A stretch of 56,895 nucleotides of DNA from an uncultured Lachnospiraceae bacterium. Lineage in GTDB: Bacteria; Bacillota; Clostridia; Lachnospirales; Lachnospiraceae. This document shows positions 1-56,895 of the stretch, piece by piece. The notes under the pieces were generated by a model. That model saw nothing but the letters and a program-made list of their open reading frames with translations, did no database searches and was not told the origin of the DNA. The stretch's first letter is position 1. Every line of letters starts with the position of its first letter. The stretch spans positions 1 to 56,895 of the forward strand of contig CANQVT010000011.1 of the NCBI GenBank assembly GCA_947627365.1, read 5' to 3'. Position numbers and translations under genes: made by a program.

Positions 1-7
1 ACGCAGG

Positions 8-92
8 ATTCGCGAGCATAGCGACAGCTGTCGGAGCATGTCTGAGCGAAGCGAGTTTGCGTAGACAGCTGTCCATAGGCGGCGGAGCGAAT
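8..92. repeat. Palindrome-rich REP-like element
   Basis: The decamer GACAGCTGTC, itself a palindrome, occurs at 23-32 and 64-73. The outer arms GATTCGC (8-14) and GCGAATC (86-92) are inverted, and a GAGCGAAGCGAG segment lies between. The segment can fold into an extended cruciform or hairpin and has no convincing ORF. It resembles short repetitive palindromic elements of GC-rich Clostridia. Whether it recurs genome-wide cannot be seen here. Confidence 0.4.
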
Positions 93-195
93 CTAGGAGA
101 ACAACGTGTTTGCGGCGGAACATCCGCAGACAGCGCACGCGTTCGGATTACACTTTAAGTGAACTTGTGCATTATGAGGAAGGGAGGCGATCACT

Positions 196-2121
196 TTGCA
201 GGAGCAGACAGAGCAGCAGAAGTCTGTCTTCAATATCGAGGAAGAGCTGAAGAAGCTCCCCGGGCGGCCGGGCGTGTACATCATGCACGACGAGCGGGAC
301 GACATCATCTACGTCGGCAAGGCGATCAGCCTCAAAAACCGGGTTCGCCAGTATTTTCAGAGCAGTCGGAACAAGGGCGTCAAGATCGAGCAGATGGTGG
401 AGCGGATCCGCCGCTTCGAGTACATCGTGACGGACTCGGAGCTCGAGGCGCTCGTGCTCGAATGCAATTTGATTAAGGAGCATCGCCCGAAGTACAACAC
501 AATGCTCAAGGACGACAAGAGCTATCCATTCATCAAGGTGACGCTCGGCGAGGAATATCCGCGCGTGCTGTTTTCACGCACAATGAAGAAGGACAAGTCC
601 CGGTATTTCGGACCGTTTACGAGCGCGGGCGCGGTCAAGGACACGATCGAACTCATCCGCAGACTGTATAAGCTGCGCAGCTGCAACCGCAGCCTTCCGC
701 GCGACATTGGAAAGGAGCGGCCCTGCCTGTACTATCACATCGGACAGTGTGACGCGCCCTGTCAGGGGAAGATCTCGAAGGAAGAATATCGACGTTCGAT
801 TGACGGAGCGCTGGACTTCCTGAACGGGAACTACGCGCCGATCCTGAAGATGCTCACGGAGAAAATGAACGAGGCGGCGGAGGGCATGGAATTCGAGAGC
901 GCGGCGGAGTACCGGGATCTGATAAACAGCGTCCGCCAGGTTGCGCAGCGGCAGAAGATCACGCAGGGCGACGGGGAGGATAAGGATGTGCTCGCGATGG
1001 CCGTAGACGGCGGAGACGCCGTGATGCAGGTATTCTTCATCCGCGGCGGCAAGATGATCGGCAGAGAGCATTTCTACCTGCGCGTGGCTCCGCACGACAC
1101 GCGCCCGACGATCCTGAGCAGCTTTATCAAGCAATATTATGCCGGGACGCCGTTTGTGCCGCGCGAGCTTATGATCGAGACAAAGATCGAGGATCACGAG
1201 GTTGTGGAGGCGTGGCTTTCCGGGAAGCGCGGACAGCGCGTATACTTGCGCGTGCCGAAGAAGGGAACGAAGGAGAAGCTCGTCGAGATGGCGCAGGAAA
1301 ATGCTGCGATCGTGCTGCGGCAGGACAGCGAACGGATCAAGCGCGAGGAGGGCCGGACGATCGGCGCGGTGCACGAGATTGAGCAGCTGCTCGGAATCGA
1401 GCGCGCGATGCGCATGGAGGCGTACGATATCTCCAACACCAACGGCTTTGAGTCGGTCGGCTCGATGATCGTCTACGAGCGCGGCAAGCCGAAGCGCAGC
1501 GATTATCGAAAGTTCAAGATCCGGTCGGTGCAGGGACCGGACGACTACGCGAGCATGGAGGAGGTGCTGACGAGGCGCTTTCGGCATGGCCTGGACGAGC
1601 AGAAGGAGCTTGCCGAAAAAGGCATGGGAAACGAGATGGGCAGCTTCAGCCGTTTCCCGGATCTGATCCTGATGGACGGCGGCAGGGGGCAGGTGAACGT
1701 TGCGCTGCGGGTGCTGGATGCGCTCGGGATCCGCATTCCGGTCTGCGGCATGGTGAAGGACGATTTCCACCGGACGCGGGGCATTTATTTTGAGAACGTG
1801 GAGCTCCCGATTGACACGCGCTCGGAGGCGTTCCGCCTTGTGACGCGCATCCAGGACGAGGCGCACCGCTTTGCGATCGAGTACCACAGGAGCCTGCGCA
1901 GCAAGGGGCAGGTGCACTCGATCCTCGACGATATCGAAGGGATCGGTCCGGCGCGCAGGAAGGCGCTGATGCGCACCTTTAAGTCGGTTGAGGCGGTGCG
2001 CGACGCGACGCTGGAGGAGCTTGCGAACGCGCCCTCCATGAACGCGCGCAGCGCGCAGCAGGTGTATGATTTCTTCCATTTTCAGGGAGATCGGGCGCAG
2101 CCGCTTGTGACAGAGGAGTGA
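196..2121 (+). CDS. uvrC: UvrABC system protein C (excinuclease subunit)
   Basis: UvrC makes both incisions flanking a lesion in nucleotide excision repair, together with UvrA and UvrB in the cytoplasm. The 641-residue product has the N-terminal GIY-YIG nuclease (GVY near residues 26-28, IYVGKA near 40), a UVR motif that contacts UvrB at about 205-240, the RNase H-like endonuclease half, and a C-terminal helix-hairpin-helix ([12 protein letters not shown] near 580). Length is normal for the family. The start is TTG at 196, chosen because GGGAGG lies about 8 bases upstream and the GIY-YIG domain then begins at the expected place. A 113-base gap and a separate promoter divide it from hprK. Confidence 0.96.
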
Positions 2122-2178
2122 AAAACAGGAATTGTCAGAAAAATATGCAAAAAATTGCCCAATACCGAATACATCTAC

Positions 2179-2207
2179 TTGACGGGAAAACAGTGCAGGA
2201 TTAAAAT
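2179..2207 (+). promoter_or_regulatory. Sigma-A-type promoter for hprK-glk
   Basis: TTGACG at 2179-2184 and TAAAAT at 2202-2207 are separated by 17 bases, with the predicted start about 20 bases before the hprK start codon. Confidence 0.65.
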
Positions 2208-2234
2208 AGGGAAGGAAAAAGGGAGGATGAGAGG

Positions 2235-3176
2235 ATGGCAGGCAGCGTAACGATTGAGAAGCTGGCCGAGCAGATGAAGCTGGTTAACGCGATCCCCGAG
2301 ATCGATATGAAGGGAAAGCGGGTCGTGACATCAGAGATCAATCGTCCGGCTTTGCAGCTTACCGGATTTTTCGAGCACTTTTATTCAGAGCGCGTGCAGA
2401 TCATCGGATATGTGGAGTACACTTATCTGGCGCATCTGTCGAAGGAGGAGAAGGTTCCGATCTACGAGAAATTTCTGTCCTACCATGTGCCGTGCATCAT
2501 CTATACGACGATGATCGAGCCGGATGAGGATATGCTCCGTCTGGCGAAGCTGTATGAGGTGCCGATCTTCACGACGAAGAAGACGACCTCGGATTTCATG
2601 GCGGAGATCATCCGCTGGCTGAATGTCGAGCTTGCCCCGTGCATTTCCATCCACGGCGTCCTCGTGGACGTGTACGGCGAGGGCGTGCTGATCATGGGCG
2701 AGAGTGGCATCGGCAAGAGCGAGGCGGCTCTGGAGCTGATCAAGCGCGGGCACCGTCTGGTCTCGGACGATGTGGTGGAGATCCGCCGGGTCAGCGATGT
2801 GACGCTGGTTGGGAGCGCTCCGGACATCACGCGCCATTTCATCGAGCTGCGTGGCATCGGTATCATCGACGTCAAGACACTGTTCGGCGTGGAGAGTGTC
2901 AAGAACACACAGTCCATCGACCTGGTGATCAAGCTCGAGGAGTGGGACAGGGACAAGCAGTACGACCGCATGGGGCTGGAGGAGGAGTACACGGAGTTCC
3001 TCGGCAACCGCGTCGTCTGTCACTCGATCCCGATCCGTCCGGGCCGGAATCTGGCGGTCATCGTCGAGACGGCTGCGGTCAACCACAGGCAGAAGAAGAT
3101 GGGCTACAATGCGGCGAGAGAATTTTACAACCGGGTACAGAGCAGATGGATGCTCAAAAAAGAGGGTCAGGAGTAA
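2235..3176 (+). CDS. hprK: HPr kinase/phosphorylase
   Basis: This bifunctional enzyme phosphorylates and dephosphorylates Ser46 of the phosphocarrier HPr, the central switch of carbon catabolite repression in Firmicutes. The 313-residue protein has an N-terminal MurF-like domain, then a Walker A loop GESGIGKS near 155-162 and the family signature RGIGIIDVKTLFG near 206-218. Length matches the family. It follows its own promoter. The next gene, a sugar kinase, starts six bases after its stop, so the two genes of sugar control and sugar phosphorylation are co-transcribed. Confidence 0.97.
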   Translation: MAGSVTIEKLAEQMKLVNAIPEIDMKGKRVVTSEINRPALQLTGFFEHFYSERVQIIGYVEYTYLAHLSKEEKVPIYEKFLSYHVPCIIYTTMIEPDEDMLRLAKLYEVPIFTTKKTTSDFMAEIIRWLNVELAPCISIHGVLVDVYGEGVLIMGESGIGKSEAALELIKRGHRLVSDDVVEIRRVSDVTLVGSAPDITRHFIELRGIGIIDVKTLFGVESVKNTQSIDLVIKLEEWDRDKQYDRMGLEEEYTEFLGNRVVCHSIPIRPGRNLAVIVETAAVNHRQKKMGYNAAREFYNRVQSRWMLKKEGQE

Positions 3177-3182
3177 AAAGAG

Positions 3183-4115
3183 ATGAAAAAGTACAGTTTT
3201 GGAATTGACGTGGGAGGAACCACGGTAAAATGCGGGCTGTTCACCGTAGAGGGCGAGCTGCTTGAAAAGTGGGAGATCAAGACGAGGCTCGAAGACAACG
3301 GCGGCAACATTCTCTCGGATATCGCGGCGGCGATCAATCAAAAGATTCTGGAGAAACAGCTGGACAAGGACGATATCGCCGGCGTCGGGATCGGTATCCC
3401 GGGACCGGTCGATGAGAACGGAGAGGTTCCGTTCGCAGTGAATCTCCACTGGGGACATGTGTACATAGAGAAGGATCTCTCAGAGCTGACCGGGCTTCCC
3501 GTGAAGGCGGCGAACGACGCGAACGTGGCGGCGCTCGGAGAGCTCTGGCAGGGCGGAGGCTCCGGGTATCACAGCATGATCCTGGTGACGCTCGGCACCG
3601 GGGTCGGAGGCGGCATCATCATCAATGACAAGATCGTTGCCGGCTCGCACGGGGCAGGAGGAGAGATCGGACACGCGCACGTAGATGACACGATCGAGGA
3701 AAGCTGCAATTGCGGCAACCACGGCTGTCTGGAGCAGGTCGCCTCGGCGACCGGGATCGTGCGGCTGGCGCGAGAAGCGCTTGCAGGCACGGACGCTCCC
3801 TCGAAGATGCGGATAGACGATCTTACTGCGAAGGATGTCTGGGACGCCGTGAAGGAGGGCGACGCGCTCGCGATCCAGGTGGCGGAGCGCTTCGGGAATT
3901 ATCTCGGAAAGACGCTGGCGGTGCTCTCGACGGTGACGGATCCTCAGATCATCGTCATCGGAGGCGGGGTCTCAAAGGCAGGCCAGGTGTTGCTTGACTA
4001 CGTGACCGAACCGTTTCAGAAATATGCGTTTCCGGCCATCAGGGGCACGGAGTTTTCGCTGGCGACGCTGGGGAATGACGCAGGTATTTACGGGGCAGCA
4101 AGGATGGTACTATAG
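3183..4115 (+). CDS. glk: ROK-family glucokinase
   Basis: Phosphorylates glucose to glucose-6-phosphate with ATP, feeding glycolysis. The 310-residue protein has the phosphate-1 motif GIDVGGTTVKCG near residues 7-18, the catalytic EIGH segment, and the ROK zinc motif CNCGNHGCLE near 174-183, followed by the adenosine motif with IVIGGG. The zinc motif and length favour glucokinase over a ROK repressor, and there is no N-terminal helix-turn-helix. The ribosome binding site lies in the end of hprK, indicating coupling. Substrate preference within ROK sugar kinases remains an inference. Confidence 0.93.
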   Translation: MKKYSFGIDVGGTTVKCGLFTVEGELLEKWEIKTRLEDNGGNILSDIAAAINQKILEKQLDKDDIAGVGIGIPGPVDENGEVPFAVNLHWGHVYIEKDLSELTGLPVKAANDANVAALGELWQGGGSGYHSMILVTLGTGVGGGIIINDKIVAGSHGAGGEIGHAHVDDTIEESCNCGNHGCLEQVASATGIVRLAREALAGTDAPSKMRIDDLTAKDVWDAVKEGDALAIQVAERFGNYLGKTLAVLSTVTDPQIIVIGGGVSKAGQVLLDYVTEPFQKYAFPAIRGTEFSLATLGNDAGIYGAARMVL

Positions 4116-4294
4116 AAGCATACTTACGGGGTTCTGCAGCGGCCGGACAGGCAGGTGTCAGAATCCCGTTTGTTACATGGCAAGGTTATGACAGATTTAG
4201 GACCACACGGTGCCGCAAGGACGCCGCGACAGCGATTCTGCCATTGACAGCACAGGGAAGGAACAGGAAAGGAGTTCCGGGACAGGAGGAGAAT

Positions 4295-5008
4295 ATGCAG
4301 AACAGTTATGTAGCGCTTGATCTTGAGACGACAGGCCTTCGCCCGAAGTATGATCGGATCCTCGAGATCGGAGCGGTGCGGGTAGTGGATGGAGTCGAGA
4401 CGGAGACATACGAGACCTTTGTCGATAGCGGCATTCCGATCCCCGAATCCATCACGGAGCTGACAGGGATCACGCAGGAGATGGTGACGGGCGGTCCGGG
4501 GCTCAGGGAAGCAATTGACGGATTTTTGGAGTTCGCGGGCTCGGATGTGCTTCTCGGGCACAATCTTTTGTTTGACTACAGTTTTATGAAGCGAAATGTC
4601 ATAAATCAGGGAGGAGAATTTGAGCGAAGAGGACTGGACACGCTGGCGATTGCGCGGGTCTGCCTTCCGAAGGAGCAGGGGAGAGCTCTGGACAAGCTTG
4701 CCGTATATTTCGGAATTGAACAGCGGCATCACCACAGGGCGCTCGACGATGCTCTGACGGCTTCCAGGATCTATGGGAAGCTGAAGGAGATGTATGCGCA
4801 GGAAAGACCGTCCCTGTTTGAGCCTGTTCCGTTGCAGTTCAAGATAAAAAAAGAAGGGCCGATCACAAATTCACAAAAAGTATACTTGCGGGATTTGTTA
4901 AAATATCATAGAATAGAAAATAACGTCAAAATAGAAGAGCTCACCAAGAGTGAGGCGTCCAGGATGATAGACGCGATATTACTACGATATGGAAGAATTA
5001 CGAGGTGA
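4295..5008 (+). CDS. DnaQ-like 3'-5' exonuclease
   Basis: A DEDDh exonuclease of about 237 residues. Exo I is LDLETTG near residues 8-14, Exo II lies around GHNLLFDYSFM near 88, and Exo III is HHRALDDA. The family trims 3' ends of DNA, as in the epsilon proofreading subunit or stand-alone repair nucleases. The C-terminal 60 residues form a separate helical extension (NSQKVYLRDLL...LTKSEASRMID) that may guide protein contacts. The start at 4295 is preferred over an in-frame ATG at 4244 because AGGAGGAG stands just before it. A 179-base gap follows glk. A second, damaged DnaQ-like gene lies at 37063. Confidence 0.88.
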   Translation: MQNSYVALDLETTGLRPKYDRILEIGAVRVVDGVETETYETFVDSGIPIPESITELTGITQEMVTGGPGLREAIDGFLEFAGSDVLLGHNLLFDYSFMKRNVINQGGEFERRGLDTLAIARVCLPKEQGRALDKLAVYFGIEQRHHHRALDDALTASRIYGKLKEMYAQERPSLFEPVPLQFKIKKEGPITNSQKVYLRDLLKYHRIENNVKIEELTKSEASRMIDAILLRYGRITR

Positions 5009-5013
5009 TTGTT

Positions 5014-5130
5014 ATGATGAACTGGAATAATTCCAAGATGCAGAAAAAGATTGCTGCTGCGATCGTGATCATTATCGTGCTGGCCATGGTGATCGGGACG
5101 ATCGTGCCGGCCGTGTCTGCTTTGGGTTAA
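5014..5130 (+). CDS. Small single-pass membrane peptide (38 aa)
   Basis: The peptide begins MMNWNNSKMQKKIAAAIV and continues as a hydrophobic helix ending VPAVSALG. It has a basic N-terminus followed by one transmembrane segment of about 20 residues. It starts five bases after the exonuclease stop, with a GAGGTGAT ribosome binding site in between, so it is probably translated from the same message. Its form resembles Prli42/DUF4044-type mini membrane proteins of Firmicutes that tether cytoplasmic complexes, but the match is by shape only. It could also be an unrelated leader-like peptide. Confidence 0.6.
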   Translation: MMNWNNSKMQKKIAAAIVIIIVLAMVIGTIVPAVSALG

Positions 5131-5199
5131 CAAAAAGCCAGGAGCGCCGCCGGACAAGGAGGGAGCGGCAGCGCGCAAAACTTAATTAAGGGGAAGCAT

Positions 5200-6798
5200 A
5201 TGCGAAAAAATTTTATATCAGGGGTATGGGCGGCATTTGCGATAAGTGCCGGCTGCCTTTTTCTGTCAAGCGCGGCCGAACAGCCGGATGTGATTAGCAG
5301 CGGCGTGTACATCGGAGAACAGGATGTCGGCGGCATGACGGTCGAGGAGGCAGAGAATTATGTGAAGGGAGAGGTCAAGGCTCTGGAGGATTCTGTTATC
5401 ACTCTTCAGATGGGCGACGATCAGGTGTCCGCGACCTGGAAGGAGCTTGGCCTGAAGTGGAAAAATACGGATCTGGTAGATGAAGTGAGCCAGATCGGAA
5501 CCACGGGCAATATCGTGCGCCGTTACAAGGAGCAGAAGGATCTTCAGAATCAGAGCTCACGCTATGAGATCGAGTATACGCTGGATGATGCGGCTGAGCA
5601 GGCCTTTGTAGACTCGTGCAGGCAGTTCAATTCTGAGCCGGTGGAAGGCACAGCTTACATGGGAGACGACGGCGCGTTGCATGTAGAGGGGGGCACGGAC
5701 GGGCTCACGCTGGATGCCGACGCGACGCTGGCAACGCTAAAACAGTATCTGGAATCCCGCGAGGCGGGAGACGTTGTGCTCGATGCGACGGTAGAGCGTG
5801 TTTCGCCGGTCGTGACGGCAGAGATGTTGAGTCAGATGACGGATGTGCTCGGCTCGGCGACTACGGACTATTCGGCTTCGTCCGCCGGACGTGCCCAGAA
5901 TGTGCAGAACGGGACGTCCAAGATTAACGGTACGCTTTTGCTGCCGGGAGAGACCTTTTCTGTGACGGATGCGGTAGCTCCGTTTACGGCTGAGAACGGC
6001 TATGAGCTCGCTCCGTCCTACGAGAGCGGTCAGGTAGTGGATTCTTACGGCGGCGGCATCTGTCAGGTGTCGACGACTCTGTACAACGCGGTGCTGAAGT
6101 CAGAGCTTCAGGTAGACGCGCGCTCGAACCATACGATGCTTGTCAATTATGTGGAACCGTCAAAGGACGCTGCGATCGCGGAGGGACTTATGGATTTCGT
6201 GTTCACGAATTCGCTGGAGTACCCGATCTTCATCGCCGGATCCGCATATTATGGAACATTGAATTTTACGATCTTCGGTGTGGAGACACGGCCGTCCAAC
6301 CGTTCCATTGAATTTATCAGCGAGACGACCTCGCAGACGGATCCGGCCACCAACATCAAGCTTGTGGCGAAGACGGATCAGAATGTCGGCTATCTGTTTC
6401 AGGCGCAGAGCCCGCATCAGGGGCTGACGGCCGTTCTCTGGAAAAATATTTACGTCGACGGAGTTCTGACAGATACGATACAGGTGAACAGCAGCAATTA
6501 TCTGGCGTCTCCGGCAATTTATGAGGTCGGCGTCGTGACGGACAATCAGGCGCTGTCGTCAGCGATCTACACGGCAATCGGACAGAACAATCTGCAGCAG
6601 GTGCAGACTCTTATCGCGACCGGACTACAGACGGAGACACAGGCGACGGAGGCTACAGAGGCGCCGACTCAGACAGATCCAACCCAGACGGATCCGGCCC
6701 AGACCGACCAGCCTCAGACCGATCCGCCTCAGGAGACAGTACCGGACGCCGGGCTGGCTGCCGTCGACGACGGTTCCGGGGAGGGCGCCGTCGAATGA
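5200..6798 (+). CDS. VanW family envelope protein
   Basis: A 532-residue exported protein. An N-terminal signal/anchor (residues 5-25) is followed by peptidoglycan-binding-4-like repeats (VYIGEQDVGGMTVEEAENY...), then the VanW domain at about 245-400 with LPGETFSVTDAVAPF and YGGGICQVSTTLYNA, its most conserved segment, and a G5-like region. The tail after about residue 480 is a low-complexity TQTDP/QPQTDPP stretch, likely a wall-spanning spacer. VanW proteins occur with vancomycin resistance and sporulation or wall genes; the activity is not settled. The stop overlaps the next start (ATGA), so four downstream genes are coupled. Confidence 0.88.
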   Translation: MRKNFISGVWAAFAISAGCLFLSSAAEQPDVISSGVYIGEQDVGGMTVEEAENYVKGEVKALEDSVITLQMGDDQVSATWKELGLKWKNTDLVDEVSQIGTTGNIVRRYKEQKDLQNQSSRYEIEYTLDDAAEQAFVDSCRQFNSEPVEGTAYMGDDGALHVEGGTDGLTLDADATLATLKQYLESREAGDVVLDATVERVSPVVTAEMLSQMTDVLGSATTDYSASSAGRAQNVQNGTSKINGTLLLPGETFSVTDAVAPFTAENGYELAPSYESGQVVDSYGGGICQVSTTLYNAVLKSELQVDARSNHTMLVNYVEPSKDAAIAEGLMDFVFTNSLEYPIFIAGSAYYGTLNFTIFGVETRPSNRSIEFISETTSQTDPATNIKLVAKTDQNVGYLFQAQSPHQGLTAVLWKNIYVDGVLTDTIQVNSSNYLASPAIYEVGVVTDNQALSSAIYTAIGQNNLQQVQTLIATGLQTETQATEATEAPTQTDPTQTDPAQTDQPQTDPPQETVPDAGLAAVDDGSGEGAVE

Positions 6799-7511
6799 TA
6801 TGCACGGGGAAGCTTTGCGGGGCGGAGTCGGAACGTTCGCTTCTGTATCCGCAGGATCCTGAGAAAAAAGTATGCCGTGAGGAGCGCAGGGCCGAAGAAT
6901 TGCTTCGACCGGGGCAGGCTCTGGTCGTGACCAGGTGGATCGCCCTGGGCGGAACGGCACTGATCGCGGACAGATACGAGGAAGAATTAAAAAAGAGATT
7001 TCCGCTTTCGCTGGTCGATGCGGCGAAGCGCTTTTCAGATAGAAGCAATGTGTACAAAGAGACGCAGATCGTGACCCGATTTGGAGGATGTGCGCTGTAT
7101 GGACTTTCACAGGGCGGGATTCTGGGAGCACTCTGGGAGGCGGCAGAGCAGGCGAAGGTCGGCCTGAAAATCGATCTGAGGCGGATTCCGATCCGGCAGG
7201 AGACCGTGGAGATTTGCGAATATTTTGATGTGAATCCGTACTATCTTTATTCGGCAGGTTCGCTTCTGATCGGGACGGATCATGTAGGAGAGCTGACGGA
7301 GGCGTTTAGCAGGGTCGGGATCCCAGTGACGGTGATCGGGCGCGTGACGTCCGGTAGAAAGCGAATCCTCCGCAATGGGGAGAAGGAAAGCTATCTGAAT
7401 CGCCCGCAGCTTGACGAGTGGTATCGGAGGTTCGGCGCCTGGTCGGCTGCGGGGACAGAATTGAATATAGAATATAAATGTGCGCCTGGGGCGCAGGGGA
7501 GGACAGGATGA
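6795..7511 (+). CDS. HypE/AIR-synthase-related C-terminal-domain protein
   Basis: The 238-residue protein matches the AIR synthase C-terminal (AIRS_C) fold seen in HypE and PurM-like proteins. The segment LSQGGILGALWEAAEQAKVG, then DVNPYYLYSAGSLLIGT and VGIPVTVIGRVT, reproduces the family core near residues 95-195. The N-terminal ATP-binding half of a true HypE or PurM is missing or very divergent, and no hydrogenase maturation genes lie nearby, so hydrogenase maturation is not supported. It overlaps VanW and the Lrp regulator by ATGA junctions. Function is unknown; a ligand-binding or regulatory role next to amino-acid genes is possible. Confidence 0.75.
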   Translation: MICTGKLCGAESERSLLYPQDPEKKVCREERRAEELLRPGQALVVTRWIALGGTALIADRYEEELKKRFPLSLVDAAKRFSDRSNVYKETQIVTRFGGCALYGLSQGGILGALWEAAEQAKVGLKIDLRRIPIRQETVEICEYFDVNPYYLYSAGSLLIGTDHVGELTEAFSRVGIPVTVIGRVTSGRKRILRNGEKESYLNRPQLDEWYRRFGAWSAAGTELNIEYKCAPGAQGRTG

Positions 7512-7990
7512 GAGAGCAGATTCTGACATTTTTGGAGAAGAACAGCAAGATCGACCTGCAGGAGCTGGCGATCATGCTTGGTTCCAGCGAGACGGTGATC
7601 GCTAATGAGGTGGCGAAGATGGAGGAGGAGAAGGTGATCTGCGGCTACCATACGCTGATCGACTGGGAGAAGACTTCCTCCGAGAAGATCACGGCGCTGA
7701 TCGAGGTGCGCGTCACGCCGCAGCGCGGACAGGGTTTCGACTCGATCGCCGAGCGCATTTACAATTATCCGGAGGTGCAGTCTCTGTATCTGATCTCGGG
7801 CGCGTACGATCTGCTCGTGATCCTGCAGGGCAAGACGCTGCGGGAGGTGTCCAGCTTCGTGAGCGACAAGCTTTCCACACTCGACTCTGTGCTGAGCACC
7901 GCGACGCATTTTATCCTGAAGAAATACAAGGACTATGGAACGATCCTCGGAAAGCAGACAAAGGACGAAAGGATGCTGGTGACGCCGTGA
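7508..7990 (+). CDS. Lrp/AsnC-family transcriptional regulator
   Basis: A 160-residue feast/famine regulator: winged helix-turn-helix at about residues 1-50 (LEKNSKIDLQELAIMLGSS) followed by the alpha-beta RAM effector domain (EVRVTPQRGQGFDSIAERI ... VQSLYLISGAYDLLV). Family members oligomerise and bind amino acids. The start at 7508 (ATGA overlap with the upstream stop, CAGG upstream) is preferred to 7478. It overlaps the aminotransferase by GTGA, so regulation of or response to that enzyme's substrate is a reasonable inference. Confidence 0.93.
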   Translation: MREQILTFLEKNSKIDLQELAIMLGSSETVIANEVAKMEEEKVICGYHTLIDWEKTSSEKITALIEVRVTPQRGQGFDSIAERIYNYPEVQSLYLISGAYDLLVILQGKTLREVSSFVSDKLSTLDSVLSTATHFILKKYKDYGTILGKQTKDERMLVTP

Positions 7991-9156
7991 GAAATCCATT
8001 ATCAGACAAAGTAGTGGCGATCAAGCCTTCCGGGATCCGGAAGTTTTTCGATATCGCCAGCGAGATGAAGGACGTGATCTCGCTCGGCGTGGGCGAGCCG
8101 GACTTCGACACGCCCTGGCATGTCCGCGACGAGGGCATCTATTCGCTGGAGAAGGGACGCACGTTCTATACGTCAAACTCCGGCCTGAAGGAGCTGCGCG
8201 AGGAGATCAGCCGTTATCTGGGGCGCAGATATCAGCTGCAGTATGACCCGATCCATGAAATCCTGGTGACGGTCGGCGGGAGCGAGGGCATCGACCTTGC
8301 GCTGCGCGCGATGCTGAATCCGGGCGACGAGGTGCTGATCCCGGAGCCTTGCTATGTGTCCTATCTGCCGTGCGTCGTCCTGGCGGACGGCGTACCGGTC
8401 ACGATCGAACTGAAGGAAGAGAACGAGTTCCGCCTCACAAAGGAGGAGCTGCTCGAAAAGATTACCGATAAGACGAAGATTCTGGTGCTGCCGTTCCCGA
8501 ACAATCCTACGGGTGCGGTGTTGCGCAGAGAGGATCTCGAGGCGATCGCCGAGGTCGTGATCGAGAAGGATCTCTTCGTGCTCTCGGATGAGATCTACTC
8601 GGAACTGACGTATGGGGAGGATCACGTCTCGATCGCGAGCCTGCCCGGGATGTGGGAGCGCACGCTGACGATCAACGGTTTTTCCAAGTCCTATGCGATG
8701 ACGGGCTGGAGGCTCGGCTACATCTGCGGTCCGCAGGAGATCGTGGCGCAGATGACGAAGATCCACCAGTTCGCGATCATGTGCGCGCCGACCACGGCGC
8801 AGTACGCTGCTGTGGAGGCTCTGAAAAACGGCGACGGCGACGTCGCGATGATGCGCGAGGCTTACAACCAGCGCAGGCGTTTTCTGATGCATGAATTTGA
8901 GCGGATGGGTCTGAAGTGTTTCGAGCCGTTCGGGGCGTTCTACGTGTTCCCGAGTATCAAGGAGTTCGGCTTGTCTTCTGATGAGTTTGCGATGCGGCTC
9001 CTTGAGGAGGAGCATGTCGCGGTCGTGCCGGGTACTGCGTTCGGGGAATGCGGGGAAGGCTTCCTGCGGATCTCCTACGCATACTCGATCGAGGCGCTGA
9101 AAGCGGCGCTGGCGCGAATCGAGCGCTTCATAGAGAGACTGAGGGCGCAAGGATAG
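7987..9156 (+). CDS. Class I/II pyridoxal-phosphate aminotransferase
   Basis: A fold-type I aminotransferase of 389 residues. The PLP lysine is K234 in the motif NGFSKSYAMTGWRLGY. Other family marks are VGEPDFDTPWHV, PFPNNPTGAV and SDEIYSELTYG, with the C-terminal substrate arginine in GFLRISYAYS. It resembles aspartate/aromatic-type transaminases placed next to Lrp genes in Clostridia. The start is GTG at 7987 inside the stop of the Lrp gene (GTGA). The exact amino donor cannot be read. Confidence 0.92.
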   Translation: MRNPLSDKVVAIKPSGIRKFFDIASEMKDVISLGVGEPDFDTPWHVRDEGIYSLEKGRTFYTSNSGLKELREEISRYLGRRYQLQYDPIHEILVTVGGSEGIDLALRAMLNPGDEVLIPEPCYVSYLPCVVLADGVPVTIELKEENEFRLTKEELLEKITDKTKILVLPFPNNPTGAVLRREDLEAIAEVVIEKDLFVLSDEIYSELTYGEDHVSIASLPGMWERTLTINGFSKSYAMTGWRLGYICGPQEIVAQMTKIHQFAIMCAPTTAQYAAVEALKNGDGDVAMMREAYNQRRRFLMHEFERMGLKCFEPFGAFYVFPSIKEFGLSSDEFAMRLLEEEHVAVVPGTAFGECGEGFLRISYAYSIEALKAALARIERFIERLRAQG

Positions 9157-9259
9157 CTTTCGCCTTTCGAAAAGTTGACAGATGATGTTCCGTTCCGATG
9201 GCCGGTTGCAGGCGTGCGGCAGATAGATCATGTTTCGTTTTGTTGTTCGGCTGTAAGCG

Positions 9260-9265
9260 TATAAT
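9260..9265 (+). promoter_or_regulatory. Candidate -10 element upstream of trmL
   Basis: A perfect TATAAT hexamer stands about 60 bases before the trmL start. The -35 region is T-rich and poorly matched (for example TTTTGT at 9238-9243, 16-base spacer), so only the -10 is called. Confidence 0.4.
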
Positions 9266-9323
9266 AGACAGATAGAAGAATCGGTAAATAGACGGCTAGC
9301 AAGTGGTTGAGGATGATATAGAA

Positions 9324-9827
9324 TTGGCGAGACTGAATGTAGTGCTTTATGAGCCGGAGATCCCGGCGAACACGGGAAACATCGGTCGGACGTGTGTGGC
9401 GACCGGCACGCGGCTTCACCTGATCGAGCCGCTCGGCTTCGTGCTGACGGAGAAGGCGCTGAAACGGGCAGGTCTGGACTACTGGCCGCAGCTCGACGTG
9501 ACGCGTTACGCGAGCTTTGAGGAGTTTCTGGAGCGCAATCCGGGCGCGAAGATTTACATGGCGACGACGAAAGGCCGCAGGGCCTATACGGAGGTGGTCT
9601 ATGAGCCGGACTGTTATCTGATGTTCGGCAAGGAGAGCGCGGGCATCCCGGAGGAGATTCTGCGGGAGCACCCGGACGAGGCGGTGCGGATTCCAATGCT
9701 TCCCGGGATGCGATCCTTGAATCTTGGAAATTCCGTCGCGATCATGCTCTACGAAGCGCTGCGGCAGAACAGCTTTTCACAGATGCAGCTTTCCGGGGAG
9801 CTGACACGTTACCGCTGGGACGCGTGA
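9324..9827 (+). CDS. trmL: tRNA (cytidine/uridine-34-2'-O)-methyltransferase TrmL
   Basis: A small SPOUT methyltransferase (about 167 residues) that methylates the wobble ribose of tRNA-Leu isoacceptors using SAM. Motifs are YEPEIPANTGNIGRTCVATG near the N-terminus and the trefoil-knot segments LMFGKESAGIPEEIL and MRSLNLGNSVAIMLYEALRQ. A TTG start at 9324 is preferred because TGAGGA lies about 10 bases upstream and the protein then begins at the family's usual position. A GTG at 9303 has no ribosome binding site. Confidence 0.92.
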   Translation: MARLNVVLYEPEIPANTGNIGRTCVATGTRLHLIEPLGFVLTEKALKRAGLDYWPQLDVTRYASFEEFLERNPGAKIYMATTKGRRAYTEVVYEPDCYLMFGKESAGIPEEILREHPDEAVRIPMLPGMRSLNLGNSVAIMLYEALRQNSFSQMQLSGELTRYRWDA

Positions 9828-9977
9828 GATTCCGGTGAAAGCCGAGTGAGGGCTGTGATCCGGCGGCAGATAGAGAGAAATTCAGATATTGAAGAGACTG
9901 AAAAAACGGAATGTCAGATCGGAGCAGCTGCTGAGGAGACTGAAAAACAGATTCCAGGGACAGGAGGAACGTAGAGT

Positions 9978-11681
9978 ATGGAGCTTCCGCAGGAGTTTCT
10001 CGCGCGCATGAAAAACATGTTGGGCGGGGAATACGAGGATTTTCTTCGGACATACGAGGAGCCGAGACGGTTCGGCCTGCGCGTCAACACTCTGAAGATC
10101 AGCGTGGAGGAATTCGTGAAGCTCGCCCCGTTTCATCTGAGAAGGATCCCGTGGACGGACAATGGATTTTATTACGAGAAGGAGGATGACCCGGCGCGCC
10201 ATCCTTTTTATTATGCCGGTCTGTATTATCTGCAGGAGCCAAGCGCGATGTTGCCGGCGCAAATCCTGCCGGCCTCTCCGGGGGAGCGCGTGCTCGATCT
10301 GTGCGCGGCACCGGGCGGCAAGGCGACCGCGCTCGCGGCAAAGCTGCAGGGAGAAGGGCTTCTCGTGGCGAATGAGATCAGCGCGTCCCGCGCGAAGGCG
10401 CTGTTGAAAAATCTCGAAGTGTTTGGCGTGACAAATTCTTTTGTGACGAACACGACGGCAAACCGTCTGGCGGAGCAGTTTCCGGATTTCTTTGACAAGA
10501 TTCTGGTTGACGCGCCTTGCTCCGGGGAGGGGATGTTCCGCAAGGATATCGCGAACGCGAAGGCATGGAGCCTGGATAAGGTGCAGTCCTGCGCAAAGAT
10601 TCAGCGGGAGATCACGAAGTATGCCGCGGACATGTTGCGGCCGGGCGGGTTGCTGCTGTACTCGACTTGTACTTTTGCGCCCGAGGAGGACGAGGGGACA
10701 GTCGCATACCTGCTGAATCAATGCCCGGAGCTGGAACTGATGGAGATTTCGGGCTGCGGAGGCTTTCAAAAGGGCAGTGCGGAGTACCTGCGGATGATAG
10801 CGGGGACAGACAACACGGCTGCGTCAAAAGAGCAAAATACCGGGAATGAGACGCTGCACGTACTTTGCCGTGAGGGGATCCTGGATGACGGGGCGGCGGA
10901 AGGAATAGGGATCGCGCTTCAGGAGGAATTGTCAAAATGTGTGCGCCTGTTTTCGCACCGCTGTGATGGTGAGGGACATTTTCTTGCATTGTTTCGAAAG
11001 AAGGATGCGGGAGAGGGCAGCGAAGATATCCGGGAGTGCGGGAGAGATGTTCAGGAGTGTGGCAAGGATGTCCGGGAGCGTGGCAAAGATGTCTGGGAGA
11101 ACAGGGAGAAGAGGAAATATGTCGGTTCGCGCCATGATATCAGACAGGATATGGGTGTTGCATATGGGCGTACTGTGACAGGTGGAAGAAAAAAAGGAGC
11201 AGAACGAAAAGGACAGGAGAAGCGAAAAGGAGAAGAGAGCTCCCGGGAAGAGAGAGCAACGCTTCTGGAATTTCTGAAAGAAGTTTCTGCGGAATGGGAT
11301 CCGCGCCGCTTTGAAGTGCGCTCAGGGCAGGCGTATTATGTGCCGGAAACAGCAGCAGCGAGCGTCCTGGGTGCAGGACTGCCGTTTCTGCGCAACGGTC
11401 TGTATCTGGGGGAGCTCCGCCGCGGTCGTTTCGAACCGTCGCAGTCGCTTGCGATGGCGCTAAAGCCGGAGGAGTATGCTTCTGTGGTCGATTTTGCGCA
11501 GGACGATGCGCGCGTGCGCAGATATCTGTGCGGGGAGACCGTAGAGGTCGACGACCTGGCGCCGCGGCGTTCCTCCGGCTGGCAGCTCGTCTGTGTCTGC
11601 GGCTATCCGCTCGGTTGGGGCAGGCTGGTGAACGGAACACTGAAGAATAAATACCATCCCGGGTGGAGAATGCAGAATTGA
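9978..11681 (+). CDS. RsmF-like rRNA cytosine-C5 methyltransferase (NOL1/NOP2/Sun family) with repeat insert
   Basis: A SAM-dependent m5C RNA methyltransferase of 567 residues. The SAM motif is DLCAAPGGKATAL, the two cysteine motifs are VDAPCSGEGMFRK and LYSTCTFAPEEDEG, and the C-terminal part (from about 430) is the RsmF RNA-binding/PUA-like region. Between them, residues about 345-430 hold a hydrophilic insert made partly of four 7-residue units (DIRECGR, DVQECGK, DVRERGK, DVWENRE), then a Lys/Arg/Glu-rich stretch. This insert is absent from typical family members. The start is ATG after AGGAGGAACG. Confidence 0.88.
   Translation: MELPQEFLARMKNMLGGEYEDFLRTYEEPRRFGLRVNTLKISVEEFVKLAPFHLRRIPWTDNGFYYEKEDDPARHPFYYAGLYYLQEPSAMLPAQILPASPGERVLDLCAAPGGKATALAAKLQGEGLLVANEISASRAKALLKNLEVFGVTNSFVTNTTANRLAEQFPDFFDKILVDAPCSGEGMFRKDIANAKAWSLDKVQSCAKIQREITKYAADMLRPGGLLLYSTCTFAPEEDEGTVAYLLNQCPELELMEISGCGGFQKGSAEYLRMIAGTDNTAASKEQNTGNETLHVLCREGILDDGAAEGIGIALQEELSKCVRLFSHRCDGEGHFLALFRKKDAGEGSEDIRECGRDVQECGKDVRERGKDVWENREKRKYVGSRHDIRQDMGVAYGRTVTGGRKKGAERKGQEKRKGEESSREERATLLEFLKEVSAEWDPRRFEVRSGQAYYVPETAAASVLGAGLPFLRNGLYLGELRRGRFEPSQSLAMALKPEEYASVVDFAQDDARVRRYLCGETVEVDDLAPRRSSGWQLVCVCGYPLGWGRLVNGTLKNKYHPGWRMQN
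11025..11108 (+). repeat. Four in-frame 21-base tandem repeats inside the rRNA methyltransferase gene
   Basis: Units at 11025-11045, 11046-11066, 11067-11087 and 11088-11108 each begin GAT(A/G)T and contain GGAG, encoding 7-residue degenerate units. Because 21 is divisible by three, copy-number change keeps the reading frame. Confidence 0.8.
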
Positions 11682-11705
11682 GCGCTGCGCCCTTCCTGTG
11701 TCACT

Positions 11706-13394
11706 TTACAGACTTCCCAGCTTTTTCTCCGCGGCCGCGTACATATGCCGGTCAGCCAGTGCGGCCAGGACAGCAAGCAGTACCGGAACTGCCAGCAGAC
11801 AGGGCAGAGCCAGAAAATCGCGCTTTTTGAGGAAGATATAGAGGAAGACCAGGCCAATGATGATGAGGACCGCAAGCAGGTAGCTTCCAAGGATCAGACC
11901 CGCATTCTTTTTGATGGCAGTCGCCTCGTTGTCCCAGTGAAGGTTTGCGTGACGGATGCCGCTGATCATGTCGATGTCTACGACGAGGCACAGAAGCGGT
12001 ACGCCAATCGAGAGACTGTAGGGAATGACGTACCATGGGATCACGCCCAGGATCACCCCGATAAGCGCGGCGACCGTCAGATATCCGACGGTCGAGATGC
12101 CGACGACAGTTCGAGCGACGTTGCGCTTCGCACGGATCTGATCGCGGAGGGAAATCGGAAGCTGCTTCAGGACAGAAAACGTATCGCCCTCCCGCGTAAT
12201 CGAGGAATAGGCGAGATCATTAAATATATTCAGGAAGAGTATGGCTGCGCAGACAATGCCGAGCGTCAGGATCAGAAGGAGCGTGACGTCGGAGGTCAGT
12301 GCGGCCCCGAATGCTTCCAGTTCCTCCTCGGAGCCATCCGGCACCGGTGTGGCATTCAGCCTTGAGATCAGAACCAGCGGAATCAGAATGAGCGGCCAGC
12401 CGAACGCGATGAAGAAGTCTTTCAGCAGATAGACGGAGTTTCTGCGAAGCAGCCTCAGCTCTTTTAACTGATAGCTGGCGATCGGACTCTTTGCCTGATA
12501 AAGTTTTGTCAGCGCGCGCTGGGAGAGACGCCGGGAGGACGCGGTGGCGTCCTGCATGTTGACGACGCTTTTCAGATACAGGGCTTGGGCCGCTGCGAGA
12601 TAAACTGCGAGCGCGGCGACAGTGACAAGGAACGCGGACAGGAGCGGGAGAAGCTTTCCCGTCTCCATGAAGCTGCGGATAAACGGAATGACCGGGACCA
12701 GCCACACGTAGTCTTTCGTGAAATTCAAGGCAGTTCCGGCCACTTTGACGAAATCGATGTCTGCAGATGACAGGGTATACCAGCACGCGTAGGCCACAAC
12801 GCCGATCAGCGCGCCTAGAACGCCGATGTATTTCACCACATTCCGGCTGCGAAAGATGCGGAACACGCTCATGCACAGCATGGCAAACGCTGCCATGACG
12901 AGCGTGGCAAACAATGGAATGAGGAGGATATACAGGCAGACGCCCAGCCAGAAGGAGAGTCCGGTGGAAGCCGCAAGATTGTAGCCCACGGCAAAGGACA
13001 GAAGCACTCCGGCTGTGATCAGGAAGGACGTGGACAGCACGTTCGCGAGCCTGACGGTAGCGAGCATGAGCGGAGAGATCGGCATTGTGATGAGCAGTGT
13101 GGTGTCTGTCGACATATAGAGGGAATTGATCAGCTGGATGAGCCCTTTGACAGCAACGACGCAGCCGATGAGCAAGGCCAGAACTGAGAACACGACAGAG
13201 ACCCCGCCGAACAGTTCAAGCATTCCGGCAAACGCATAGCCGAGGTAGCCGACGCCGCCCATCGCGCACAGGACGAGAACAATTTCGGCGACCAGTGAGA
13301 GCGGAAGCGATTTGTCGGCGTACAAAGAATTGTCGGAGGAAGTAGATACATCGCATTTGCGGAGTGTTTTGTACAGCAGAAAGTATTTATTCAT
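11706..13394 (-). CDS. ABC-2-type exporter membrane subunit
   Basis: A 562-residue integral membrane protein with many predicted helices, such as LSLVAEIVLVLCAMGGVGYLG, VVFSVLALLIGCVVAVKGLI and VAALIGVILGVIPWYVIPY. It has the two-block arrangement of large ABC exporter permeases. It is encoded just after an ABC ATPase and overlaps it by eight bases, so the pair should form one exporter. Start 13394 (MNKYFLLYKTLRKC) is preferred: a longer ORF upstream would lie entirely within the ATPase gene. Substrate is unknown. The gene ends 24 bases from the convergent methyltransferase gene. Confidence 0.85.
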   Translation of the reverse strand: MNKYFLLYKTLRKCDVSTSSDNSLYADKSLPLSLVAEIVLVLCAMGGVGYLGYAFAGMLELFGGVSVVFSVLALLIGCVVAVKGLIQLINSLYMSTDTTLLITMPISPLMLATVRLANVLSTSFLITAGVLLSFAVGYNLAASTGLSFWLGVCLYILLIPLFATLVMAAFAMLCMSVFRIFRSRNVVKYIGVLGALIGVVAYACWYTLSSADIDFVKVAGTALNFTKDYVWLVPVIPFIRSFMETGKLLPLLSAFLVTVAALAVYLAAAQALYLKSVVNMQDATASSRRLSQRALTKLYQAKSPIASYQLKELRLLRRNSVYLLKDFFIAFGWPLILIPLVLISRLNATPVPDGSEEELEAFGAALTSDVTLLLILTLGIVCAAILFLNIFNDLAYSSITREGDTFSVLKQLPISLRDQIRAKRNVARTVVGISTVGYLTVAALIGVILGVIPWYVIPYSLSIGVPLLCLVVDIDMISGIRHANLHWDNEATAIKKNAGLILGSYLLAVLIIIGLVFLYIFLKKRDFLALPCLLAVPVLLAVLAALADRHMYAAAEKKLGSL

Positions 13395-14118
13395 GGCGTT
13401 CTTCCTTATTGATTTCGATAAAAATGTCTTCGAGGGACATGTCGGGCGGATACTTTGCCTGCAGTCCTTCCAGTGTTCCCTGGTACAGCAGGTCTCCTCT
13501 GCGGATGACGAGTATCTCGTCGCAGAGCTTCTCCGCAACCTCCAGGACGTGCGTGGAGAACAGCACGGAATTGCCCTTTTGGCAGTGCTCCTTCATCATC
13601 AGCTTCAGCTCGTGGGAGGCCAGCGGATCCAGACCCAGCATCGGTTCATCCAGAATCCAGATCGACGGCCGGTGGACAAGGGCGCCCAGGATCATAATCT
13701 TCTGCCGCATGCCGTGGGAGTAGGATAGAATCGTGCTCTCGAGCGCGTCGAGGATTCCCAGCCGGCCGGCGTACTCCTCGACAAATTCGCGGCGGCCCGC
13801 AGTTGGGATTCCGTACATATCCGCCATGAAATTGACGTACTCGATGCCCTTCAGGCGAAGAAAATGATCCGGCGAGTCGGACACGAATCCGAACTGCTGC
13901 TTTGCCCGGAGCGGATCCTTTCGTATATCGGTACCATTGAGAAGGACGGAACCGCTGTCCGGCTCCAGAATCCCTGTGATCATCTTCAGCGTAGTGGTTT
14001 TCCCCGCTCCGTTTGGTCCGATGAAGCCAGTGATTGCTCCGTCCTTCGCGGTCCAGGAGATGTGATTGACGGCAGTTTTCTCGCCGTATTTTTTCAATAG
14101 GTCATGTACTTCGATCAT
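13387..14118 (-). CDS. ABC transporter ATP-binding protein
   Basis: A 243-residue nucleotide-binding subunit with Walker A GPNGAGKTT, Q-loop FGFVSD, signature YSHGMRQK and Walker B IWILDEP, followed by the D-loop LGLDPLA. It is of the ABC-2 exporter type (CcmA-like). The start at 14118 is chosen because the family begins MIEVHDLLKKYG; the upstream extension in the same frame overlaps the promoter. Partner of the downstream membrane protein. Confidence 0.92.
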   Translation of the reverse strand: MIEVHDLLKKYGEKTAVNHISWTAKDGAITGFIGPNGAGKTTTLKMITGILEPDSGSVLLNGTDIRKDPLRAKQQFGFVSDSPDHFLRLKGIEYVNFMADMYGIPTAGRREFVEEYAGRLGILDALESTILSYSHGMRQKIMILGALVHRPSIWILDEPMLGLDPLASHELKLMMKEHCQKGNSVLFSTHVLEVAEKLCDEILVIRRGDLLYQGTLEGLQAKYPPDMSLEDIFIEINKEERHE

Positions 14119-14157
14119 AATATTGCGTCTGCCTCTGTATTCCTCGTTTATATCTTT

Positions 14158-14186
14158 ATTTTCCGTAAAATGCGTCGCTCTGTCAA
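14158..14186 (-). promoter_or_regulatory. Promoter of the ABC exporter operon
   Basis: On the minus strand TTGACA (14186-14181), a 17-base spacer, then GAAAATAAA (from 14163). The same -35/-10 pair occurs at 30481 and 33196. Confidence 0.55.
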
Positions 14187-14268
14187 CAGGAATGGCGTGA
14201 ATGGGGTGATTTGGAGCATAAATGGGAAATGACCTTTTCATTTTTCAGGTTTTCAAGTGAAAAACTGC

Positions 14269-14297
14269 TTGCTTTTTCTAAAGGTTGGTGCTATACT
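14269..14297 (+). promoter_or_regulatory. Promoter of tRNA-Pro
   Basis: TTGCTT at 14269-14274, 17-base spacer, TATACT at 14292-14297, twenty bases before the tRNA. Confidence 0.6.
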
Positions 14298-14316
14298 AAA
14301 CAAGCTGAAACGAAAA

Positions 14317-14390
14317 CGATGCGTGGCTCAGCTTGGTAGAGCGCTGCGTTCGGGACGCAGAGGTCGCAGGTTCAAATCCTGTCGCATCGA
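14317..14390 (+). tRNA. tRNA-Pro (anticodon CGG)
   Basis: A full cloverleaf is readable in 74 bases. The acceptor arms are CGATGCG and CGCATCG with discriminator A. The D arm is GCTC/GAGC, the anticodon stem is CTGCG/CGCAG with loop TTCGGGA (anticodon CGG), and the T arm is GCAGG-TTCAAAT-CCTGT. The 3' CCA is not encoded, so the CCA-adding enzyme at 19558 is needed. Confidence 0.95.
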
Positions 14391-14407
14391 CTCTTGGCAG
14401 GGGCAGG

Positions 14408-14443
14408 CCGGAAATCCTTGAAATAGGGGTTTCCGGTTTTTTC
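14408..14443 (+). terminator. Terminator of tRNA-Pro
   Basis: CCGGAAATCC (14408-14417) pairs with GGGTTTCCGG (14427-14436) through one G-T wobble, followed by six T. Confidence 0.85.
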
Positions 14444-14468
14444 TTATTCTGAAATATAGAAAATAAAA

Positions 14469-14495
14469 GTGTTCGTAAGGTCAATTTACGAACAT
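14469..14495. repeat. Hairpin copy 1 flanking the toxin-antitoxin pair
   Basis: TGTTCGTAA (14470-14478) and TTACGAACA (14486-14494) form a 9-base-pair stem. The left arm with its flank (AAGTGTTCGTAA) is the same as in the hairpin at 15270. No strong T-run follows, so this copy is less likely to terminate transcription. Confidence 0.7.
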
Positions 14496-14570
14496 TGTTG
14501 CCCCTATATTTTACTGTATTTTTATGTAGCTTTGAGCATTGAAATTAACTTTGGAGGTGAAATTTTCTGG

Positions 14571-14609
14571 TTTTCATTTACAACCCCATGTGGTATACTT
14601 TCTGTAAAT
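14571..14609 (+). promoter_or_regulatory. Promoter and candidate operator of the toxin-antitoxin pair
   Basis: TTTTCA (14571-14576), 17-base spacer, TATACT (14594-14599). The inverted repeat ATTTACA (14576-14582) / TGTAAAT (14603-14609) straddles the -10, as expected for an autoregulatory site bound by the antitoxin. Confidence 0.45.
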
Positions 14610-14676
14610 AGTAAATGGCGATAATCAGCTGGGCATAGAAATATGGCTGGAAATAAAAAAGAAAGAGAAGCAGAGA

Positions 14677-14997
14677 ATGATTGACATTGAAAATCTTAGA
14701 AAACATTTTCTGGATGACACGATAGTTATATCGGAACATGCAAAAAATCGATGCAGGGAACGTGGAATCAAACAGAAAGATGTTAGAAACTGTATTATGA
14801 CAGGTGAGATTATAGAACAATACCCAGGTGATTTCCCGTTTCCGAGCTGTTTGGTTTTTGGGTATTCTGAAGATAATAGGATCATACATGTAGTAATAAG
14901 TGAAGAGGGCGAGTCAGGGCGGATCATTACTGCCTACATTCCCAGTACAGAAAGATTTGAAGGTGATTTAAAGACCAGAAAGGAGCATCAGCAATGA
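14677..14997 (+). CDS. DUF4258-family putative toxin
   Basis: A 106-residue protein with ISEHAKNRCRERGIKQKDVRN near the N-terminus and a YPGDFPFPSCLVFG / HVVISEEG beta region, matching DUF4258 proteins that resemble RelE/MqsR-like ribonucleases. It overlaps the next gene by ATGA; that neighbour is a YgiT-type zinc-finger antitoxin. This toxin-first, antitoxin-second order is the one seen in MqsRA-like modules. The expected action is mRNA cleavage, inferred from family context only. The DNA is clearly more AT-rich than neighbouring housekeeping genes, suggesting acquisition. Confidence 0.82.
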   Translation: MIDIENLRKHFLDDTIVISEHAKNRCRERGIKQKDVRNCIMTGEIIEQYPGDFPFPSCLVFGYSEDNRIIHVVISEEGESGRIITAYIPSTERFEGDLKTRKEHQQ

Positions 14998-15224
14998 GAT
15001 GCACAAGTTGTAAAAGTGGCGAAATGTTTGAGAGCAAGACAAGTTATTTTGCACAGCTAAAAGATTGCTATGTGATTATCGAGAATGTACCCTGCATGAA
15101 GTGCAGGCAGTGTGGTGATGTCGTTTTTCGCAATTCTGTTGTTGAAAAAATAGATGATATCTTAGACAGTTTAGAAAAAATCGTCAGTAAAATTTCTATT
15201 ATTGATTATGCGAAGGTGGCATAG
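14994..15224 (+). CDS. YgiT-type zinc-finger antitoxin (MqsA-like)
   Basis: A 76-residue protein with two Cys pairs, CTSC near residues 3-6 and CMKCRQCG near 34-41, the zinc knuckle of YgiT/MqsA antitoxin N-termini. The helical tail VVEKIDDILDSLEKIV may dimerise. There is no C-terminal helix-turn-helix of full-length MqsA, so DNA binding would have to come from another part. It starts within the toxin stop (ATGA) and ends 45 bases before a perfect terminator hairpin. Confidence 0.85.
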   Translation: MRCTSCKSGEMFESKTSYFAQLKDCYVIIENVPCMKCRQCGDVVFRNSVVEKIDDILDSLEKIVSKISIIDYAKVA

Positions 15225-15269
15225 AAAAAGCAACAAAAACCGACCGTTACATGGGGACGATAGCGACTT

Positions 15270-15313
15270 AAGTGTTCGTAAATACCTTAGGGGACATTTA
15301 CGAACACTTTTTT
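15270..15313 (+). terminator. Hairpin copy 2: terminator of the toxin-antitoxin operon
   Basis: AAGTGTTCGTAAAT (15270-15283) pairs perfectly with ATTTACGAACACTT (15296-15309), followed by a T-run. Shares the GTGTTCGTAA arm with the hairpin at 14469. Confidence 0.85.
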
Positions 15314-15361
15314 ATGCCATTTGTGTAGCATAAATAGTAGCTTAAATTGACGGGTGTTCGG

Positions 15362-15390
15362 TTGATGACAATTTAATACTGTGATATATT
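15362..15390 (+). promoter_or_regulatory. Promoter of a short transcription unit
   Basis: TTGATG (15362-15367), 17-base spacer, TATATT (15385-15390). Confidence 0.6.
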
Positions 15391-15452
15391 AAAATAATCA
15401 TAAAAGGATGAAAAAATTATGCTCTGAAAAATCAAAGAGGGGAAAATAAGAT

Positions 15453-15551
15453 TTGAAGAAATTGATTGAAACAAAAGCGGCGAAGAAAGCTGATGCCGCC
15501 AAAGGAAAAGAAGATTCGAGTTTGTTCGGATCAGATGAAATAGTCAGATAG
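15453..15551 (+). CDS. Putative 32-residue protein with its own promoter and terminator
   Basis: A TTG-initiated ORF beginning MKKLIETKAAKKADAAKG and ending DEIVR. AGAGGGGAAA stands about 8 bases upstream. It lies alone between a promoter at 15362-15390 and a terminator at 15574-15609, about 60 bases after the predicted start site. The peptide is strongly charged and Ala/Lys-rich with no membrane segment. I do not recognise it. It may instead be a small regulatory RNA or the stump of a longer gene. The rest of the 557-base interval 15225-15781 holds only signals. Confidence 0.4.
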   Translation: MKKLIETKAAKKADAAKGKEDSSLFGSDEIVR

Positions 15552-15573
15552 CAGCATTTCACTCCCATATGCA

Positions 15574-15609
15574 CCGCGGGTCTTTTGGAAAAGAGGCCTG
15601 CGGTTTTTT
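15574..15609 (+). terminator. Terminator of the short transcription unit
   Basis: CCGCGGGTCTTTT and AAGAGGCCTGCGG form a long stem with a few wobbles around GGAA, followed by six T. Confidence 0.8.
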
Positions 15610-15652
15610 GACGCTGATTCGGCCAGATTTTGACAGTTGAAAGAAAAAACTG

Positions 15653-15681
15653 TTGCGATATGCGTCGAAAACGATTATAAT
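15653..15681 (+). promoter_or_regulatory. Promoter of the foldase gene
   Basis: TTGCGA (15653-15658), 17-base spacer, perfect TATAAT (15676-15681); leaves a leader of about 95 bases before the start codon. Confidence 0.7.
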
Positions 15682-15781
15682 ATCTAAATGAGTTTATCAC
15701 AGGGAGGCCCATATATCGGACAAGCCGGAGGGTCTGTCTGTTTGCGCCATGTCTGTGGCGGAGATTGGAGGAAATCATATT

Positions 15782-17170
15782 ATGAAAAGAGTATTGAGAA
15801 GAGCGGCTGCACTCGGACTTTGCACGGGTCTTGCGCTGACATCCCTTGCGGGCTGCTCCGGGAAAAACAAGATTGACACCGACGAGACAGCGATAACTGT
15901 GAATGACGATACGGTTTCTCTCGGAGTGCTGAACTTTGCAGTGCGTTACGATCAGGCGAGTCTTGAGGACGCATATAAGTCGTTTGGGGTTACAGATCCG
16001 TTCAGTCAGGACCTGTTTGGAACGGGCGAGACGCTTGGACAGATGGCGATTGAGGAGGATGTTGAGACGCTGACTCACGCAGTGCTTGCCGAGCAGAAGA
16101 TGGAAGAGTACGGTGTGTCAATCACCGATGACGACAAGGCGGCGATCACAGCGGCTGCGGCAGCCTTTATAGAGGCGAACGATGAAGAGACGCTGAGCGA
16201 GATCGGGGTGACGCAGGAGAGCGTGGAGCGCTATCTGGAGCTGGAGATGATTCGCTACAGAATGGAGCCGAAAATGTCCGAGGATGTTGATACAGAGGTT
16301 TCCGATGAGGAAGCGGCGCAGAGGAGAGTGGAGTATGTCTTCTTTGCTCAGGTGACTGAGGACGAGGCGGAGACGGAGAGTGAGTCTGAGCTGATCACTC
16401 CGGCCGAGACGGAGCAGAGTGCGGAGACCGAGGCAGAGACGGTTGCTGAGACTGCGGCTGATGAGAGCGAGTCTGCACAGGAGGAGGCCTCTCTGACGAG
16501 GGAGAATCCTGCAAGGACGACGGCTGCGGATGAGACTGAGGCAGAGACAACGGTTGCGGAGACCGAGGCAGAGACGACAGCTGCAGAGACGGAAGCTGAG
16601 ACGGAGACCGAGACTGAGGATCCGGCTACGGCAGAAGCTATGGCGAAGGCGCTCGCCCAGGCTGAGGAGTTCCTCACAAAGGTGCAAGCAGGAGAAGATT
16701 TCCAGACTGCGGCGGAGGAGCTTGGCAAGACAGCCAGCGAGGTCACGTTTGGTTCGGATCATTATGTGCCGGAGATGGTAGAGGCCACAGACGGTCTTGC
16801 AGACGGCACATTGGTAGAGACGCCGATCAAGACGGACAGTGGCTACTATGTCGTTCGTGTGATCTCACAGCTCGACCGTGACGCGACGGATGCCGAGAAG
16901 GAGAATATCGTTGAGCAGAGAAAGACTGACCGTATTGCAGAGCTCTATGATGAGTGGGCGGAGGCAGGCGAGATCACTCAGAATACCGAGGCGATTGCAC
17001 AGATCGTGTTCGACTATTCGCTGACGCTGCCGGAGACGGAGCCGGAGACAGAGGCCCAGACAGATGTGACGCCGGCTGAGGAGGCGGTTGTCGCACCGCT
17101 TGAGACAGAGCTGCAGACGGATATCACCCCGGCAGAGACGGACGTGACGCCGGCAGAGACGGAAGCGTAA
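15782..17170 (+). CDS. PrsA/SurA-like peptidyl-prolyl isomerase lipoprotein with T/E-rich insert
   Basis: A 462-residue secreted lipoprotein. The signal peptide ends in lipobox LAGC with C25 as the lipid site. A SurA/PrsA N-terminal helical region (about 30-185) precedes a parvulin domain that helps fold exported proteins outside the membrane. The parvulin domain is split: the first strand RRVEYVFFAQV is followed by about 90 residues of TETEAET-type low complexity (about 194-284) before AEEFLTKVQAGEDFQTAAEEL and SGYYVVRVISQ resume it. A second Thr/Glu/Pro tail closes the protein. Start 15782 follows GGAGGAAATC; an earlier in-frame ATG would precede the signal peptide. Confidence 0.85.
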   Translation: MKRVLRRAAALGLCTGLALTSLAGCSGKNKIDTDETAITVNDDTVSLGVLNFAVRYDQASLEDAYKSFGVTDPFSQDLFGTGETLGQMAIEEDVETLTHAVLAEQKMEEYGVSITDDDKAAITAAAAAFIEANDEETLSEIGVTQESVERYLELEMIRYRMEPKMSEDVDTEVSDEEAAQRRVEYVFFAQVTEDEAETESESELITPAETEQSAETEAETVAETAADESESAQEEASLTRENPARTTAADETEAETTVAETEAETTAAETEAETETETEDPATAEAMAKALAQAEEFLTKVQAGEDFQTAAEELGKTASEVTFGSDHYVPEMVEATDGLADGTLVETPIKTDSGYYVVRVISQLDRDATDAEKENIVEQRKTDRIAELYDEWAEAGEITQNTEAIAQIVFDYSLTLPETEPETEAQTDVTPAEEAVVAPLETELQTDITPAETDVTPAETEA

Positions 17171-17203
17171 GGACAGACAAACAAATTATTTTAAAAAACT
17201 AGG

Positions 17204-17268
17204 ACAGGAGGACTTCTGCAAGGATATCGCAGGGCGATGCTGATATCTGCAGAGAGTCCTCCTGTTTT
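17204..17268 (+). terminator. Long hairpin terminator after the foldase gene
   Basis: ACAGGAGGACT (17204-17214) pairs perfectly with AGTCCTCCTGT (17255-17265), and the stem continues through TCTGCA/TGCAGA and GATATC/GATATC, giving about 23 pairs. The T-run TTTTCC follows. It is unusually long for a simple terminator. Confidence 0.7.
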
Positions 17269-17302
17269 CCTTTGGTATAGCGTGAATAGGATGCTTTTTC
17301 GG

Positions 17303-17331
17303 TTGCCCCTTTGTCCCACAGGTGATATACT
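17303..17331 (+). promoter_or_regulatory. Promoter of the aroK operon
   Basis: TTGCCC (17303-17308), 17-base spacer, TATACT (17326-17331). Confidence 0.55.
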
Positions 17332-17375
17332 TAATTTGTATTATTATTTTGCCCTGCGGATCGCGGGGAGGAGAA

Positions 17376-17909
17376 ATGGAGTCTGGAATGCAGAGCAGGA
17401 AGAATATCTTTTTAATCGGATTTATGGGATCGGGCAAGTCTACGGTTGCGCGCAGGCTGCGGGATATATATGGAATGCGACTGATCGAGATGGATGAAGA
17501 GATCGAGGCCCGGGAGGGGATGCCGATTTCGGAGATCTTTGCGACGCGCGGAGAAGAGTATTTCCGGAAGCTTGAGACGGAGCTTCTGAAGGGACTGAAG
17601 CAGATGGAGAATACGGTTGTCTCATGTGGCGGAGGGGTTGCGATGCGGGAGCGCAATGTCGAGGCGATGCGGGAGAGCGGCAGGATTATCTATCTGAGTG
17701 CAAGCCCGGAGACGATCTATGAGCGTGTGCGGGACGCGCATAACCGTCCGCTTCTGGAGAATCATATGAACGTGGAGTATATCGCAGAGCTGTTGGGAGC
17801 GCGTCTTCCGAAATATCTCGCGGCCGCAGATGTGACGGTGAGTACGGACGGTCGCAGTGTGGAAGCGATCTGTGGGGATATTTTGAAGGAGGCCGAGGTC
17901 GAGAGATAG
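17376..17909 (+). CDS. aroK: Shikimate kinase
   Basis: Phosphorylates the 3-hydroxyl of shikimate with ATP in the chorismate pathway, which supplies the Trp operon at 42303. The 177-residue protein has Walker A GFMGSGKST, the shikimate-binding MDEEIE pair, the FRKLE arginine, the GGG motif in SCGGGVAM and the lid RPLLENH. Start 17376 follows GGGGAGGAG; an upstream in-frame ATG would add a hydrophobic stretch not seen in the family. First gene of an operon running to 23373. Confidence 0.94.
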   Translation: MESGMQSRKNIFLIGFMGSGKSTVARRLRDIYGMRLIEMDEEIEAREGMPISEIFATRGEEYFRKLETELLKGLKQMENTVVSCGGGVAMRERNVEAMRESGRIIYLSASPETIYERVRDAHNRPLLENHMNVEYIAELLGARLPKYLAAADVTVSTDGRSVEAICGDILKEAEVER

Positions 17910-17967
17910 CGTGGCAGGAAACGATTGAAGGGAAACGATTGAAAGTAACAGGGAAGTAGAGAGGGTT

Positions 17968-19557
17968 ATGGAGAAGTCGAAGGGGACATCGCAAAGGCAA
18001 ACAGCGAGCAGAGGTGTTTACACTGGCAAAGGCTATCATGCACCAGATGCGCAGGCGCCGGGACATACAGACAGGTATGTGCCGGGCAGTAAGCAGGCGG
18101 AGTATGAGACGCGAGGGGAACGATCACCGAGAGAGCCGCATGGTACAGTGCATTCGGGCGAGCTGCAGAGGAGGCTCTCCCTGCGCAGAAAAAAGAAGCA
18201 CAGAAGAATATTGCTGATCGTGGGTTCCTTGCTGGCGGTGGCCTACCTTGCGGTGGCAGTTTACTTTGGCTTTCATTTTTACAGCGGGACAGAATTTTAC
18301 GGGATCGACTGCAGCTACAAGACGTCACAGCAGGTAAAGGACGAGGCCTCGGAAAAGCTCGATGAGTATGTATTACAGATCCGTGAGCGTGATGACCGGA
18401 CGGAGACGGTGTCTGCGCAGCAGATCGGTTTAGTCTTTGAGGACAGTGAGAGCATCGACCGCATGATGAAAGCGCAGCGCTCCTATATTTGGCCTGTGAT
18501 GCTTTTGCTTGACAGGGCACAGATCGATTCGGTGGCGTTTTCCTATGACAGAGGGAAGGCGCGGCAGGTTGTAAATGGCTTGACCTGTATGGACAACGTG
18601 CGCTGGATTGCACCAAGAGACGCGTATGTGGGAATCACCGATTCCGGCTATGAAGTAGTGAAGGAAGTTATGGGGACGACGGTCGAGCCGGAGCGGACGA
18701 GCCAGGCCGTAATTGCCGCGCTGGATGCCGGAAAGAGTGACATATCGCTGGAAGATGAAGGATGCTATATCAACCCGCAGCTTTATTCGGACGATGAGGG
18801 CCTGAACCACGATGCAGCTGCGATGAGCGAGCTTGCCCGCGCGAAGATTACCTATGATTTCGGAGATCGGCAGGAGGTCGTGGATGCCTCGGTGATCGAC
18901 GGATGGATCGTTAAGCTTGCGGACGGTACATTTACAATCGATGAGTCACGCGTGGCGCAGTATGTGGAGGAACTGGCGGTCAAGTATGATACCTTTGGGC
19001 TGACCAGGCAGTTTTATACGTCGATTGGTACGATAGAGACGCTTACAGGCGGTGATTACGGCTGGTGCATGGATCAGGACGCGACGCTGACGGCTTTGCT
19101 GCAGGCTCTGGACGAGGGCTATCAGGGGATGATGGAGCCGGAATACTTGTATACGGCGATGAGCCGCGATACGAATGACATCGGCTACACCTATGTGGAG
19201 GTTTGTATCTCTCAGCAGAGAATGTGGTGTTATAAGGATGGAAACCTGATCGTGGACACGCCGGTGGTCACAGGTAATCCGAACAAGGACAACGGAACTC
19301 CCTCAGGCGGCGTCTGGGCGATCGATGCCAAGATGCGCGACTATGTATTGAAGGGCGAGGGCTATACGGCGCCGGTAGATTACTGGATGCCATTCAACGA
19401 TGACGTCGGGATCCATGATATGCAGGCGCGTGCGCAGTTCGGCGGTACGATCTATCTGAGCAACGGATCGCATGGCTGTGTCAACACGCCATACGAGCAG
19501 GCGCAGACGATCTACAATGCAGTGTCGATCGGGACTCCGGTGATCGTCTACGAATAG
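17968..19557 (+). CDS. L,D-transpeptidase (YkuD) with peptidoglycan-binding region
   Basis: A 529-residue type II membrane protein. A hydrophilic cytoplasmic head of about 75 residues ends in RRKKKHRRI, followed by one transmembrane helix (ILLIVGSLLAVAYLAVAVYF). The extracellular part has PG-binding-4-like repeats (about 110-370) and a C-terminal YkuD domain from about 410. The catalytic motif is HDMQ...SNGSHGCVNTP with C504. Such enzymes make 3-3 crosslinks or attach groups to meso-diaminopimelate. The long basic disordered head is unusual. It ends directly at the start codon of the next gene. Confidence 0.9.
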   Translation: MEKSKGTSQRQTASRGVYTGKGYHAPDAQAPGHTDRYVPGSKQAEYETRGERSPREPHGTVHSGELQRRLSLRRKKKHRRILLIVGSLLAVAYLAVAVYFGFHFYSGTEFYGIDCSYKTSQQVKDEASEKLDEYVLQIRERDDRTETVSAQQIGLVFEDSESIDRMMKAQRSYIWPVMLLLDRAQIDSVAFSYDRGKARQVVNGLTCMDNVRWIAPRDAYVGITDSGYEVVKEVMGTTVEPERTSQAVIAALDAGKSDISLEDEGCYINPQLYSDDEGLNHDAAAMSELARAKITYDFGDRQEVVDASVIDGWIVKLADGTFTIDESRVAQYVEELAVKYDTFGLTRQFYTSIGTIETLTGGDYGWCMDQDATLTALLQALDEGYQGMMEPEYLYTAMSRDTNDIGYTYVEVCISQQRMWCYKDGNLIVDTPVVTGNPNKDNGTPSGGVWAIDAKMRDYVLKGEGYTAPVDYWMPFNDDVGIHDMQARAQFGGTIYLSNGSHGCVNTPYEQAQTIYNAVSIGTPVIVYE

Positions 19558-20991
19558 ATGGCAGAGAATTTACTCAGGTGGAATGTAGATCTGAAGCGGC
19601 CGAAGACAGACGAAAGGGCAGATTGGTGGAAGAAGTTGGCAGAGTATAAGAAGCTTTACATCGAAATTCCGGAACAAGCAGAGCGGATCCTGCAGGTTCT
19701 GCACGGAAATGGATATGAGGCATATGTGGTGGGAGGCTGCGTGCGCGACTCGATCCTCAGGCGGGAGCCGGAGGACTGGGACGTTACGACTTCCGCGTCG
19801 CCGCAGCAGGTGAAGAGCCTGTTTCCACGGACGGTAGACACCGGTATCGAGCATGGAACGGTGACGGTTCTGATGGGGGAGGAAGCATTTGAGGTGACGA
19901 CATACCGGATCGATGGGGTCTATGAGGATTGTCGACATCCGAAGGAGGTCTTGTTCACAGCCAATCTTGCTGAAGATTTGGGGAGGCGTGATTTCACGAT
20001 CAATGCAATGGCATACTCGCGGGAGAGCGGCCTGGTGGACGAATTCGGTGGCCTGGAGGATCTGGGAAACAGGGTGATCCGCTGTGTCGGTGATCCTGCG
20101 GAGCGTTTTTCAGAGGATGCGCTGCGCATGATGCGTGCGGTTCGCTTTGCGGCGCAGCTGGGATTTTCCGTGGATTCCGATACGGAGGCAGCGATCCGGA
20201 AGATGGCGCCAAATCTCGCGCTCATCAGCGCGGAGCGGATTCGGACAGAGCTTGTAAAGCTGCTGATCTCGCCGAATCCTCACTGGTTCCGTCTGGCCTA
20301 CGAGTGCGGGATCACGGCGGTAATTATGCCAGAATTTGACCGGATCATGCTGCAGAGGCAGAACAATCCACATCACGCGTACACGACGGGGGAACACACG
20401 TTGCTCGCGCTGCGCAATATTCCGGCGGAGAGCACCTTGCGTCTGACGATGCTGTTTCACGACATGGGGAAGCCGGAGGTGTTCTCAACGGACGCGGATG
20501 GGAAGGATCATTTTCACGGGCACGCGGCGCACAGCGAAAGGATCGCGCTTTCCATTATGAAGCGCCTGAAATTTGACAACGAAACGATCCGCACGGTGCG
20601 GAGCCTGGTGCGCAACCACTCGCGCTATCCGCAGCTTTCGGCGCAGGAGGTACGTGTCTGCGCGTATGAGATCGGGCCGGAGCTGTTCGACGATTTCCTT
20701 CTCGTCAAGCGTGCGGATATCACAGCGCATCATCCGGATATCATTCCGGATACCCTGCACTATCTGCGGGAGGTGGAGCGCATCTGGAGGGATATCAGAC
20801 AAAGGGGCGACTGCCTGTCGCTGCGCGAGCTCAAGCTGTGCGGCCGGGATCTGATCGAGGATGGGATGCGGCCTGGCCCTGCGATTGGGGCACTTTTGCA
20901 GAAGCTTCTGGACGAGGTGCTCGAGAGGCCGGAGCGCAATGAACGGGAATATCTGCTTGAGAGAAGCCGGGCTCTGCGCGCGGAAGCGTGA
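19558..20991 (+). CDS. cca: CCA tRNA nucleotidyltransferase
   Basis: Adds the 3' CCA to tRNA without a template. The 477-residue class II enzyme has VGGCVRDSILRREPEDWDVTT (GG signature plus the DxD metal site), the RRDFTIN motif, the RNA-binding EDALRMMRAVRFAAQL, and a C-terminal HD-type domain (HDMGKPEVF, HFHGHAAHSERI). It is needed here because the tRNA-Pro gene lacks CCA. The ATG at 19558 abuts the previous stop and has no clear ribosome binding site, so it may be reinitiated; the first 30 residues are not conserved and a later start is possible. Confidence 0.93.
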   Translation: MAENLLRWNVDLKRPKTDERADWWKKLAEYKKLYIEIPEQAERILQVLHGNGYEAYVVGGCVRDSILRREPEDWDVTTSASPQQVKSLFPRTVDTGIEHGTVTVLMGEEAFEVTTYRIDGVYEDCRHPKEVLFTANLAEDLGRRDFTINAMAYSRESGLVDEFGGLEDLGNRVIRCVGDPAERFSEDALRMMRAVRFAAQLGFSVDSDTEAAIRKMAPNLALISAERIRTELVKLLISPNPHWFRLAYECGITAVIMPEFDRIMLQRQNNPHHAYTTGEHTLLALRNIPAESTLRLTMLFHDMGKPEVFSTDADGKDHFHGHAAHSERIALSIMKRLKFDNETIRTVRSLVRNHSRYPQLSAQEVRVCAYEIGPELFDDFLLVKRADITAHHPDIIPDTLHYLREVERIWRDIRQRGDCLSLRELKLCGRDLIEDGMRPGPAIGALLQKLLDEVLERPERNEREYLLERSRALRAEA

Positions 20992-21014
20992 TGGCGGAAA
21001 GAGGAGGAAGCGTG

Positions 21015-21530
21015 ATGAAATCTCCACTCACGACTTTGTGTTATATAGAGAAGGATGGGTGCTATCTGATGCTGCACCGCGTCAGCAAGAAGAACGATGT
21101 CAACAAGGATAAGTGGATCGGCGTCGGGGGCCATTTTGAGGAGGGCGAGAGCCCGGAGGAGTGTCTGCTGCGTGAAGCCAGGGAGGAGACCGGGCTTACG
21201 CTGAAATCCTGGCGGTTTCGGGGGATCGTGACTTTTCTCGCGGAGGGTTGGCCGACGGAGTACATGTGTCTGTACACAGCCGATGAGTTTTCGGGCGAGC
21301 TGAAGGAGTGCGACGAGGGGACGCTCGAGTGGGTGCCGAAGGCGGAGCTGCCTCAGTTGAATCTTTGGGAGGGAGACAAGCTGTTCCTGCATCTGCTGGC
21401 CGTGGATGCGCCGTTCTTTTCGATGAAGCTTACGTATCGCGGTGACGAGCTTTTGTCGGCCTCGCTCGACGGCAGAGAGCTTACGCTCCCACCCGAAGGA
21501 GAAATGGGAGATACGAGGGGGACATTATGA
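21015..21530 (+). CDS. NUDIX hydrolase (MutT-like)
   Basis: A 171-residue NUDIX protein. The NUDIX box is GHFEEGESPEECLLREAREETGL near residues 39-61 with all catalytic glutamates present. The N-terminal MKSPLTTLCYIEKDGCYLMLHR and the segment WIGVGG resemble 8-oxo-dGTP diphosphatases that clean oxidised nucleotides. Start 21015 is chosen over 20988/20991 because GAGGAGGAAG at 21001 is correctly spaced. It overlaps the next gene by ATGA. Substrate not certain. Confidence 0.9.
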   Translation: MKSPLTTLCYIEKDGCYLMLHRVSKKNDVNKDKWIGVGGHFEEGESPEECLLREAREETGLTLKSWRFRGIVTFLAEGWPTEYMCLYTADEFSGELKECDEGTLEWVPKAELPQLNLWEGDKLFLHLLAVDAPFFSMKLTYRGDELLSASLDGRELTLPPEGEMGDTRGTL

Positions 21531-22468
21531 AGAATACATCGGTGAAGAACCCCATCCTGCTGTTTCTGACAGCGGTGATCTGGGGTGTTGCTTTTGTTGC
21601 GCAAAGCGTCGGCATGGAATATGTCGGGGCTTTTACCTTTAATTTTGTACGCTGCATCATCGGAGGCCTGGTGCTGATTCCATGCATTCTGTTTCTGGAT
21701 CGGTTGAAGGGCAGGGATCAGGAAAGCCCGAAGCCGCAGGACAAAAGCGGCGGTGTTGAAGCGGGAAATGGCGCTGAAGCCGGCAAAACACAGGACGGGA
21801 AGACGCTTATTACAGGCGGTATCTGCTGCGGCACGGCGCTCTGTGTGGCGAGCAATCTGCAGCAGTTCGGCATCAAGTATACGACGGTCGGGAAGGCCGG
21901 GTTTATCACGGCGATGTATATCGTTATGGTCCCGCTGCTCGGGATTTTTCTGAAGAAGAAGGTCGGCCTCAAGGTTTGGGTCAGCGTGGCGCTCGCGGTT
22001 GCCGGGCTCTATCTGCTGTGCATCACCGAGGGCTTTGCTCTGGGGTGGGGAGATTTCCTTGTGCTTCTGTGTGCGGTCGTATTTTCGATTCATATTCTGG
22101 TGATCGATTATTTTTCCCCGAGGACAGATGGCGTGAAAATGTCGTGCATTCAGTTTTTTGTGTGCGGACTGCTTTCCGGAGTCGGGATGTTGATCTGGGA
22201 GACGCCGGAGATACATGCGATTCTGCGCGCGTGGATGCCGATTCTGTACGCGGGCGTGATGTCCTGCGGGGTCGCCTACACGCTGCAGATTGTGGGACAG
22301 AAGGGCATGAATCCGACGGTCGCGTCGCTGATTCTGAGCTTGGAATCCGTGGTGTCGGTTCTGGCCGGCTGGCTTTTGCTGGGACAGAGGCTGAGTGTGC
22401 GTGAATTGTCAGGCTGTGCGCTGATGTTTGCCGCAATTATTCTCGCCCAGCTTCCGCAGAAGACATGA
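21527..22468 (+). CDS. EamA/DMT-superfamily transporter
   Basis: A 313-residue membrane protein with ten likely helices in two EamA repeats: PILLFLTAVIWGVAFVAQSV at the N-terminus, and the second repeat with AGVMSCGVAYTLQIVGQKG and VASLILSLESVVSVLAGWLL. Members export amino acids or metabolites. A hydrophilic loop of about 40 residues (residues 63-100) with KPQDKSGG lies between helices two and three. Overlaps neighbours on both sides by ATGA. Substrate unknown. Confidence 0.9.
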   Translation: MKNTSVKNPILLFLTAVIWGVAFVAQSVGMEYVGAFTFNFVRCIIGGLVLIPCILFLDRLKGRDQESPKPQDKSGGVEAGNGAEAGKTQDGKTLITGGICCGTALCVASNLQQFGIKYTTVGKAGFITAMYIVMVPLLGIFLKKKVGLKVWVSVALAVAGLYLLCITEGFALGWGDFLVLLCAVVFSIHILVIDYFSPRTDGVKMSCIQFFVCGLLSGVGMLIWETPEIHAILRAWMPILYAGVMSCGVAYTLQIVGQKGMNPTVASLILSLESVVSVLAGWLLLGQRLSVRELSGCALMFAAIILAQLPQKT

Positions 22469-23373
22469 GCGGCTGTACGCTCTGCCCCAGAGCATGCGGC
22501 GCGGACCGTGAGAGCGGAAGGCGCGGCCGCTGTGGAGCGGATCAGGAAATCCGGGTTGCGCGGGCGGCGCTGCACATGTGGGAGGAGCCTTGCATATCAG
22601 GAGCGGAGGGCTCGGGAGCCGTTTTCTTTTCCGGCTGCCCGCTAGGCTGCATATACTGTCAGAACCGGAAAATTTCACGCGGAGAATCCGGTATGGTGAT
22701 CTCGACAGGGCGGCTTGCGGAGATCTTTCTGGAGCTTCAGCAGCAGAAGGCAAATAACATCAATCTTGTCACGGCCGGACATTTTCTGCCGCAGGTGATC
22801 GAGGCGCTCTTGCTGGCAAAAGGACAGGGGCTGAAGATTCCCGTGGTCTACAACAGCAGCGCCTATGAGAAGCCGGAGGCGCTGCGGCGATTGGACGGTC
22901 TGGTGGACGTCTACCTGCCGGATTTCAAGTATATCAGCTCAGAGCTGGCTGCAGCATATTCAAATGCCCCGGACTATCCGCAGGTTGCGGCTGCGGCGAT
23001 ACGGGAGATGGTGCGTCAGAGGCCGGAGCCCAGGTTTGATACAAGGGGGATCATGACCTCAGGCGTCATCGTGAGGCATCTGCTTCTTCCCGGCCATGTG
23101 CGTGAGGCAAAGCAGATCATAAGATATCTGCATGAAGAATACGGGAACAGAATCTACATCAGTATGATGAATCAATACACGCCGATGGAAGCTGTGGCGG
23201 GGGATCCGCTGCTTGGCCGACGCGTGACAAAGCGCGAATATGAGAGGCTGCTTGCATTTGCGGAGCAGCTCGGTGTGGAACAGGGATTTTATCAGGAGGG
23301 GGAGACTGCCAAGGAGAGCTTTATTCCGGAGTTTGGCTGTCAGGGTGTGCTCAAAGAGGAAGGCGTAAAATAG
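22465..23373 (+). CDS. Radical SAM protein, PflA/PflX-like
   Basis: A 302-residue radical-SAM enzyme. The 4Fe-4S motif CPLGCIYC gives C58, C62 and C65. An N-terminal set of cysteines in CTLCPRACGADRESG and GRCG resembles the extra cluster region of PflX-type putative pyruvate formate-lyase activating enzymes. The partial TIM barrel includes VTAGHFLPQVIEAL and VYLPDFKY. No glycyl-radical enzyme is nearby, so the substrate is open. It is the last gene of the aroK operon, before a terminator. Confidence 0.88.
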   Translation: MSGCTLCPRACGADRESGRRGRCGADQEIRVARAALHMWEEPCISGAEGSGAVFFSGCPLGCIYCQNRKISRGESGMVISTGRLAEIFLELQQQKANNINLVTAGHFLPQVIEALLLAKGQGLKIPVVYNSSAYEKPEALRRLDGLVDVYLPDFKYISSELAAAYSNAPDYPQVAAAAIREMVRQRPEPRFDTRGIMTSGVIVRHLLLPGHVREAKQIIRYLHEEYGNRIYISMMNQYTPMEAVAGDPLLGRRVTKREYERLLAFAEQLGVEQGFYQEGETAKESFIPEFGCQGVLKEEGVK

Positions 23374-23405
23374 CCCGTCAGTCACATAGACAGACGGGCT
23401 TTTTA
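23372..23405. terminator. Terminator between the convergent operons
   Basis: AGCCCGTC (23372-23379) pairs with GACGGGCT (23393-23400), followed by TTTTTAT. It serves the plus-strand operon and may partly serve the minus strand. Confidence 0.8.
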
Positions 23406-23434
23406 TAGCTGATATTGGCTGAGACAGTGGAAAA

Positions 23435-24577
23435 CTATGGAATAAAGCTGGCGTCGTCTTTGCTTTTCAAAGCGATTGTGCCAGTCTCCAGATATTCCTG
23501 CTTCAACCGGTTGTAATCTTCCTTGCGCTTCTGCAAGTATTCGTCGACGTTGTCCTTCGTGACATAATATCCGAAGCCAGGATAAGACGCTTTCCCGGAG
23601 ATAGTGTCGATTACGAAGTCTGCAAGCGCGTAGGTGCAGTGGTCGGTGTCGATATAGTTGCTGGGGTTCAGATTGATATCGCTGTATCCGTTGAAATCCC
23701 AGAAATTCGTAATCTGAGCAAGCTCACGCAGATAGTCCCAGAAATAGGTGCTCTCAAAGCGCGCCATGCCCGAGATAAATGTCGGAGTGAACCAGAATTC
23801 GAGCTCTACGCCCGCAGCGTCACATTCCGCCTTGATCTGACCTGCAATATCCAGACATTCATCATAATAATCAGCCTTTTGATTCTTCTTGAAAAGCCGG
23901 GCCATTCGCGCATCAAAATTCTTCAGTAGATTCTTTGCCAGAAAGCCGTCCCAGTCTGCGTCCCTGCGTGGATACAGATACTGCACATCCCGCTCGCCAC
24001 CGGTGAAATTTCGGGTGTAGACGGTTTTTCCGTTTTTCATTTCATCCCATATCTTTTGGAGTCCCTTGGTCACGTCAAGCGTCAGAAAATGGAGGTATTC
24101 CATCAGCTGCGGCTCATCCTTCCAGACAGCCGGTATCTGCATAATATCGGCATCGGAGTCGAAGGTCAGGCGTGAAACTTCATTTGCACTCAGGCTGATA
24201 ATGATTTTTTTTACGTCGGTATGCTTCAACAGAAAATCTACGATCAGCTTGTATTCCGTCATAGTGCCGTGATATTCAAAAAGATTGTAGTAGCGGTATC
24301 CGTCCATTTCCTGCATCTTTTCGGGATGAAAGGAGCCAGCCTTGGAGCCGCCCAGAATGTACGCGTCATATTGATCGCCGAAGTTCAGAATATGGTTGGC
24401 TTTGAAGACACGGTAATATACATTCACGCTGCCGATCTTGAAATCAACATCCGCGTAGTCTCCGGACTGGAACGTAAAATATCCGTATATGTCCGCGTAA
24501 TAATTCACTCCCATAATAAAGAGCAGCACTGCGAGGATAAACCCCAGCATTCCGAAGCACCATCTCTTATATCGCAT
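23435..24577 (-). CDS. SGNH/DltD-like membrane-anchored partner of the MBOAT acyltransferase
   Basis: A 380-residue protein with one N-terminal membrane anchor (residues 8-24), the rest probably extracellular. A GGSKAG element places a candidate nucleophile serine at S78, and IDTDHC near 310 supplies an Asp-His pair, an arrangement like SGNH/DltD/AlgX-type acyl-handling proteins. It is the last gene of a six-gene minus operon, 60 bases after the MBOAT gene, with GGAGG before its start. The expected role is receiving acyl groups from the MBOAT or transferring them to a surface polymer. The family is assigned from context plus two motifs, so an inactive relative is possible. Confidence 0.65.
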   Translation of the reverse strand: MRYKRWCFGMLGFILAVLLFIMGVNYYADIYGYFTFQSGDYADVDFKIGSVNVYYRVFKANHILNFGDQYDAYILGGSKAGSFHPEKMQEMDGYRYYNLFEYHGTMTEYKLIVDFLLKHTDVKKIIISLSANEVSRLTFDSDADIMQIPAVWKDEPQLMEYLHFLTLDVTKGLQKIWDEMKNGKTVYTRNFTGGERDVQYLYPRRDADWDGFLAKNLLKNFDARMARLFKKNQKADYYDECLDIAGQIKAECDAAGVELEFWFTPTFISGMARFESTYFWDYLRELAQITNFWDFNGYSDINLNPSNYIDTDHCTYALADFVIDTISGKASYPGFGYYVTKDNVDEYLQKRKEDYNRLKQEYLETGTIALKSKDDASFIP

Positions 24578-24637
24578 TTGTATTCCTCCATATCTCTGCG
24601 TATCCTGTATTCGCCTTGGCCGGAGCAGAATTCCGAT

Positions 24638-26071
24638 TTAAAATTGAAAGTAAAGGAACTGTACGACCTGATTCATTTTTGACAGGCAGATGGCAAGCAG
24701 AATTCCGGCGTATGCAAAATAAATCAGATTCGGTTTGAATTTCTCCGACATCGTCTTTGTGGTCGGCGCGAACCAGCAGATCAAAAGTCCGATAAATACG
24801 ATGATACCGTCTTTCTGGTGATGTGTCACAAAAAGGCAGATCCGCTGGAAGGCGTTCAGGATTCCTGACGAGAAAAATGCCGGGAAGCCGAACATGGCTT
24901 TGTACACAGTCCAGGTGTCCTGAAGATTGGAAGCCACGAAAATTACTCTGGTCAGGACGATAAAGAAGAAGGTCGTCGTGACGCCGATGAAATAAGGCGG
25001 TTCCTTCTTGTTGTAGCTTAAGTAGGCGGCAATACAGACCAGAATGCCGTTCATGATCCCCCAGATGATGAAATTCCAGCCGGCTCCGTGCCAGATGCCG
25101 GAGACAAGGAAGGTCACCATTGTGGCGACATAGTAGTTGCGCCATTTGTTTCCCTTGCGAAACACATTCTTAAATACGTAGGTTCCGAGAAAGCGGGAGA
25201 GCGTCATGTGTTGGCGTTGCCAGTACACCTGAAAGTTTCTCGCGCGGAACGGCGCGTTGAAGTTTTCCGGCAGGTGAATGTTGAACAGCAGCCCCAGGCC
25301 GATGGCCATATCCGTGTATCCGGACAGATCAAAGTAATAGGAAACCGAGTAGGCGATCGTGTAGAACCAGGATTCCAGCAAGGTGATGTTCGAATTGATA
25401 TGCGAATAAAAATCAGCCGCAGAATTGTTCAGCGGGTCTGCGAGCAGCATCTTTTTCGCACAGCCGATCGAGAATACGAAGATGCCCAGTGCGATATTGT
25501 TGTAATTGATCTTCATATTCCGGGTATCTTCAAACTGCGGCGCGATCTCCTTGTGATGGACGATTGGGCCGACGATCAGCTGTGGGAAGAAGGTGATAAA
25601 AAGCAGATAGTCCAGCACATGGTACTCCCTCGTCTCTCCGCGGTAGGAATCCACAAGAAACGCGATCAGCTGGAAAGTGAAGAACGAGATGCCGATCGGA
25701 AGCGCGATATTTTTCAGCACAAAGTCGGTTCCGGTCAGCGCGTTCAGATTTTCGACAAAGAAGTCATAGTATTTGTAGTATCCGAGCAAGGCTACGTTTC
25801 CGAGAACTCCGGCGGCCAGCAGCAGCCTGCGCTGCAGGCGGTTCTCATCGCCCTGCAGACGGCAGAGCGCCGAGCCGACGACGTAGTTCGCGAACACGCT
25901 TCCCATAAAAAAAGGAAAGAAATCCGGGCTTCCCTGCGAATAGAAAAACATGGAAGCCAGGATCAGCCATATTTTCGAGAGATAGTAAAACTTAAATTTA
26001 TTCAGGACGCCGTATCCGCCCGCGACGACGGGCAGGAACAGAAACAGGAACTTGTACGATGAAAATATCAT
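24638..26071 (-). CDS. MBOAT-family O-acyltransferase (AlgI/DltB-like)
   Basis: A 477-residue polytopic membrane protein. The start MIFSSYKFLFLFLPVV is typical of AlgI/DltB. The conserved segment YWQRQHMTLSRFLGTYVF and the catalytic histidine in SGIWHGAGWNFIIWGIMNG are intact. MBOAT proteins move an activated acyl group across the membrane for polymer O-acylation. It begins six bases after the ABC permease stop with GGGAG in the permease end, so it is coupled to the transporter genes rather than standing alone. Confidence 0.92.
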   Translation of the reverse strand: MIFSSYKFLFLFLPVVAGGYGVLNKFKFYYLSKIWLILASMFFYSQGSPDFFPFFMGSVFANYVVGSALCRLQGDENRLQRRLLLAAGVLGNVALLGYYKYYDFFVENLNALTGTDFVLKNIALPIGISFFTFQLIAFLVDSYRGETREYHVLDYLLFITFFPQLIVGPIVHHKEIAPQFEDTRNMKINYNNIALGIFVFSIGCAKKMLLADPLNNSAADFYSHINSNITLLESWFYTIAYSVSYYFDLSGYTDMAIGLGLLFNIHLPENFNAPFRARNFQVYWQRQHMTLSRFLGTYVFKNVFRKGNKWRNYYVATMVTFLVSGIWHGAGWNFIIWGIMNGILVCIAAYLSYNKKEPPYFIGVTTTFFFIVLTRVIFVASNLQDTWTVYKAMFGFPAFFSSGILNAFQRICLFVTHHQKDGIIVFIGLLICWFAPTTKTMSEKFKPNLIYFAYAGILLAICLSKMNQVVQFLYFQF

Positions 26072-26077
26072 ATGTGT

Positions 26078-26863
26078 TTACTCCCACGTTTTCCATTTAC
26101 TTGTGCGTTTCTCAAGAAAGCGGAACAGAACTTCCTCCATCAGCATCATGATGACGCCGAGGCTGATGATCGTGATCAGGGTGACTGAAGTGTTGGCCGT
26201 GCTGCGACCCACGCTCAGCACATAGCCGAGGCCCCTCGGAACACCGACCATCTCGGCGGCGATCACGACACGCCAGGCAAATCCGAGCCCAAGCTTAAAT
26301 CCGGAGACAATGTATGGAATGATGCTGGGAACGATACAGTGCACGATAACCTGCCAATGGCTGGCCTCCATCATGTGCATTACGTCGTACAGCTGCTGAT
26401 TTACATTCAGGACGCCCTGCAGGGAATTCACGATGATCGGAGACAGCGATCCCATCACGATGATAAAGATCGCGGCGTTGTTGCCGAGTCCAAACCACAG
26501 AATGGCGAGCGGCACCCAGGCGACTCCGGGGATCGGTGAGAAAAAGCGGATCACCGGATAGAGACAGTTGCGAAGCGTCGTGCTCATACCCATCAGGATC
26601 CCGAGCGGAAGTCCGATCGCTACCGCGATGCCGAAACCGATCAGAACACGCCGCATACTAACCCAGATATTGCTGAGAAGATAGCCGCTTTTGAGCATCT
26701 CGCTCAGCTCCCCCGCGACGACGTTCGGCATCGGCAGCAGCAGCTGCGCCGACTTTTGGTCAATACGGCCGAATATGCCGGTCTTTGAGGCGATGGTCCA
26801 TAGCAGGAGGATGCCGGCGATGCCGGCACACCCCTGTAAAAATTGAATGACATTCTTTTTCAT
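26078..26863 (-). CDS. ABC importer permease (SsuC/TauC/NrtB type)
   Basis: A 261-residue BPD-transporter inner-membrane component with six helices. The EAA motif region reads MMEASHWQVIVHCIVPSIIP, and GLGFAWRVVIAAEMVG matches the nitrate/sulfonate/taurine class. It works with the ATPase at 29493 and the binding protein at 26908. It is separated from the binding-protein gene by 44 bases containing a perfect palindrome (26867-26881) over the ribosome binding site. Confidence 0.93.
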   Translation of the reverse strand: MKKNVIQFLQGCAGIAGILLLWTIASKTGIFGRIDQKSAQLLLPMPNVVAGELSEMLKSGYLLSNIWVSMRRVLIGFGIAVAIGLPLGILMGMSTTLRNCLYPVIRFFSPIPGVAWVPLAILWFGLGNNAAIFIIVMGSLSPIIVNSLQGVLNVNQQLYDVMHMMEASHWQVIVHCIVPSIIPYIVSGFKLGLGFAWRVVIAAEMVGVPRGLGYVLSVGRSTANTSVTLITIISLGVIMMLMEEVLFRFLEKRTSKWKTWE

Positions 26864-26866
26864 TTG

Positions 26867-26881
26867 GAAAGGAGTCCTTTC
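26867..26881. repeat. Palindrome at the permease ribosome binding site
   Basis: GAAAGGA-G-TCCTTTC on the plus strand. On the transcript it contains the AAAGGA ribosome binding site, so folding could lower permease translation relative to the binding protein. Confidence 0.45.
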
Positions 26882-26907
26882 ATTTCTTGCTCGCTGTCCG
26901 TCGGATC

Positions 26908-27882
26908 TTACTCAACCGTGTAGAACAGATCCTCCTCGGCTGGAATCTCGTCAATGTAGCCGAGCTGCAGCGCCCAGTTAAGCGTCTCTACGGTCGCTTC
27001 CTTATCGATGTCGTAGGTGTAGTCGATACGCTCGCGCGCTGCGGCGATCGTCTCCTCGTCCATCTCGAGAACCTTGGCGAGCACGGCGTTGGCGCTCTCG
27101 TCCTCATTCAGGAAATCAACGGTAGCCTTGTAGCTGTCCAGGAACGCCTTCAGATCATCCAGGCGGTTGTCGATCATGTCCTGGCTTGCCGCCACCACGT
27201 TGACCGGATAGAACGCGTCGCTGCCGGTCTCTTCCTTAATCTCCTTCGGAGAATCGTAGAGCACGACGATGTCGTCGCCGTAGGTGGCCTCTGCCTCAGC
27301 CGCGAACGGCTCCCAGGTCATCATCGCGTCCACTTCCTTCGAAGCCATCAGAACGGTCGCCATATCGGCGGGCTTCATGCCGGGGATCAGTGTGAGATCC
27401 ATTTCCGGATCCAGACCTGCGTCGCCGAGGATCTTGCTGCGCAGGAGCGCGTCCGTCACGGTCGCGACACTCGGGGCTGCCACGGTATGTCCGGCAAGCT
27501 CCTCCACAGAGGTGATGCCGGTATCCTTGCGCGTCATTAGTACATGACCGCCGCCGTTCGCGGAGGCGACTACCTTCATCTCAACTCCCTTTGAAACCCA
27601 GGTCGCGACCGGGATCACGCCCACGATCGCGACGTCCAGCTCGCCTGCGGCAAATGCTTCCATAATCGCGGCGCCATCCGAGAACTGACTCACCTCTACC
27701 TGAAGATCGCCCTGGTTGAGCAGGCCGTTCTCAATCGCGACAAACGGGGTTGCTGTGCCGAGCGCGATGAGCGAACCGACTCGGATCGGGTCATTGCCCT
27801 CCGCCTGCGCGCTGAAACCGCAGCAGCCGAAAAGCATTGCGGAAGCCATTGCTATGCTTATGTTTCTTTTCCAGTTTTTCAT
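26908..27882 (-). CDS. ABC substrate-binding protein (SsuA/NMT1-THI5-like)
   Basis: A 324-residue exported binding protein. The sequence RVGSLIALGTATPFVAIENG, LDVAIVGVIPVATWV and the MTWEPFAAEAE segment match the SsuA/NMT1 class, which binds sulfonates, nitrate, thiamine precursors and aromatic or other organic acids. The signal peptide ends LFGCCGFSAQA, offering a weak lipobox (LFGC) or a signal peptidase I site. Start 27882 is chosen since AAAGGTGG is correctly spaced and one base separates it from the ligase stop. Ligand is not readable. Confidence 0.9.
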   Translation of the reverse strand: MKNWKRNISIAMASAMLFGCCGFSAQAEGNDPIRVGSLIALGTATPFVAIENGLLNQGDLQVEVSQFSDGAAIMEAFAAGELDVAIVGVIPVATWVSKGVEMKVVASANGGGHVLMTRKDTGITSVEELAGHTVAAPSVATVTDALLRSKILGDAGLDPEMDLTLIPGMKPADMATVLMASKEVDAMMTWEPFAAEAEATYGDDIVVLYDSPKEIKEETGSDAFYPVNVVAASQDMIDNRLDDLKAFLDSYKATVDFLNEDESANAVLAKVLEMDEETIAAARERIDYTYDIDKEATVETLNWALQLGYIDEIPAEEDLFYTVE

Positions 27883-27883
27883 T

Positions 27884-29455
27884 TTAATTTCCACCTTTCT
27901 TCATTTCCTTGAATATGTCGACGAGTTTCAAACGTTGGATCTTTCCATTGCCTCCCTTTGGAAGATCATCTATGAAAAACACCATACGCGGCACCTTGTA
28001 GGCCGCAAGGTGCATGGCACAGCAGTCTTTGACCTGCTCCGGCGTGAGGGAAGCACCCTCTCGCAGCTTGATGAAAGCGGCAACCTCCTCGCCATAGACA
28101 TCGTCCGGTACGCCGACCGTTGCAGCAAGCTCCACCTCGTCCATGCGATAGATCACTTCATCCACCTCGCGCGGGGAGAATTTCTCTCCGGCCCGGTTGA
28201 TCAGCTCCTTGATTCGCCCATCCAGGTACAGATAGCCATCTGCATCGAGATATCCGAGGTCTCCGGAGTGGAACCATTCGCCGGTGAATGCCTTTTTCGT
28301 TTCTTCTTCTTTTCTGAAATAACCTCTGGTGATATTCTCTCCTCGGATCAACACCTCGCCGGTCTGCCCGGCCGGGAGTTCATTTCCCTCCGGATCGACG
28401 ATCTTGATCTGGTTCCCGTAAGGCAATCCGACAGAACCTGGCTTTCGCACAAGAGGCGGCATCGGATTCGTCGTGATCTGACTCGCGCCCTCTGTAATGC
28501 CATAAGATTCAATGATCGGAACCTGGCAAATGCCCTCAAATTCTTCCAGCACAGCGACCGGGAGCGGAGAGGAGGCAGAGCGCGCAAATCTCAGTGAGCT
28601 CCAATCTTTATCTATCGGGATGCCGCGGGCCAGCAGGTGCGAGTACATGGTCGGAACGCCGCTGAACCAGGTCGCGCGGTATTTCTCCACATCTCCCCAA
28701 AAGTTCGTGACACTGAATTTTCCGCCGATCACGATCCTGCCGTCGGACACGAGCGGGGTAATCAAGGTGATCACCAGACCGTTGATGTGAAACCACGGGA
28801 GCACGCACAGCACAATGTCTTTCTCAGTCAGCTGATGGGCCTCTCGGATATGGTCGGCCTTTGAGAGCAGGTTCCGATAGCTCAGGATTACGCCCTTGGG
28901 GTGGCCGGTGGTCCCGGAGGTGTACAGCATCATGGCTGTATCGTCCGGCTGCTGAATGTATTCGGCGCCGTCCGGCTGCGGTATGCTTCCGGTATCCTCC
29001 GGATGGAGGCTACTGCGCTCGTCGCCCGCCGCTGCCTGCCTCGCAATTTTCAACAGGGTACAGCCGTTCTCCAAGGTGATGCGCTCTTTCTTGTACTGCG
29101 CCGGGATGCGGTCGATGAATGTCTCAGACAGTAGAATGGCGGCAGCCTGCGAATCGCTGATCAGGTAGTCCAGCTCTGCAGCCTTGAGTCCTGTGTTGAC
29201 CGGAACCACAATTCCGCCAAACTCAGTAATACCAAAAAAAGAGACAGCGAATTCTACGCTGTTTTCCATCATTAAAATGATAGCGTCTTCGGCGGAAAGC
29301 CCCTGCGCCTTCAGCATCTGCGCCATCGCTTCCGTCTCTGCCTTCAACTGAAGGCAGGTCAGAGACTTCCCGGTCCTCGCGCAGGAAATCAGCTGCCTGT
29401 CCCCGAAGAGCGCTGCTTTCTTCGCGAGTATCTTCTGAAAGGTATTTTCGTTCAT
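27884..29455 (-). CDS. Adenylate-forming acid-CoA ligase
   Basis: A 523-residue ANL-superfamily enzyme that activates a carboxylic acid as the acyl-AMP and usually the CoA thioester. Motifs are MMLYTSGTTGHPKGVILSY (P-loop), ESYGITEGASQ, FHSGDLGYLDADGYLYLDGR and the C-terminal catalytic lysine in GGNGKIQRLKL. It resembles medium-chain, aromatic or carnitine-type CoA ligases; no peptidyl carrier domain is attached. Its position inside the importer operon, directly before the binding-protein gene, suggests it activates the imported acid. Confidence 0.9.
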   Translation of the reverse strand: MNENTFQKILAKKAALFGDRQLISCARTGKSLTCLQLKAETEAMAQMLKAQGLSAEDAIILMMENSVEFAVSFFGITEFGGIVVPVNTGLKAAELDYLISDSQAAAILLSETFIDRIPAQYKKERITLENGCTLLKIARQAAAGDERSSLHPEDTGSIPQPDGAEYIQQPDDTAMMLYTSGTTGHPKGVILSYRNLLSKADHIREAHQLTEKDIVLCVLPWFHINGLVITLITPLVSDGRIVIGGKFSVTNFWGDVEKYRATWFSGVPTMYSHLLARGIPIDKDWSSLRFARSASSPLPVAVLEEFEGICQVPIIESYGITEGASQITTNPMPPLVRKPGSVGLPYGNQIKIVDPEGNELPAGQTGEVLIRGENITRGYFRKEEETKKAFTGEWFHSGDLGYLDADGYLYLDGRIKELINRAGEKFSPREVDEVIYRMDEVELAATVGVPDDVYGEEVAAFIKLREGASLTPEQVKDCCAMHLAAYKVPRMVFFIDDLPKGGNGKIQRLKLVDIFKEMKKGGN

Positions 29456-29492
29456 AATGGATCGTTAGCCCCTTATTTTGTACTAATGTGTT

Positions 29493-30257
29493 TTATATAT
29501 GATCTGTCATGCCGGATGTGGTAAGGCTCAGAATATGATCACGCACCGCGATAAATTCCTTGCTTACTCTGTCGCGCGGCCGCGGCAGATCCACCGATAT
29601 AATCTCTTGTATTCTGGCCGGTGAGCCGGTAAATACGACAATCCGGTCGGAGAGAAATACGGCTTCCTCGCTGTCGTGTGTCACCAGGCATGTCGTAAAC
29701 TCCTTCTTCGCACACAGCTGGACGAGCTCGCTTTGCAGCTTCATCTTTGTATAGGAATCCAGCGCCCCGAACGGCTCATCCATGAGCAGGATCTTCGGAT
29801 TCATGACAAGAGCCCGCGCGATTGCCACACGCTGCTTCATTCCCCCGGAAAGCTGGTGCGGGTACGACTTCTCGAATCCCTGAAGGCCAATCATCTCGAT
29901 CGCCCACTTTACCTTGCGGTCGATGTACTCTTTGTCCCTGCCGGCCATCTTCAGCCCCATCGCGATATTTTTCTCCACGGTCTGCCATGGAAACAATACG
30001 TAATCCTGAAAGACCATCATGCGGTCGCTCTCCGGCTTCTTCACAGGCACTCCGTCTACTTCTACGCTGCCGCTCTCTGGTGTCAGAAGCCCGGCAATGA
30101 TGCGCAGCAGGGTGGATTTACCACATCCGGACGGCCCAACGAAAGAGATAAATTCCTGATTGGAGATCTCCAGCGAGATATCGTTCAGTATGGCCAGCTG
30201 GCCGGAGTTATCATTCTTGGTAAATGATTTGGTAATATTTTTTATGATAATAGCCAT
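29493..30257 (-). CDS. ABC importer ATP-binding protein (SsuB/TauB/NrtD type)
   Basis: A 254-residue ATPase with Walker [10 protein letters not shown], signature [15 protein letters not shown], Walker [13 protein letters not shown] and the H-loop [15 protein letters not shown], matching the sulfonate/nitrate/taurine class. First gene of the six-gene minus operon, 37 bases before the ligase. Confidence 0.94.
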
Positions 30258-30396
30258 CGTTATTCCTTCGCAATCTCTGTTACAATCCCTGTTACAAGAT
30301 TATTACAAAAATATAATACAAATATGATGTAAAAAATGTCCTGTAATATTTAGCTTTTCCTCATTTTGGAGGAAAAGTATTGACGGATACCCTAAC
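30258..30396 (-). promoter_or_regulatory. Structured 5' leader of the importer-ligase-MBOAT operon
   Basis: About 140 bases between the predicted start site and the first codon. It holds a perfect 9-base-pair hairpin (30354-30362 / 30369-30377, CTTTTCCTC / GAGGAAAAG, 6-base loop) and two 12-base tandem units near 30273-30296 (AATCTCTGTTAC, AATCCCTGTTAC). It does not match a riboswitch class I recognise. Confidence 0.4.
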
Positions 30397-30402
30397 TATA
30401 AC

Positions 30403-30431
30403 ATTTTAGGATAGACATATACATTTGTCAA
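30403..30431 (-). promoter_or_regulatory. Promoter of the six-gene minus operon
   Basis: On the minus strand TTGACA (30431-30426), exactly 17 bases, TAAAAT (30408-30403). It is divergent from the methyltransferase promoter 50 bases away. Confidence 0.75.
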
Positions 30432-30480
30432 ATGTTAATTGCGCGGATTGAATTTGTTTTCTTCAATGTTCTTATATGTT

Positions 30481-30509
30481 TTGACAAAAGGGCATATTTA
30501 TGCGAAAAT
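30481..30509 (+). promoter_or_regulatory. Promoter of the RNA methyltransferase gene
   Basis: TTGACA (30481-30486), 17-base spacer ending TGC, then GAAAATAAA. Almost the same as the deoC promoter at 33196. Confidence 0.55.
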
Positions 30510-30550
30510 AAATCAATATTATTAAGAAGATTCTGAAAGGAAAACGGGTT

Positions 30551-31690
30551 ATGAAATTAAAATGTCCGGTACAAAAGCGCTGTGGCGGTTGTCGATTTCT
30601 ATATCTGCCCTATGAAGAACAGCTTGCGCTCAAGCAAAGGCAGGTAGAAAAGCTACTGAAGCCGTATTGCCGCGTGCACAAGATCGTCGGGATGGAGGAT
30701 CCGCTCCACTATCGAAATAAGGTTCATGCCGGGTTCGCGCACAGAAGGGATGGCAGTGTTGTCTCCGGAATTTATGAGGAGGGAACACACAGAGTTGTGC
30801 CGGTGGACGAATGCCTGCTGGAGAATCAGAAGGCAGACGAGATCATCCGGACGATTCGTGGCTTGCTAAAGTCCTTCAGGATCAGGATCTATGACGAGGA
30901 CAGCGGGTACGGGCTGCTGCGGCATGTTTTGATCCGCACAGCGCATCAGACCGGGCAGATGATGGTAGTACTTGTGCTGAGGTCGCCGATTCTGCCGTCC
31001 AAAAACAATTTTGTCAAGGCGCTTCGCGCGGCGCATCCGGAGATTACCACGATCGTTCTGAATGTAAACGATCGCAGAACCAGCATGATACTCGGCGAAA
31101 AGGAAACGGTGCTCTACGGGAAAGGCTATATTGAGGATGTGCTTTGCGGTCGCCGCTTCCGCATCTCGGCAAGATCTTTCTATCAGGTAAATTCCGTTCA
31201 GACGGAGGCGCTGTACGCGAAGGCGATCGAGCTGGCAGGACTGTCCGGGCGGGAGCGTGTCATTGACGCTTACTGCGGGATCGGGACGATCGGGCTGATT
31301 GCCGCGGAAAAGGCCGGGGAAGTGATCGGCGTTGAACTGAATCACGACGCGGTGCAGGACGCGATTCGCAACGCGAAGGCGAACGATGTGAAAAACATTC
31401 ACTTCTACGAAAACGACGCCGGGAGATTTATGGTCGGCATGGCAGAGCAGGACGAGCATGCGGACGTCGTGTTTATGGATCCGCCGCGAGCAGGAAGTGA
31501 TGAGGCATTTCTCTCCTCAGTCGTGCGGCTTGCCCCGAGGCGCGTCGTCTATATCTCGTGCAATCCTGAGACCCAGGCCCGGGACCTGGCCTATCTGACG
31601 AAGCACGGATACCGCGCACAGGGGGCATGGCCGTATGACATGTTTCCATTTACAGATCATTGCGAAACCTGCGTGTTATTATCCAGGTAA
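30551..31690 (+). CDS. RumA/RlmD-like RNA (uracil-5-)methyltransferase
   Basis: A 379-residue TrmA-family enzyme forming m5U in rRNA or tRNA with SAM. It starts directly at the iron-sulfur region (CPVQKRCGGCRF), so the N-terminal TRAM domain of RumA/RlmCD is missing; this shorter form occurs in Clostridia. The SAM core has DAYCGIGTIGL, then MDPPRAG and the catalytic cysteine in VVYISCNPETQARDL, ending DHCETCVLLSR. Whether the target is 23S U747/U1939 or tRNA U54 cannot be told. Confidence 0.92.
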   Translation: MKLKCPVQKRCGGCRFLYLPYEEQLALKQRQVEKLLKPYCRVHKIVGMEDPLHYRNKVHAGFAHRRDGSVVSGIYEEGTHRVVPVDECLLENQKADEIIRTIRGLLKSFRIRIYDEDSGYGLLRHVLIRTAHQTGQMMVVLVLRSPILPSKNNFVKALRAAHPEITTIVLNVNDRRTSMILGEKETVLYGKGYIEDVLCGRRFRISARSFYQVNSVQTEALYAKAIELAGLSGRERVIDAYCGIGTIGLIAAEKAGEVIGVELNHDAVQDAIRNAKANDVKNIHFYENDAGRFMVGMAEQDEHADVVFMDPPRAGSDEAFLSSVVRLAPRRVVYISCNPETQARDLAYLTKHGYRAQGAWPYDMFPFTDHCETCVLLSR

Positions 31691-31731
31691 TAGCATTGAA
31701 AACAGATTCTCCTGAGGTTGTCTCGTTATTT

Positions 31732-33075
31732 TCATTTGCTGAATCGGTAGATTCTTACGCCGTGTCCGGGGACGTCTGCGGATATTGTATTTCCATCGAT
31801 GCGGCAGGCGCTTTCGCCCCAGAGTTCGCGGATTTCTCCCGCGGCTGGGCCGGAAAGTCCGGCGGATTTTCCTTCTGCAGACTCCTGCTGAGATGTTTTT
31901 ATGCCCATGATTGCCTCGGGCAGCTCGGCGGAGAGCTCTGCCTCATCGTCTGAAAGGTTAAACAGTGCGACACGTACGCAGCTAGTGCCCGCAGAGATCC
32001 ACACCGCCTCGCGGTCAGAGCGCTTAAGCTGTATCGCTTTGCCGTCTTTTAGCATCTCGAGAATATCCGGGTTGGTCAGCAGCTTGAAATTCTTTTCGTC
32101 GAGCTGCGGGAGGTCGGTGCCAATCATCAGCGGCGAGCGGCAGATGCACCAAAGCGTCATCATGGTTCTAAGTTCGTCGTCAGTGAAGTTCGAGTACCAT
32201 TCATGACCGTGACCCTTGCCCAGTTTGCCGATCGGCAGCATATCACAGTCTGGCCAGCAGCCTTCACGGGTGTGATCCTGCCACTGCTCGCAGCGCCAGA
32301 ACATATTCTTCAGAAGCTCCCAGTTATCCCAGAAATCGTCTGTGATGCGCCACATATTTGCATTCTGAATGTAGTGGCAGGCGTTCTCTACATGTGCAGG
32401 CCCCGGAGAGAGGCTGAGGACGATTGCACGTCCGCATTTATCGATCGCCCTGCGGAGCATCCTCGTCTCCTCCCAGCCAGAAAAACGCTCGACCGGGTAC
32501 ATCCAGCTGTCGCAGATGTCGTCGCACTTGATGAAATCTACGCCCCAGTCAGCGTACATCCGGATGACCGAATCGTAGTAAGCCTGCCCGGCTTCTGTAT
32601 GTCGGACGCCGTACATATCCGGATTCCAGCCACAGATCGAGGAAGAATCCGCAATGTCGCTTGCGTTTACGTCCGTTCCGAGAACCGGCAGGTGCCGATG
32701 TGCGGCGATCCGCGGAATTCCCCGCATGATATGAATGCCGAATTTGAGCCCGAGACTGTGGACGTAGGATGCGAGCGGTCCGAATCCCTTGCCCCCGACA
32801 GAGCTCGGAAAGCGCTTGCCTGACGGCTGCAGTCGCGAGTATTCGTCAATCTCAAACTCCTCAAAAGGAATATACTGATAAGTGTCCCGTCTTGTTCCAG
32901 CCGCGTTTGAGTACCACTCAATGTCAATAATGACATACTCATAGCCGTATTGCTTTAGGTTTTGGGCCATGTACTCGGCATTGGCCCGAACCTCGTCCTC
33001 GGTCACGGTCGTGTCATAGTAGTCGTAGCTGTTCCATCCCATCGGCGGGGTTACAGCAAACTTATTCTTATCCAT
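31732..33075 (-). CDS. Alpha-galactosidase, glycoside hydrolase family 27
   Basis: A 447-residue retaining galactosidase. It begins with TPPMGWNSYDYYDTTVTE, then YVIIDIEWYS. The nucleophile aspartate lies in DFIKCDDICD and the acid/base region in MWRITDDFWDNW, followed by a C-terminal beta domain. There is no signal peptide, so it should act inside the cell on imported galactosides. Start 33075 follows GGGAGGG; an upstream in-frame extension is not conserved. Divergent from deoC, with its own promoter. Confidence 0.93.
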   Translation of the reverse strand: MDKNKFAVTPPMGWNSYDYYDTTVTEDEVRANAEYMAQNLKQYGYEYVIIDIEWYSNAAGTRRDTYQYIPFEEFEIDEYSRLQPSGKRFPSSVGGKGFGPLASYVHSLGLKFGIHIMRGIPRIAAHRHLPVLGTDVNASDIADSSSICGWNPDMYGVRHTEAGQAYYDSVIRMYADWGVDFIKCDDICDSWMYPVERFSGWEETRMLRRAIDKCGRAIVLSLSPGPAHVENACHYIQNANMWRITDDFWDNWELLKNMFWRCEQWQDHTREGCWPDCDMLPIGKLGKGHGHEWYSNFTDDELRTMMTLWCICRSPLMIGTDLPQLDEKNFKLLTNPDILEMLKDGKAIQLKRSDREAVWISAGTSCVRVALFNLSDDEAELSAELPEAIMGIKTSQQESAEGKSAGLSGPAAGEIRELWGESACRIDGNTISADVPGHGVRIYRFSK

Positions 33076-33124
33076 AATTACCCTCCCTTGTTCGTTTTTA
33101 AGTAGGTATCCATTCCTAAAATGT

Positions 33125-33153
33125 GTTATAGCATTTCCTGTGTGGAATCTCAA
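33125..33153 (-). promoter_or_regulatory. Promoter of the alpha-galactosidase gene
   Basis: Minus strand TTGAGA (33153-33148), 17 bases, TATAAC (33130-33125). Confidence 0.6.
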
Positions 33154-33195
33154 TTGAAAATTGCGCATTTTTAGCAGCAAATTGAATAACATGTT

Positions 33196-33224
33196 TTGAC
33201 AAGCCCTCTCTTTTGTGCGAAAAT
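33196..33224 (+). promoter_or_regulatory. Promoter of deoC
   Basis: TTGACA (33196-33201), 17 bases ending TGTGC, GAAAATAAA from 33219. Confidence 0.6.
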
Positions 33225-33272
33225 AAAAAAGCCAAAGACAAATACAGGGAACAATTGAAAGGAGCAAAGGGT

Positions 33273-33917
33273 ATGAATTTAGCAGGCATGATAGACCATA
33301 CGATGTTGAAGGCGGACGCGCCGCGCGACGTGATCGTGCGCTATTGCGAGGAGGCGAAGCAGTACGGATTCGCCTCTGTGTGCGTCAATTCCTGCCGCGT
33401 CCCGCTGGTAGCACAGCAGCTGCAGGGCAGCGATGTCAAGGTGTGCTGCGTGGTAGGCTTCCCGCTCGGCGCAATGCTGACGGAGGCGAAGGCGGCCGAG
33501 GCGAAATTTGCCGTCGCGGCCGGTGCGCAGGAAGTTGATATGGTAATTAACATCGGCTGGATGAAGGACAAGGACTATGAGGCGGTGCAGAAGGACATCG
33601 AGGCGGTGCGCGAGGCGACCGGAAAGAACGCAATCCTGAAGGTGATCATCGAGACCTGTCTGCTGACGGACGAGGAGAAGGTCAAGGCTTGCGAACTGTC
33701 CGTGGCGGCGGGCGCGGATTTTGTCAAGACCTCGACCGGCTTCAGCACAGGCGGGGCGACCGCGGAGGATGTGGCACTGATGAAGAAGACGGTAAACGGC
33801 TGTGCGCTCGTGAAGGCTAGCGGCGGGATCCGCACGAACGCGGACGCGCTGCGGATGGTTGAAGCCGGCGCGGACCGGATCGGCGTCGGGAACGGCGTGC
33901 CGCTGCTGGGTGCGTGA
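33273..33917 (+). CDS. deoC: Deoxyribose-phosphate aldolase
   Basis: Cleaves 2-deoxyribose-5-phosphate to glyceraldehyde-3-phosphate and acetaldehyde in deoxynucleoside salvage. The 214-residue class I aldolase has [10 protein letters not shown] at the N-terminus, the Schiff-base lysine in [10 protein letters not shown], and the second lysine in [10 protein letters not shown], ending [11 protein letters not shown]. Start 33273 follows GAAAGGAG. No other deo genes are adjacent. A scarred copy of its 3' part lies at 37803. Confidence 0.96.
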
Positions 33918-34052
33918 CGGGGGAGGCTGCTGTTAATAAGGTCTTATAAAAATAAAAACAGGTTTTCTGCTGATAAATCTCTCAAAGAGTAATGTACTGG
34001 CATGAAAGGATAAATATCAACGGGAAATCTGTTTTTAAATTTGGAGGCTACT

Positions 34053-34484
34053 ATGAAGCTTCTTCGTATCACTGCAGGGATTGCCGCTGTTTAAGGAGAA
34101 ACTTGATATAGGTTTTATGCGCAGCAGAGAATAACGGAAGAACATAAGAAACTTCAGCAATACGGATTCTGAACTCACGCCGTGAAAAAATTAAACTCAA
34201 CAAAATATATGAACATAAGGTAGACGTTATCAATGTAACTACTACGCCCGAAATAGAAATGTTGCTCATACTTCGTGAAGGCAAGTATAAGGATTTTAAG
34301 GAATCCGGGGAAGAAGCCAAGTGATTTCTGCAAAGAAGATCTCAAGATGCCGGATGTAAAAAGCTATAAATTTGTCAAGGACTATTTTGCAGATCTGGCG
34401 AGTCTTGTGGAGGCTATAAAGAAATATCATGAGACAGCGAAAGTGAGGAAAGGAGAGTATACGTTGTTGGATTTACTGAGATAG
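34053..34484 (+). pseudogene. Degraded ORFs: remnant of an ATPase-type gene and its 3' neighbour
   Basis: A good ribosome binding site (TTGGAGG) precedes MKLLRITAG, then reading continues only through frame changes: LPLFKEKLDIGF in +1, AQQRITEEHKKLQQYG in another. From about 34170 the frame gives NSRREKIKLNKIYEHKVDV and TTPEIEMLLILREGKYKDF, then after a further shift KPSDFCKEDLKMPDVKSYKF to GEYTLLDLLR (69-codon ORF from 34275). The first part resembles N-termini of AAA_15/AAA_21 ATPases; the second looks like a short partner protein. Internal parts are deleted. Both assignments are from memory of family style. 33918-34052 holds nothing else recognisable. Confidence 0.5.
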
Positions 34485-34533
34485 GATGCCTGCGATCTGG
34501 AGTCCGGATAGGCGGGATTTATTATATCAAGGC

Positions 34534-34563
34534 TTGCACGTTTCAGTGCTTTTGTGGTAAAAT
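34534..34563 (+). promoter_or_regulatory. Promoter of the DUF4143 ATPase gene
   Basis: TTGCAC (34534-34539), 18-base spacer, TAAAAT (34558-34563). Confidence 0.5.
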
Positions 34564-34621
34564 GTATGCATCTAAAATTTTTGCCGAATTAGACATATTT
34601 TTTAGATGAGGAGGACGGGAG

Positions 34622-35917
34622 ATGGAAATCAAACGTGACAGGTATTTGAAGAAGTTGATTCTGCGCAAGCAGAACGGCTTTGTCAAAGTAATTACAGGGA
34701 TAAGGCGTTGCGGGAAGTCTTATCTTCTGAATGAAATTTTTTATCGTCATCTGTTGGAAGACGGAGTAGAGGATGATCATATCATTAAATTTGCATTTGA
34801 TTCAGCGGACGATTTGCGGAAGATCGGAGAAGATCTGCTTGCGATAGATGGGGGAGATCGAAAGGTTGATCCTCTTAAATTTATGGATTATATTGATTCA
34901 CGTGTGACTGATCAGGGAGTTTATTATTTGCTTTTGGACGAAGTGCAGAAGCTTGGAAGTTTTGAATCCGTTCTAAATGGATATCTGAGAAAACGTAATC
35001 TGGATATCTTCGTGACAGGCAGCAATTCGAAATTCCTTTCCAGTGATATTATCACGGAGTTTGAGGGAAGAGGTGATGAGATTCATGTTTTCCCATTGTC
35101 CTTCTCTGAATTCTACAGTGTGCACGACGGATCAAAAGAAGAGGCTTTTGACGATTACATGGTGTATGGTGGCCTGCCCTCGGTGGCGCTGATGAAAACG
35201 GAGGAGCAGAAAACCGGATATCTGACAACACAGATTGAAAACGTATACCTCAGGGATATTATAAAGCGTTATCATCTGCAGTCGGATACGGACATTGGAG
35301 AGTTGCTTGATATTCTTGCGTCAGGCATTTCCACACTGACCAATCCTAAAAGGTTGTCTGATACATTTCAGAGTGTGAAACAGTCGCGACTCTGTCCGGA
35401 TACCATATCAAGATACATCTCCCATCTGGAAGACGCGTTTTTGATCAGCAGAGCGTTGCGGTATGATGTGAAAGGGAAAAAATACATCAGTACCCCCTAT
35501 AAAATTTACTTTGAAGATATTGGTTTGCGGAACGCCAGACTGAACTTTCGCCAGATTGAGCCGACTCATCTGATGGAGAATATAATTTACAATGAGCTGC
35601 GCCGCCGTGATTATCATGTCGACGTCGGGGTTGTAGAGGTTCGCGAGAGTGATACAGATGGCAGGGAGACAAGGAAAAAACTGGAAATAGACTTTGTTGC
35701 AAATCAAGGAAGTAAGAGATATTATATTCAGTCTGCATATGCAATTCCGGACAGTAGCAAATGGCAGCAGGAGACACGCTCTTTTGACAACACGAAAGAT
35801 TCTTTCAAGAAAATTGTGATCGTGGAGCGCAGTATGAAACCGCGCCGGGATGAAAAAGGTTATGTGATGATGGGAGCGAAGGAATTTCTTTTGCAGGAAG
35901 AGAGTCTGGAGGTATAG
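34622..35917 (+). CDS. AAA_14 / DUF4143 ATP-binding protein
   Basis: A 431-residue protein with Walker A GIRRCGKSYL near residues 26-35, Walker B YYLLLDEVQKL, sensor FVTGSNSKFLSS, and the C-terminal DUF4143 region (about 225-400) that has a restriction-endonuclease-like look (EIDFVANQGSKRYYIQSAYA). The family is widespread, often mobile, and lacks a defined function. It stands alone with its own promoter amid decayed genes and has AT-richer DNA than the core genes, consistent with transfer. Apparently intact. The 150 bases after it hold only short broken frames. Confidence 0.9.
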   Translation: MEIKRDRYLKKLILRKQNGFVKVITGIRRCGKSYLLNEIFYRHLLEDGVEDDHIIKFAFDSADDLRKIGEDLLAIDGGDRKVDPLKFMDYIDSRVTDQGVYYLLLDEVQKLGSFESVLNGYLRKRNLDIFVTGSNSKFLSSDIITEFEGRGDEIHVFPLSFSEFYSVHDGSKEEAFDDYMVYGGLPSVALMKTEEQKTGYLTTQIENVYLRDIIKRYHLQSDTDIGELLDILASGISTLTNPKRLSDTFQSVKQSRLCPDTISRYISHLEDAFLISRALRYDVKGKKYISTPYKIYFEDIGLRNARLNFRQIEPTHLMENIIYNELRRRDYHVDVGVVEVRESDTDGRETRKKLEIDFVANQGSKRYYIQSAYAIPDSSKWQQETRSFDNTKDSFKKIVIVERSMKPRRDEKGYVMMGAKEFLLQEESLEV

Positions 35918-36067
35918 GGGAGAGAAAGGATTGATATAAGCAAGAAATGATAAAGTTGTGGAATATTCTTTTTCAGGGAGATCCGAATTAGAGGCAATTA
36001 GGGCTAAAATGAAGAAAGCTGAAATATAGAAAGACATTGCTATTGCTGACAAAAGGAGTAATGATTT

Positions 36068-36751
36068 ATGAATCAGAACAAGGTAACATTTCACATGCCG
36101 CAGATCGGTGAGGCAATTTTCTGCATTGCCTATCTGCTATTTGACCTGATCGCGGCGATTATCTTTTTCGTGAACGCAAAGGGTGCTTGGGCGCTTCTGC
36201 TGTTCGGAGTGCTGACGCTTGTTCTTGGCGGCGGGGACGCATTTCATCTGGTGCCAAGGATCATTAAAGCTTTTCGGGGTGACTCCGACAAACTTGAATG
36301 GTGGTCCGGTCTGGGACTGATGATTTCGTCTATTACGATGACGATATTTTATGTGTTGCTGTTCTATGTATGGAGAGCAATTTTTCCGGAGACCGAATAT
36401 CCTGCGATGCTGTTTTGGCTGATCTGGCTCAGCGCGATCATACGCATCGTGTTGTGTCTGTTCCCGCAGAATAACTGGTTCCATGCGAAAGGGAATCCGC
36501 GGTGGGGCGTTTACCGGAACTTGCCGTTTGCGGTGACGGGCTTGTGCCTTGTGATCCTGTTTGCGTTGTCCGGGAATACCGGAGGATACGGCCTGCAGTG
36601 GATGTCGGTCGCCATTGTGGTCAGCTTTGCATGCTACTTCCCGGTGGTGCTCTGGGGCAAGAAAAAGCCGATGGTCGGTATGCTGATGATGCCGAAGACT
36701 GCGACGTACGTCTGGATGATCTGCATGGGGCTTGGGCTGATTGGGAGGTGA
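36068..36751 (+). CDS. Hypothetical polytopic membrane protein
   Basis: A 227-residue protein with about seven hydrophobic segments, such as AIFCIAYLLFDLIAAIIFFV, AWALLLFGVLTLVLGGG, LGLMISSITMTIFYVLLFYV and LPFAVTGLCLVILFAL. Polar elements between helices include GGGDAFHLVPR and NPRWGVYRN. I do not recognise the family with confidence; similar proteins occur as singletons in Clostridia. The start at ATG 36068 follows AAAAGGAG. No operon partner is evident. Confidence 0.75.
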   Translation: MNQNKVTFHMPQIGEAIFCIAYLLFDLIAAIIFFVNAKGAWALLLFGVLTLVLGGGDAFHLVPRIIKAFRGDSDKLEWWSGLGLMISSITMTIFYVLLFYVWRAIFPETEYPAMLFWLIWLSAIIRIVLCLFPQNNWFHAKGNPRWGVYRNLPFAVTGLCLVILFALSGNTGGYGLQWMSVAIVVSFACYFPVVLWGKKKPMVGMLMMPKTATYVWMICMGLGLIGR

Positions 36752-36822
36752 GAAAAGAAGCCTGGCATTGTTGCGGATGTGAATCTTTTCAGCGAAAACA
36801 GAATGAAAACGGAGACAGAAAA

Positions 36823-37014
36823 ATGAAACGATATAAGTTGCTTGGAAGCGATGGAAAAGAATATTTGTCTGAGATGCCGGGAACATTTGGCGAGAACGGG
36901 AAACTGAAGATTTACGGCAGACTGGATTGCCCCTCTACTTTATCTGCCATTAAAAGATTTCCGGGAAGCTGTGAAAAGAGCAGAGTGTTTTTGGTGGAGC
37001 GGTACGGCGTATGA
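36823..37014 (+). pseudogene. Truncated Ada-type metal-binding-domain protein
   Basis: A 63-residue ORF beginning MKRYKLLGSDGKEYLSEMPG and containing KIYGRLDCPSTLSAIKRF. This matches the start of small proteins related to the Ada N-terminal zinc domain, which continue with a GYRPCGKC motif. Here the frame ends at ERYGV; the next bases in another frame give AVRRMTCI, a likely trace of that motif. It is therefore probably a frameshifted or truncated copy. GGAGACAG precedes the start. Confidence 0.6.
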
Positions 37015-37062
37015 CCTGTATCACGCGCACATCAGACTGTCAAGTCGGGAGGAATCAGTTTT

Positions 37063-37745
37063 ATGTTATCTTCGATGCCTGGAAAAAGGCTGAATAAATA
37101 TGTCCCGGATTACGTGGTTTTTGATCTGGAGACGACCGGAGTATCTGTGGCCTGGGATGCCGTGATTGAGATATCGGCGATCAAGGTGGTCGGTGGCAGG
37201 AACATCGACGAATTTACGACACTTGTGAATCTTGGACGGCCAATTCCCTTTAGCGCAAGCAGCGTCAATGGGATTTATGATGATATGGTGAAGGATAGTC
37301 CTGAATTTGGAAAAGCGCTGGGAGACTTTCTGGAATTTGCAGGGAATGCGGTGCTTGTCGGACACAATATCCATGCCTTTGATATGAAATTTCTTATGCG
37401 CGACGCGGAAAAATACTGGGGAAGGACAGTCGGGAATGATTACATAGACACGCTGGTGTTGGCGCGGCAGTATCTGCCTCAGCTGTCGCGTTACAGGCTT
37501 GTGGATATGGCCGGGTATTACCGAATCCCGGCGGGGGGGGCGCTCACAGGGCACTGAGTGATTGCCGGATGAATCAGCGGGTGTATGAGCGGCTTGGGCG
37601 TGAAATGAAAAAGGCAGCGCAAGAGATAGGGAAATATAAGATGTGTCCGCGCTGTGGTCAGGTGTTGCGGAAACGGAACGGAAGATACGGGGAATTCTGG
37701 GGTTGCTCGGGCTTTCCGGAGTGTCGATATTCGGAAAATGCGTGA
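37063..37745 (+). pseudogene. DnaQ-like exonuclease with topoisomerase-type zinc finger, frameshifted at a G8 tract
   Basis: The first 164 codons encode a DEDDh exonuclease: VVFDLETTGVS, then VGHNIHAFDMKF and [12 protein letters not shown]. At 37533-37540 a run of eight G shifts the frame to an early stop at 37557. Reading on in the other frame restores the Exo III HRALSDC ([18 protein letters not shown]) and then a zinc finger [21 protein letters not shown]...PEC of the topoisomerase C4 type, ending at 37745. Nine or six G would restore one ORF of about 226 residues. GGGAGGAATC precedes the start. The break could be a slipped tract, a real null allele or a sequencing error. Confidence 0.8.
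37533..37540 (+). repeat. Poly-G tract (G8) at the frameshift
   Basis: Eight consecutive G follow GC at 37531-37532. The length change needed to join the two halves is +1 or -2. Confidence 0.85.
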
Positions 37746-37808
37746 GGATATCCGAAGTGTCGCTATATAAAGAATGTGTGAGAATTTCCAGAGTGCCGTT
37801 ATATTGAG
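37711..37808 (+). repeat. Degenerate 36-base tandem repeats at the exonuclease 3' end
   Basis: Units 37711-37746, 37747-37782 and a partial 37783-37808 share the pattern TTCCGGAGTGTCG(A/C)TAT followed by GAATGTGTGAG-like ends. Unit one is the end of the zinc-finger coding region; units two and three are untranslated copies. Confidence 0.7.
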
Positions 37809-37919
37809 ATTTGTCTGTTGACGGACGAGGAGAAGGTCAAGGCTTGCAAACTGCCCGTGGCGGCTAGCGCGGATCGCATTGGAGTTGGGAATGGTGTGCC
37901 GCTTTTAAATGTATATTAG
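37803..37919 (+). pseudogene. deoC remnant with internal deletion
   Basis: The frame reads [20 protein letters not shown] and then [17 protein letters not shown], matching DeoC residues [23 protein letters not shown] and [15 protein letters not shown] but skipping the stretch between. The joint is at a GCGGAT that corresponds to two near-identical GGCGCGGA sites in the intact gene at 33273. There is no start codon or ribosome binding site. 37920-38102 is AT-rich with no recognisable gene. Confidence 0.85.
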
Positions 37920-38102
37920 CTATGGGCATATTGCGTACTTATTCGCATAGCTTAAGTAATATGTATGGATAATTCGTATTAGCTGTAAGGGGATTAACCA
38001 CAAATAGGAAAAATGTGAAAATAGTGTTTTGCTCTAAAAAAGGTGATTGCAAACTTTAGCTTGATAAAAATGCAGAACTATTATAAAAAAGCAAAAACAT
38101 TG

Positions 38103-38131
38103 TTGAATGAAGAGGAAAGGAGTGCTATATT
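38103..38131 (+). promoter_or_regulatory. Promoter of the large surface-protein gene
   Basis: TTGAAT (38103-38108), 17 bases, TATATT (38126-38131). Confidence 0.55.
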
Positions 38132-38176
38132 TATATATTATATTCACTTATTTCGTTAAGGAAAAAGGAGGAAAGA

Positions 38177-41100
38177 ATGATGAGAAAGAGAAAAATTTCA
38201 TTTCTGATGGCTCTGATATTGGCGGTATTTTCTGTGCTCCCGACAGGAACCACGGTATATGCTGAGGATATGGGTTCCGCGGAGAATTCGACGGCTTTGG
38301 AAACCGCGGTTGAGGAACTGCCGGTGGATGTGACTACGGTAATGGGGACGGATCAGGCGGATGAAGCTGTGATGGAGAGTGTGGATGCAGAAGAATCACA
38401 AGAGGATGAAAATTCTGAAGAGGGAGAACAAGTACCGGGGAATGATGATCAGGACATTGAAATAATCGAAGAGGCGATTCGGGGAATCTCGACTGAGAAA
38501 GAGTCAGATTATGAAGTACCGGAAGCAAACGAAGAAATGGATCTAGTTATCAGCGACGTTGAAGTGGTGGGCGAGGAACTTCCGATTCAGGAGGAAGCAC
38601 AGTCAAAAACGATCACATCGGTGAAGTTTAATGTTACAGCTCCATTGTCGTTTACTATTTTGAATATAATACCTGGATTACAGACGATACCGGTGACAGT
38701 CCGCTATGATGATGGTACGACGGAAGAAATTACGTCCTGGGACTTTGTTAACAGCAAAACACCGCATTGGGCAACAATTACAAGTACCGGTGATACATTG
38801 AGGCTGTATGGTTATGAGTATTTTGGTGGTCCTATTGGCATTGGAACATTCGACCTGACAGTTAGTTGGGAAGGATTAGGTGACAGCGCATCGGTTACTG
38901 ACAGCATACCGTTTACGATTGAGGAAACAGAACTTGCAGAGCTGCCGGAGAGTGCGACACTTCCCGTGTCACGGGAGATTTACACGGGGTATAGTATACC
39001 TGCGCAGTCTTCTGAAAGTGTACTGAAAATTGTCGGTTCCGGCATGGCGCAGGCAGAGGTAGCGTTGTACTGCAAAGACTCCAGCGAGTATTATATGCCT
39101 ATGCCTTATGGAAGTTACAATATAGATAAGAGCTTCAACCTGGATGCAGGACAGGATTATGTGCTGCTTTTGAGAAATTTTGGCGACGTGGCGGAGACCG
39201 TCCAATTTTCTGTGGAGAATAAGAAATCGGTTCAGTCCGTAAGTATAACGCCGAAAACTTCGTACAATTTTTTCAAACTGGAGGAGGAACTCCCAAACTT
39301 ATCTGCTGTCGTCAAATACAATGATGGAACAGAACAGAGCATTGACGGCGGATGGGATCTGGATTGGGTTGAAGGAGATGATGGTTATACTTATGCTTTA
39401 CGCCATGAAACGGACAATTCAGATCTGATAACCGTAAGTCTTTGGAATGGCATGGAAAAGATCAGAATGGATGAACTCCTGGAAAATGATCCGCTGTTCG
39501 GAGACTTTACCCTGAAAGTTGCTGTGAACACAGTCAGACAGGATGATGCCGATGTTACGATACAGATTGATGTGGCCCCGACGGAGAACGAATTTCCGCC
39601 TAAAGTGGAAATTCTGCCTGGACAGACAAAGAGCTATCTTATTTCGTCGGCTGATGCAGACCAGGTTGTGAATATTGCGCCGATGGATCAGATTCTCGGT
39701 GAAGAGTTGGAGGCGATTCTTTATCGAAAGGAAAGTGGAAGATATCTTTATGAGGAGAAGGGATATGCATTCAAGATAGATGCAGGAAAGGAATATATTC
39801 TGGTTTTGAAAAAAGAGCCGTGGCATAATAGTTCATGCACAGCTGTACTAAGTCTCGGGGAAAAGTTGGCAATCACTTCGATTTCTATAACTGGTATAAA
39901 AGAATCCTATGATGTAGAGGAAGACTTTCGCTGGGATTTAAATGTACATGTGGTATACGGCGCGGAGGCATACACGGCTGATGTTGATTATGGGCAGTTG
40001 GATTTTGATGATTCCAGTGATTGCTGGTATGGAGAGACGGATTATGGAGAAACAATAATTGTCGAATCAAAATACTCAGATGGTGTTAAGGTAATGGAGG
40101 ATGAGGATTTTATTGTCCCTGGGTTCTACAGTCTCACTGCATATGTAAAAGGTACGGAAATTCAGTCAGAAACGATCATTTATGAAGTGACATGTACTGA
40201 TATGGAGAATATTGTTCTGGAGAAGGATTATTCTGTGAAAGATGACGCGGATACATATAGGGACCGTTATTTTAGCTTCACTCCTTCAGAGGATGGTGAG
40301 TACGTTTTTAGTCTCCTGGCAGAGAAAAGTACAGAGGATGACTGGGGCAGCTGCGAAGTGAGTCTTTACGACAACAGGGCACGTCTTATGGGAAGAGAAT
40401 CAGGGGAAGGATTACTAACCAGTTCTCTAAAAAAAGGGCAGACATATTATTATGTAGTGGGATTATACGGCTCTTTTGACCAAGCGGCAATAAAGCTCAT
40501 GAAAAAAAGGATTCTGACATCTGCAACGTTGGAGTCGACTCTGGCAGAGACGACGTTTGAAATGGATGAGGATTCTTATATTAAGCTGGATCATTCCAAG
40601 ATAAAAGTGCGTCTGCACTATTCCGATGGAAGCAGTCAGGTGGTTGAGGCTAAGAAAAGTGACCAATATGGCAATTTTATTGACTTGTGGTATTGCCCGT
40701 TTAATACGGACGGCAGTCCGGATTTGAGCAGGGCTTATAAGATATGGTTTGAATGTGACGATGAAGGAATAATAGCAAACGACGCTGAATGGGAAGATGA
40801 CCCCGGAACCTATGCGCTTCTTGCCGGAGTAGGCGATAGAGATGACGACTACAATTTGGTGTTTGAGGTTCCCCCGGTCTGGGTAAAGATTATAATCGTA
40901 CCGCATGGACATGTTCATTCGTGGAATGCGCCTACTGTAGAGGTTGCTCCTACATGTATAACAGAAGGAAAACAGTCGGTGTATTGCTCCTGCGGTACCA
41001 TGAAGCCTGGTTCTACCACAACAGTTCCGAAGCTTGCACATTCATGGAAAAATATGCCCACCGTGGATACAAAGCCTACGTGCATAACGGAAGGGAAACA

Positions 41101-41767
41101 GGCAATTTATTGCAGTATTTGTGGAACTGTGAAAGCAGATTCCAATAAGGCAATCCCTAGACTTGCGCATAGCTGGAGTGACTGGTCGATTGCGACGAAT
41201 GGCCGGTCGGTTCTGAGCAGAACATGCTCGGTTTGTCATACATCTGAGACAAAGAGCTTTTCACCAGTTCTCAAATTGACCGATAAGAAGTTGACGATGA
41301 AGACCGGTCAGTCTACTACGAAATTTAAGGTGACAGCTATGTCTGAGTATGATTCTTTGGTTTCCGTGAAATCTAGCAATACGAAGATATTAAAAGTGTC
41401 GAATATTGCCGCAAAGGGTACTTTTAAGTTAAAAGCACAGAAGAAGACTGGCATGGCGAAGTTAACGATTACTCTGAAAAGTGGTGCTACCAAGACGATT
41501 AAGGTAAATGTGCAGAAGGCGAAAGTAAAGACCACCAAGATTAAGGTAGAGAAGAAAAAGTTGACTCTGAAGAAAAAGCAGAAAGTGAAGCTGGTTCCTG
41601 TTATAACACCGGTTACATCCTATGATAAAGTGAAATATACATCTTCCAATAAGAAGGTGGCTGTGGTCAGCAATAAGGGACAAATCACAGCGAAGAATAA
41701 GGGAACTGCGACGATTACTGTTAAATCCGGTAAAAAGAAAGTGCAAATAAAAGTTACTGTGAAGTAG
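38177..41767 (+). CDS. Large secreted Ig-like repeat surface protein
   Basis: A 1196-residue exported protein. The signal peptide is residues 1-29 (cleavage after TVYA). A very acidic stretch (about 30-150) precedes four to five beta domains carrying VRYDDGTTEEITSWD / VKYNDGTEQSIDGGWD / VHVVYGAEAYT / VRLHYSDGSSQVVE-type strands (bacterial Ig or pre-peptidase-like). Then come three HSW...PTCITEGKQ..YCS.CGT units (about 915-1015), and last two lysine-rich BIG_2-like domains (KKLTMKTGQSTTKF, KKLTLKKKQKVKL). There is no LPXTG or transmembrane anchor; the basic C-terminus may hold the wall electrostatically. AAGGAGGAAAG precedes the start. Function unknown, perhaps adhesion. Confidence 0.88.
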   Translation: MMRKRKISFLMALILAVFSVLPTGTTVYAEDMGSAENSTALETAVEELPVDVTTVMGTDQADEAVMESVDAEESQEDENSEEGEQVPGNDDQDIEIIEEAIRGISTEKESDYEVPEANEEMDLVISDVEVVGEELPIQEEAQSKTITSVKFNVTAPLSFTILNIIPGLQTIPVTVRYDDGTTEEITSWDFVNSKTPHWATITSTGDTLRLYGYEYFGGPIGIGTFDLTVSWEGLGDSASVTDSIPFTIEETELAELPESATLPVSREIYTGYSIPAQSSESVLKIVGSGMAQAEVALYCKDSSEYYMPMPYGSYNIDKSFNLDAGQDYVLLLRNFGDVAETVQFSVENKKSVQSVSITPKTSYNFFKLEEELPNLSAVVKYNDGTEQSIDGGWDLDWVEGDDGYTYALRHETDNSDLITVSLWNGMEKIRMDELLENDPLFGDFTLKVAVNTVRQDDADVTIQIDVAPTENEFPPKVEILPGQTKSYLISSADADQVVNIAPMDQILGEELEAILYRKESGRYLYEEKGYAFKIDAGKEYILVLKKEPWHNSSCTAVLSLGEKLAITSISITGIKESYDVEEDFRWDLNVHVVYGAEAYTADVDYGQLDFDDSSDCWYGETDYGETIIVESKYSDGVKVMEDEDFIVPGFYSLTAYVKGTEIQSETIIYEVTCTDMENIVLEKDYSVKDDADTYRDRYFSFTPSEDGEYVFSLLAEKSTEDDWGSCEVSLYDNRARLMGRESGEGLLTSSLKKGQTYYYVVGLYGSFDQAAIKLMKKRILTSATLESTLAETTFEMDEDSYIKLDHSKIKVRLHYSDGSSQVVEAKKSDQYGNFIDLWYCPFNTDGSPDLSRAYKIWFECDDEGIIANDAEWEDDPGTYALLAGVGDRDDDYNLVFEVPPVWVKIIIVPHGHVHSWNAPTVEVAPTCITEGKQSVYCSCGTMKPGSTTTVPKLAHSWKNMPTVDTKPTCITEGKQAIYCSICGTVKADSNKAIPRLAHSWSDWSIATNGRSVLSRTCSVCHTSETKSFSPVLKLTDKKLTMKTGQSTTKFKVTAMSEYDSLVSVKSSNTKILKVSNIAAKGTFKLKAQKKTGMAKLTITLKSGATKTIKVNVQKAKVKTTKIKVEKKKLTLKKKQKVKLVPVITPVTSYDKVKYTSSNKKVAVVSNKGQITAKNKGTATITVKSGKKKVQIKVTVK
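40911..41190 (+). repeat. HSW-type cysteine repeat units in the surface protein
   Basis: The units HSWNAPTVEVAPTCITEGKQ, HSWKNMPTVDTKPTCITEGK and HSWSDW recur with a period of about 43-44 residues, each of the first two with a YC(S)xCG-type pair. Confidence 0.75.
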
Positions 41768-41871
41768 AGACACATAAATCTAAGCGAGAATAGCAAAACT
41801 ACGGACAAATCCGGGAGGTGGATAAGAGCGTTTGGGTAAGTCGCGCATTGGAATTGCATAACAAAAAGTTG

Positions 41872-41900
41872 TTGACAACTTTAACTGGATGTAGTAGGAT
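41872..41900 (+). promoter_or_regulatory. Promoter of the trp operon
   Basis: TTGACA (41872-41877), 17-base spacer, TAGGAT (41895-41900), followed by the T-box leader. Confidence 0.7.
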
Positions 41901-41929
41901 GTGAAAAGAATTTAACATTTTAAACCGTT

Positions 41930-42205
41930 GAAGCGGAAGTAAAGGCAGTTGTGCGCGCACAGAGAGTCCGGGGAGCTGAGAGCCGGGTCGAGATGCAGAT
42001 TGTCAAATGGGCCGCGGAGGGCGCAGTCAAAGGCAAACATGAGAGCCGAGTATTCTGCGACGTGAGGCATACGTCAGTTGCGGAGATATGTCAGTATCTC
42101 TTAAGGGTACAGGGCATTGCGGAGGCAATGTTTTGTGAATCAGGGTGGCACCGCGGAATGAATTTCGTCCCTGACAGGCAAGCTAAGTCTGTCAGGGATT
42201 TTTTT
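41930..42205 (+). promoter_or_regulatory. T-box riboswitch leader of the trp operon
   Basis: The T-box core AGGGTGGCACCGCGG is at 42142-42156. It is followed by the terminator TCCCTGACAG (42168-42177) / CTGTCAGGGA (42189-42198) and seven T. Upstream, AGAGAGTCCGGGGAGCTGAG and GAGCCGGG form the Stem I distal part. A TGG at 42008-42010, in the right region for the specifier, would read uncharged tRNA-Trp; the identity of the codon is supported mainly by the trp genes downstream. Uncharged tRNA-Trp should favour readthrough. Confidence 0.92.
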
Positions 42206-42238
42206 GTGTATATTCATCCGACGAGCATCGTGAAACTC

Positions 42239-42261
42239 GAGAAAATGTAAAACGTTTTCTC
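42239..42261. repeat. Palindrome between the T-box and trpE
   Basis: GAGAAAA (42239-42245) and TTTTCTC (42255-42261) flank TGTAAAACG, giving a near-perfect AAAACGTTTT centre. It may be an operator or an RNA hairpin. Confidence 0.4.
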
Positions 42262-42302
42262 AAGCTTGATACAGGAAACAAACGAAACAAAGGAGGCACA
42301 TC

Positions 42303-43799
42303 ATGTACCCAACATTGGAACAGGCGAAGGAACTCGCCTCATCCGGCGCATACAAGCGCATCCCGGTCTGCCGGGAGCTCTACGCGGACCGCTTCACGCC
42401 GATCGAGGTGATGCGGACGCTGCGGGCGGCCAGCGCGCACTGTTATCTTCTGGAGAGCGCCGAGGCGCACCAGCAGTGGGGGCGGTATTCGTTTCTCGGC
42501 TACGCGCCGACGATGGAGATCACCTGCCGCGCAGGGCAGGTGCGGATTCGCCGCGGCGAGGACATCTGCAGCGGCAGGGCGGAGATCGCGGAGGAGATTC
42601 GGACGGACAGCCCGCAGAGTGTGATCCGCGAGGTGCTCGCGGAGAATAAGAGCCCGAAGGTCGAGGGGATGCCGACGTTCACGGGCGGATTGGTCGGTTA
42701 TTTTGCCTACGACTATATCTGCTACAGTGAGCCGACGCTGAAATTTTCGGGCGAGGATCCGGACGCGTTTCAGGACGCGGATCTGATGCTGTTCGATCAG
42801 GTGATCGCGTTTGACAATTACCGGCAGAAGGTGATCCTGATCTGCGGGGTGCGCACGGACGATCTGGAGGCATCATATCGGAACGCGGGCGCGAAGCTGG
42901 ATGAGATGGCAGAGCTTTTAAAGAGCGGGGTGAAGGCGTATTTCCCGCCGCTGCGCACAAAGAGCGAGATTCAGCCCTGTTTTTCCAGAGAAAAATATAA
43001 GGCGATGGTCGAGAAGGCCAGACATTACATCTACGAGGGCGATATCTTTCAGGTGGTGCTCTCGAATCCGATGGAGGCCGAGGCGGAGGGCAGCCTGTTT
43101 GACGCCTACCGCGTGCTGCGCACGACGAACCCGTCGCCGTACATGTTCTACTTCACGAGCGACGACATCGAGCTGGTAGGCGCCTCGCCGGAGACGCTGG
43201 TGAAGCTCGAGGACGGGACGCTCCACACGTTCCCGCTGGCGGGGACGAGGCCGCGGGGCCGCACGCCGGAGGAGGACGAAGCGCTCGAGCGGGAGCTGCT
43301 CGCGGATGAAAAGGAGCGCGCGGAGCATAATATGTTGGTAGATCTGGGGCGCAACGACATTGGCAAGATCAGTGAGATCGGGAGCGTCCGTGTGGAGAAA
43401 TACATGTCGATCGAGCGCTTCTCGCATGTGATGCACATTGGCTCGACGGTGGCCGGGACGATACGCGCGGACAAGGACGCGGTGGACGCGGTGGATGCGA
43501 TCCTGCCGGCCGGGACGCTCTCGGGCGCGCCGAAGCTGCGGGCGTGCGAGATCATCGACGAGCTGGAGGGCCGGAAGCGCGGTGTCTACGGGGGCGCGAT
43601 CGGCTACCTTGACTTCACCGGAAACCTGGACACCTGCATTGCGATCCGGCTGGCGTTCAAGAAGAACGGGCGCGTAACGATCCGCTCCGGCGCCGGGATC
43701 GTGGCGGACAGCGTGCCGGACAAAGAATTCGAAGAGTGCTGCAACAAGGCCCGCGCGGTCGTGAACGCGCTGCGGCAGGCAGAGGAGGGGATGGAATGA
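42303..43799 (+). CDS. trpE: Anthranilate synthase component I
   Basis: Converts chorismate to anthranilate using ammonia from TrpG. The 498-residue protein has the N-terminal Trp-feedback segment LLESAEAHQQWGRYSFLGY, then the chorismate-binding core from about 230 with YEGDIFQVVLSNPM, ASPETLVKLEDG, AGTRPRGRTPEEDE, DLGRNDIGK and AGTLSGAPKLRAC, and the GAGIVADSVP segment. Length is normal. First gene after the T-box. The stop overlaps trpG (ATGA). Confidence 0.97.
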   Translation: MYPTLEQAKELASSGAYKRIPVCRELYADRFTPIEVMRTLRAASAHCYLLESAEAHQQWGRYSFLGYAPTMEITCRAGQVRIRRGEDICSGRAEIAEEIRTDSPQSVIREVLAENKSPKVEGMPTFTGGLVGYFAYDYICYSEPTLKFSGEDPDAFQDADLMLFDQVIAFDNYRQKVILICGVRTDDLEASYRNAGAKLDEMAELLKSGVKAYFPPLRTKSEIQPCFSREKYKAMVEKARHYIYEGDIFQVVLSNPMEAEAEGSLFDAYRVLRTTNPSPYMFYFTSDDIELVGASPETLVKLEDGTLHTFPLAGTRPRGRTPEEDEALERELLADEKERAEHNMLVDLGRNDIGKISEIGSVRVEKYMSIERFSHVMHIGSTVAGTIRADKDAVDAVDAILPAGTLSGAPKLRACEIIDELEGRKRGVYGGAIGYLDFTGNLDTCIAIRLAFKKNGRVTIRSGAGIVADSVPDKEFEECCNKARAVVNALRQAEEGME

Positions 43800-44374
43800 T
43801 CTTATTGATCGACAATTACGACAGTTTTTCCTACAATCTGTTTCAGCTCGCGGGGACGGTGCGGCCGGACATCAAAGTGATCCGCAATGACGCGTACACG
43901 GTGGAGGAGATCGAGGCGATGCAGCCGGAGGCGATCATTCTCTCGCCGGGACCGGGCAGGCCGGAGGACGCGGGCGTGTGCGTTGAGCTGATCCAGAAGC
44001 TTTCCGGGAAAGTGCCGATCCTCGGCGTCTGCCTGGGACACCAGGCAATCTGCCTCGCACTCGGCGGCACGGTGTCCTATGCGAAACAACTGATGCACGG
44101 CAAGCAGTCGGACGCGCAGATCGATGAAGAGAGCGCTCTGTTCCGGGGCCTGCATTCGCCGGTGAGAGTGGCGCGCTACCACTCGCTCGCAGCGGTGGAG
44201 GAGACGCTGCCCGCGGAGCTCAAAGTCACGGCGCGCACGGCGGACGGCGAGGTGATGGCCGTGGAGCACAGGAGTTACCCATTGTATGGACTACAATTTC
44301 ATCCGGAGTCGGTGCTGACGCCGGACGGAATGCAGATAATCAAAAATTTTATGGAGGGAATCAGACATGATTAA
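43796..44374 (+). CDS. trpG: Anthranilate synthase component II (glutamine amidotransferase)
   Basis: A 192-residue class I amidotransferase providing ammonia to TrpE. Motifs: [11 protein letters not shown] at the start, [11 protein letters not shown], the nucleophile cysteine in [10 protein letters not shown], and the His-Glu pair in [10 protein letters not shown]. The start at 43796 is set by the ATGA overlap and by the conserved [10 protein letters not shown]. It could also serve folate synthesis (PabA), as single copies often do. Overlaps trpD by eight bases. Confidence 0.96.
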
Positions 44375-45380
44375 AGAAGCAATCATCAAACTTTCGAAGA
44401 AGCAGGATCTGACGTACCAGGAGGCGGAGGCTGTCATGGACGAGATCATGAGCGGCGAAGCCACGACGATCCAGATGTCCTCGTACCTTACGGCGCTGGC
44501 GATGAAGGGCGAGACGATCGACGAGATCACGGCGTCGGCGGCGGGCATGCGCGCGCACGGGCTGCGTCTGCTGCACGAGATGAATGTGCTGGAGATCGTG
44601 GGCACCGGCGGAGACGGCTCGAACTCGTTCAACATTTCCACGACGTCTGCGATGGTGATCGCCTCGGCGGGCGTGCCGGTCGCGAAGCACGGCAACCGAG
44701 CGGCGTCCTCGAAGAGCGGCGCGGCAGATGTGCTGGAAGCGCTCGGCGTGAAGATCACGGTCTCCCCGGCGAAGAGCCTGGAGCTGCTGCAGAAGCTGAA
44801 CATCTGCTTCCTGTTCGCGCAGAGCTACCACACGGCGATGAAGTACGTGGCTCCGGTGCGCAAGGAGCTGGGTATCCGCACGGTGTTCAATATCCTTGGG
44901 CCGCTCTCGAATCCGGCCGGCGCAAACATGGAGCTCATGGGCGTGTATGAGAAGGAGCTGGTCGAGCCGCTCGCGCAGGTGATGATGAACCTCGGTGTGA
45001 CGAAGGGCATGGTGGTCTTCGGGCAGGATAAGCTCGACGAGATCTCGATGAGCGCGCCGACCTCCGTCTGCGAGATCCGCGACGGAAAGCTGACGAGCTA
45101 CACGATCACGCCGGAGCAGTTCGGCTACGAGCGCTGCGGCAAGGACGACCTGAAGGGCGGCACGCCGCAGGAAAACGCGGAGATCACGCGGGCGATCCTT
45201 ACGGGCGCCGACAAGGGGCCGAAGCGCCAGGCAGTCTGCCTGAACGCGGGCGCGGCGCTGTACATCGCTGGCAAGGCTTCCTCGATGGAGGATGGCGTGC
45301 GCCTGGCGGAGCGCCAGATTGACAATGGAGAGGCGCTCAGGGTGCTTGAGGCGTTTGCAAGAGAGAGCAATAGAGAATAA
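44367..45380 (+). CDS. trpD: Anthranilate phosphoribosyltransferase
   Basis: Transfers phosphoribose from PRPP to anthranilate. The 337-residue protein shows the glycine-rich PRPP site [17 protein letters not shown], then [40 protein letters not shown] and the helix [13 protein letters not shown]. Separate from trpG, unlike the fused enterobacterial form. The 127-base gap to trpC holds no clear signal. Confidence 0.97.
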
Positions 45381-45507
45381 TAGAAGCATAGAAGCGGTTT
45401 CTGCAAAGAAGCGACACTGCACACCGGAATGATGGATTCGGCAAAGAAGAATCCGATTCCGAACAGATATGCTGAAAACTGAAAATGTTCGATAGGAGAA
45501 TAGGAAA

Positions 45508-46398
45508 ATGAACATCCTGCAGGAAATTGCGGAGAAAACAAAGGAGCGGATCGCCCGGGAGAAGGCGCAGCTGCCTCTTGAAGAACTGCGCCGGGAGGCG
45601 GAGGAGATCGCAGCGTCGCAGACAAATTCAGCAGGGCAGGCAGGGAACCGTCCCGGCAACGGCTCCGACCGAGGCATGCCGGAAGATGTGACGCGGCTGG
45701 GAGGCCATGTCAGTCCGTTTTCGCAGGGAAAGTTTTCGTTCGCGCGCGCTCTGGCGCAGGAGGGCATTTCCTTCATCTGCGAGGTGAAGAAGGCGTCGCC
45801 CTCGAAGGGATTGATCGCACCCGATTTTCCGTATCTGGAGATTGCGAAGGACTACGAAAAGGCAGGCGCGGCGGCGATCTCCTGCCTGACGGAGCCGTTC
45901 TATTTCCAGGGACAGGATCAGTATCTGCGGGAGATCGCGCAGACGGTGCAGATTCCGGTGCTGCGCAAGGATTTCACGGTGGATGAGTACATGATCTATC
46001 AGGCGAAGACGCTGGGCGCGTCGGCAGTTCTGCTGATCTGCGCGATCCTCGACGACGGGCAGCTTGCCGCTTACGGACAGCTCGCGCATGAACTCGGCCT
46101 GTCGGCGCTTGTGGAGGCGCACGATGAGGAGGAGGTCGAGCGGGCGCTGAGGGCGGACGCGAAGATCGTCGGGGTCAACAACCGCGACCTGCGGACCTTT
46201 AAAGTGGACATCAATAATAGCCTGCGCTTGCGGCGCCTGGTGCCGCCGGAGATCTTATTCGTCTCGGAGAGCGGCATTCGCACGGCGGAGGATATCCGAA
46301 ATCTTCGCGAGAACGGCACGGACGCGGTACTGATCGGCGAAACATTGATGCGATCCGCGGAGAAGGAGCGGCTGCTTAAAGAGTGGCGCAATGCGTAG
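45508..46398 (+). CDS. trpC: Indole-3-glycerol-phosphate synthase
   Basis: Closes the indole ring in Trp synthesis. The 296-residue TIM-barrel enzyme has FICEVKKASPSKGLI, LTEPFYFQGQ, VLRKDFTVDEYMIYQ, VGVNNRDLRTFKVD and SESGIRTAEDI. Between the first helix and the barrel (residues about 33-72) lies a Gly/Asn-rich insert (SAGQAGNRPGNGSDRGMP...) longer than in most family members; it sits in a surface region. The start at 45508 follows a GATAGGAGAATAGG site. Confidence 0.95.
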   Translation: MNILQEIAEKTKERIAREKAQLPLEELRREAEEIAASQTNSAGQAGNRPGNGSDRGMPEDVTRLGGHVSPFSQGKFSFARALAQEGISFICEVKKASPSKGLIAPDFPYLEIAKDYEKAGAAAISCLTEPFYFQGQDQYLREIAQTVQIPVLRKDFTVDEYMIYQAKTLGASAVLLICAILDDGQLAAYGQLAHELGLSALVEAHDEEEVERALRADAKIVGVNNRDLRTFKVDINNSLRLRRLVPPEILFVSESGIRTAEDIRNLRENGTDAVLIGETLMRSAEKERLLKEWRNA

Positions 46399-46419
46399 GT
46401 TAAGAAAGGTTTGTATGAA

Positions 46420-47046
46420 ATGGATGGCAGGCAAAAAGTAAAGATTAAGCTCTGCGGCATGAGCAGGCCGGAAGACGTCCTGTGCGTCAATGAGGCGCGG
46501 CCGGATTTCTGCGGTTTTGTGATCAACGTGCCGAAGAGCATCCGCAACGTGTCGCCGGAGCAGCTCCGCGAGCTGGTGAAGCTGCTCGATCCCGGAATCA
46601 TTCCGGTGGGCGTGTTCCGCGATGAGCCGCTCGAGAGCGTGGCTGCCTTCCTGGAGGAGGGCGTGATCCGGATGGCGCAGATTCACGGACACGAGGACGA
46701 GAATTATATCCGCGAGCTGAAGTCGCGGGGCGATTTCACTGTGATCCGGGCGTTCAATGAGCGGACGTTCGGCGAGGCAGAGGGAAGCTGTGCCGACTAC
46801 GTGCTGCTCGACCACGGCGAGGGCGGCACCGGGGAGACCTTCGACTGGACGATGACGGATAATATCCGGCGACCGTTTTTCCTTGCGGGAGGCATCGGAC
46901 CGGAGAACATTGAGGAGGCGCTGCGGCAGGTGCGGCCCTGGGCGGTCGACATGAGCAGCGGGCTCGAGACAGACGGCAAAAAGGACCCAAAGAAGATCCT
47001 CGCGGCGGTACAGGCTGTGCGGCGGTGGAACGCGAAGCAGGATTGA
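46420..47046 (+). CDS. trpF: Phosphoribosylanthranilate isomerase
   Basis: Isomerises PRA to CdRP. The 208-residue barrel has the start KVKIKLCGMSRPEDV with the catalytic cysteine, then GFVINVPKSIRNV, QIHGHEDENYI, LLDHGEGGTGETFDW and FLAGGIGPENI with DMSSGLETDGKKD. The residue usually Asp in the CdRP loop is present. A start at ATG 46420 gives a better-spaced ribosome binding site (GAAAGG) than TTG 46411. Monofunctional. Confidence 0.95.
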   Translation: MDGRQKVKIKLCGMSRPEDVLCVNEARPDFCGFVINVPKSIRNVSPEQLRELVKLLDPGIIPVGVFRDEPLESVAAFLEEGVIRMAQIHGHEDENYIRELKSRGDFTVIRAFNERTFGEAEGSCADYVLLDHGEGGTGETFDWTMTDNIRRPFFLAGGIGPENIEEALRQVRPWAVDMSSGLETDGKKDPKKILAAVQAVRRWNAKQD

Positions 47047-47089
47047 TTTACAGAGAGCACAGAAGGCCGGGACAGAAAATGAGATATGA

Positions 47090-47215
47090 TAGACAGGCCG
47101 GAGCAGAAACCGAGATAGGACTAACAGAGCAGAGACAAAAGGCAGAAACCGAGATAAGACAAACAGGACAAAGACAAGAGGCAAAAACTGAGATAAGACA
47201 GGACAGAGAAGAAAA
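47090..47215 (+). repeat. 39-base degenerate tandem repeats between trpF and trpB
   Basis: The 209-base spacer contains about three units with the pattern CAGAAACCGAGATAAGAC, each about 39 bases. Translated, an open frame reads TEQRQKAETEIRQ and TGQRQEAKTEIRQ, a 13-residue period, without a usable start. The run is purine-rich. The trpB ribosome binding site follows it. Confidence 0.75.
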
Positions 47216-47255
47216 ACAGAGATGAGATAAGATAAGTTTGCAGGAGGACAGGAGA

Positions 47256-48437
47256 ATGAGCGGAAGATTTGGAACGCACGGCGGGCAGTACATCCCGGAG
47301 ACGTTGATGAACGCCGTGATCGAGCTGGAGGAGGCGTACAATCATTACAAGGACGACCCGGAGTTCAACCGTGAGCTGACGGAGCTGTTCAATGATTACG
47401 CGGGTCGTCCGTCGAGGCTCTATTTCGCGAAGCGGATGACGGAGGACTTAGGCGGCGCGAAGATCTATCTGAAGAGAGAGGATCTGAACCACACCGGCGC
47501 GCACAAGATCAACAACGTGCTGGGGCAGGTGCTCCTCGCGAAGAAGATGGGAAAGACTCGTGTGATCGCGGAGACCGGCGCAGGGCAGCACGGCGTGGCG
47601 ACGGCGACGGCCGCGGCGCTGATGGATATGGAGTGCGAGGTGTTCATGGGCAAGGAGGATACGATCCGCCAGGCGCTCAATGTCTATCGGATGCGGCTTC
47701 TCGGCGCACAGGTACACGCGGTGGAGAGCGGCACCGGGACGCTCAAGGACGCTGTCTCGGAGACGATGCGCGAGTGGACGAAGCGGATCGACGACACGCA
47801 CTATGTGCTCGGATCCGTGATGGGGCCGCATCCGTTCCCGACGATCGTGCGCGATTTCCAGAGTGTGATCTCGAAAGAGATCAAGGAACAGCTCATGGAG
47901 AAGGAAGGCAGGCTTCCGGACGCGGTGCTGGCCTGTGTCGGCGGAGGTTCGAACGCGATCGGGGCGTTTTATCACTTCATCGGGGACGAGAGCGTGCGGC
48001 TGATCGGCTGTGAGGCCGCGGGACGCGGCGTGAACACGGCGGAGACCGCGGCGACGATCGCGACCGGGCGGCTCGGGATCTTCCACGGCATGAAGTCCTA
48101 CTTTTGTCAGGACGAGTACGGACAGATCGCGCCGGTGTACTCGATTTCGGCGGGTCTGGATTATCCGGGCATCGGGCCGGAGCACGCGTACCTATACGAC
48201 AAGGGGCGCGCGGAGTACGTGCCGGTGACGGACGACGAGGCGGTCGAGGCGTTTGAGTATCTGGCGAAGATCGAGGGCATCATCCCGGCGATCGAGAGTG
48301 CCCACGCAGTGTCCTACGCGATGAAGCTTGCGCCGCAGATGCGCAAAGACCAGATCATCGTCATCAACATTTCCGGGCGCGGCGACAAGGACTGTGCGGC
48401 GATCGCGCGCTACAGAGGGGAGGATATCCATGAGTAA
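47256..48437 (+). CDS. trpB: Tryptophan synthase beta chain
   Basis: Condenses indole with serine to tryptophan. The 393-residue PLP enzyme begins [16 protein letters not shown], with the PLP lysine in [14 protein letters not shown], then [15 protein letters not shown], the phosphate-cup [11 protein letters not shown], and [11 protein letters not shown] near the end. TrpB1 type. The start at 47256 follows CAGGAGGACAGGAG. Overlaps trpA by eight bases. Confidence 0.98.
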
Positions 48438-49209
48438 GATACAGCAGGCATTTGAGAATGGAAAGGCGTTTATCCCGTTTGTGACCTGTGGCGACCCGTC
48501 GCTGGAGGTTACGGAGAAGTTGGTCTATGCGATGGAGGAGGCAGGAGCGGATATGATCGAGCTTGGCATCCCGTTTTCGGACCCGACGGCAGAGGGTCCG
48601 GTGATCCAGGAGGCGAACATGCGCGCCCTCTCCGGCGGCGTGACGACGGACAAGATTTTTGATATGGTGCGAAAAATCCGACAGAATACGCAGATCCCGA
48701 TGGTGTTCATGACCTACGCGAACGTGGTCTATTCCTACGGGACGGAGCGTTTTGTGAAGACGGCCGCGGAGATCGGTATGGACGGGCTGATCCTGCCGGA
48801 TGTGCCGTTTGAGGAGAAGGAAGAATTCAGCTCTGTGTGCGGCGCACACGGACTGGCGCTGGTCTCCCTGATCGCGCCGACCTCGCATGAGAGGATCGCG
48901 ACGATCGCGGCCTCCGCCGAGGGCTTCATCTATTGCATCTCTTCACTTGGCGTCACCGGCGTGCGCTCGGAGATCACGACCGACGTCGGCGAGATGGTGC
49001 GCCTGGTGCGTGAACACAGCAGCATCCCCTGCGCGATCGGTTTCGGTATCTCCACGCCGGAGCAGGCGAAGCGCATGGCCGGGTACGCGGACGGCGTGAT
49101 CGTCGGTTCCGCGATCGTGAAGCTGTGCGGACAGTACGGCGCGGACTGCGTGCCGCATGTGGCGGAGTATGTGAAAGCGATGAAGGAAGCGGCGGTGTCG
49201 GCAGAATAA
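48430..49209 (+). CDS. trpA: Tryptophan synthase alpha chain
   Basis: Splits indole-3-glycerol phosphate and passes indole to TrpB. The 259-residue barrel shows [11 protein letters not shown], the catalytic Glu/Asp in [42 protein letters not shown] and [13 protein letters not shown]. The start ATG 48430 lies inside the trpB end. Last gene before a strong terminator. Confidence 0.97.
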
Positions 49210-49234
49210 AAAGAGAAAGATCTTTTTGTGCAGG

Positions 49235-49270
49235 AGGACCTTTGCATTTTGCAGAGGTCCTTTTCCTTTT
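49235..49270 (+). terminator. Terminator of the trp operon
   Basis: AGGACCTTTGCA (49235-49246) pairs with TGCAGAGGTCCT (49250-49261) through one wobble, with a T-rich tail. Confidence 0.88.
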
Positions 49271-49357
49271 CGCGTGTTTTCCGGATCATATCGAAAAACA
49301 TGTGGAACAGGGTGGGATTGTATGATAAAATACCCAAAAAGGGAGAAAGGAGCAGTT

Positions 49358-50884
49358 ATGATCAGGAAAGCAAGGACAGAAAACGGATGGGTGCGCGGCA
49401 TCGAGGCGGCGGATCCGAGGATTACGGCGTTCAAGGGAGTGCCGTTCGCGGCGCCTCCCGTGGGTGAGAACCGCTGGCGCGCGCCGCAGCCGTGCGAGGA
49501 CTGGGAAGGCGTGCGGGAGGCGTATCGCTTCGCGCCGATCTCCGTGCAGGACACCCCGGGCATTGGAGATATCGTGTACAATCGCGAGTGGCATGTGGAT
49601 CCCTCCATTGAGATGGCGGAGGACTGCCTGTATCTGAACATCTGGACGGGCGCGAAATCGCCTGAGGAGAGGCAGCCGGTGCTCGTGTGGTTTTTCGGCG
49701 GCGGCCTGCAGTGGGGCTATCCGTCGGAGATGGAATTTGACGGGGAGCGGCTTGCGCGCCGCGGCGTCGTGGTGGTGACGGTGAACTACCGCATCAATGT
49801 GTTCGGTTTTCTGGCGCATCCGGAGATCAGCGCGCAGCAGCCGGACGCTCCGGCAAATTTCGGAAATCTGGATCAGCAGGCGGGTCTGCGCTGGGTGGTT
49901 CGCAATATTGCGGCGTTCGGCGGTGATCCGGAGAATATCACGATCGCCGGGCAGTCGGCGGGCGGCGGCAGCGTGATGAGCCAGATGACCTGTCCGGACA
50001 ATTTCGGACTGTTTCAGCGGGCGATGGTGATGAGCGCAATGATCCGGGATCCTTACGGCGAGGGCGGCATTGGGAAGCCCTGTTCGCTTGAGGAGGCGGA
50101 GGAGAACGGCAGGCAGTTTTTCGAGTTTCTGGGCGTATCCTCCCTGGAAGAGGCGAGGAAGCTCGACGCTCTGTACATCCGCGACAGGTACGCGGAGTAC
50201 GCGGCCGGGCATCCGCGGATGTTCACGGTGAAGGATGATGTCTTCTGCGTGGGCGATCCGATGGAGCTGTTTGCGCAGGGAAGACACGCGCCGGTGCCGG
50301 TGATGGCGGGCAATACCAGCGACGAATTCCCGAATTTTCTCAGGGCGTCCTCGCGCGAGGAGCTTCGGGAGAAAGCAATACAGCTTTTCGGCAGACGTGC
50401 GGACGAGTTCCTGAGCCTGCCGGAGCTTAAGGAGCCACAGGACGGCTGCCTGTGGGGCAAGGTGAGCGGTATCGAGTGCACCGTAAAGACCCAGTTCCTG
50501 CAGCATGAGAAGAATGGAAAAGAGCAGCCGTGCTACTATTACCGCTTTGACGCGGACATTCCTGGCCCGGACAACCCTGGCACCTTCCATTCGGTAGATC
50601 TGTGGTTCTTCTTCGAGACGCTTGCGAAGTGCTGGCGCCCGCTCATGGGAAGGCATTATGATCTGGCGCGCCAGATGTGCAATTACTGGGCGAACTTTAT
50701 CAAGACCGGCGATCCGAACGGACCGGACGTCGACGGTACGCCCATGCCGCGCTGGGACGCGTACACGGATGCGAACCGCTGCGAGATGGTGTTCACTGGA
50801 GACGGCGCGAAGCCGCATACGGAGGAGCCGTCCGCGTTTCGCAGTCTGCTGATGGACGCGGTCGCAGCGGAGCTTGATAGATAG
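49358..50884 (+). CDS. Type B carboxylesterase
   Basis: A 508-residue alpha/beta hydrolase of the carboxylesterase/para-nitrobenzyl esterase class. Motifs: AFKGVPFAAPPVGENRW, EDCLYLNIWTG, the oxyanion WFFGGGLQWGY and the nucleophile serine in ITIAGQSAGGGSVMSQ. The C-terminal TFHSVDLWFFF supplies the histidine. No signal peptide, so cytoplasmic; substrates may be acylated sugars or plant esters given its neighbours (LacI regulator and sugar importer). GGGAGAAAGGAG precedes ATG 49358. Confidence 0.92.
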   Translation: MIRKARTENGWVRGIEAADPRITAFKGVPFAAPPVGENRWRAPQPCEDWEGVREAYRFAPISVQDTPGIGDIVYNREWHVDPSIEMAEDCLYLNIWTGAKSPEERQPVLVWFFGGGLQWGYPSEMEFDGERLARRGVVVVTVNYRINVFGFLAHPEISAQQPDAPANFGNLDQQAGLRWVVRNIAAFGGDPENITIAGQSAGGGSVMSQMTCPDNFGLFQRAMVMSAMIRDPYGEGGIGKPCSLEEAEENGRQFFEFLGVSSLEEARKLDALYIRDRYAEYAAGHPRMFTVKDDVFCVGDPMELFAQGRHAPVPVMAGNTSDEFPNFLRASSREELREKAIQLFGRRADEFLSLPELKEPQDGCLWGKVSGIECTVKTQFLQHEKNGKEQPCYYYRFDADIPGPDNPGTFHSVDLWFFFETLAKCWRPLMGRHYDLARQMCNYWANFIKTGDPNGPDVDGTPMPRWDAYTDANRCEMVFTGDGAKPHTEEPSAFRSLLMDAVAAELDR

Positions 50885-50913
50885 GAAGTAAAGCAGCGAA
50901 GGGGGGACAGCCC

Positions 50914-51981
50914 ATGGTAACCATCAAGGAGATCGCCAGAGAATGCAACGTGTCTGCGACGACCGTTTCCAATATTCTTAACGGAAAAGAGCATAAGGTG
51001 AGCGAGGAGACAAAGCGCAGGGTGCAGGAGGCGGTCCTCCGTCTGGGGTACCGGCCGAACTATATGGCGAAGGGACTGCGGACGCAGAAGACCGGGATGA
51101 TCTGCATCGTTGCTGAGGATATCGCACAGTTTACCACGCCGGAAATTGTTGAGGGTATCATGGGCTGCTGCGAGGAGTACGGATATCGGATCATCGTGAA
51201 AAATCTGCGTATGTACGCGAGATGGGGCGGCAGTTGGTACAATGACATCCGGGCGCAGGATTCCGTGCGCAATCCGGCCATTCAGGAAATCACCCCGATG
51301 ACGGCGGACGGCGTGCTCTATATCGCAGGACATGCCCGAAGGATCAACTGTTTTCCAGAGGATTTCCCGCTTCCGGCCGTGATGATCCATTCGTACGCGG
51401 AAAATCCGAGCGTGCCGTCAGTGCTGATGGACGACGAGCGCGCGGCGTATGAGCTTGTATCATACCTGATTGCGAAAGGGCACAGCAGGATCGGCGTAAT
51501 AGGGGGAAGAGAGGACAACATCCACACCCAGAAACGCTTGCTGGGCTATCAGCGTGCGCTGTATGAGCATGGGATTCTGTACAATCCCGAGTGGATCCGC
51601 TATGCGCGCTGGGATCTGGAGAGCGCGTACCGGGAGGCGGAAAGCCTTTTGAAAACGGGGATCACGGCGGTATTCTGCATGGCGGATCGCATGGCCGGCG
51701 GCGTGTACCGCTATCTGGATGAGCAGGGGATGCGCGCGGGGAGAGATTTTTCAGTCGTCGGGTTTGACAATCAGGATATTGCGGAATATTTTGTGCCCGG
51801 GCTCACAACTATGGCCCAGCCTCTCCGCGAGATGGGGAGAAAGGCGGCAAAGCTGCTGATGGAGAGGATGGAGCATCCGGGAACTGCCGCGCAGAGGCCG
51901 CATGAAGAGATTCTGATCCCGTGCAGTTTCATAGAGCGCAGTTCGGTATGTAGGCTTCCGCTGCCTGAGGAAAACAAATAG
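50914..51981 (+). CDS. LacI-family transcriptional regulator
   Basis: A 355-residue repressor. The N-terminal helix-turn-helix is VTIKEIARECNVSATTVSNIL with the hinge VLRLGYRPNYMAKGLRTQKT. The periplasmic-binding-like sensor domain contains VLMDDERAAYELVSYLIAKG and FSVVGFDNQDIAEY. It likely controls the esterase and the sugar importer around it. A LacI-type site (GTAAAACGTTAAAC) lies 57 bases past its stop. The start at ATG 50914 follows AAGGGGGGACAG. Confidence 0.93.
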   Translation: MVTIKEIARECNVSATTVSNILNGKEHKVSEETKRRVQEAVLRLGYRPNYMAKGLRTQKTGMICIVAEDIAQFTTPEIVEGIMGCCEEYGYRIIVKNLRMYARWGGSWYNDIRAQDSVRNPAIQEITPMTADGVLYIAGHARRINCFPEDFPLPAVMIHSYAENPSVPSVLMDDERAAYELVSYLIAKGHSRIGVIGGREDNIHTQKRLLGYQRALYEHGILYNPEWIRYARWDLESAYREAESLLKTGITAVFCMADRMAGGVYRYLDEQGMRAGRDFSVVGFDNQDIAEYFVPGLTTMAQPLREMGRKAAKLLMERMEHPGTAAQRPHEEILIPCSFIERSSVCRLPLPEENK

Positions 51982-52037
51982 AAGAATTTTATCGGCGGGT
52001 ATGTTCGGCTGCAGGTACCCGTTTTTTTACATCTGTA

Positions 52038-52051
52038 GTAAAACGTTAAAC
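52038..52051. promoter_or_regulatory. Candidate LacI-family operator
   Basis: GTAAAACGTTAAAC is a palindrome in 10 of 14 positions with an AACGTT centre, typical of LacI-family sites. It is about 95 bases upstream of the importer -35. Confidence 0.35.
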
Positions 52052-52145
52052 CAAATAATTGCGCCATTTTACCGAAAACTATGGAAAAATACCTAATACA
52101 ATAAGCAAAATATCCAGATTTCGGGAAAATGACTCGAAGAAATGA

Positions 52146-52174
52146 TTGCATTTGTCAGAATAGTGTTGTATACT
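52146..52174 (+). promoter_or_regulatory. Promoter of the sugar importer operon
   Basis: TTGCAT (52146-52151), 17 bases, TATACT (52169-52174). Confidence 0.65.
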
Positions 52175-52236
52175 ATCTACAATACTGAAAAAAACATCGG
52201 GATATAATTGTCAAATTTTACAAACGGGGGTGTGGG

Positions 52237-53190
52237 ATGAGCGACAAGAAAAAGAACCCAAAGAAGGTTGGAAACAAGATCAGCTTCAAAGCCTACATGA
52301 AGCGTTACTGGCAGCTTTACGCGCTGCTGGCTCTGCCGCTTCTGTACCTGCTGATCTTCAAGTACATACCGATGATCTACATGCAGATCGCTTTCAAGAA
52401 GTACAGTATCGTGCAGAGCGTGTGGGAGATGCCGTTGGCGAAGAACCACGGGTTCGAGTATTTTATCAAGGCTTTCCAGAACAGGGATTTCATAAATGCC
52501 CTTCGCAATACGCTCACACTGAATCTGCTGGATCTCATTTTCGGTTTCCCGGCGCCGATTATCTTCGCGCTGATTCTGAATGAGCTGGCGTTTAAGCGCT
52601 TCAAACGGGTCGTGCAGACGATTGCGTACATGCCGCACTTCCTTTCCTGGGTTATCATCTACGGATTGGCGCTGCAGCTGTTCGCGCCGACGACAGGTCT
52701 CGTGAACATGGTCATCACGAAGCTGGGATTTGAAACTGTTCCGTTCCTCAATGAACCGGGGCACTGGATCGCGACTTATATATCGCTTGGCGTATGGCAG
52801 AATTTTGGCTGGAATTCCATCATTTATCTGGCGGCGATCGCCGGGATCAACCCTGAGCTGTATGAGGCGGCGTCTGTGGACGGCGCGGGCCGGTTCAAGA
52901 AGATCTGGCATATCACGCTGACGGGCATAAGGCCGACCATCGTGGTACTGCTCATCATGAATCTCGGCAATATCCTCGGAAGCGGATTCGATCGTCCGTT
53001 TGCGATGCAGAACAATCTGGTCATGAACGTAGCGGAAGTGATCTCTACCTTCGTGTACAAGAACGGTATCAAGGGGCTGCAGTTCTCGCTGACCACCGCT
53101 GTGGGCTTCTTCCAGTCCGTCATCTGTCTGTTCTTCCTGCTGGCGGCCAACTGGATTTCCAGGAAGCTTGGCGAGCGCGGAATCTGGTAA
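52237..53190 (+). CDS. CUT1 sugar ABC permease 1 (LplB-like)
   Basis: A 317-residue inner-membrane component with six helices. The N-terminal YWQLYALLALPLLYLLIFKY and the EAA region YEAASVDGAGRFKKIWHITL match the LplB/YtcP group, which imports oligosaccharides such as uronides or mannan/xylan fragments. Starts after GGGGGTGTGGG. Pairs with the next permease and the binding protein; no ATPase is encoded here, so a shared MsmX-type ATPase would be used. Confidence 0.93.
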   Translation: MSDKKKNPKKVGNKISFKAYMKRYWQLYALLALPLLYLLIFKYIPMIYMQIAFKKYSIVQSVWEMPLAKNHGFEYFIKAFQNRDFINALRNTLTLNLLDLIFGFPAPIIFALILNELAFKRFKRVVQTIAYMPHFLSWVIIYGLALQLFAPTTGLVNMVITKLGFETVPFLNEPGHWIATYISLGVWQNFGWNSIIYLAAIAGINPELYEAASVDGAGRFKKIWHITLTGIRPTIVVLLIMNLGNILGSGFDRPFAMQNNLVMNVAEVISTFVYKNGIKGLQFSLTTAVGFFQSVICLFFLLAANWISRKLGERGIW

Positions 53191-53209
53191 GAGTCGGGGA
53201 GGAGAAGCT

Positions 53210-54079
53210 ATGATCAAATCAAAGAAAACCAAAACGGGTGATCTGCTGTTTGTCTTTATCTGCATTATCGTGAGCGCGATCTGTCTCTTGCCGATGCTGA
53301 ACCTGCTGTCGCGGTCCTTGAGCTCGACCGACGCTCTGATCAAGCGCGAGGTATATCTGTTGCCGAAGGGCTTCAACCTGGAGGCCTACAAGATGGTGTT
53401 CGGGGATATGACGTACATAAGGGCGTTTTTCTGGACGGTATTCCTGACGATCGTGTGTACGTTTGTCTCGCTGCTGATGACGATGCTCTGCGCATACCCG
53501 CTGATCTTTGAGCACCTGAAGGGGCGCGGCGTCATCAATGTATTCATCATCATCACGATGTTTTTCAATGCGGGCACGATCCCGAACTACCTGCTGATGA
53601 AGCAGCTGGGACTTCTGAACACCGCGCTGGTGCTGATCATTCCGAGCTGTATGAGCGTGTACAACATGATCATCATGCGAAGCTTTTTCTACGGGATACC
53701 GGAGAGCCTGCGGGAGTCGGCGGAGATTGACGGGGCGAGCTACTTCCGTATCCTGGTGAGCATTTATATTCCGCTCTCCAAGCCGGTGTTTGCCACGCTT
53801 GCCCTGTTCTACGCGGTAGGCCGCTGGAACGGCTACTCCGACGCGCTGATGTACGTGACGGACAAGGCGCTGTATCCGTTGCAGCTGTTCCTGTATAACA
53901 TCCTGAACTCGATCAACAGCGTGGAGATCGCGACGCAGGAGGGCTTCACGTCGCCGGGACTTTCCGAGGCGTTGAAGGCGGCGATCGTCATGTTCTCCAC
54001 CGTCCCGATCCTGTGCATCTATCCGTGGCTGCAGAAGTACTTCATCCACGGCGTGACGATGGGAGCGGTGAAGGAGTGA
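53210..54079 (+). CDS. CUT1 sugar ABC permease 2 (YtcP/LplC-like)
   Basis: A 289-residue membrane component. Helix one is LFVFICIIVSAICLLPMLNL, and the EAA loop is RESAEIDGASYFRILVSIYIP. Start 53210 follows GGGGAGGAGAAG. Forms the heterodimeric pore with the upstream permease. Confidence 0.94.
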   Translation: MIKSKKTKTGDLLFVFICIIVSAICLLPMLNLLSRSLSSTDALIKREVYLLPKGFNLEAYKMVFGDMTYIRAFFWTVFLTIVCTFVSLLMTMLCAYPLIFEHLKGRGVINVFIIITMFFNAGTIPNYLLMKQLGLLNTALVLIIPSCMSVYNMIIMRSFFYGIPESLRESAEIDGASYFRILVSIYIPLSKPVFATLALFYAVGRWNGYSDALMYVTDKALYPLQLFLYNILNSINSVEIATQEGFTSPGLSEALKAAIVMFSTVPILCIYPWLQKYFIHGVTMGAVKE

Positions 54080-54156
54080 CAATATGGAATGACCGGATCC
54101 GGGCTGTGAGATCCGTTTATTCATACCTGTAAACCATTTTAAAGGAGGGATTTATC

Positions 54157-55788
54157 TTGAGAAGTAGTTTTTCAAAGAAGGCGATGGCTGTTCTTCTGGC
54201 AGCCGGCATGACGCTGCCGATGATGGCAGTGAACGTGAGCGCGGACGAGCTGACGGACGGCAAGTTCGCGGAGACGAAGCACATCACGGTTGAGGTGTAC
54301 GACCGCGGCAACGACGGCGGTTCTGACCCCACGAACAACAAGTACACGAAGTACATCCAGGATCAGATGCTGGAGCGCTACAACGTAGAGGTAGAGTTTG
54401 TCGCGGTTCCTCGCTGGACCGAGGTTGAGCAGATCAACAACCTGCTGGCGGCCGGCGACGCTCCGGATATCTGCGTGACATACGATTATCCGACGATCCA
54501 GACCTACGCGAACATGGGCGGCGTATTGGATCTGTCCTCCTATGTAGACGACAATAAGGATATCCTGCCGAACCTTTGGGATTGGCTCGGAGAGACCAAC
54601 CTCTACTGGGACAAGGATCCGGAATCAGGGACGATCTGGGCGATCGAGGCGAAGCTTGCGACGAGCAACCGCATCAATACCTTCGTCCGCAAGGACTGGC
54701 TGGATAAGCTGGGACTGGCTGAGCCGACCACGAAGCAGGAGTTCGAGGACATGCTGATCGCGTTCCGCGACAATGCGGAGACGCTTCTCGGCGAGGACGC
54801 GGACAAGATGGTTCCGTATTCGGTGAGCTACGACGTAGGCTGGAGAGCCGCTACGCTGCTCGAGTCCTTCATCGATCCGGATATCTCCGACAAGGATTTC
54901 TACATTTACGGCTTTGACGACAGAAAGTTTACGGAGCCGGGCGTCAAGGAAGGCGTAAGACTTCTGAACAAGTGGTACAACGACGGCCTTATGTGGAAGG
55001 ATTTCGCTCTGTACGGCAGCGGCGACACCACAGAGGATGACATGATGAAGGCTGGCTATGTAGGCGCGTTCACACACAACTGGGATTACCCGTACCGCAA
55101 CGGCGAGGACAGCATCCAGACCAACCTGCAGAGAATGGTCGGCGAGGACGCGACCTATGTCGTGATCGATCCGTTCGAGGACAGCAAGGGTACGCACACC
55201 AAGTTCGTTCCGGGTCCGATCGACCGCAAGATCTTCTTCCCGGCAACGAACGACGAGCCGCTGGCTTCCATGCTGTATCTGGATTTCATCAGTTCTCCGG
55301 AAGTGATCGAGTATCTGCAGATCGGCGACGAGGGCGTTACGCATAACGTACTCGACGACGGCGCGGTGGAAGTGATCGCTGCTACCGGCGACGACATCCA
55401 GAACTCCGGCTTCAACATCGACTACACGATCACCTGTAACGGCCTAAAGCTCGTTGACGAGGAGCAGACGCTGAAGTCCACGGCTCACAGCTATGCGGGC
55501 ATCGATCCGGCTCAGGTTGAGCATGCGAACGAAGTAGCGAACACCGACCTGCATGTGGGCAAAAACGTAAACGTCGGCACGATCGAGGCGGAAGAGGGCC
55601 AGGGCCCGGCGCTTTCCGAGAAGAAAGACGTTGTATTCGACAACGCAGTGATTGCTCCTTCGGAGGAGTTCGACAGCGTATGGGATGCCGGTATGGAAGA
55701 TTACTTAAGCTCCGGCGGACAGGCGATCATCGACGAGCGCACCGAGAAGTTCGAGGCTACCTTCGGCGATGTTGACATGCTTCCGTAA
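54157..55788 (+). CDS. Extracellular solute-binding protein (LplA-like, no lipobox)
   Basis: A 543-residue binding protein for the importer above. The signal peptide runs to about residue 29 with VNVSADE (signal peptidase I type); there is no lipobox cysteine, which is unusual for a Gram-positive binding protein. The mature part shows LLAAGDAPDICVTYDYP and PTTKQEFEDMLIAFRDN, typical of large family-1 proteins. Start TTG 54157 follows AAAGGAGGGA. A terminator follows. Confidence 0.93.
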   Translation: MRSSFSKKAMAVLLAAGMTLPMMAVNVSADELTDGKFAETKHITVEVYDRGNDGGSDPTNNKYTKYIQDQMLERYNVEVEFVAVPRWTEVEQINNLLAAGDAPDICVTYDYPTIQTYANMGGVLDLSSYVDDNKDILPNLWDWLGETNLYWDKDPESGTIWAIEAKLATSNRINTFVRKDWLDKLGLAEPTTKQEFEDMLIAFRDNAETLLGEDADKMVPYSVSYDVGWRAATLLESFIDPDISDKDFYIYGFDDRKFTEPGVKEGVRLLNKWYNDGLMWKDFALYGSGDTTEDDMMKAGYVGAFTHNWDYPYRNGEDSIQTNLQRMVGEDATYVVIDPFEDSKGTHTKFVPGPIDRKIFFPATNDEPLASMLYLDFISSPEVIEYLQIGDEGVTHNVLDDGAVEVIAATGDDIQNSGFNIDYTITCNGLKLVDEEQTLKSTAHSYAGIDPAQVEHANEVANTDLHVGKNVNVGTIEAEEGQGPALSEKKDVVFDNAVIAPSEEFDSVWDAGMEDYLSSGGQAIIDERTEKFEATFGDVDMLP

Positions 55789-55845
55789 GAGTGTTTCAGA
55801 CGGGCAGACGTCCGTTTAAAAACTGCAGTTAATACGAATGAAAAT

Positions 55846-55876
55846 CCCCGGAGCGGTTTTCTCCGGGGGTTTTCTG
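55846..55876 (+). terminator. Terminator of the sugar importer operon
   Basis: CCCCGGAG (55846-55853) pairs with CTCCGGGG (55861-55868), then GGTTTTCTG. Confidence 0.82.
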
Positions 55877-55915
55877 TTTTCACTTTCTATTTGCTGATAT
55901 GAGAAAGGAAAAAGA

Positions 55916-55944
55916 TTGACGTATACGTAAATTTCCTGCATAAT
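55916..55944 (+). promoter_or_regulatory. Promoter of tatD
   Basis: TTGACG (55916-55921), 17 bases, CATAAT (55939-55944). Confidence 0.6.
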
Positions 55945-55997
55945 TGATTGATAGAATTCTGATCGGCAGGAAGATTTTATGAAAGCGGGAGAGCGGA

Positions 55998-56762
55998 ATG
56001 ATTTTTGATACACATGCGCACTATGATGATGAGGCGTTCGAAGAAGACCGGGAGGAACTGCTCGCGCAGATGGAGCCGGCCGGGATCGGCGGGATCGTGA
56101 ATGTCGGCGCGTCCCTGCAGGGCGTTCGGGCGAGCCGGGAGCTGGCAGAGCGGCATCCGTTTGTATGGGCGGCGGTCGGCGTGCATCCGGACGAGGTCGG
56201 TTCGCTGAACGAGGAGGCGCTGCATTGGCTGTATGAGCTCTGCCGGAAGCCGAAAACCGTGGCGGTCGGTGAGATCGGGCTGGACTATTACTGGGACAAG
56301 GAGCCGCACGAGGTCCAGAAGCAGTGGTTCATCCGGCAGCTTCAGATGGCGAAGGAGACCGGGCTTCCGGTCAACATCCACAGCCGCGAGGCCGCGCAGG
56401 ACACCTTTGACATCATGAAGGAGCACCACGCCGGGACGACGGGCGGGATCATTCACTGCTTTTCCTCGTCGGCACAGATGGCGCTGGAATATGTGAAGCT
56501 CGGGTATTACATCGGGATCGGCGGCGTCGTGACGTTCAAAAATGCGCGCGTTATGAAGGAAGTGGCCGCGGCGGTGCCGCTGGACCGCATCGTCGTGGAG
56601 ACGGATTGTCCGTATCTGGCGCCCGCGCCGAACCGGGGCAAGCGCAATTCATCCCTGTACCTGCCGCTGGTCATTGAGGAGATCGCCCGCATCCGGGGCG
56701 TGAGCGCGCAGGAGGTCGAGGACGCGACGTGGGAGAACGCGCACCGAGTGTACGGGAAATAA
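55998..56762 (+). CDS. tatD: TatD-family metal-dependent DNase
   Basis: A 254-residue TIM-barrel hydrolase with a two-metal site: DTHAHYDDEAFEEDREEL, GEIGLDYYWDKEPHEVQ, VNIHSREA, IHCFSSSAQMA and VETDCPYLAP. The family removes 3' ends of DNA or deacylates D-aminoacyl tRNA, by subgroup. The start at ATG 55998 is preceded by GGAGAGCGGA. Monocistronic as far as can be seen. Confidence 0.94.
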   Translation: MIFDTHAHYDDEAFEEDREELLAQMEPAGIGGIVNVGASLQGVRASRELAERHPFVWAAVGVHPDEVGSLNEEALHWLYELCRKPKTVAVGEIGLDYYWDKEPHEVQKQWFIRQLQMAKETGLPVNIHSREAAQDTFDIMKEHHAGTTGGIIHCFSSSAQMALEYVKLGYYIGIGGVVTFKNARVMKEVAAAVPLDRIVVETDCPYLAPAPNRGKRNSSLYLPLVIEEIARIRGVSAQEVEDATWENAHRVYGK

Positions 56763-56895
56763 TCTATTCGTGTGTATAGTTCACAAAACCCTGACGCCCT
56801 GCAAGGGCTTGCAATGTTAGGGCAGACCCGCTCGCGCTTAATCGGGCACGCAGCGGTGCATAAGTTCGCTTACGCTCACTAAGCACCGGCGGCCC
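56763..56895. other. Post-tatD non-coding tail with palindromic segments
   Basis: Contains GCCCTGCAAGGGC (a short palindrome, 56802-56814) and, near the end, GTGCATAAGTTCGCTTACGCTCACTAAGCACCGG, whose outer parts GTGC/GCAC and TAAG/CTTA are inverted. No ORF is visible. Similar in style to the palindromes at 8-92. Confidence 0.35.

What the first reader, a model, noticed from the sequence alone, without database searches (positions are those of the whole stretch)
23435..30257. Six-gene operon joining an acid importer, an acid-activating ligase and an MBOAT/SGNH acyl-transfer pair
Seen: on the minus strand ABC ATPase, adenylate-forming ligase, SsuA-type binding protein, permease, MBOAT and an SGNH-like protein are spaced 37, 1, 44, 6 and 60 bases apart after one TTGACA-17-TAAAAT promoter. 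The ligase sits inside the transporter genes. Known: MBOAT plus SGNH/DltD partners move activated acyl groups to surface polymers, and the Dlt system combines an adenylating enzyme, carrier, MBOAT and DltD. Inferred: the cell imports an organic acid, activates it (probably as the CoA ester), and uses it to decorate a wall or surface glycan. No carrier protein is encoded, so the MBOAT would have to use a CoA ester or an unlinked carrier. I know no described pathway with this exact gene set.
Basis: partly seen in the sequence, partly recalled or inferred. Interest (0 to 1): 0.82.

Follow-up and report, generated by a model that had tools for sequence, protein, structure and literature searches.

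The report
Acid import-and-surface-acylation operon in gut bacteria
A gut bacterium carries a six-gene unit that appears to take up an organic acid, activate it, and attach it to something outside the cell membrane, and the same unit, in the same order, recurs in several other genera of the family.

Summary
The six genes are real, at the stated places and spacings. The genome is a Lachnospiraceae assembly. The order ATPase–ligase–binding protein–permease–MBOAT–SGNH-like is conserved: of 9 loci found with a ligase at least 55% identical, 8 carry it contiguously and 1 is split by contig ends; one is Robinsoniella peoriensis. Their MBOATs form one clade (100/100). The "missing carrier" has an explanation: the MBOAT ends in FLYFQF, the FXYXXF motif of MBOATs thought to use acyl-CoA directly (PMC12148441). 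Two further results fit acyl-CoA supply. In 11 other genomes the same MBOAT subfamily follows an acyl-CoA carboxyltransferase instead. In G439 the importer–ligase cassette lacks the MBOAT and sits among hexapeptide acyltransferases in an amino-sugar cluster. The acid and the acceptor are unknown. The ligase is closest to oxalyl-CoA synthetases but lacks a residue I recall as oxalate-binding. SGNH membership of the last gene is not shown by sequence.

The parts
29493..30257 (-). ABC importer ATPase, NitT/TauT (nitrate/sulfonate/taurine) type
   Evidence: ABC_tran E 5e-36; best NCBIfam SaoA and NtrCD, both below cut-off
27884..29455 (-). acyl-CoA ligase (adenylate-forming), nearest solved relatives are oxalyl-CoA synthetases
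   Evidence: AMP-binding plus C domain; 6qjz, 5ie0, 8aff best in PDB, MatB 4fuq next; YTSGTTGHPKG and GGNGKIQ motifs
26908..27882 (-). substrate-binding protein of the SsuA/NMT1 superfamily, probable lipoprotein
   Evidence: NMT1_2 E 4e-19, SsuA_fam 105 bits, cut-off 163.5; AlphaFold model pLDDT 82.9
26078..26863 (-). importer permease
   Evidence: BPD_transp_1 E 6e-27
24638..26071 (-). MBOAT acyltransferase with C-terminal FXYXXF motif
   Evidence: MBOAT E 2e-27; DltB best solved relative; His288 and His328 invariant in 12 of 12
24641..24658 (-). FLYFQF: C-terminal FXYXXF hexapeptide, Tyr predicted to carry the acyl group
   Evidence: motif present in 26 of 26 MBOATs; role from PMC12148441 (passages)
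23435..24577 (-). membrane-anchored SGNH-like partner, predicted final acyltransferase
   Evidence: GGSK (Ser78) and His313 invariant in 19 of 19 homologues; model with N-terminal helix then alternating strands and helices, pLDDT 68.7 with low-confidence stretches
30403..30431 (-). promoter-like site TTGACA-17-TAAAAT
   Evidence: 11 of 12 matches
23372..23408 (-). stem-loop with T/A tracts, possible terminator for both converging units
   Evidence: fold z -4.45 on minus, -6.80 on plus

Best explanation
The operon is a salvage-and-decorate pathway. A NitT/TauT-type ABC importer takes up a small organic acid; the ligase turns it into an acyl-CoA; the MBOAT moves the acyl group from CoA through the membrane onto the Tyr of its own C-terminal FLYFQF; the anchored SGNH-like protein takes it on Ser78 and passes it to an acceptor outside the membrane, probably an envelope polymer. 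Shown: gene set, order, conservation, motif, clade of MBOATs. Inferred from relatives: import, CoA activation, Tyr shuttle. Guessed: identity of the acid and the acceptor.
For: Order kept in 8 of 9 loci with a ligase at least 55% identical, the ninth split by contig ends. In 397 genomes of the family the ligase is in 5, the MBOAT subfamily in 9, both in 4; chance 6e-7, or 2e-5 without the window's genome (ignores relatedness). The MBOATs of these nine loci are one clade, 100/100. FXYXXF motif in 26 of 26 MBOATs, with the acyl-CoA to Tyr to SGNH mechanism shown for PatA/PatB. In 11 genomes a carboxyltransferase gene replaces importer plus ligase upstream of the MBOAT. In G439 the cassette lies among LpxD/NeuD-like hexapeptide proteins and amino-sugar genes.
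Against: No substrate is predicted with confidence; the ligase could serve catabolism. Of 22 loci of the MBOAT subfamily, G155 has neither supply enzyme next to it and G479 is cut by a contig end. G018 has the carboxyltransferase at a contig end and no close MBOAT was found in it. Among the 16 distant ligases (44% identity or less) an ABC ATPase hit lies nearby in three contigs (L073, L074, L086) and no MBOAT hit was seen; one search kept only the longest frames, so that absence is soft. The SGNH assignment is not supported by profile comparison with DltD or DHHW. No expression data.
Confidence: 0.72

Rival explanations
1. The MBOAT-SGNH pair does ordinary O-acetylation with acetyl-CoA; importer and ligase feed central metabolism (the acid is a carbon or sulfur source) and merely share the operon.
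For: The MBOAT-SGNH pairs without DltX that PMC12148441 lists are acetyltransferases. The MBOAT subfamily occurs without importer and ligase beside it in 12 of 22 loci.
Against: Order kept in 8 of 9 loci, the ninth split by contig ends; the MBOATs of these loci are one clade; no catabolic gene among the six; in 11 of the 12 other loci the neighbour is also an acyl-CoA enzyme.
Confidence: 0.18
2. The ligase loads an unlinked acyl carrier protein rather than CoA, so the system is a distant Dlt pathway.
For: MBOAT is closest to DltB among solved structures; DltA is also adenylate-forming (recalled).
Against: Ligase best matches are CoA ligases; there is no room for a carrier gene between the six genes (gaps at most 123 bases in the 8 contiguous loci); no DltD match in the own genome; the MBOAT carries its own FXYXXF. 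Carrier genes elsewhere in the genome were not searched.
Confidence: 0.05
3. The acceptor is a small molecule or protein outside the cell rather than an envelope polymer (for example detoxification or secretion of an acylated compound).
For: No polymer-synthesis gene was seen next to the operon; the SGNH-like partner is the fastest changing gene, so acceptors may differ between species.
Against: In G439 the cassette lies in a surface-sugar cluster; the MBOAT-SGNH pairs described in PMC12148441 act on polymers.
Confidence: 0.13

Closest known systems
PatA/PatB peptidoglycan O-acetylation (MBOAT-SGNH using acetyl-CoA)
   Same: MBOAT with conserved His and C-terminal FXYXXF, separate anchored serine partner, expected acyl-CoA donor (PMC12148441, passages)
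   Different: Here the pair is tied to its own importer and acyl-CoA ligase; the partner shows no PDB sequence match better than E 0.33
Dlt system (DltA-DltB-DltC-DltD-DltX)
   Same: adenylate-forming enzyme plus MBOAT plus serine partner in one operon
   Different: CoA-ligase type enzyme, no carrier gene in the operon, no DltX, no DltD family match, plus an importer
lic-type choline decoration (import, activation, transfer to surface glycan; recalled)
   Same: logic: take up an external compound, activate it, put it on the surface
   Different: different families throughout; acyl-CoA rather than CDP-choline
Oxalyl-CoA synthetases (AAE3 5ie0, 6qjz, Pcs60 8aff)
   Same: closest solved relatives of the ligase
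   Different: position of AAE3 His319 (recalled oxalate ligand) is Ser or Ala in 9 of 9 ligases examined

Membership tests
MBOAT family, acyl-CoA using SGNH-paired branch | Pfam MBOAT over cut-off | tested here: met
   96.8 bits, cut-off 27
MBOAT family, acyl-CoA using SGNH-paired branch | invariant catalytic His | tested here: met
   His328 in GIWHGA (and His288) invariant in 12 of 12
MBOAT family, acyl-CoA using SGNH-paired branch | C-terminal FXYXXF | tested here: met
   FLYFQF; 26 of 26 MBOATs end in the motif
MBOAT family, acyl-CoA using SGNH-paired branch | acyl-CoA as donor | not testable with these tools
   inferred from the motif and PMC12148441
SGNH superfamily | catalytic Ser in a GDS/GxS block near the N-terminus and His near the C-terminus | tested here: met
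   GGSK Ser78 and His313 invariant in 19 of 19; their catalytic role is inferred
SGNH superfamily | Asp three residues before the His (DxxH) | tested here: inconclusive
   D in 5 of 19 (window, G043, G009, G029, G479), N in the other 14
SGNH superfamily | detectable homology or fold match to a known member (DltD, DHHW, PatB) | tested here: inconclusive
   Pfam on 17 members: nothing better than E 0.0047 (DUF2334, 4 of 17); PDB nothing better than E 0.33; hhalign probability 0.8% to DltD and 0.6% to DHHW; fold search not available
Oxalyl-CoA synthetase | closest solved family by sequence | tested here: met
   E 1.3e-106 to 6qjz and 1.9e-106 to 5ie0
Oxalyl-CoA synthetase | three oxalate ligands, recalled as AAE3 His214, Ser289, His319 | tested here: not met
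   first two kept, third is Ser (7) or Ala (2) in the 9 ligases examined; the ligands are recalled, not checked in a paper
Malonyl-CoA synthetase MatB | two arginines for the free carboxylate (recalled) | tested here: not met
   VPTFYTR and LERYG of 4fuq read VPTMYSH and IESYG in the window's ligase
NitT/TauT ABC importer | SsuA/NMT1 binding protein, one permease, one ATPase | tested here: met
   no listed NCBIfam model reaches its cut-off for these three proteins (best 25 of 187 shown for the ATPase)
Dlt pathway | DltC-type carrier, DltX, DltD | tested here: not met
   none among the six genes; no DltD match in G000; carrier and DltX genes elsewhere not searched

The most novel reading that the evidence does not exclude
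The decorated group is an anionic short acid taken from the gut (malonyl-, oxalyl- or sulfoacetyl-like), so the cell adds negative charge to its surface from diet- or host-derived acid. Relatives make an equivalent group themselves: the carboxyltransferase that replaces importer plus ligase would yield malonyl-CoA, and sulfoacetyl-CoA is a close mimic of malonyl-CoA. The supply module is exchangeable (importer plus ligase, or carboxyltransferase) and so is the acyltransferase (MBOAT-SGNH, or hexapeptide N-acyltransferase).
Probability: 0.2. Interest if true: 0.87.

Novelty: new variant of a known kind. Interest (0 to 1): 0.7.

Why it matters
It would be an MBOAT-SGNH system with its own import route for the acyl group, so that the surface of a gut bacterium would depend on an acid in its surroundings. 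It gives a concrete route to non-acetyl surface modifications and a testable rule: the gene beside an MBOAT of this subfamily tells which acyl-CoA it receives. It also suggests that importer-ligase cassettes can help to annotate N-acyl sugars in surface-sugar clusters, as in G439.

Tried and rejected
Considered and dropped: (1) chance neighbourhood, rejected by conserved order in distant genera. (2) Plain oxalyl- or malonyl-CoA synthetase, lowered because the recalled specificity residues are not all kept. (3) The carboxyltransferase as the general acetyl-CoA carboxylase: accD over the cut-off is found in 8 of 18 genomes, including 5 of the 11 carboxyltransferase-MBOAT genomes (G019, G020, G022, G032, G034) and none of the other 6, so this is left open; G198 had no match at all. 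(4) A Dlt system, rejected for this operon. (5) Homology of the sixth gene to DHHW or DltD by profile: no match; the DltD comparison aligns only 19 columns, at E 0.066. (6) Literature: searches (13 papers; 7; 0; 5) listed no title or abstract start that describes this gene set; the library holds open-licence papers only. Searches looked for side points. PMC12148441 was read in passages, PMC11659671 in passages; all other papers were seen only in search listings.

Rows dropped: the tree used 20 of the 22 loci of the MBOAT subfamily, because G032 and G034 are cut by contig ends, plus 6 outgroup MBOATs. Ligase hits at 44% identity or less (16 of 22 loci) are outside the count of nine; so is G439 (48-52% identity), which has the cassette without MBOAT. 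The residue comparison used 9 ligases: G439 in, G043 out. The homologues of the sixth protein are 19 of the 22 loci: G198 (split by an ambiguous base), G032 and G045 (beyond the contig end) are out. L066 and L067 were not printed; I take them as the G043 and G029 contigs by equal contig length, read.
Full report
OBSERVATION. Six minus-strand genes at 23435-30257 are as described, including spacings 37, 1, 44, 6, 60. Families: ABC ATPase, AMP-binding ligase, SsuA/NMT1-type binding protein, permease, MBOAT; the sixth gene has no family match. A promoter-like site with 11 of 12 matches lies upstream, and a strong stem-loop lies between the last gene and the converging neighbour. The genome (G000, 2.8 Mb, 104 contigs, 84.5% complete) holds five MBOATs. 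Its nearest named relatives are uncultured Lachnospiraceae assemblies whose isolate names begin with Lapin.

CONSERVATION. In 144 relatives the ligase (E <= 1e-120) and the binding protein (E <= 1e-30) are each found in the same 4 genomes, G000, G009, G029 and G043. A scan of one genome per species with the ligase returned 22 loci: 6 at 56-98% identity and 16 at 44% or less. The six close loci are L066, L067, L068 (the G043, G029 and G009 contigs by equal contig length), L069 (Robinsoniella peoriensis), L070 (a Lachnospiraceae assembly from water deer rumen) and L071 (Candidatus Merdiplasma). All carry the six genes in order, except that L067 ends inside the permease and the MBOAT and sixth gene of that genome lie at the end of another contig. 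A survey of 397 genomes of the family found the ligase (E <= 1e-130) in 5: G000, G279 (contig length equal to that of the R. peoriensis record), G325, G446, G439. G325 and G446 carry all six genes. That makes nine loci with a ligase at least 55% identical: 8 contiguous, 1 split. Intergenic gaps differ between the eight, from -10 to 123 bases, so order is kept while spacers are not. In the same 397 genomes the MBOAT subfamily (E <= 1e-110) is in 9, and both genes are in 4; hypergeometric chance is 6e-7, or 2e-5 leaving out the window's genome. Genomes are related, so this is a rough figure.

SELECTION. Against G009 and G029 the six genes show dN/dS of 0.02-0.15 in 11 of 12 comparisons; the twelfth is saturated. 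Protein identity to G009 is 99% for the binding protein, 97% for MBOAT and permease, 92% for the ATPase, 84% for the ligase and 69% for the SGNH-like protein. To R. peoriensis it is 68-77% for five genes and 42% for the sixth. The partner that should recognise the acceptor changes fastest.

THE CARRIER QUESTION. [quoted passage not shown] The window's MBOAT ends in FLYFQF, and 26 of 26 MBOATs in the tree end in the motif, including two other MBOATs of the same genome. Two histidines are invariant in 12 of 12 aligned MBOATs. An acyl-CoA donor is therefore the expected one, and a CoA ligase a fitting supplier.

SUPPLY EXCHANGE. I looked at 22 loci of this MBOAT subfamily (about 52% identity or more): 9 with importer plus ligase (8 contiguous, G029 split), 11 with an acyl-CoA carboxyltransferase (PCCB/MmdA-like) as the next gene upstream, G155 with neither, and G479 cut by a contig end before its upstream gene is seen. 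Of the 11, G034 is split over two contigs, and in G032 and G045 the sixth gene lies beyond the contig end. In G018 the carboxyltransferase lies at a contig end and no close MBOAT was found. The carboxyltransferase matches propionyl-CoA carboxylase beta subunits (E 1.5e-161 to 1vrg) and the mmdA model below its cut-off. Its gap to the MBOAT, from the coordinates, runs from 13 to 348 bases. The residue that I recall as setting acetyl versus propionyl preference is Ile here (GGAYI), which would fit malonyl-CoA; but 1vrg, deposited as a propionyl-CoA carboxylase, also has GGAYI in the alignment, so this is weak. On the MBOAT tree the 9 importer-ligase MBOATs are one clade (100/100) and the carboxyltransferase MBOATs lie around it, not resolved as one clade. 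One change of supply is compatible with this.

CASSETTE WITHOUT MBOAT. In G439 (L103) ATPase, ligase (48%), binding protein and permease are followed by a hexapeptide acyltransferase; the ATPase reading frame itself begins with a hexapeptide domain (one 440-residue ORF); a third hexapeptide gene, a Gfo/Idh dehydrogenase, a nucleotide-sugar dehydrogenase, a DegT aminotransferase and a glycosyltransferase are neighbours. The three hexapeptide proteins match LpxD- and NeuD-type models, one of them over a cut-off (PRK00892, 265 bits against 207). G439 was in the set as far as the handles show, and is not listed with an MBOAT of the subfamily. I read this as the same acyl-CoA supply feeding N-acylation of an amino sugar. 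It is a single genome.

WHICH ACID. Best solved relatives of the ligase are oxalyl-CoA synthetases, then malonyl-CoA synthetase. Of three oxalate ligands that I recall for AAE3 (not checked in a paper), two are kept and the third is Ser or Ala in 9 of 9 ligases examined; the MatB arginines that I recall are absent from the window's ligase. The motifs FHINGL, FARSAS and ESYGITEG are the same in 9 of 9, and GVPT(M/I)YS is kept with the next residue His in 8 of 9, so one acid throughout is plausible. The binding protein is of the SsuA/Tau superfamily (TauA 6ssy E 1e-6). A short anionic acid fits. Sulfoacetate is one candidate: PMC11659671 (passages) names it among excreted products of sulfoquinovose breakdown, with sulfoacetyl-CoA as an intermediate. 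This is a guess.

SIXTH PROTEIN. Ser78 in GGSK and His313 are invariant in 19 of 19; the Asp of DxxH is present in 5 of 19. The AlphaFold model (pLDDT 68.7, 104 of 380 residues under 50) has an N-terminal helix and alternating strands and helices, with Ser78 after the first strand and His313 before a late helix, the order that I recall for DltD-like proteins. I call it SGNH-like only.

VERDICT. New here: the conserved six-gene unit across genera, an answer to the carrier question, and the exchange of supply enzymes. In R. peoriensis and Merdiplasma a response regulator and histidine kinase follow directly (Pfam for R. peoriensis), so the unit may answer to an outside signal there. Function remains untested.

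Noticed in passing
L103:8430-9752: One 440-residue open frame joins a hexapeptide acyltransferase domain to the importer ATPase: a possible gene fusion linking uptake and N-acylation.
   Followed up: partly
window 23435-30257 against L047: Synonymous divergence varies along the operon (binding protein 0.15, permease 0.43, MBOAT 0.54, ligase 0.92, ATPase 1.05, SGNH-like 1.48; flanking genes 0.76 and 0.97), which suggests recombination of its middle part.
   Followed up: no
L069:15062-17261 and L071:14947-17110: A response regulator and histidine kinase follow the operon directly in R. peoriensis and Merdiplasma.
   Followed up: partly
L063 (G000:C7:12000-31000): Another MBOAT of the own genome is followed by a DHHW-family protein; a DHHW match is found in 36 of 60 genomes searched.
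   Followed up: no
L064 (G000:C31): Two further MBOATs lie about 4 kb apart with uncharacterised proteins before and between them.
   Followed up: no
G043, G009, G029, G017, G024, G045, G370, G198, G243: No accD over the curated cut-off in these nine of 18 genomes, six of them at least 92% complete; G325 lies just below it. Fatty acid supply there is unclear, or the search missed it.
   Followed up: no
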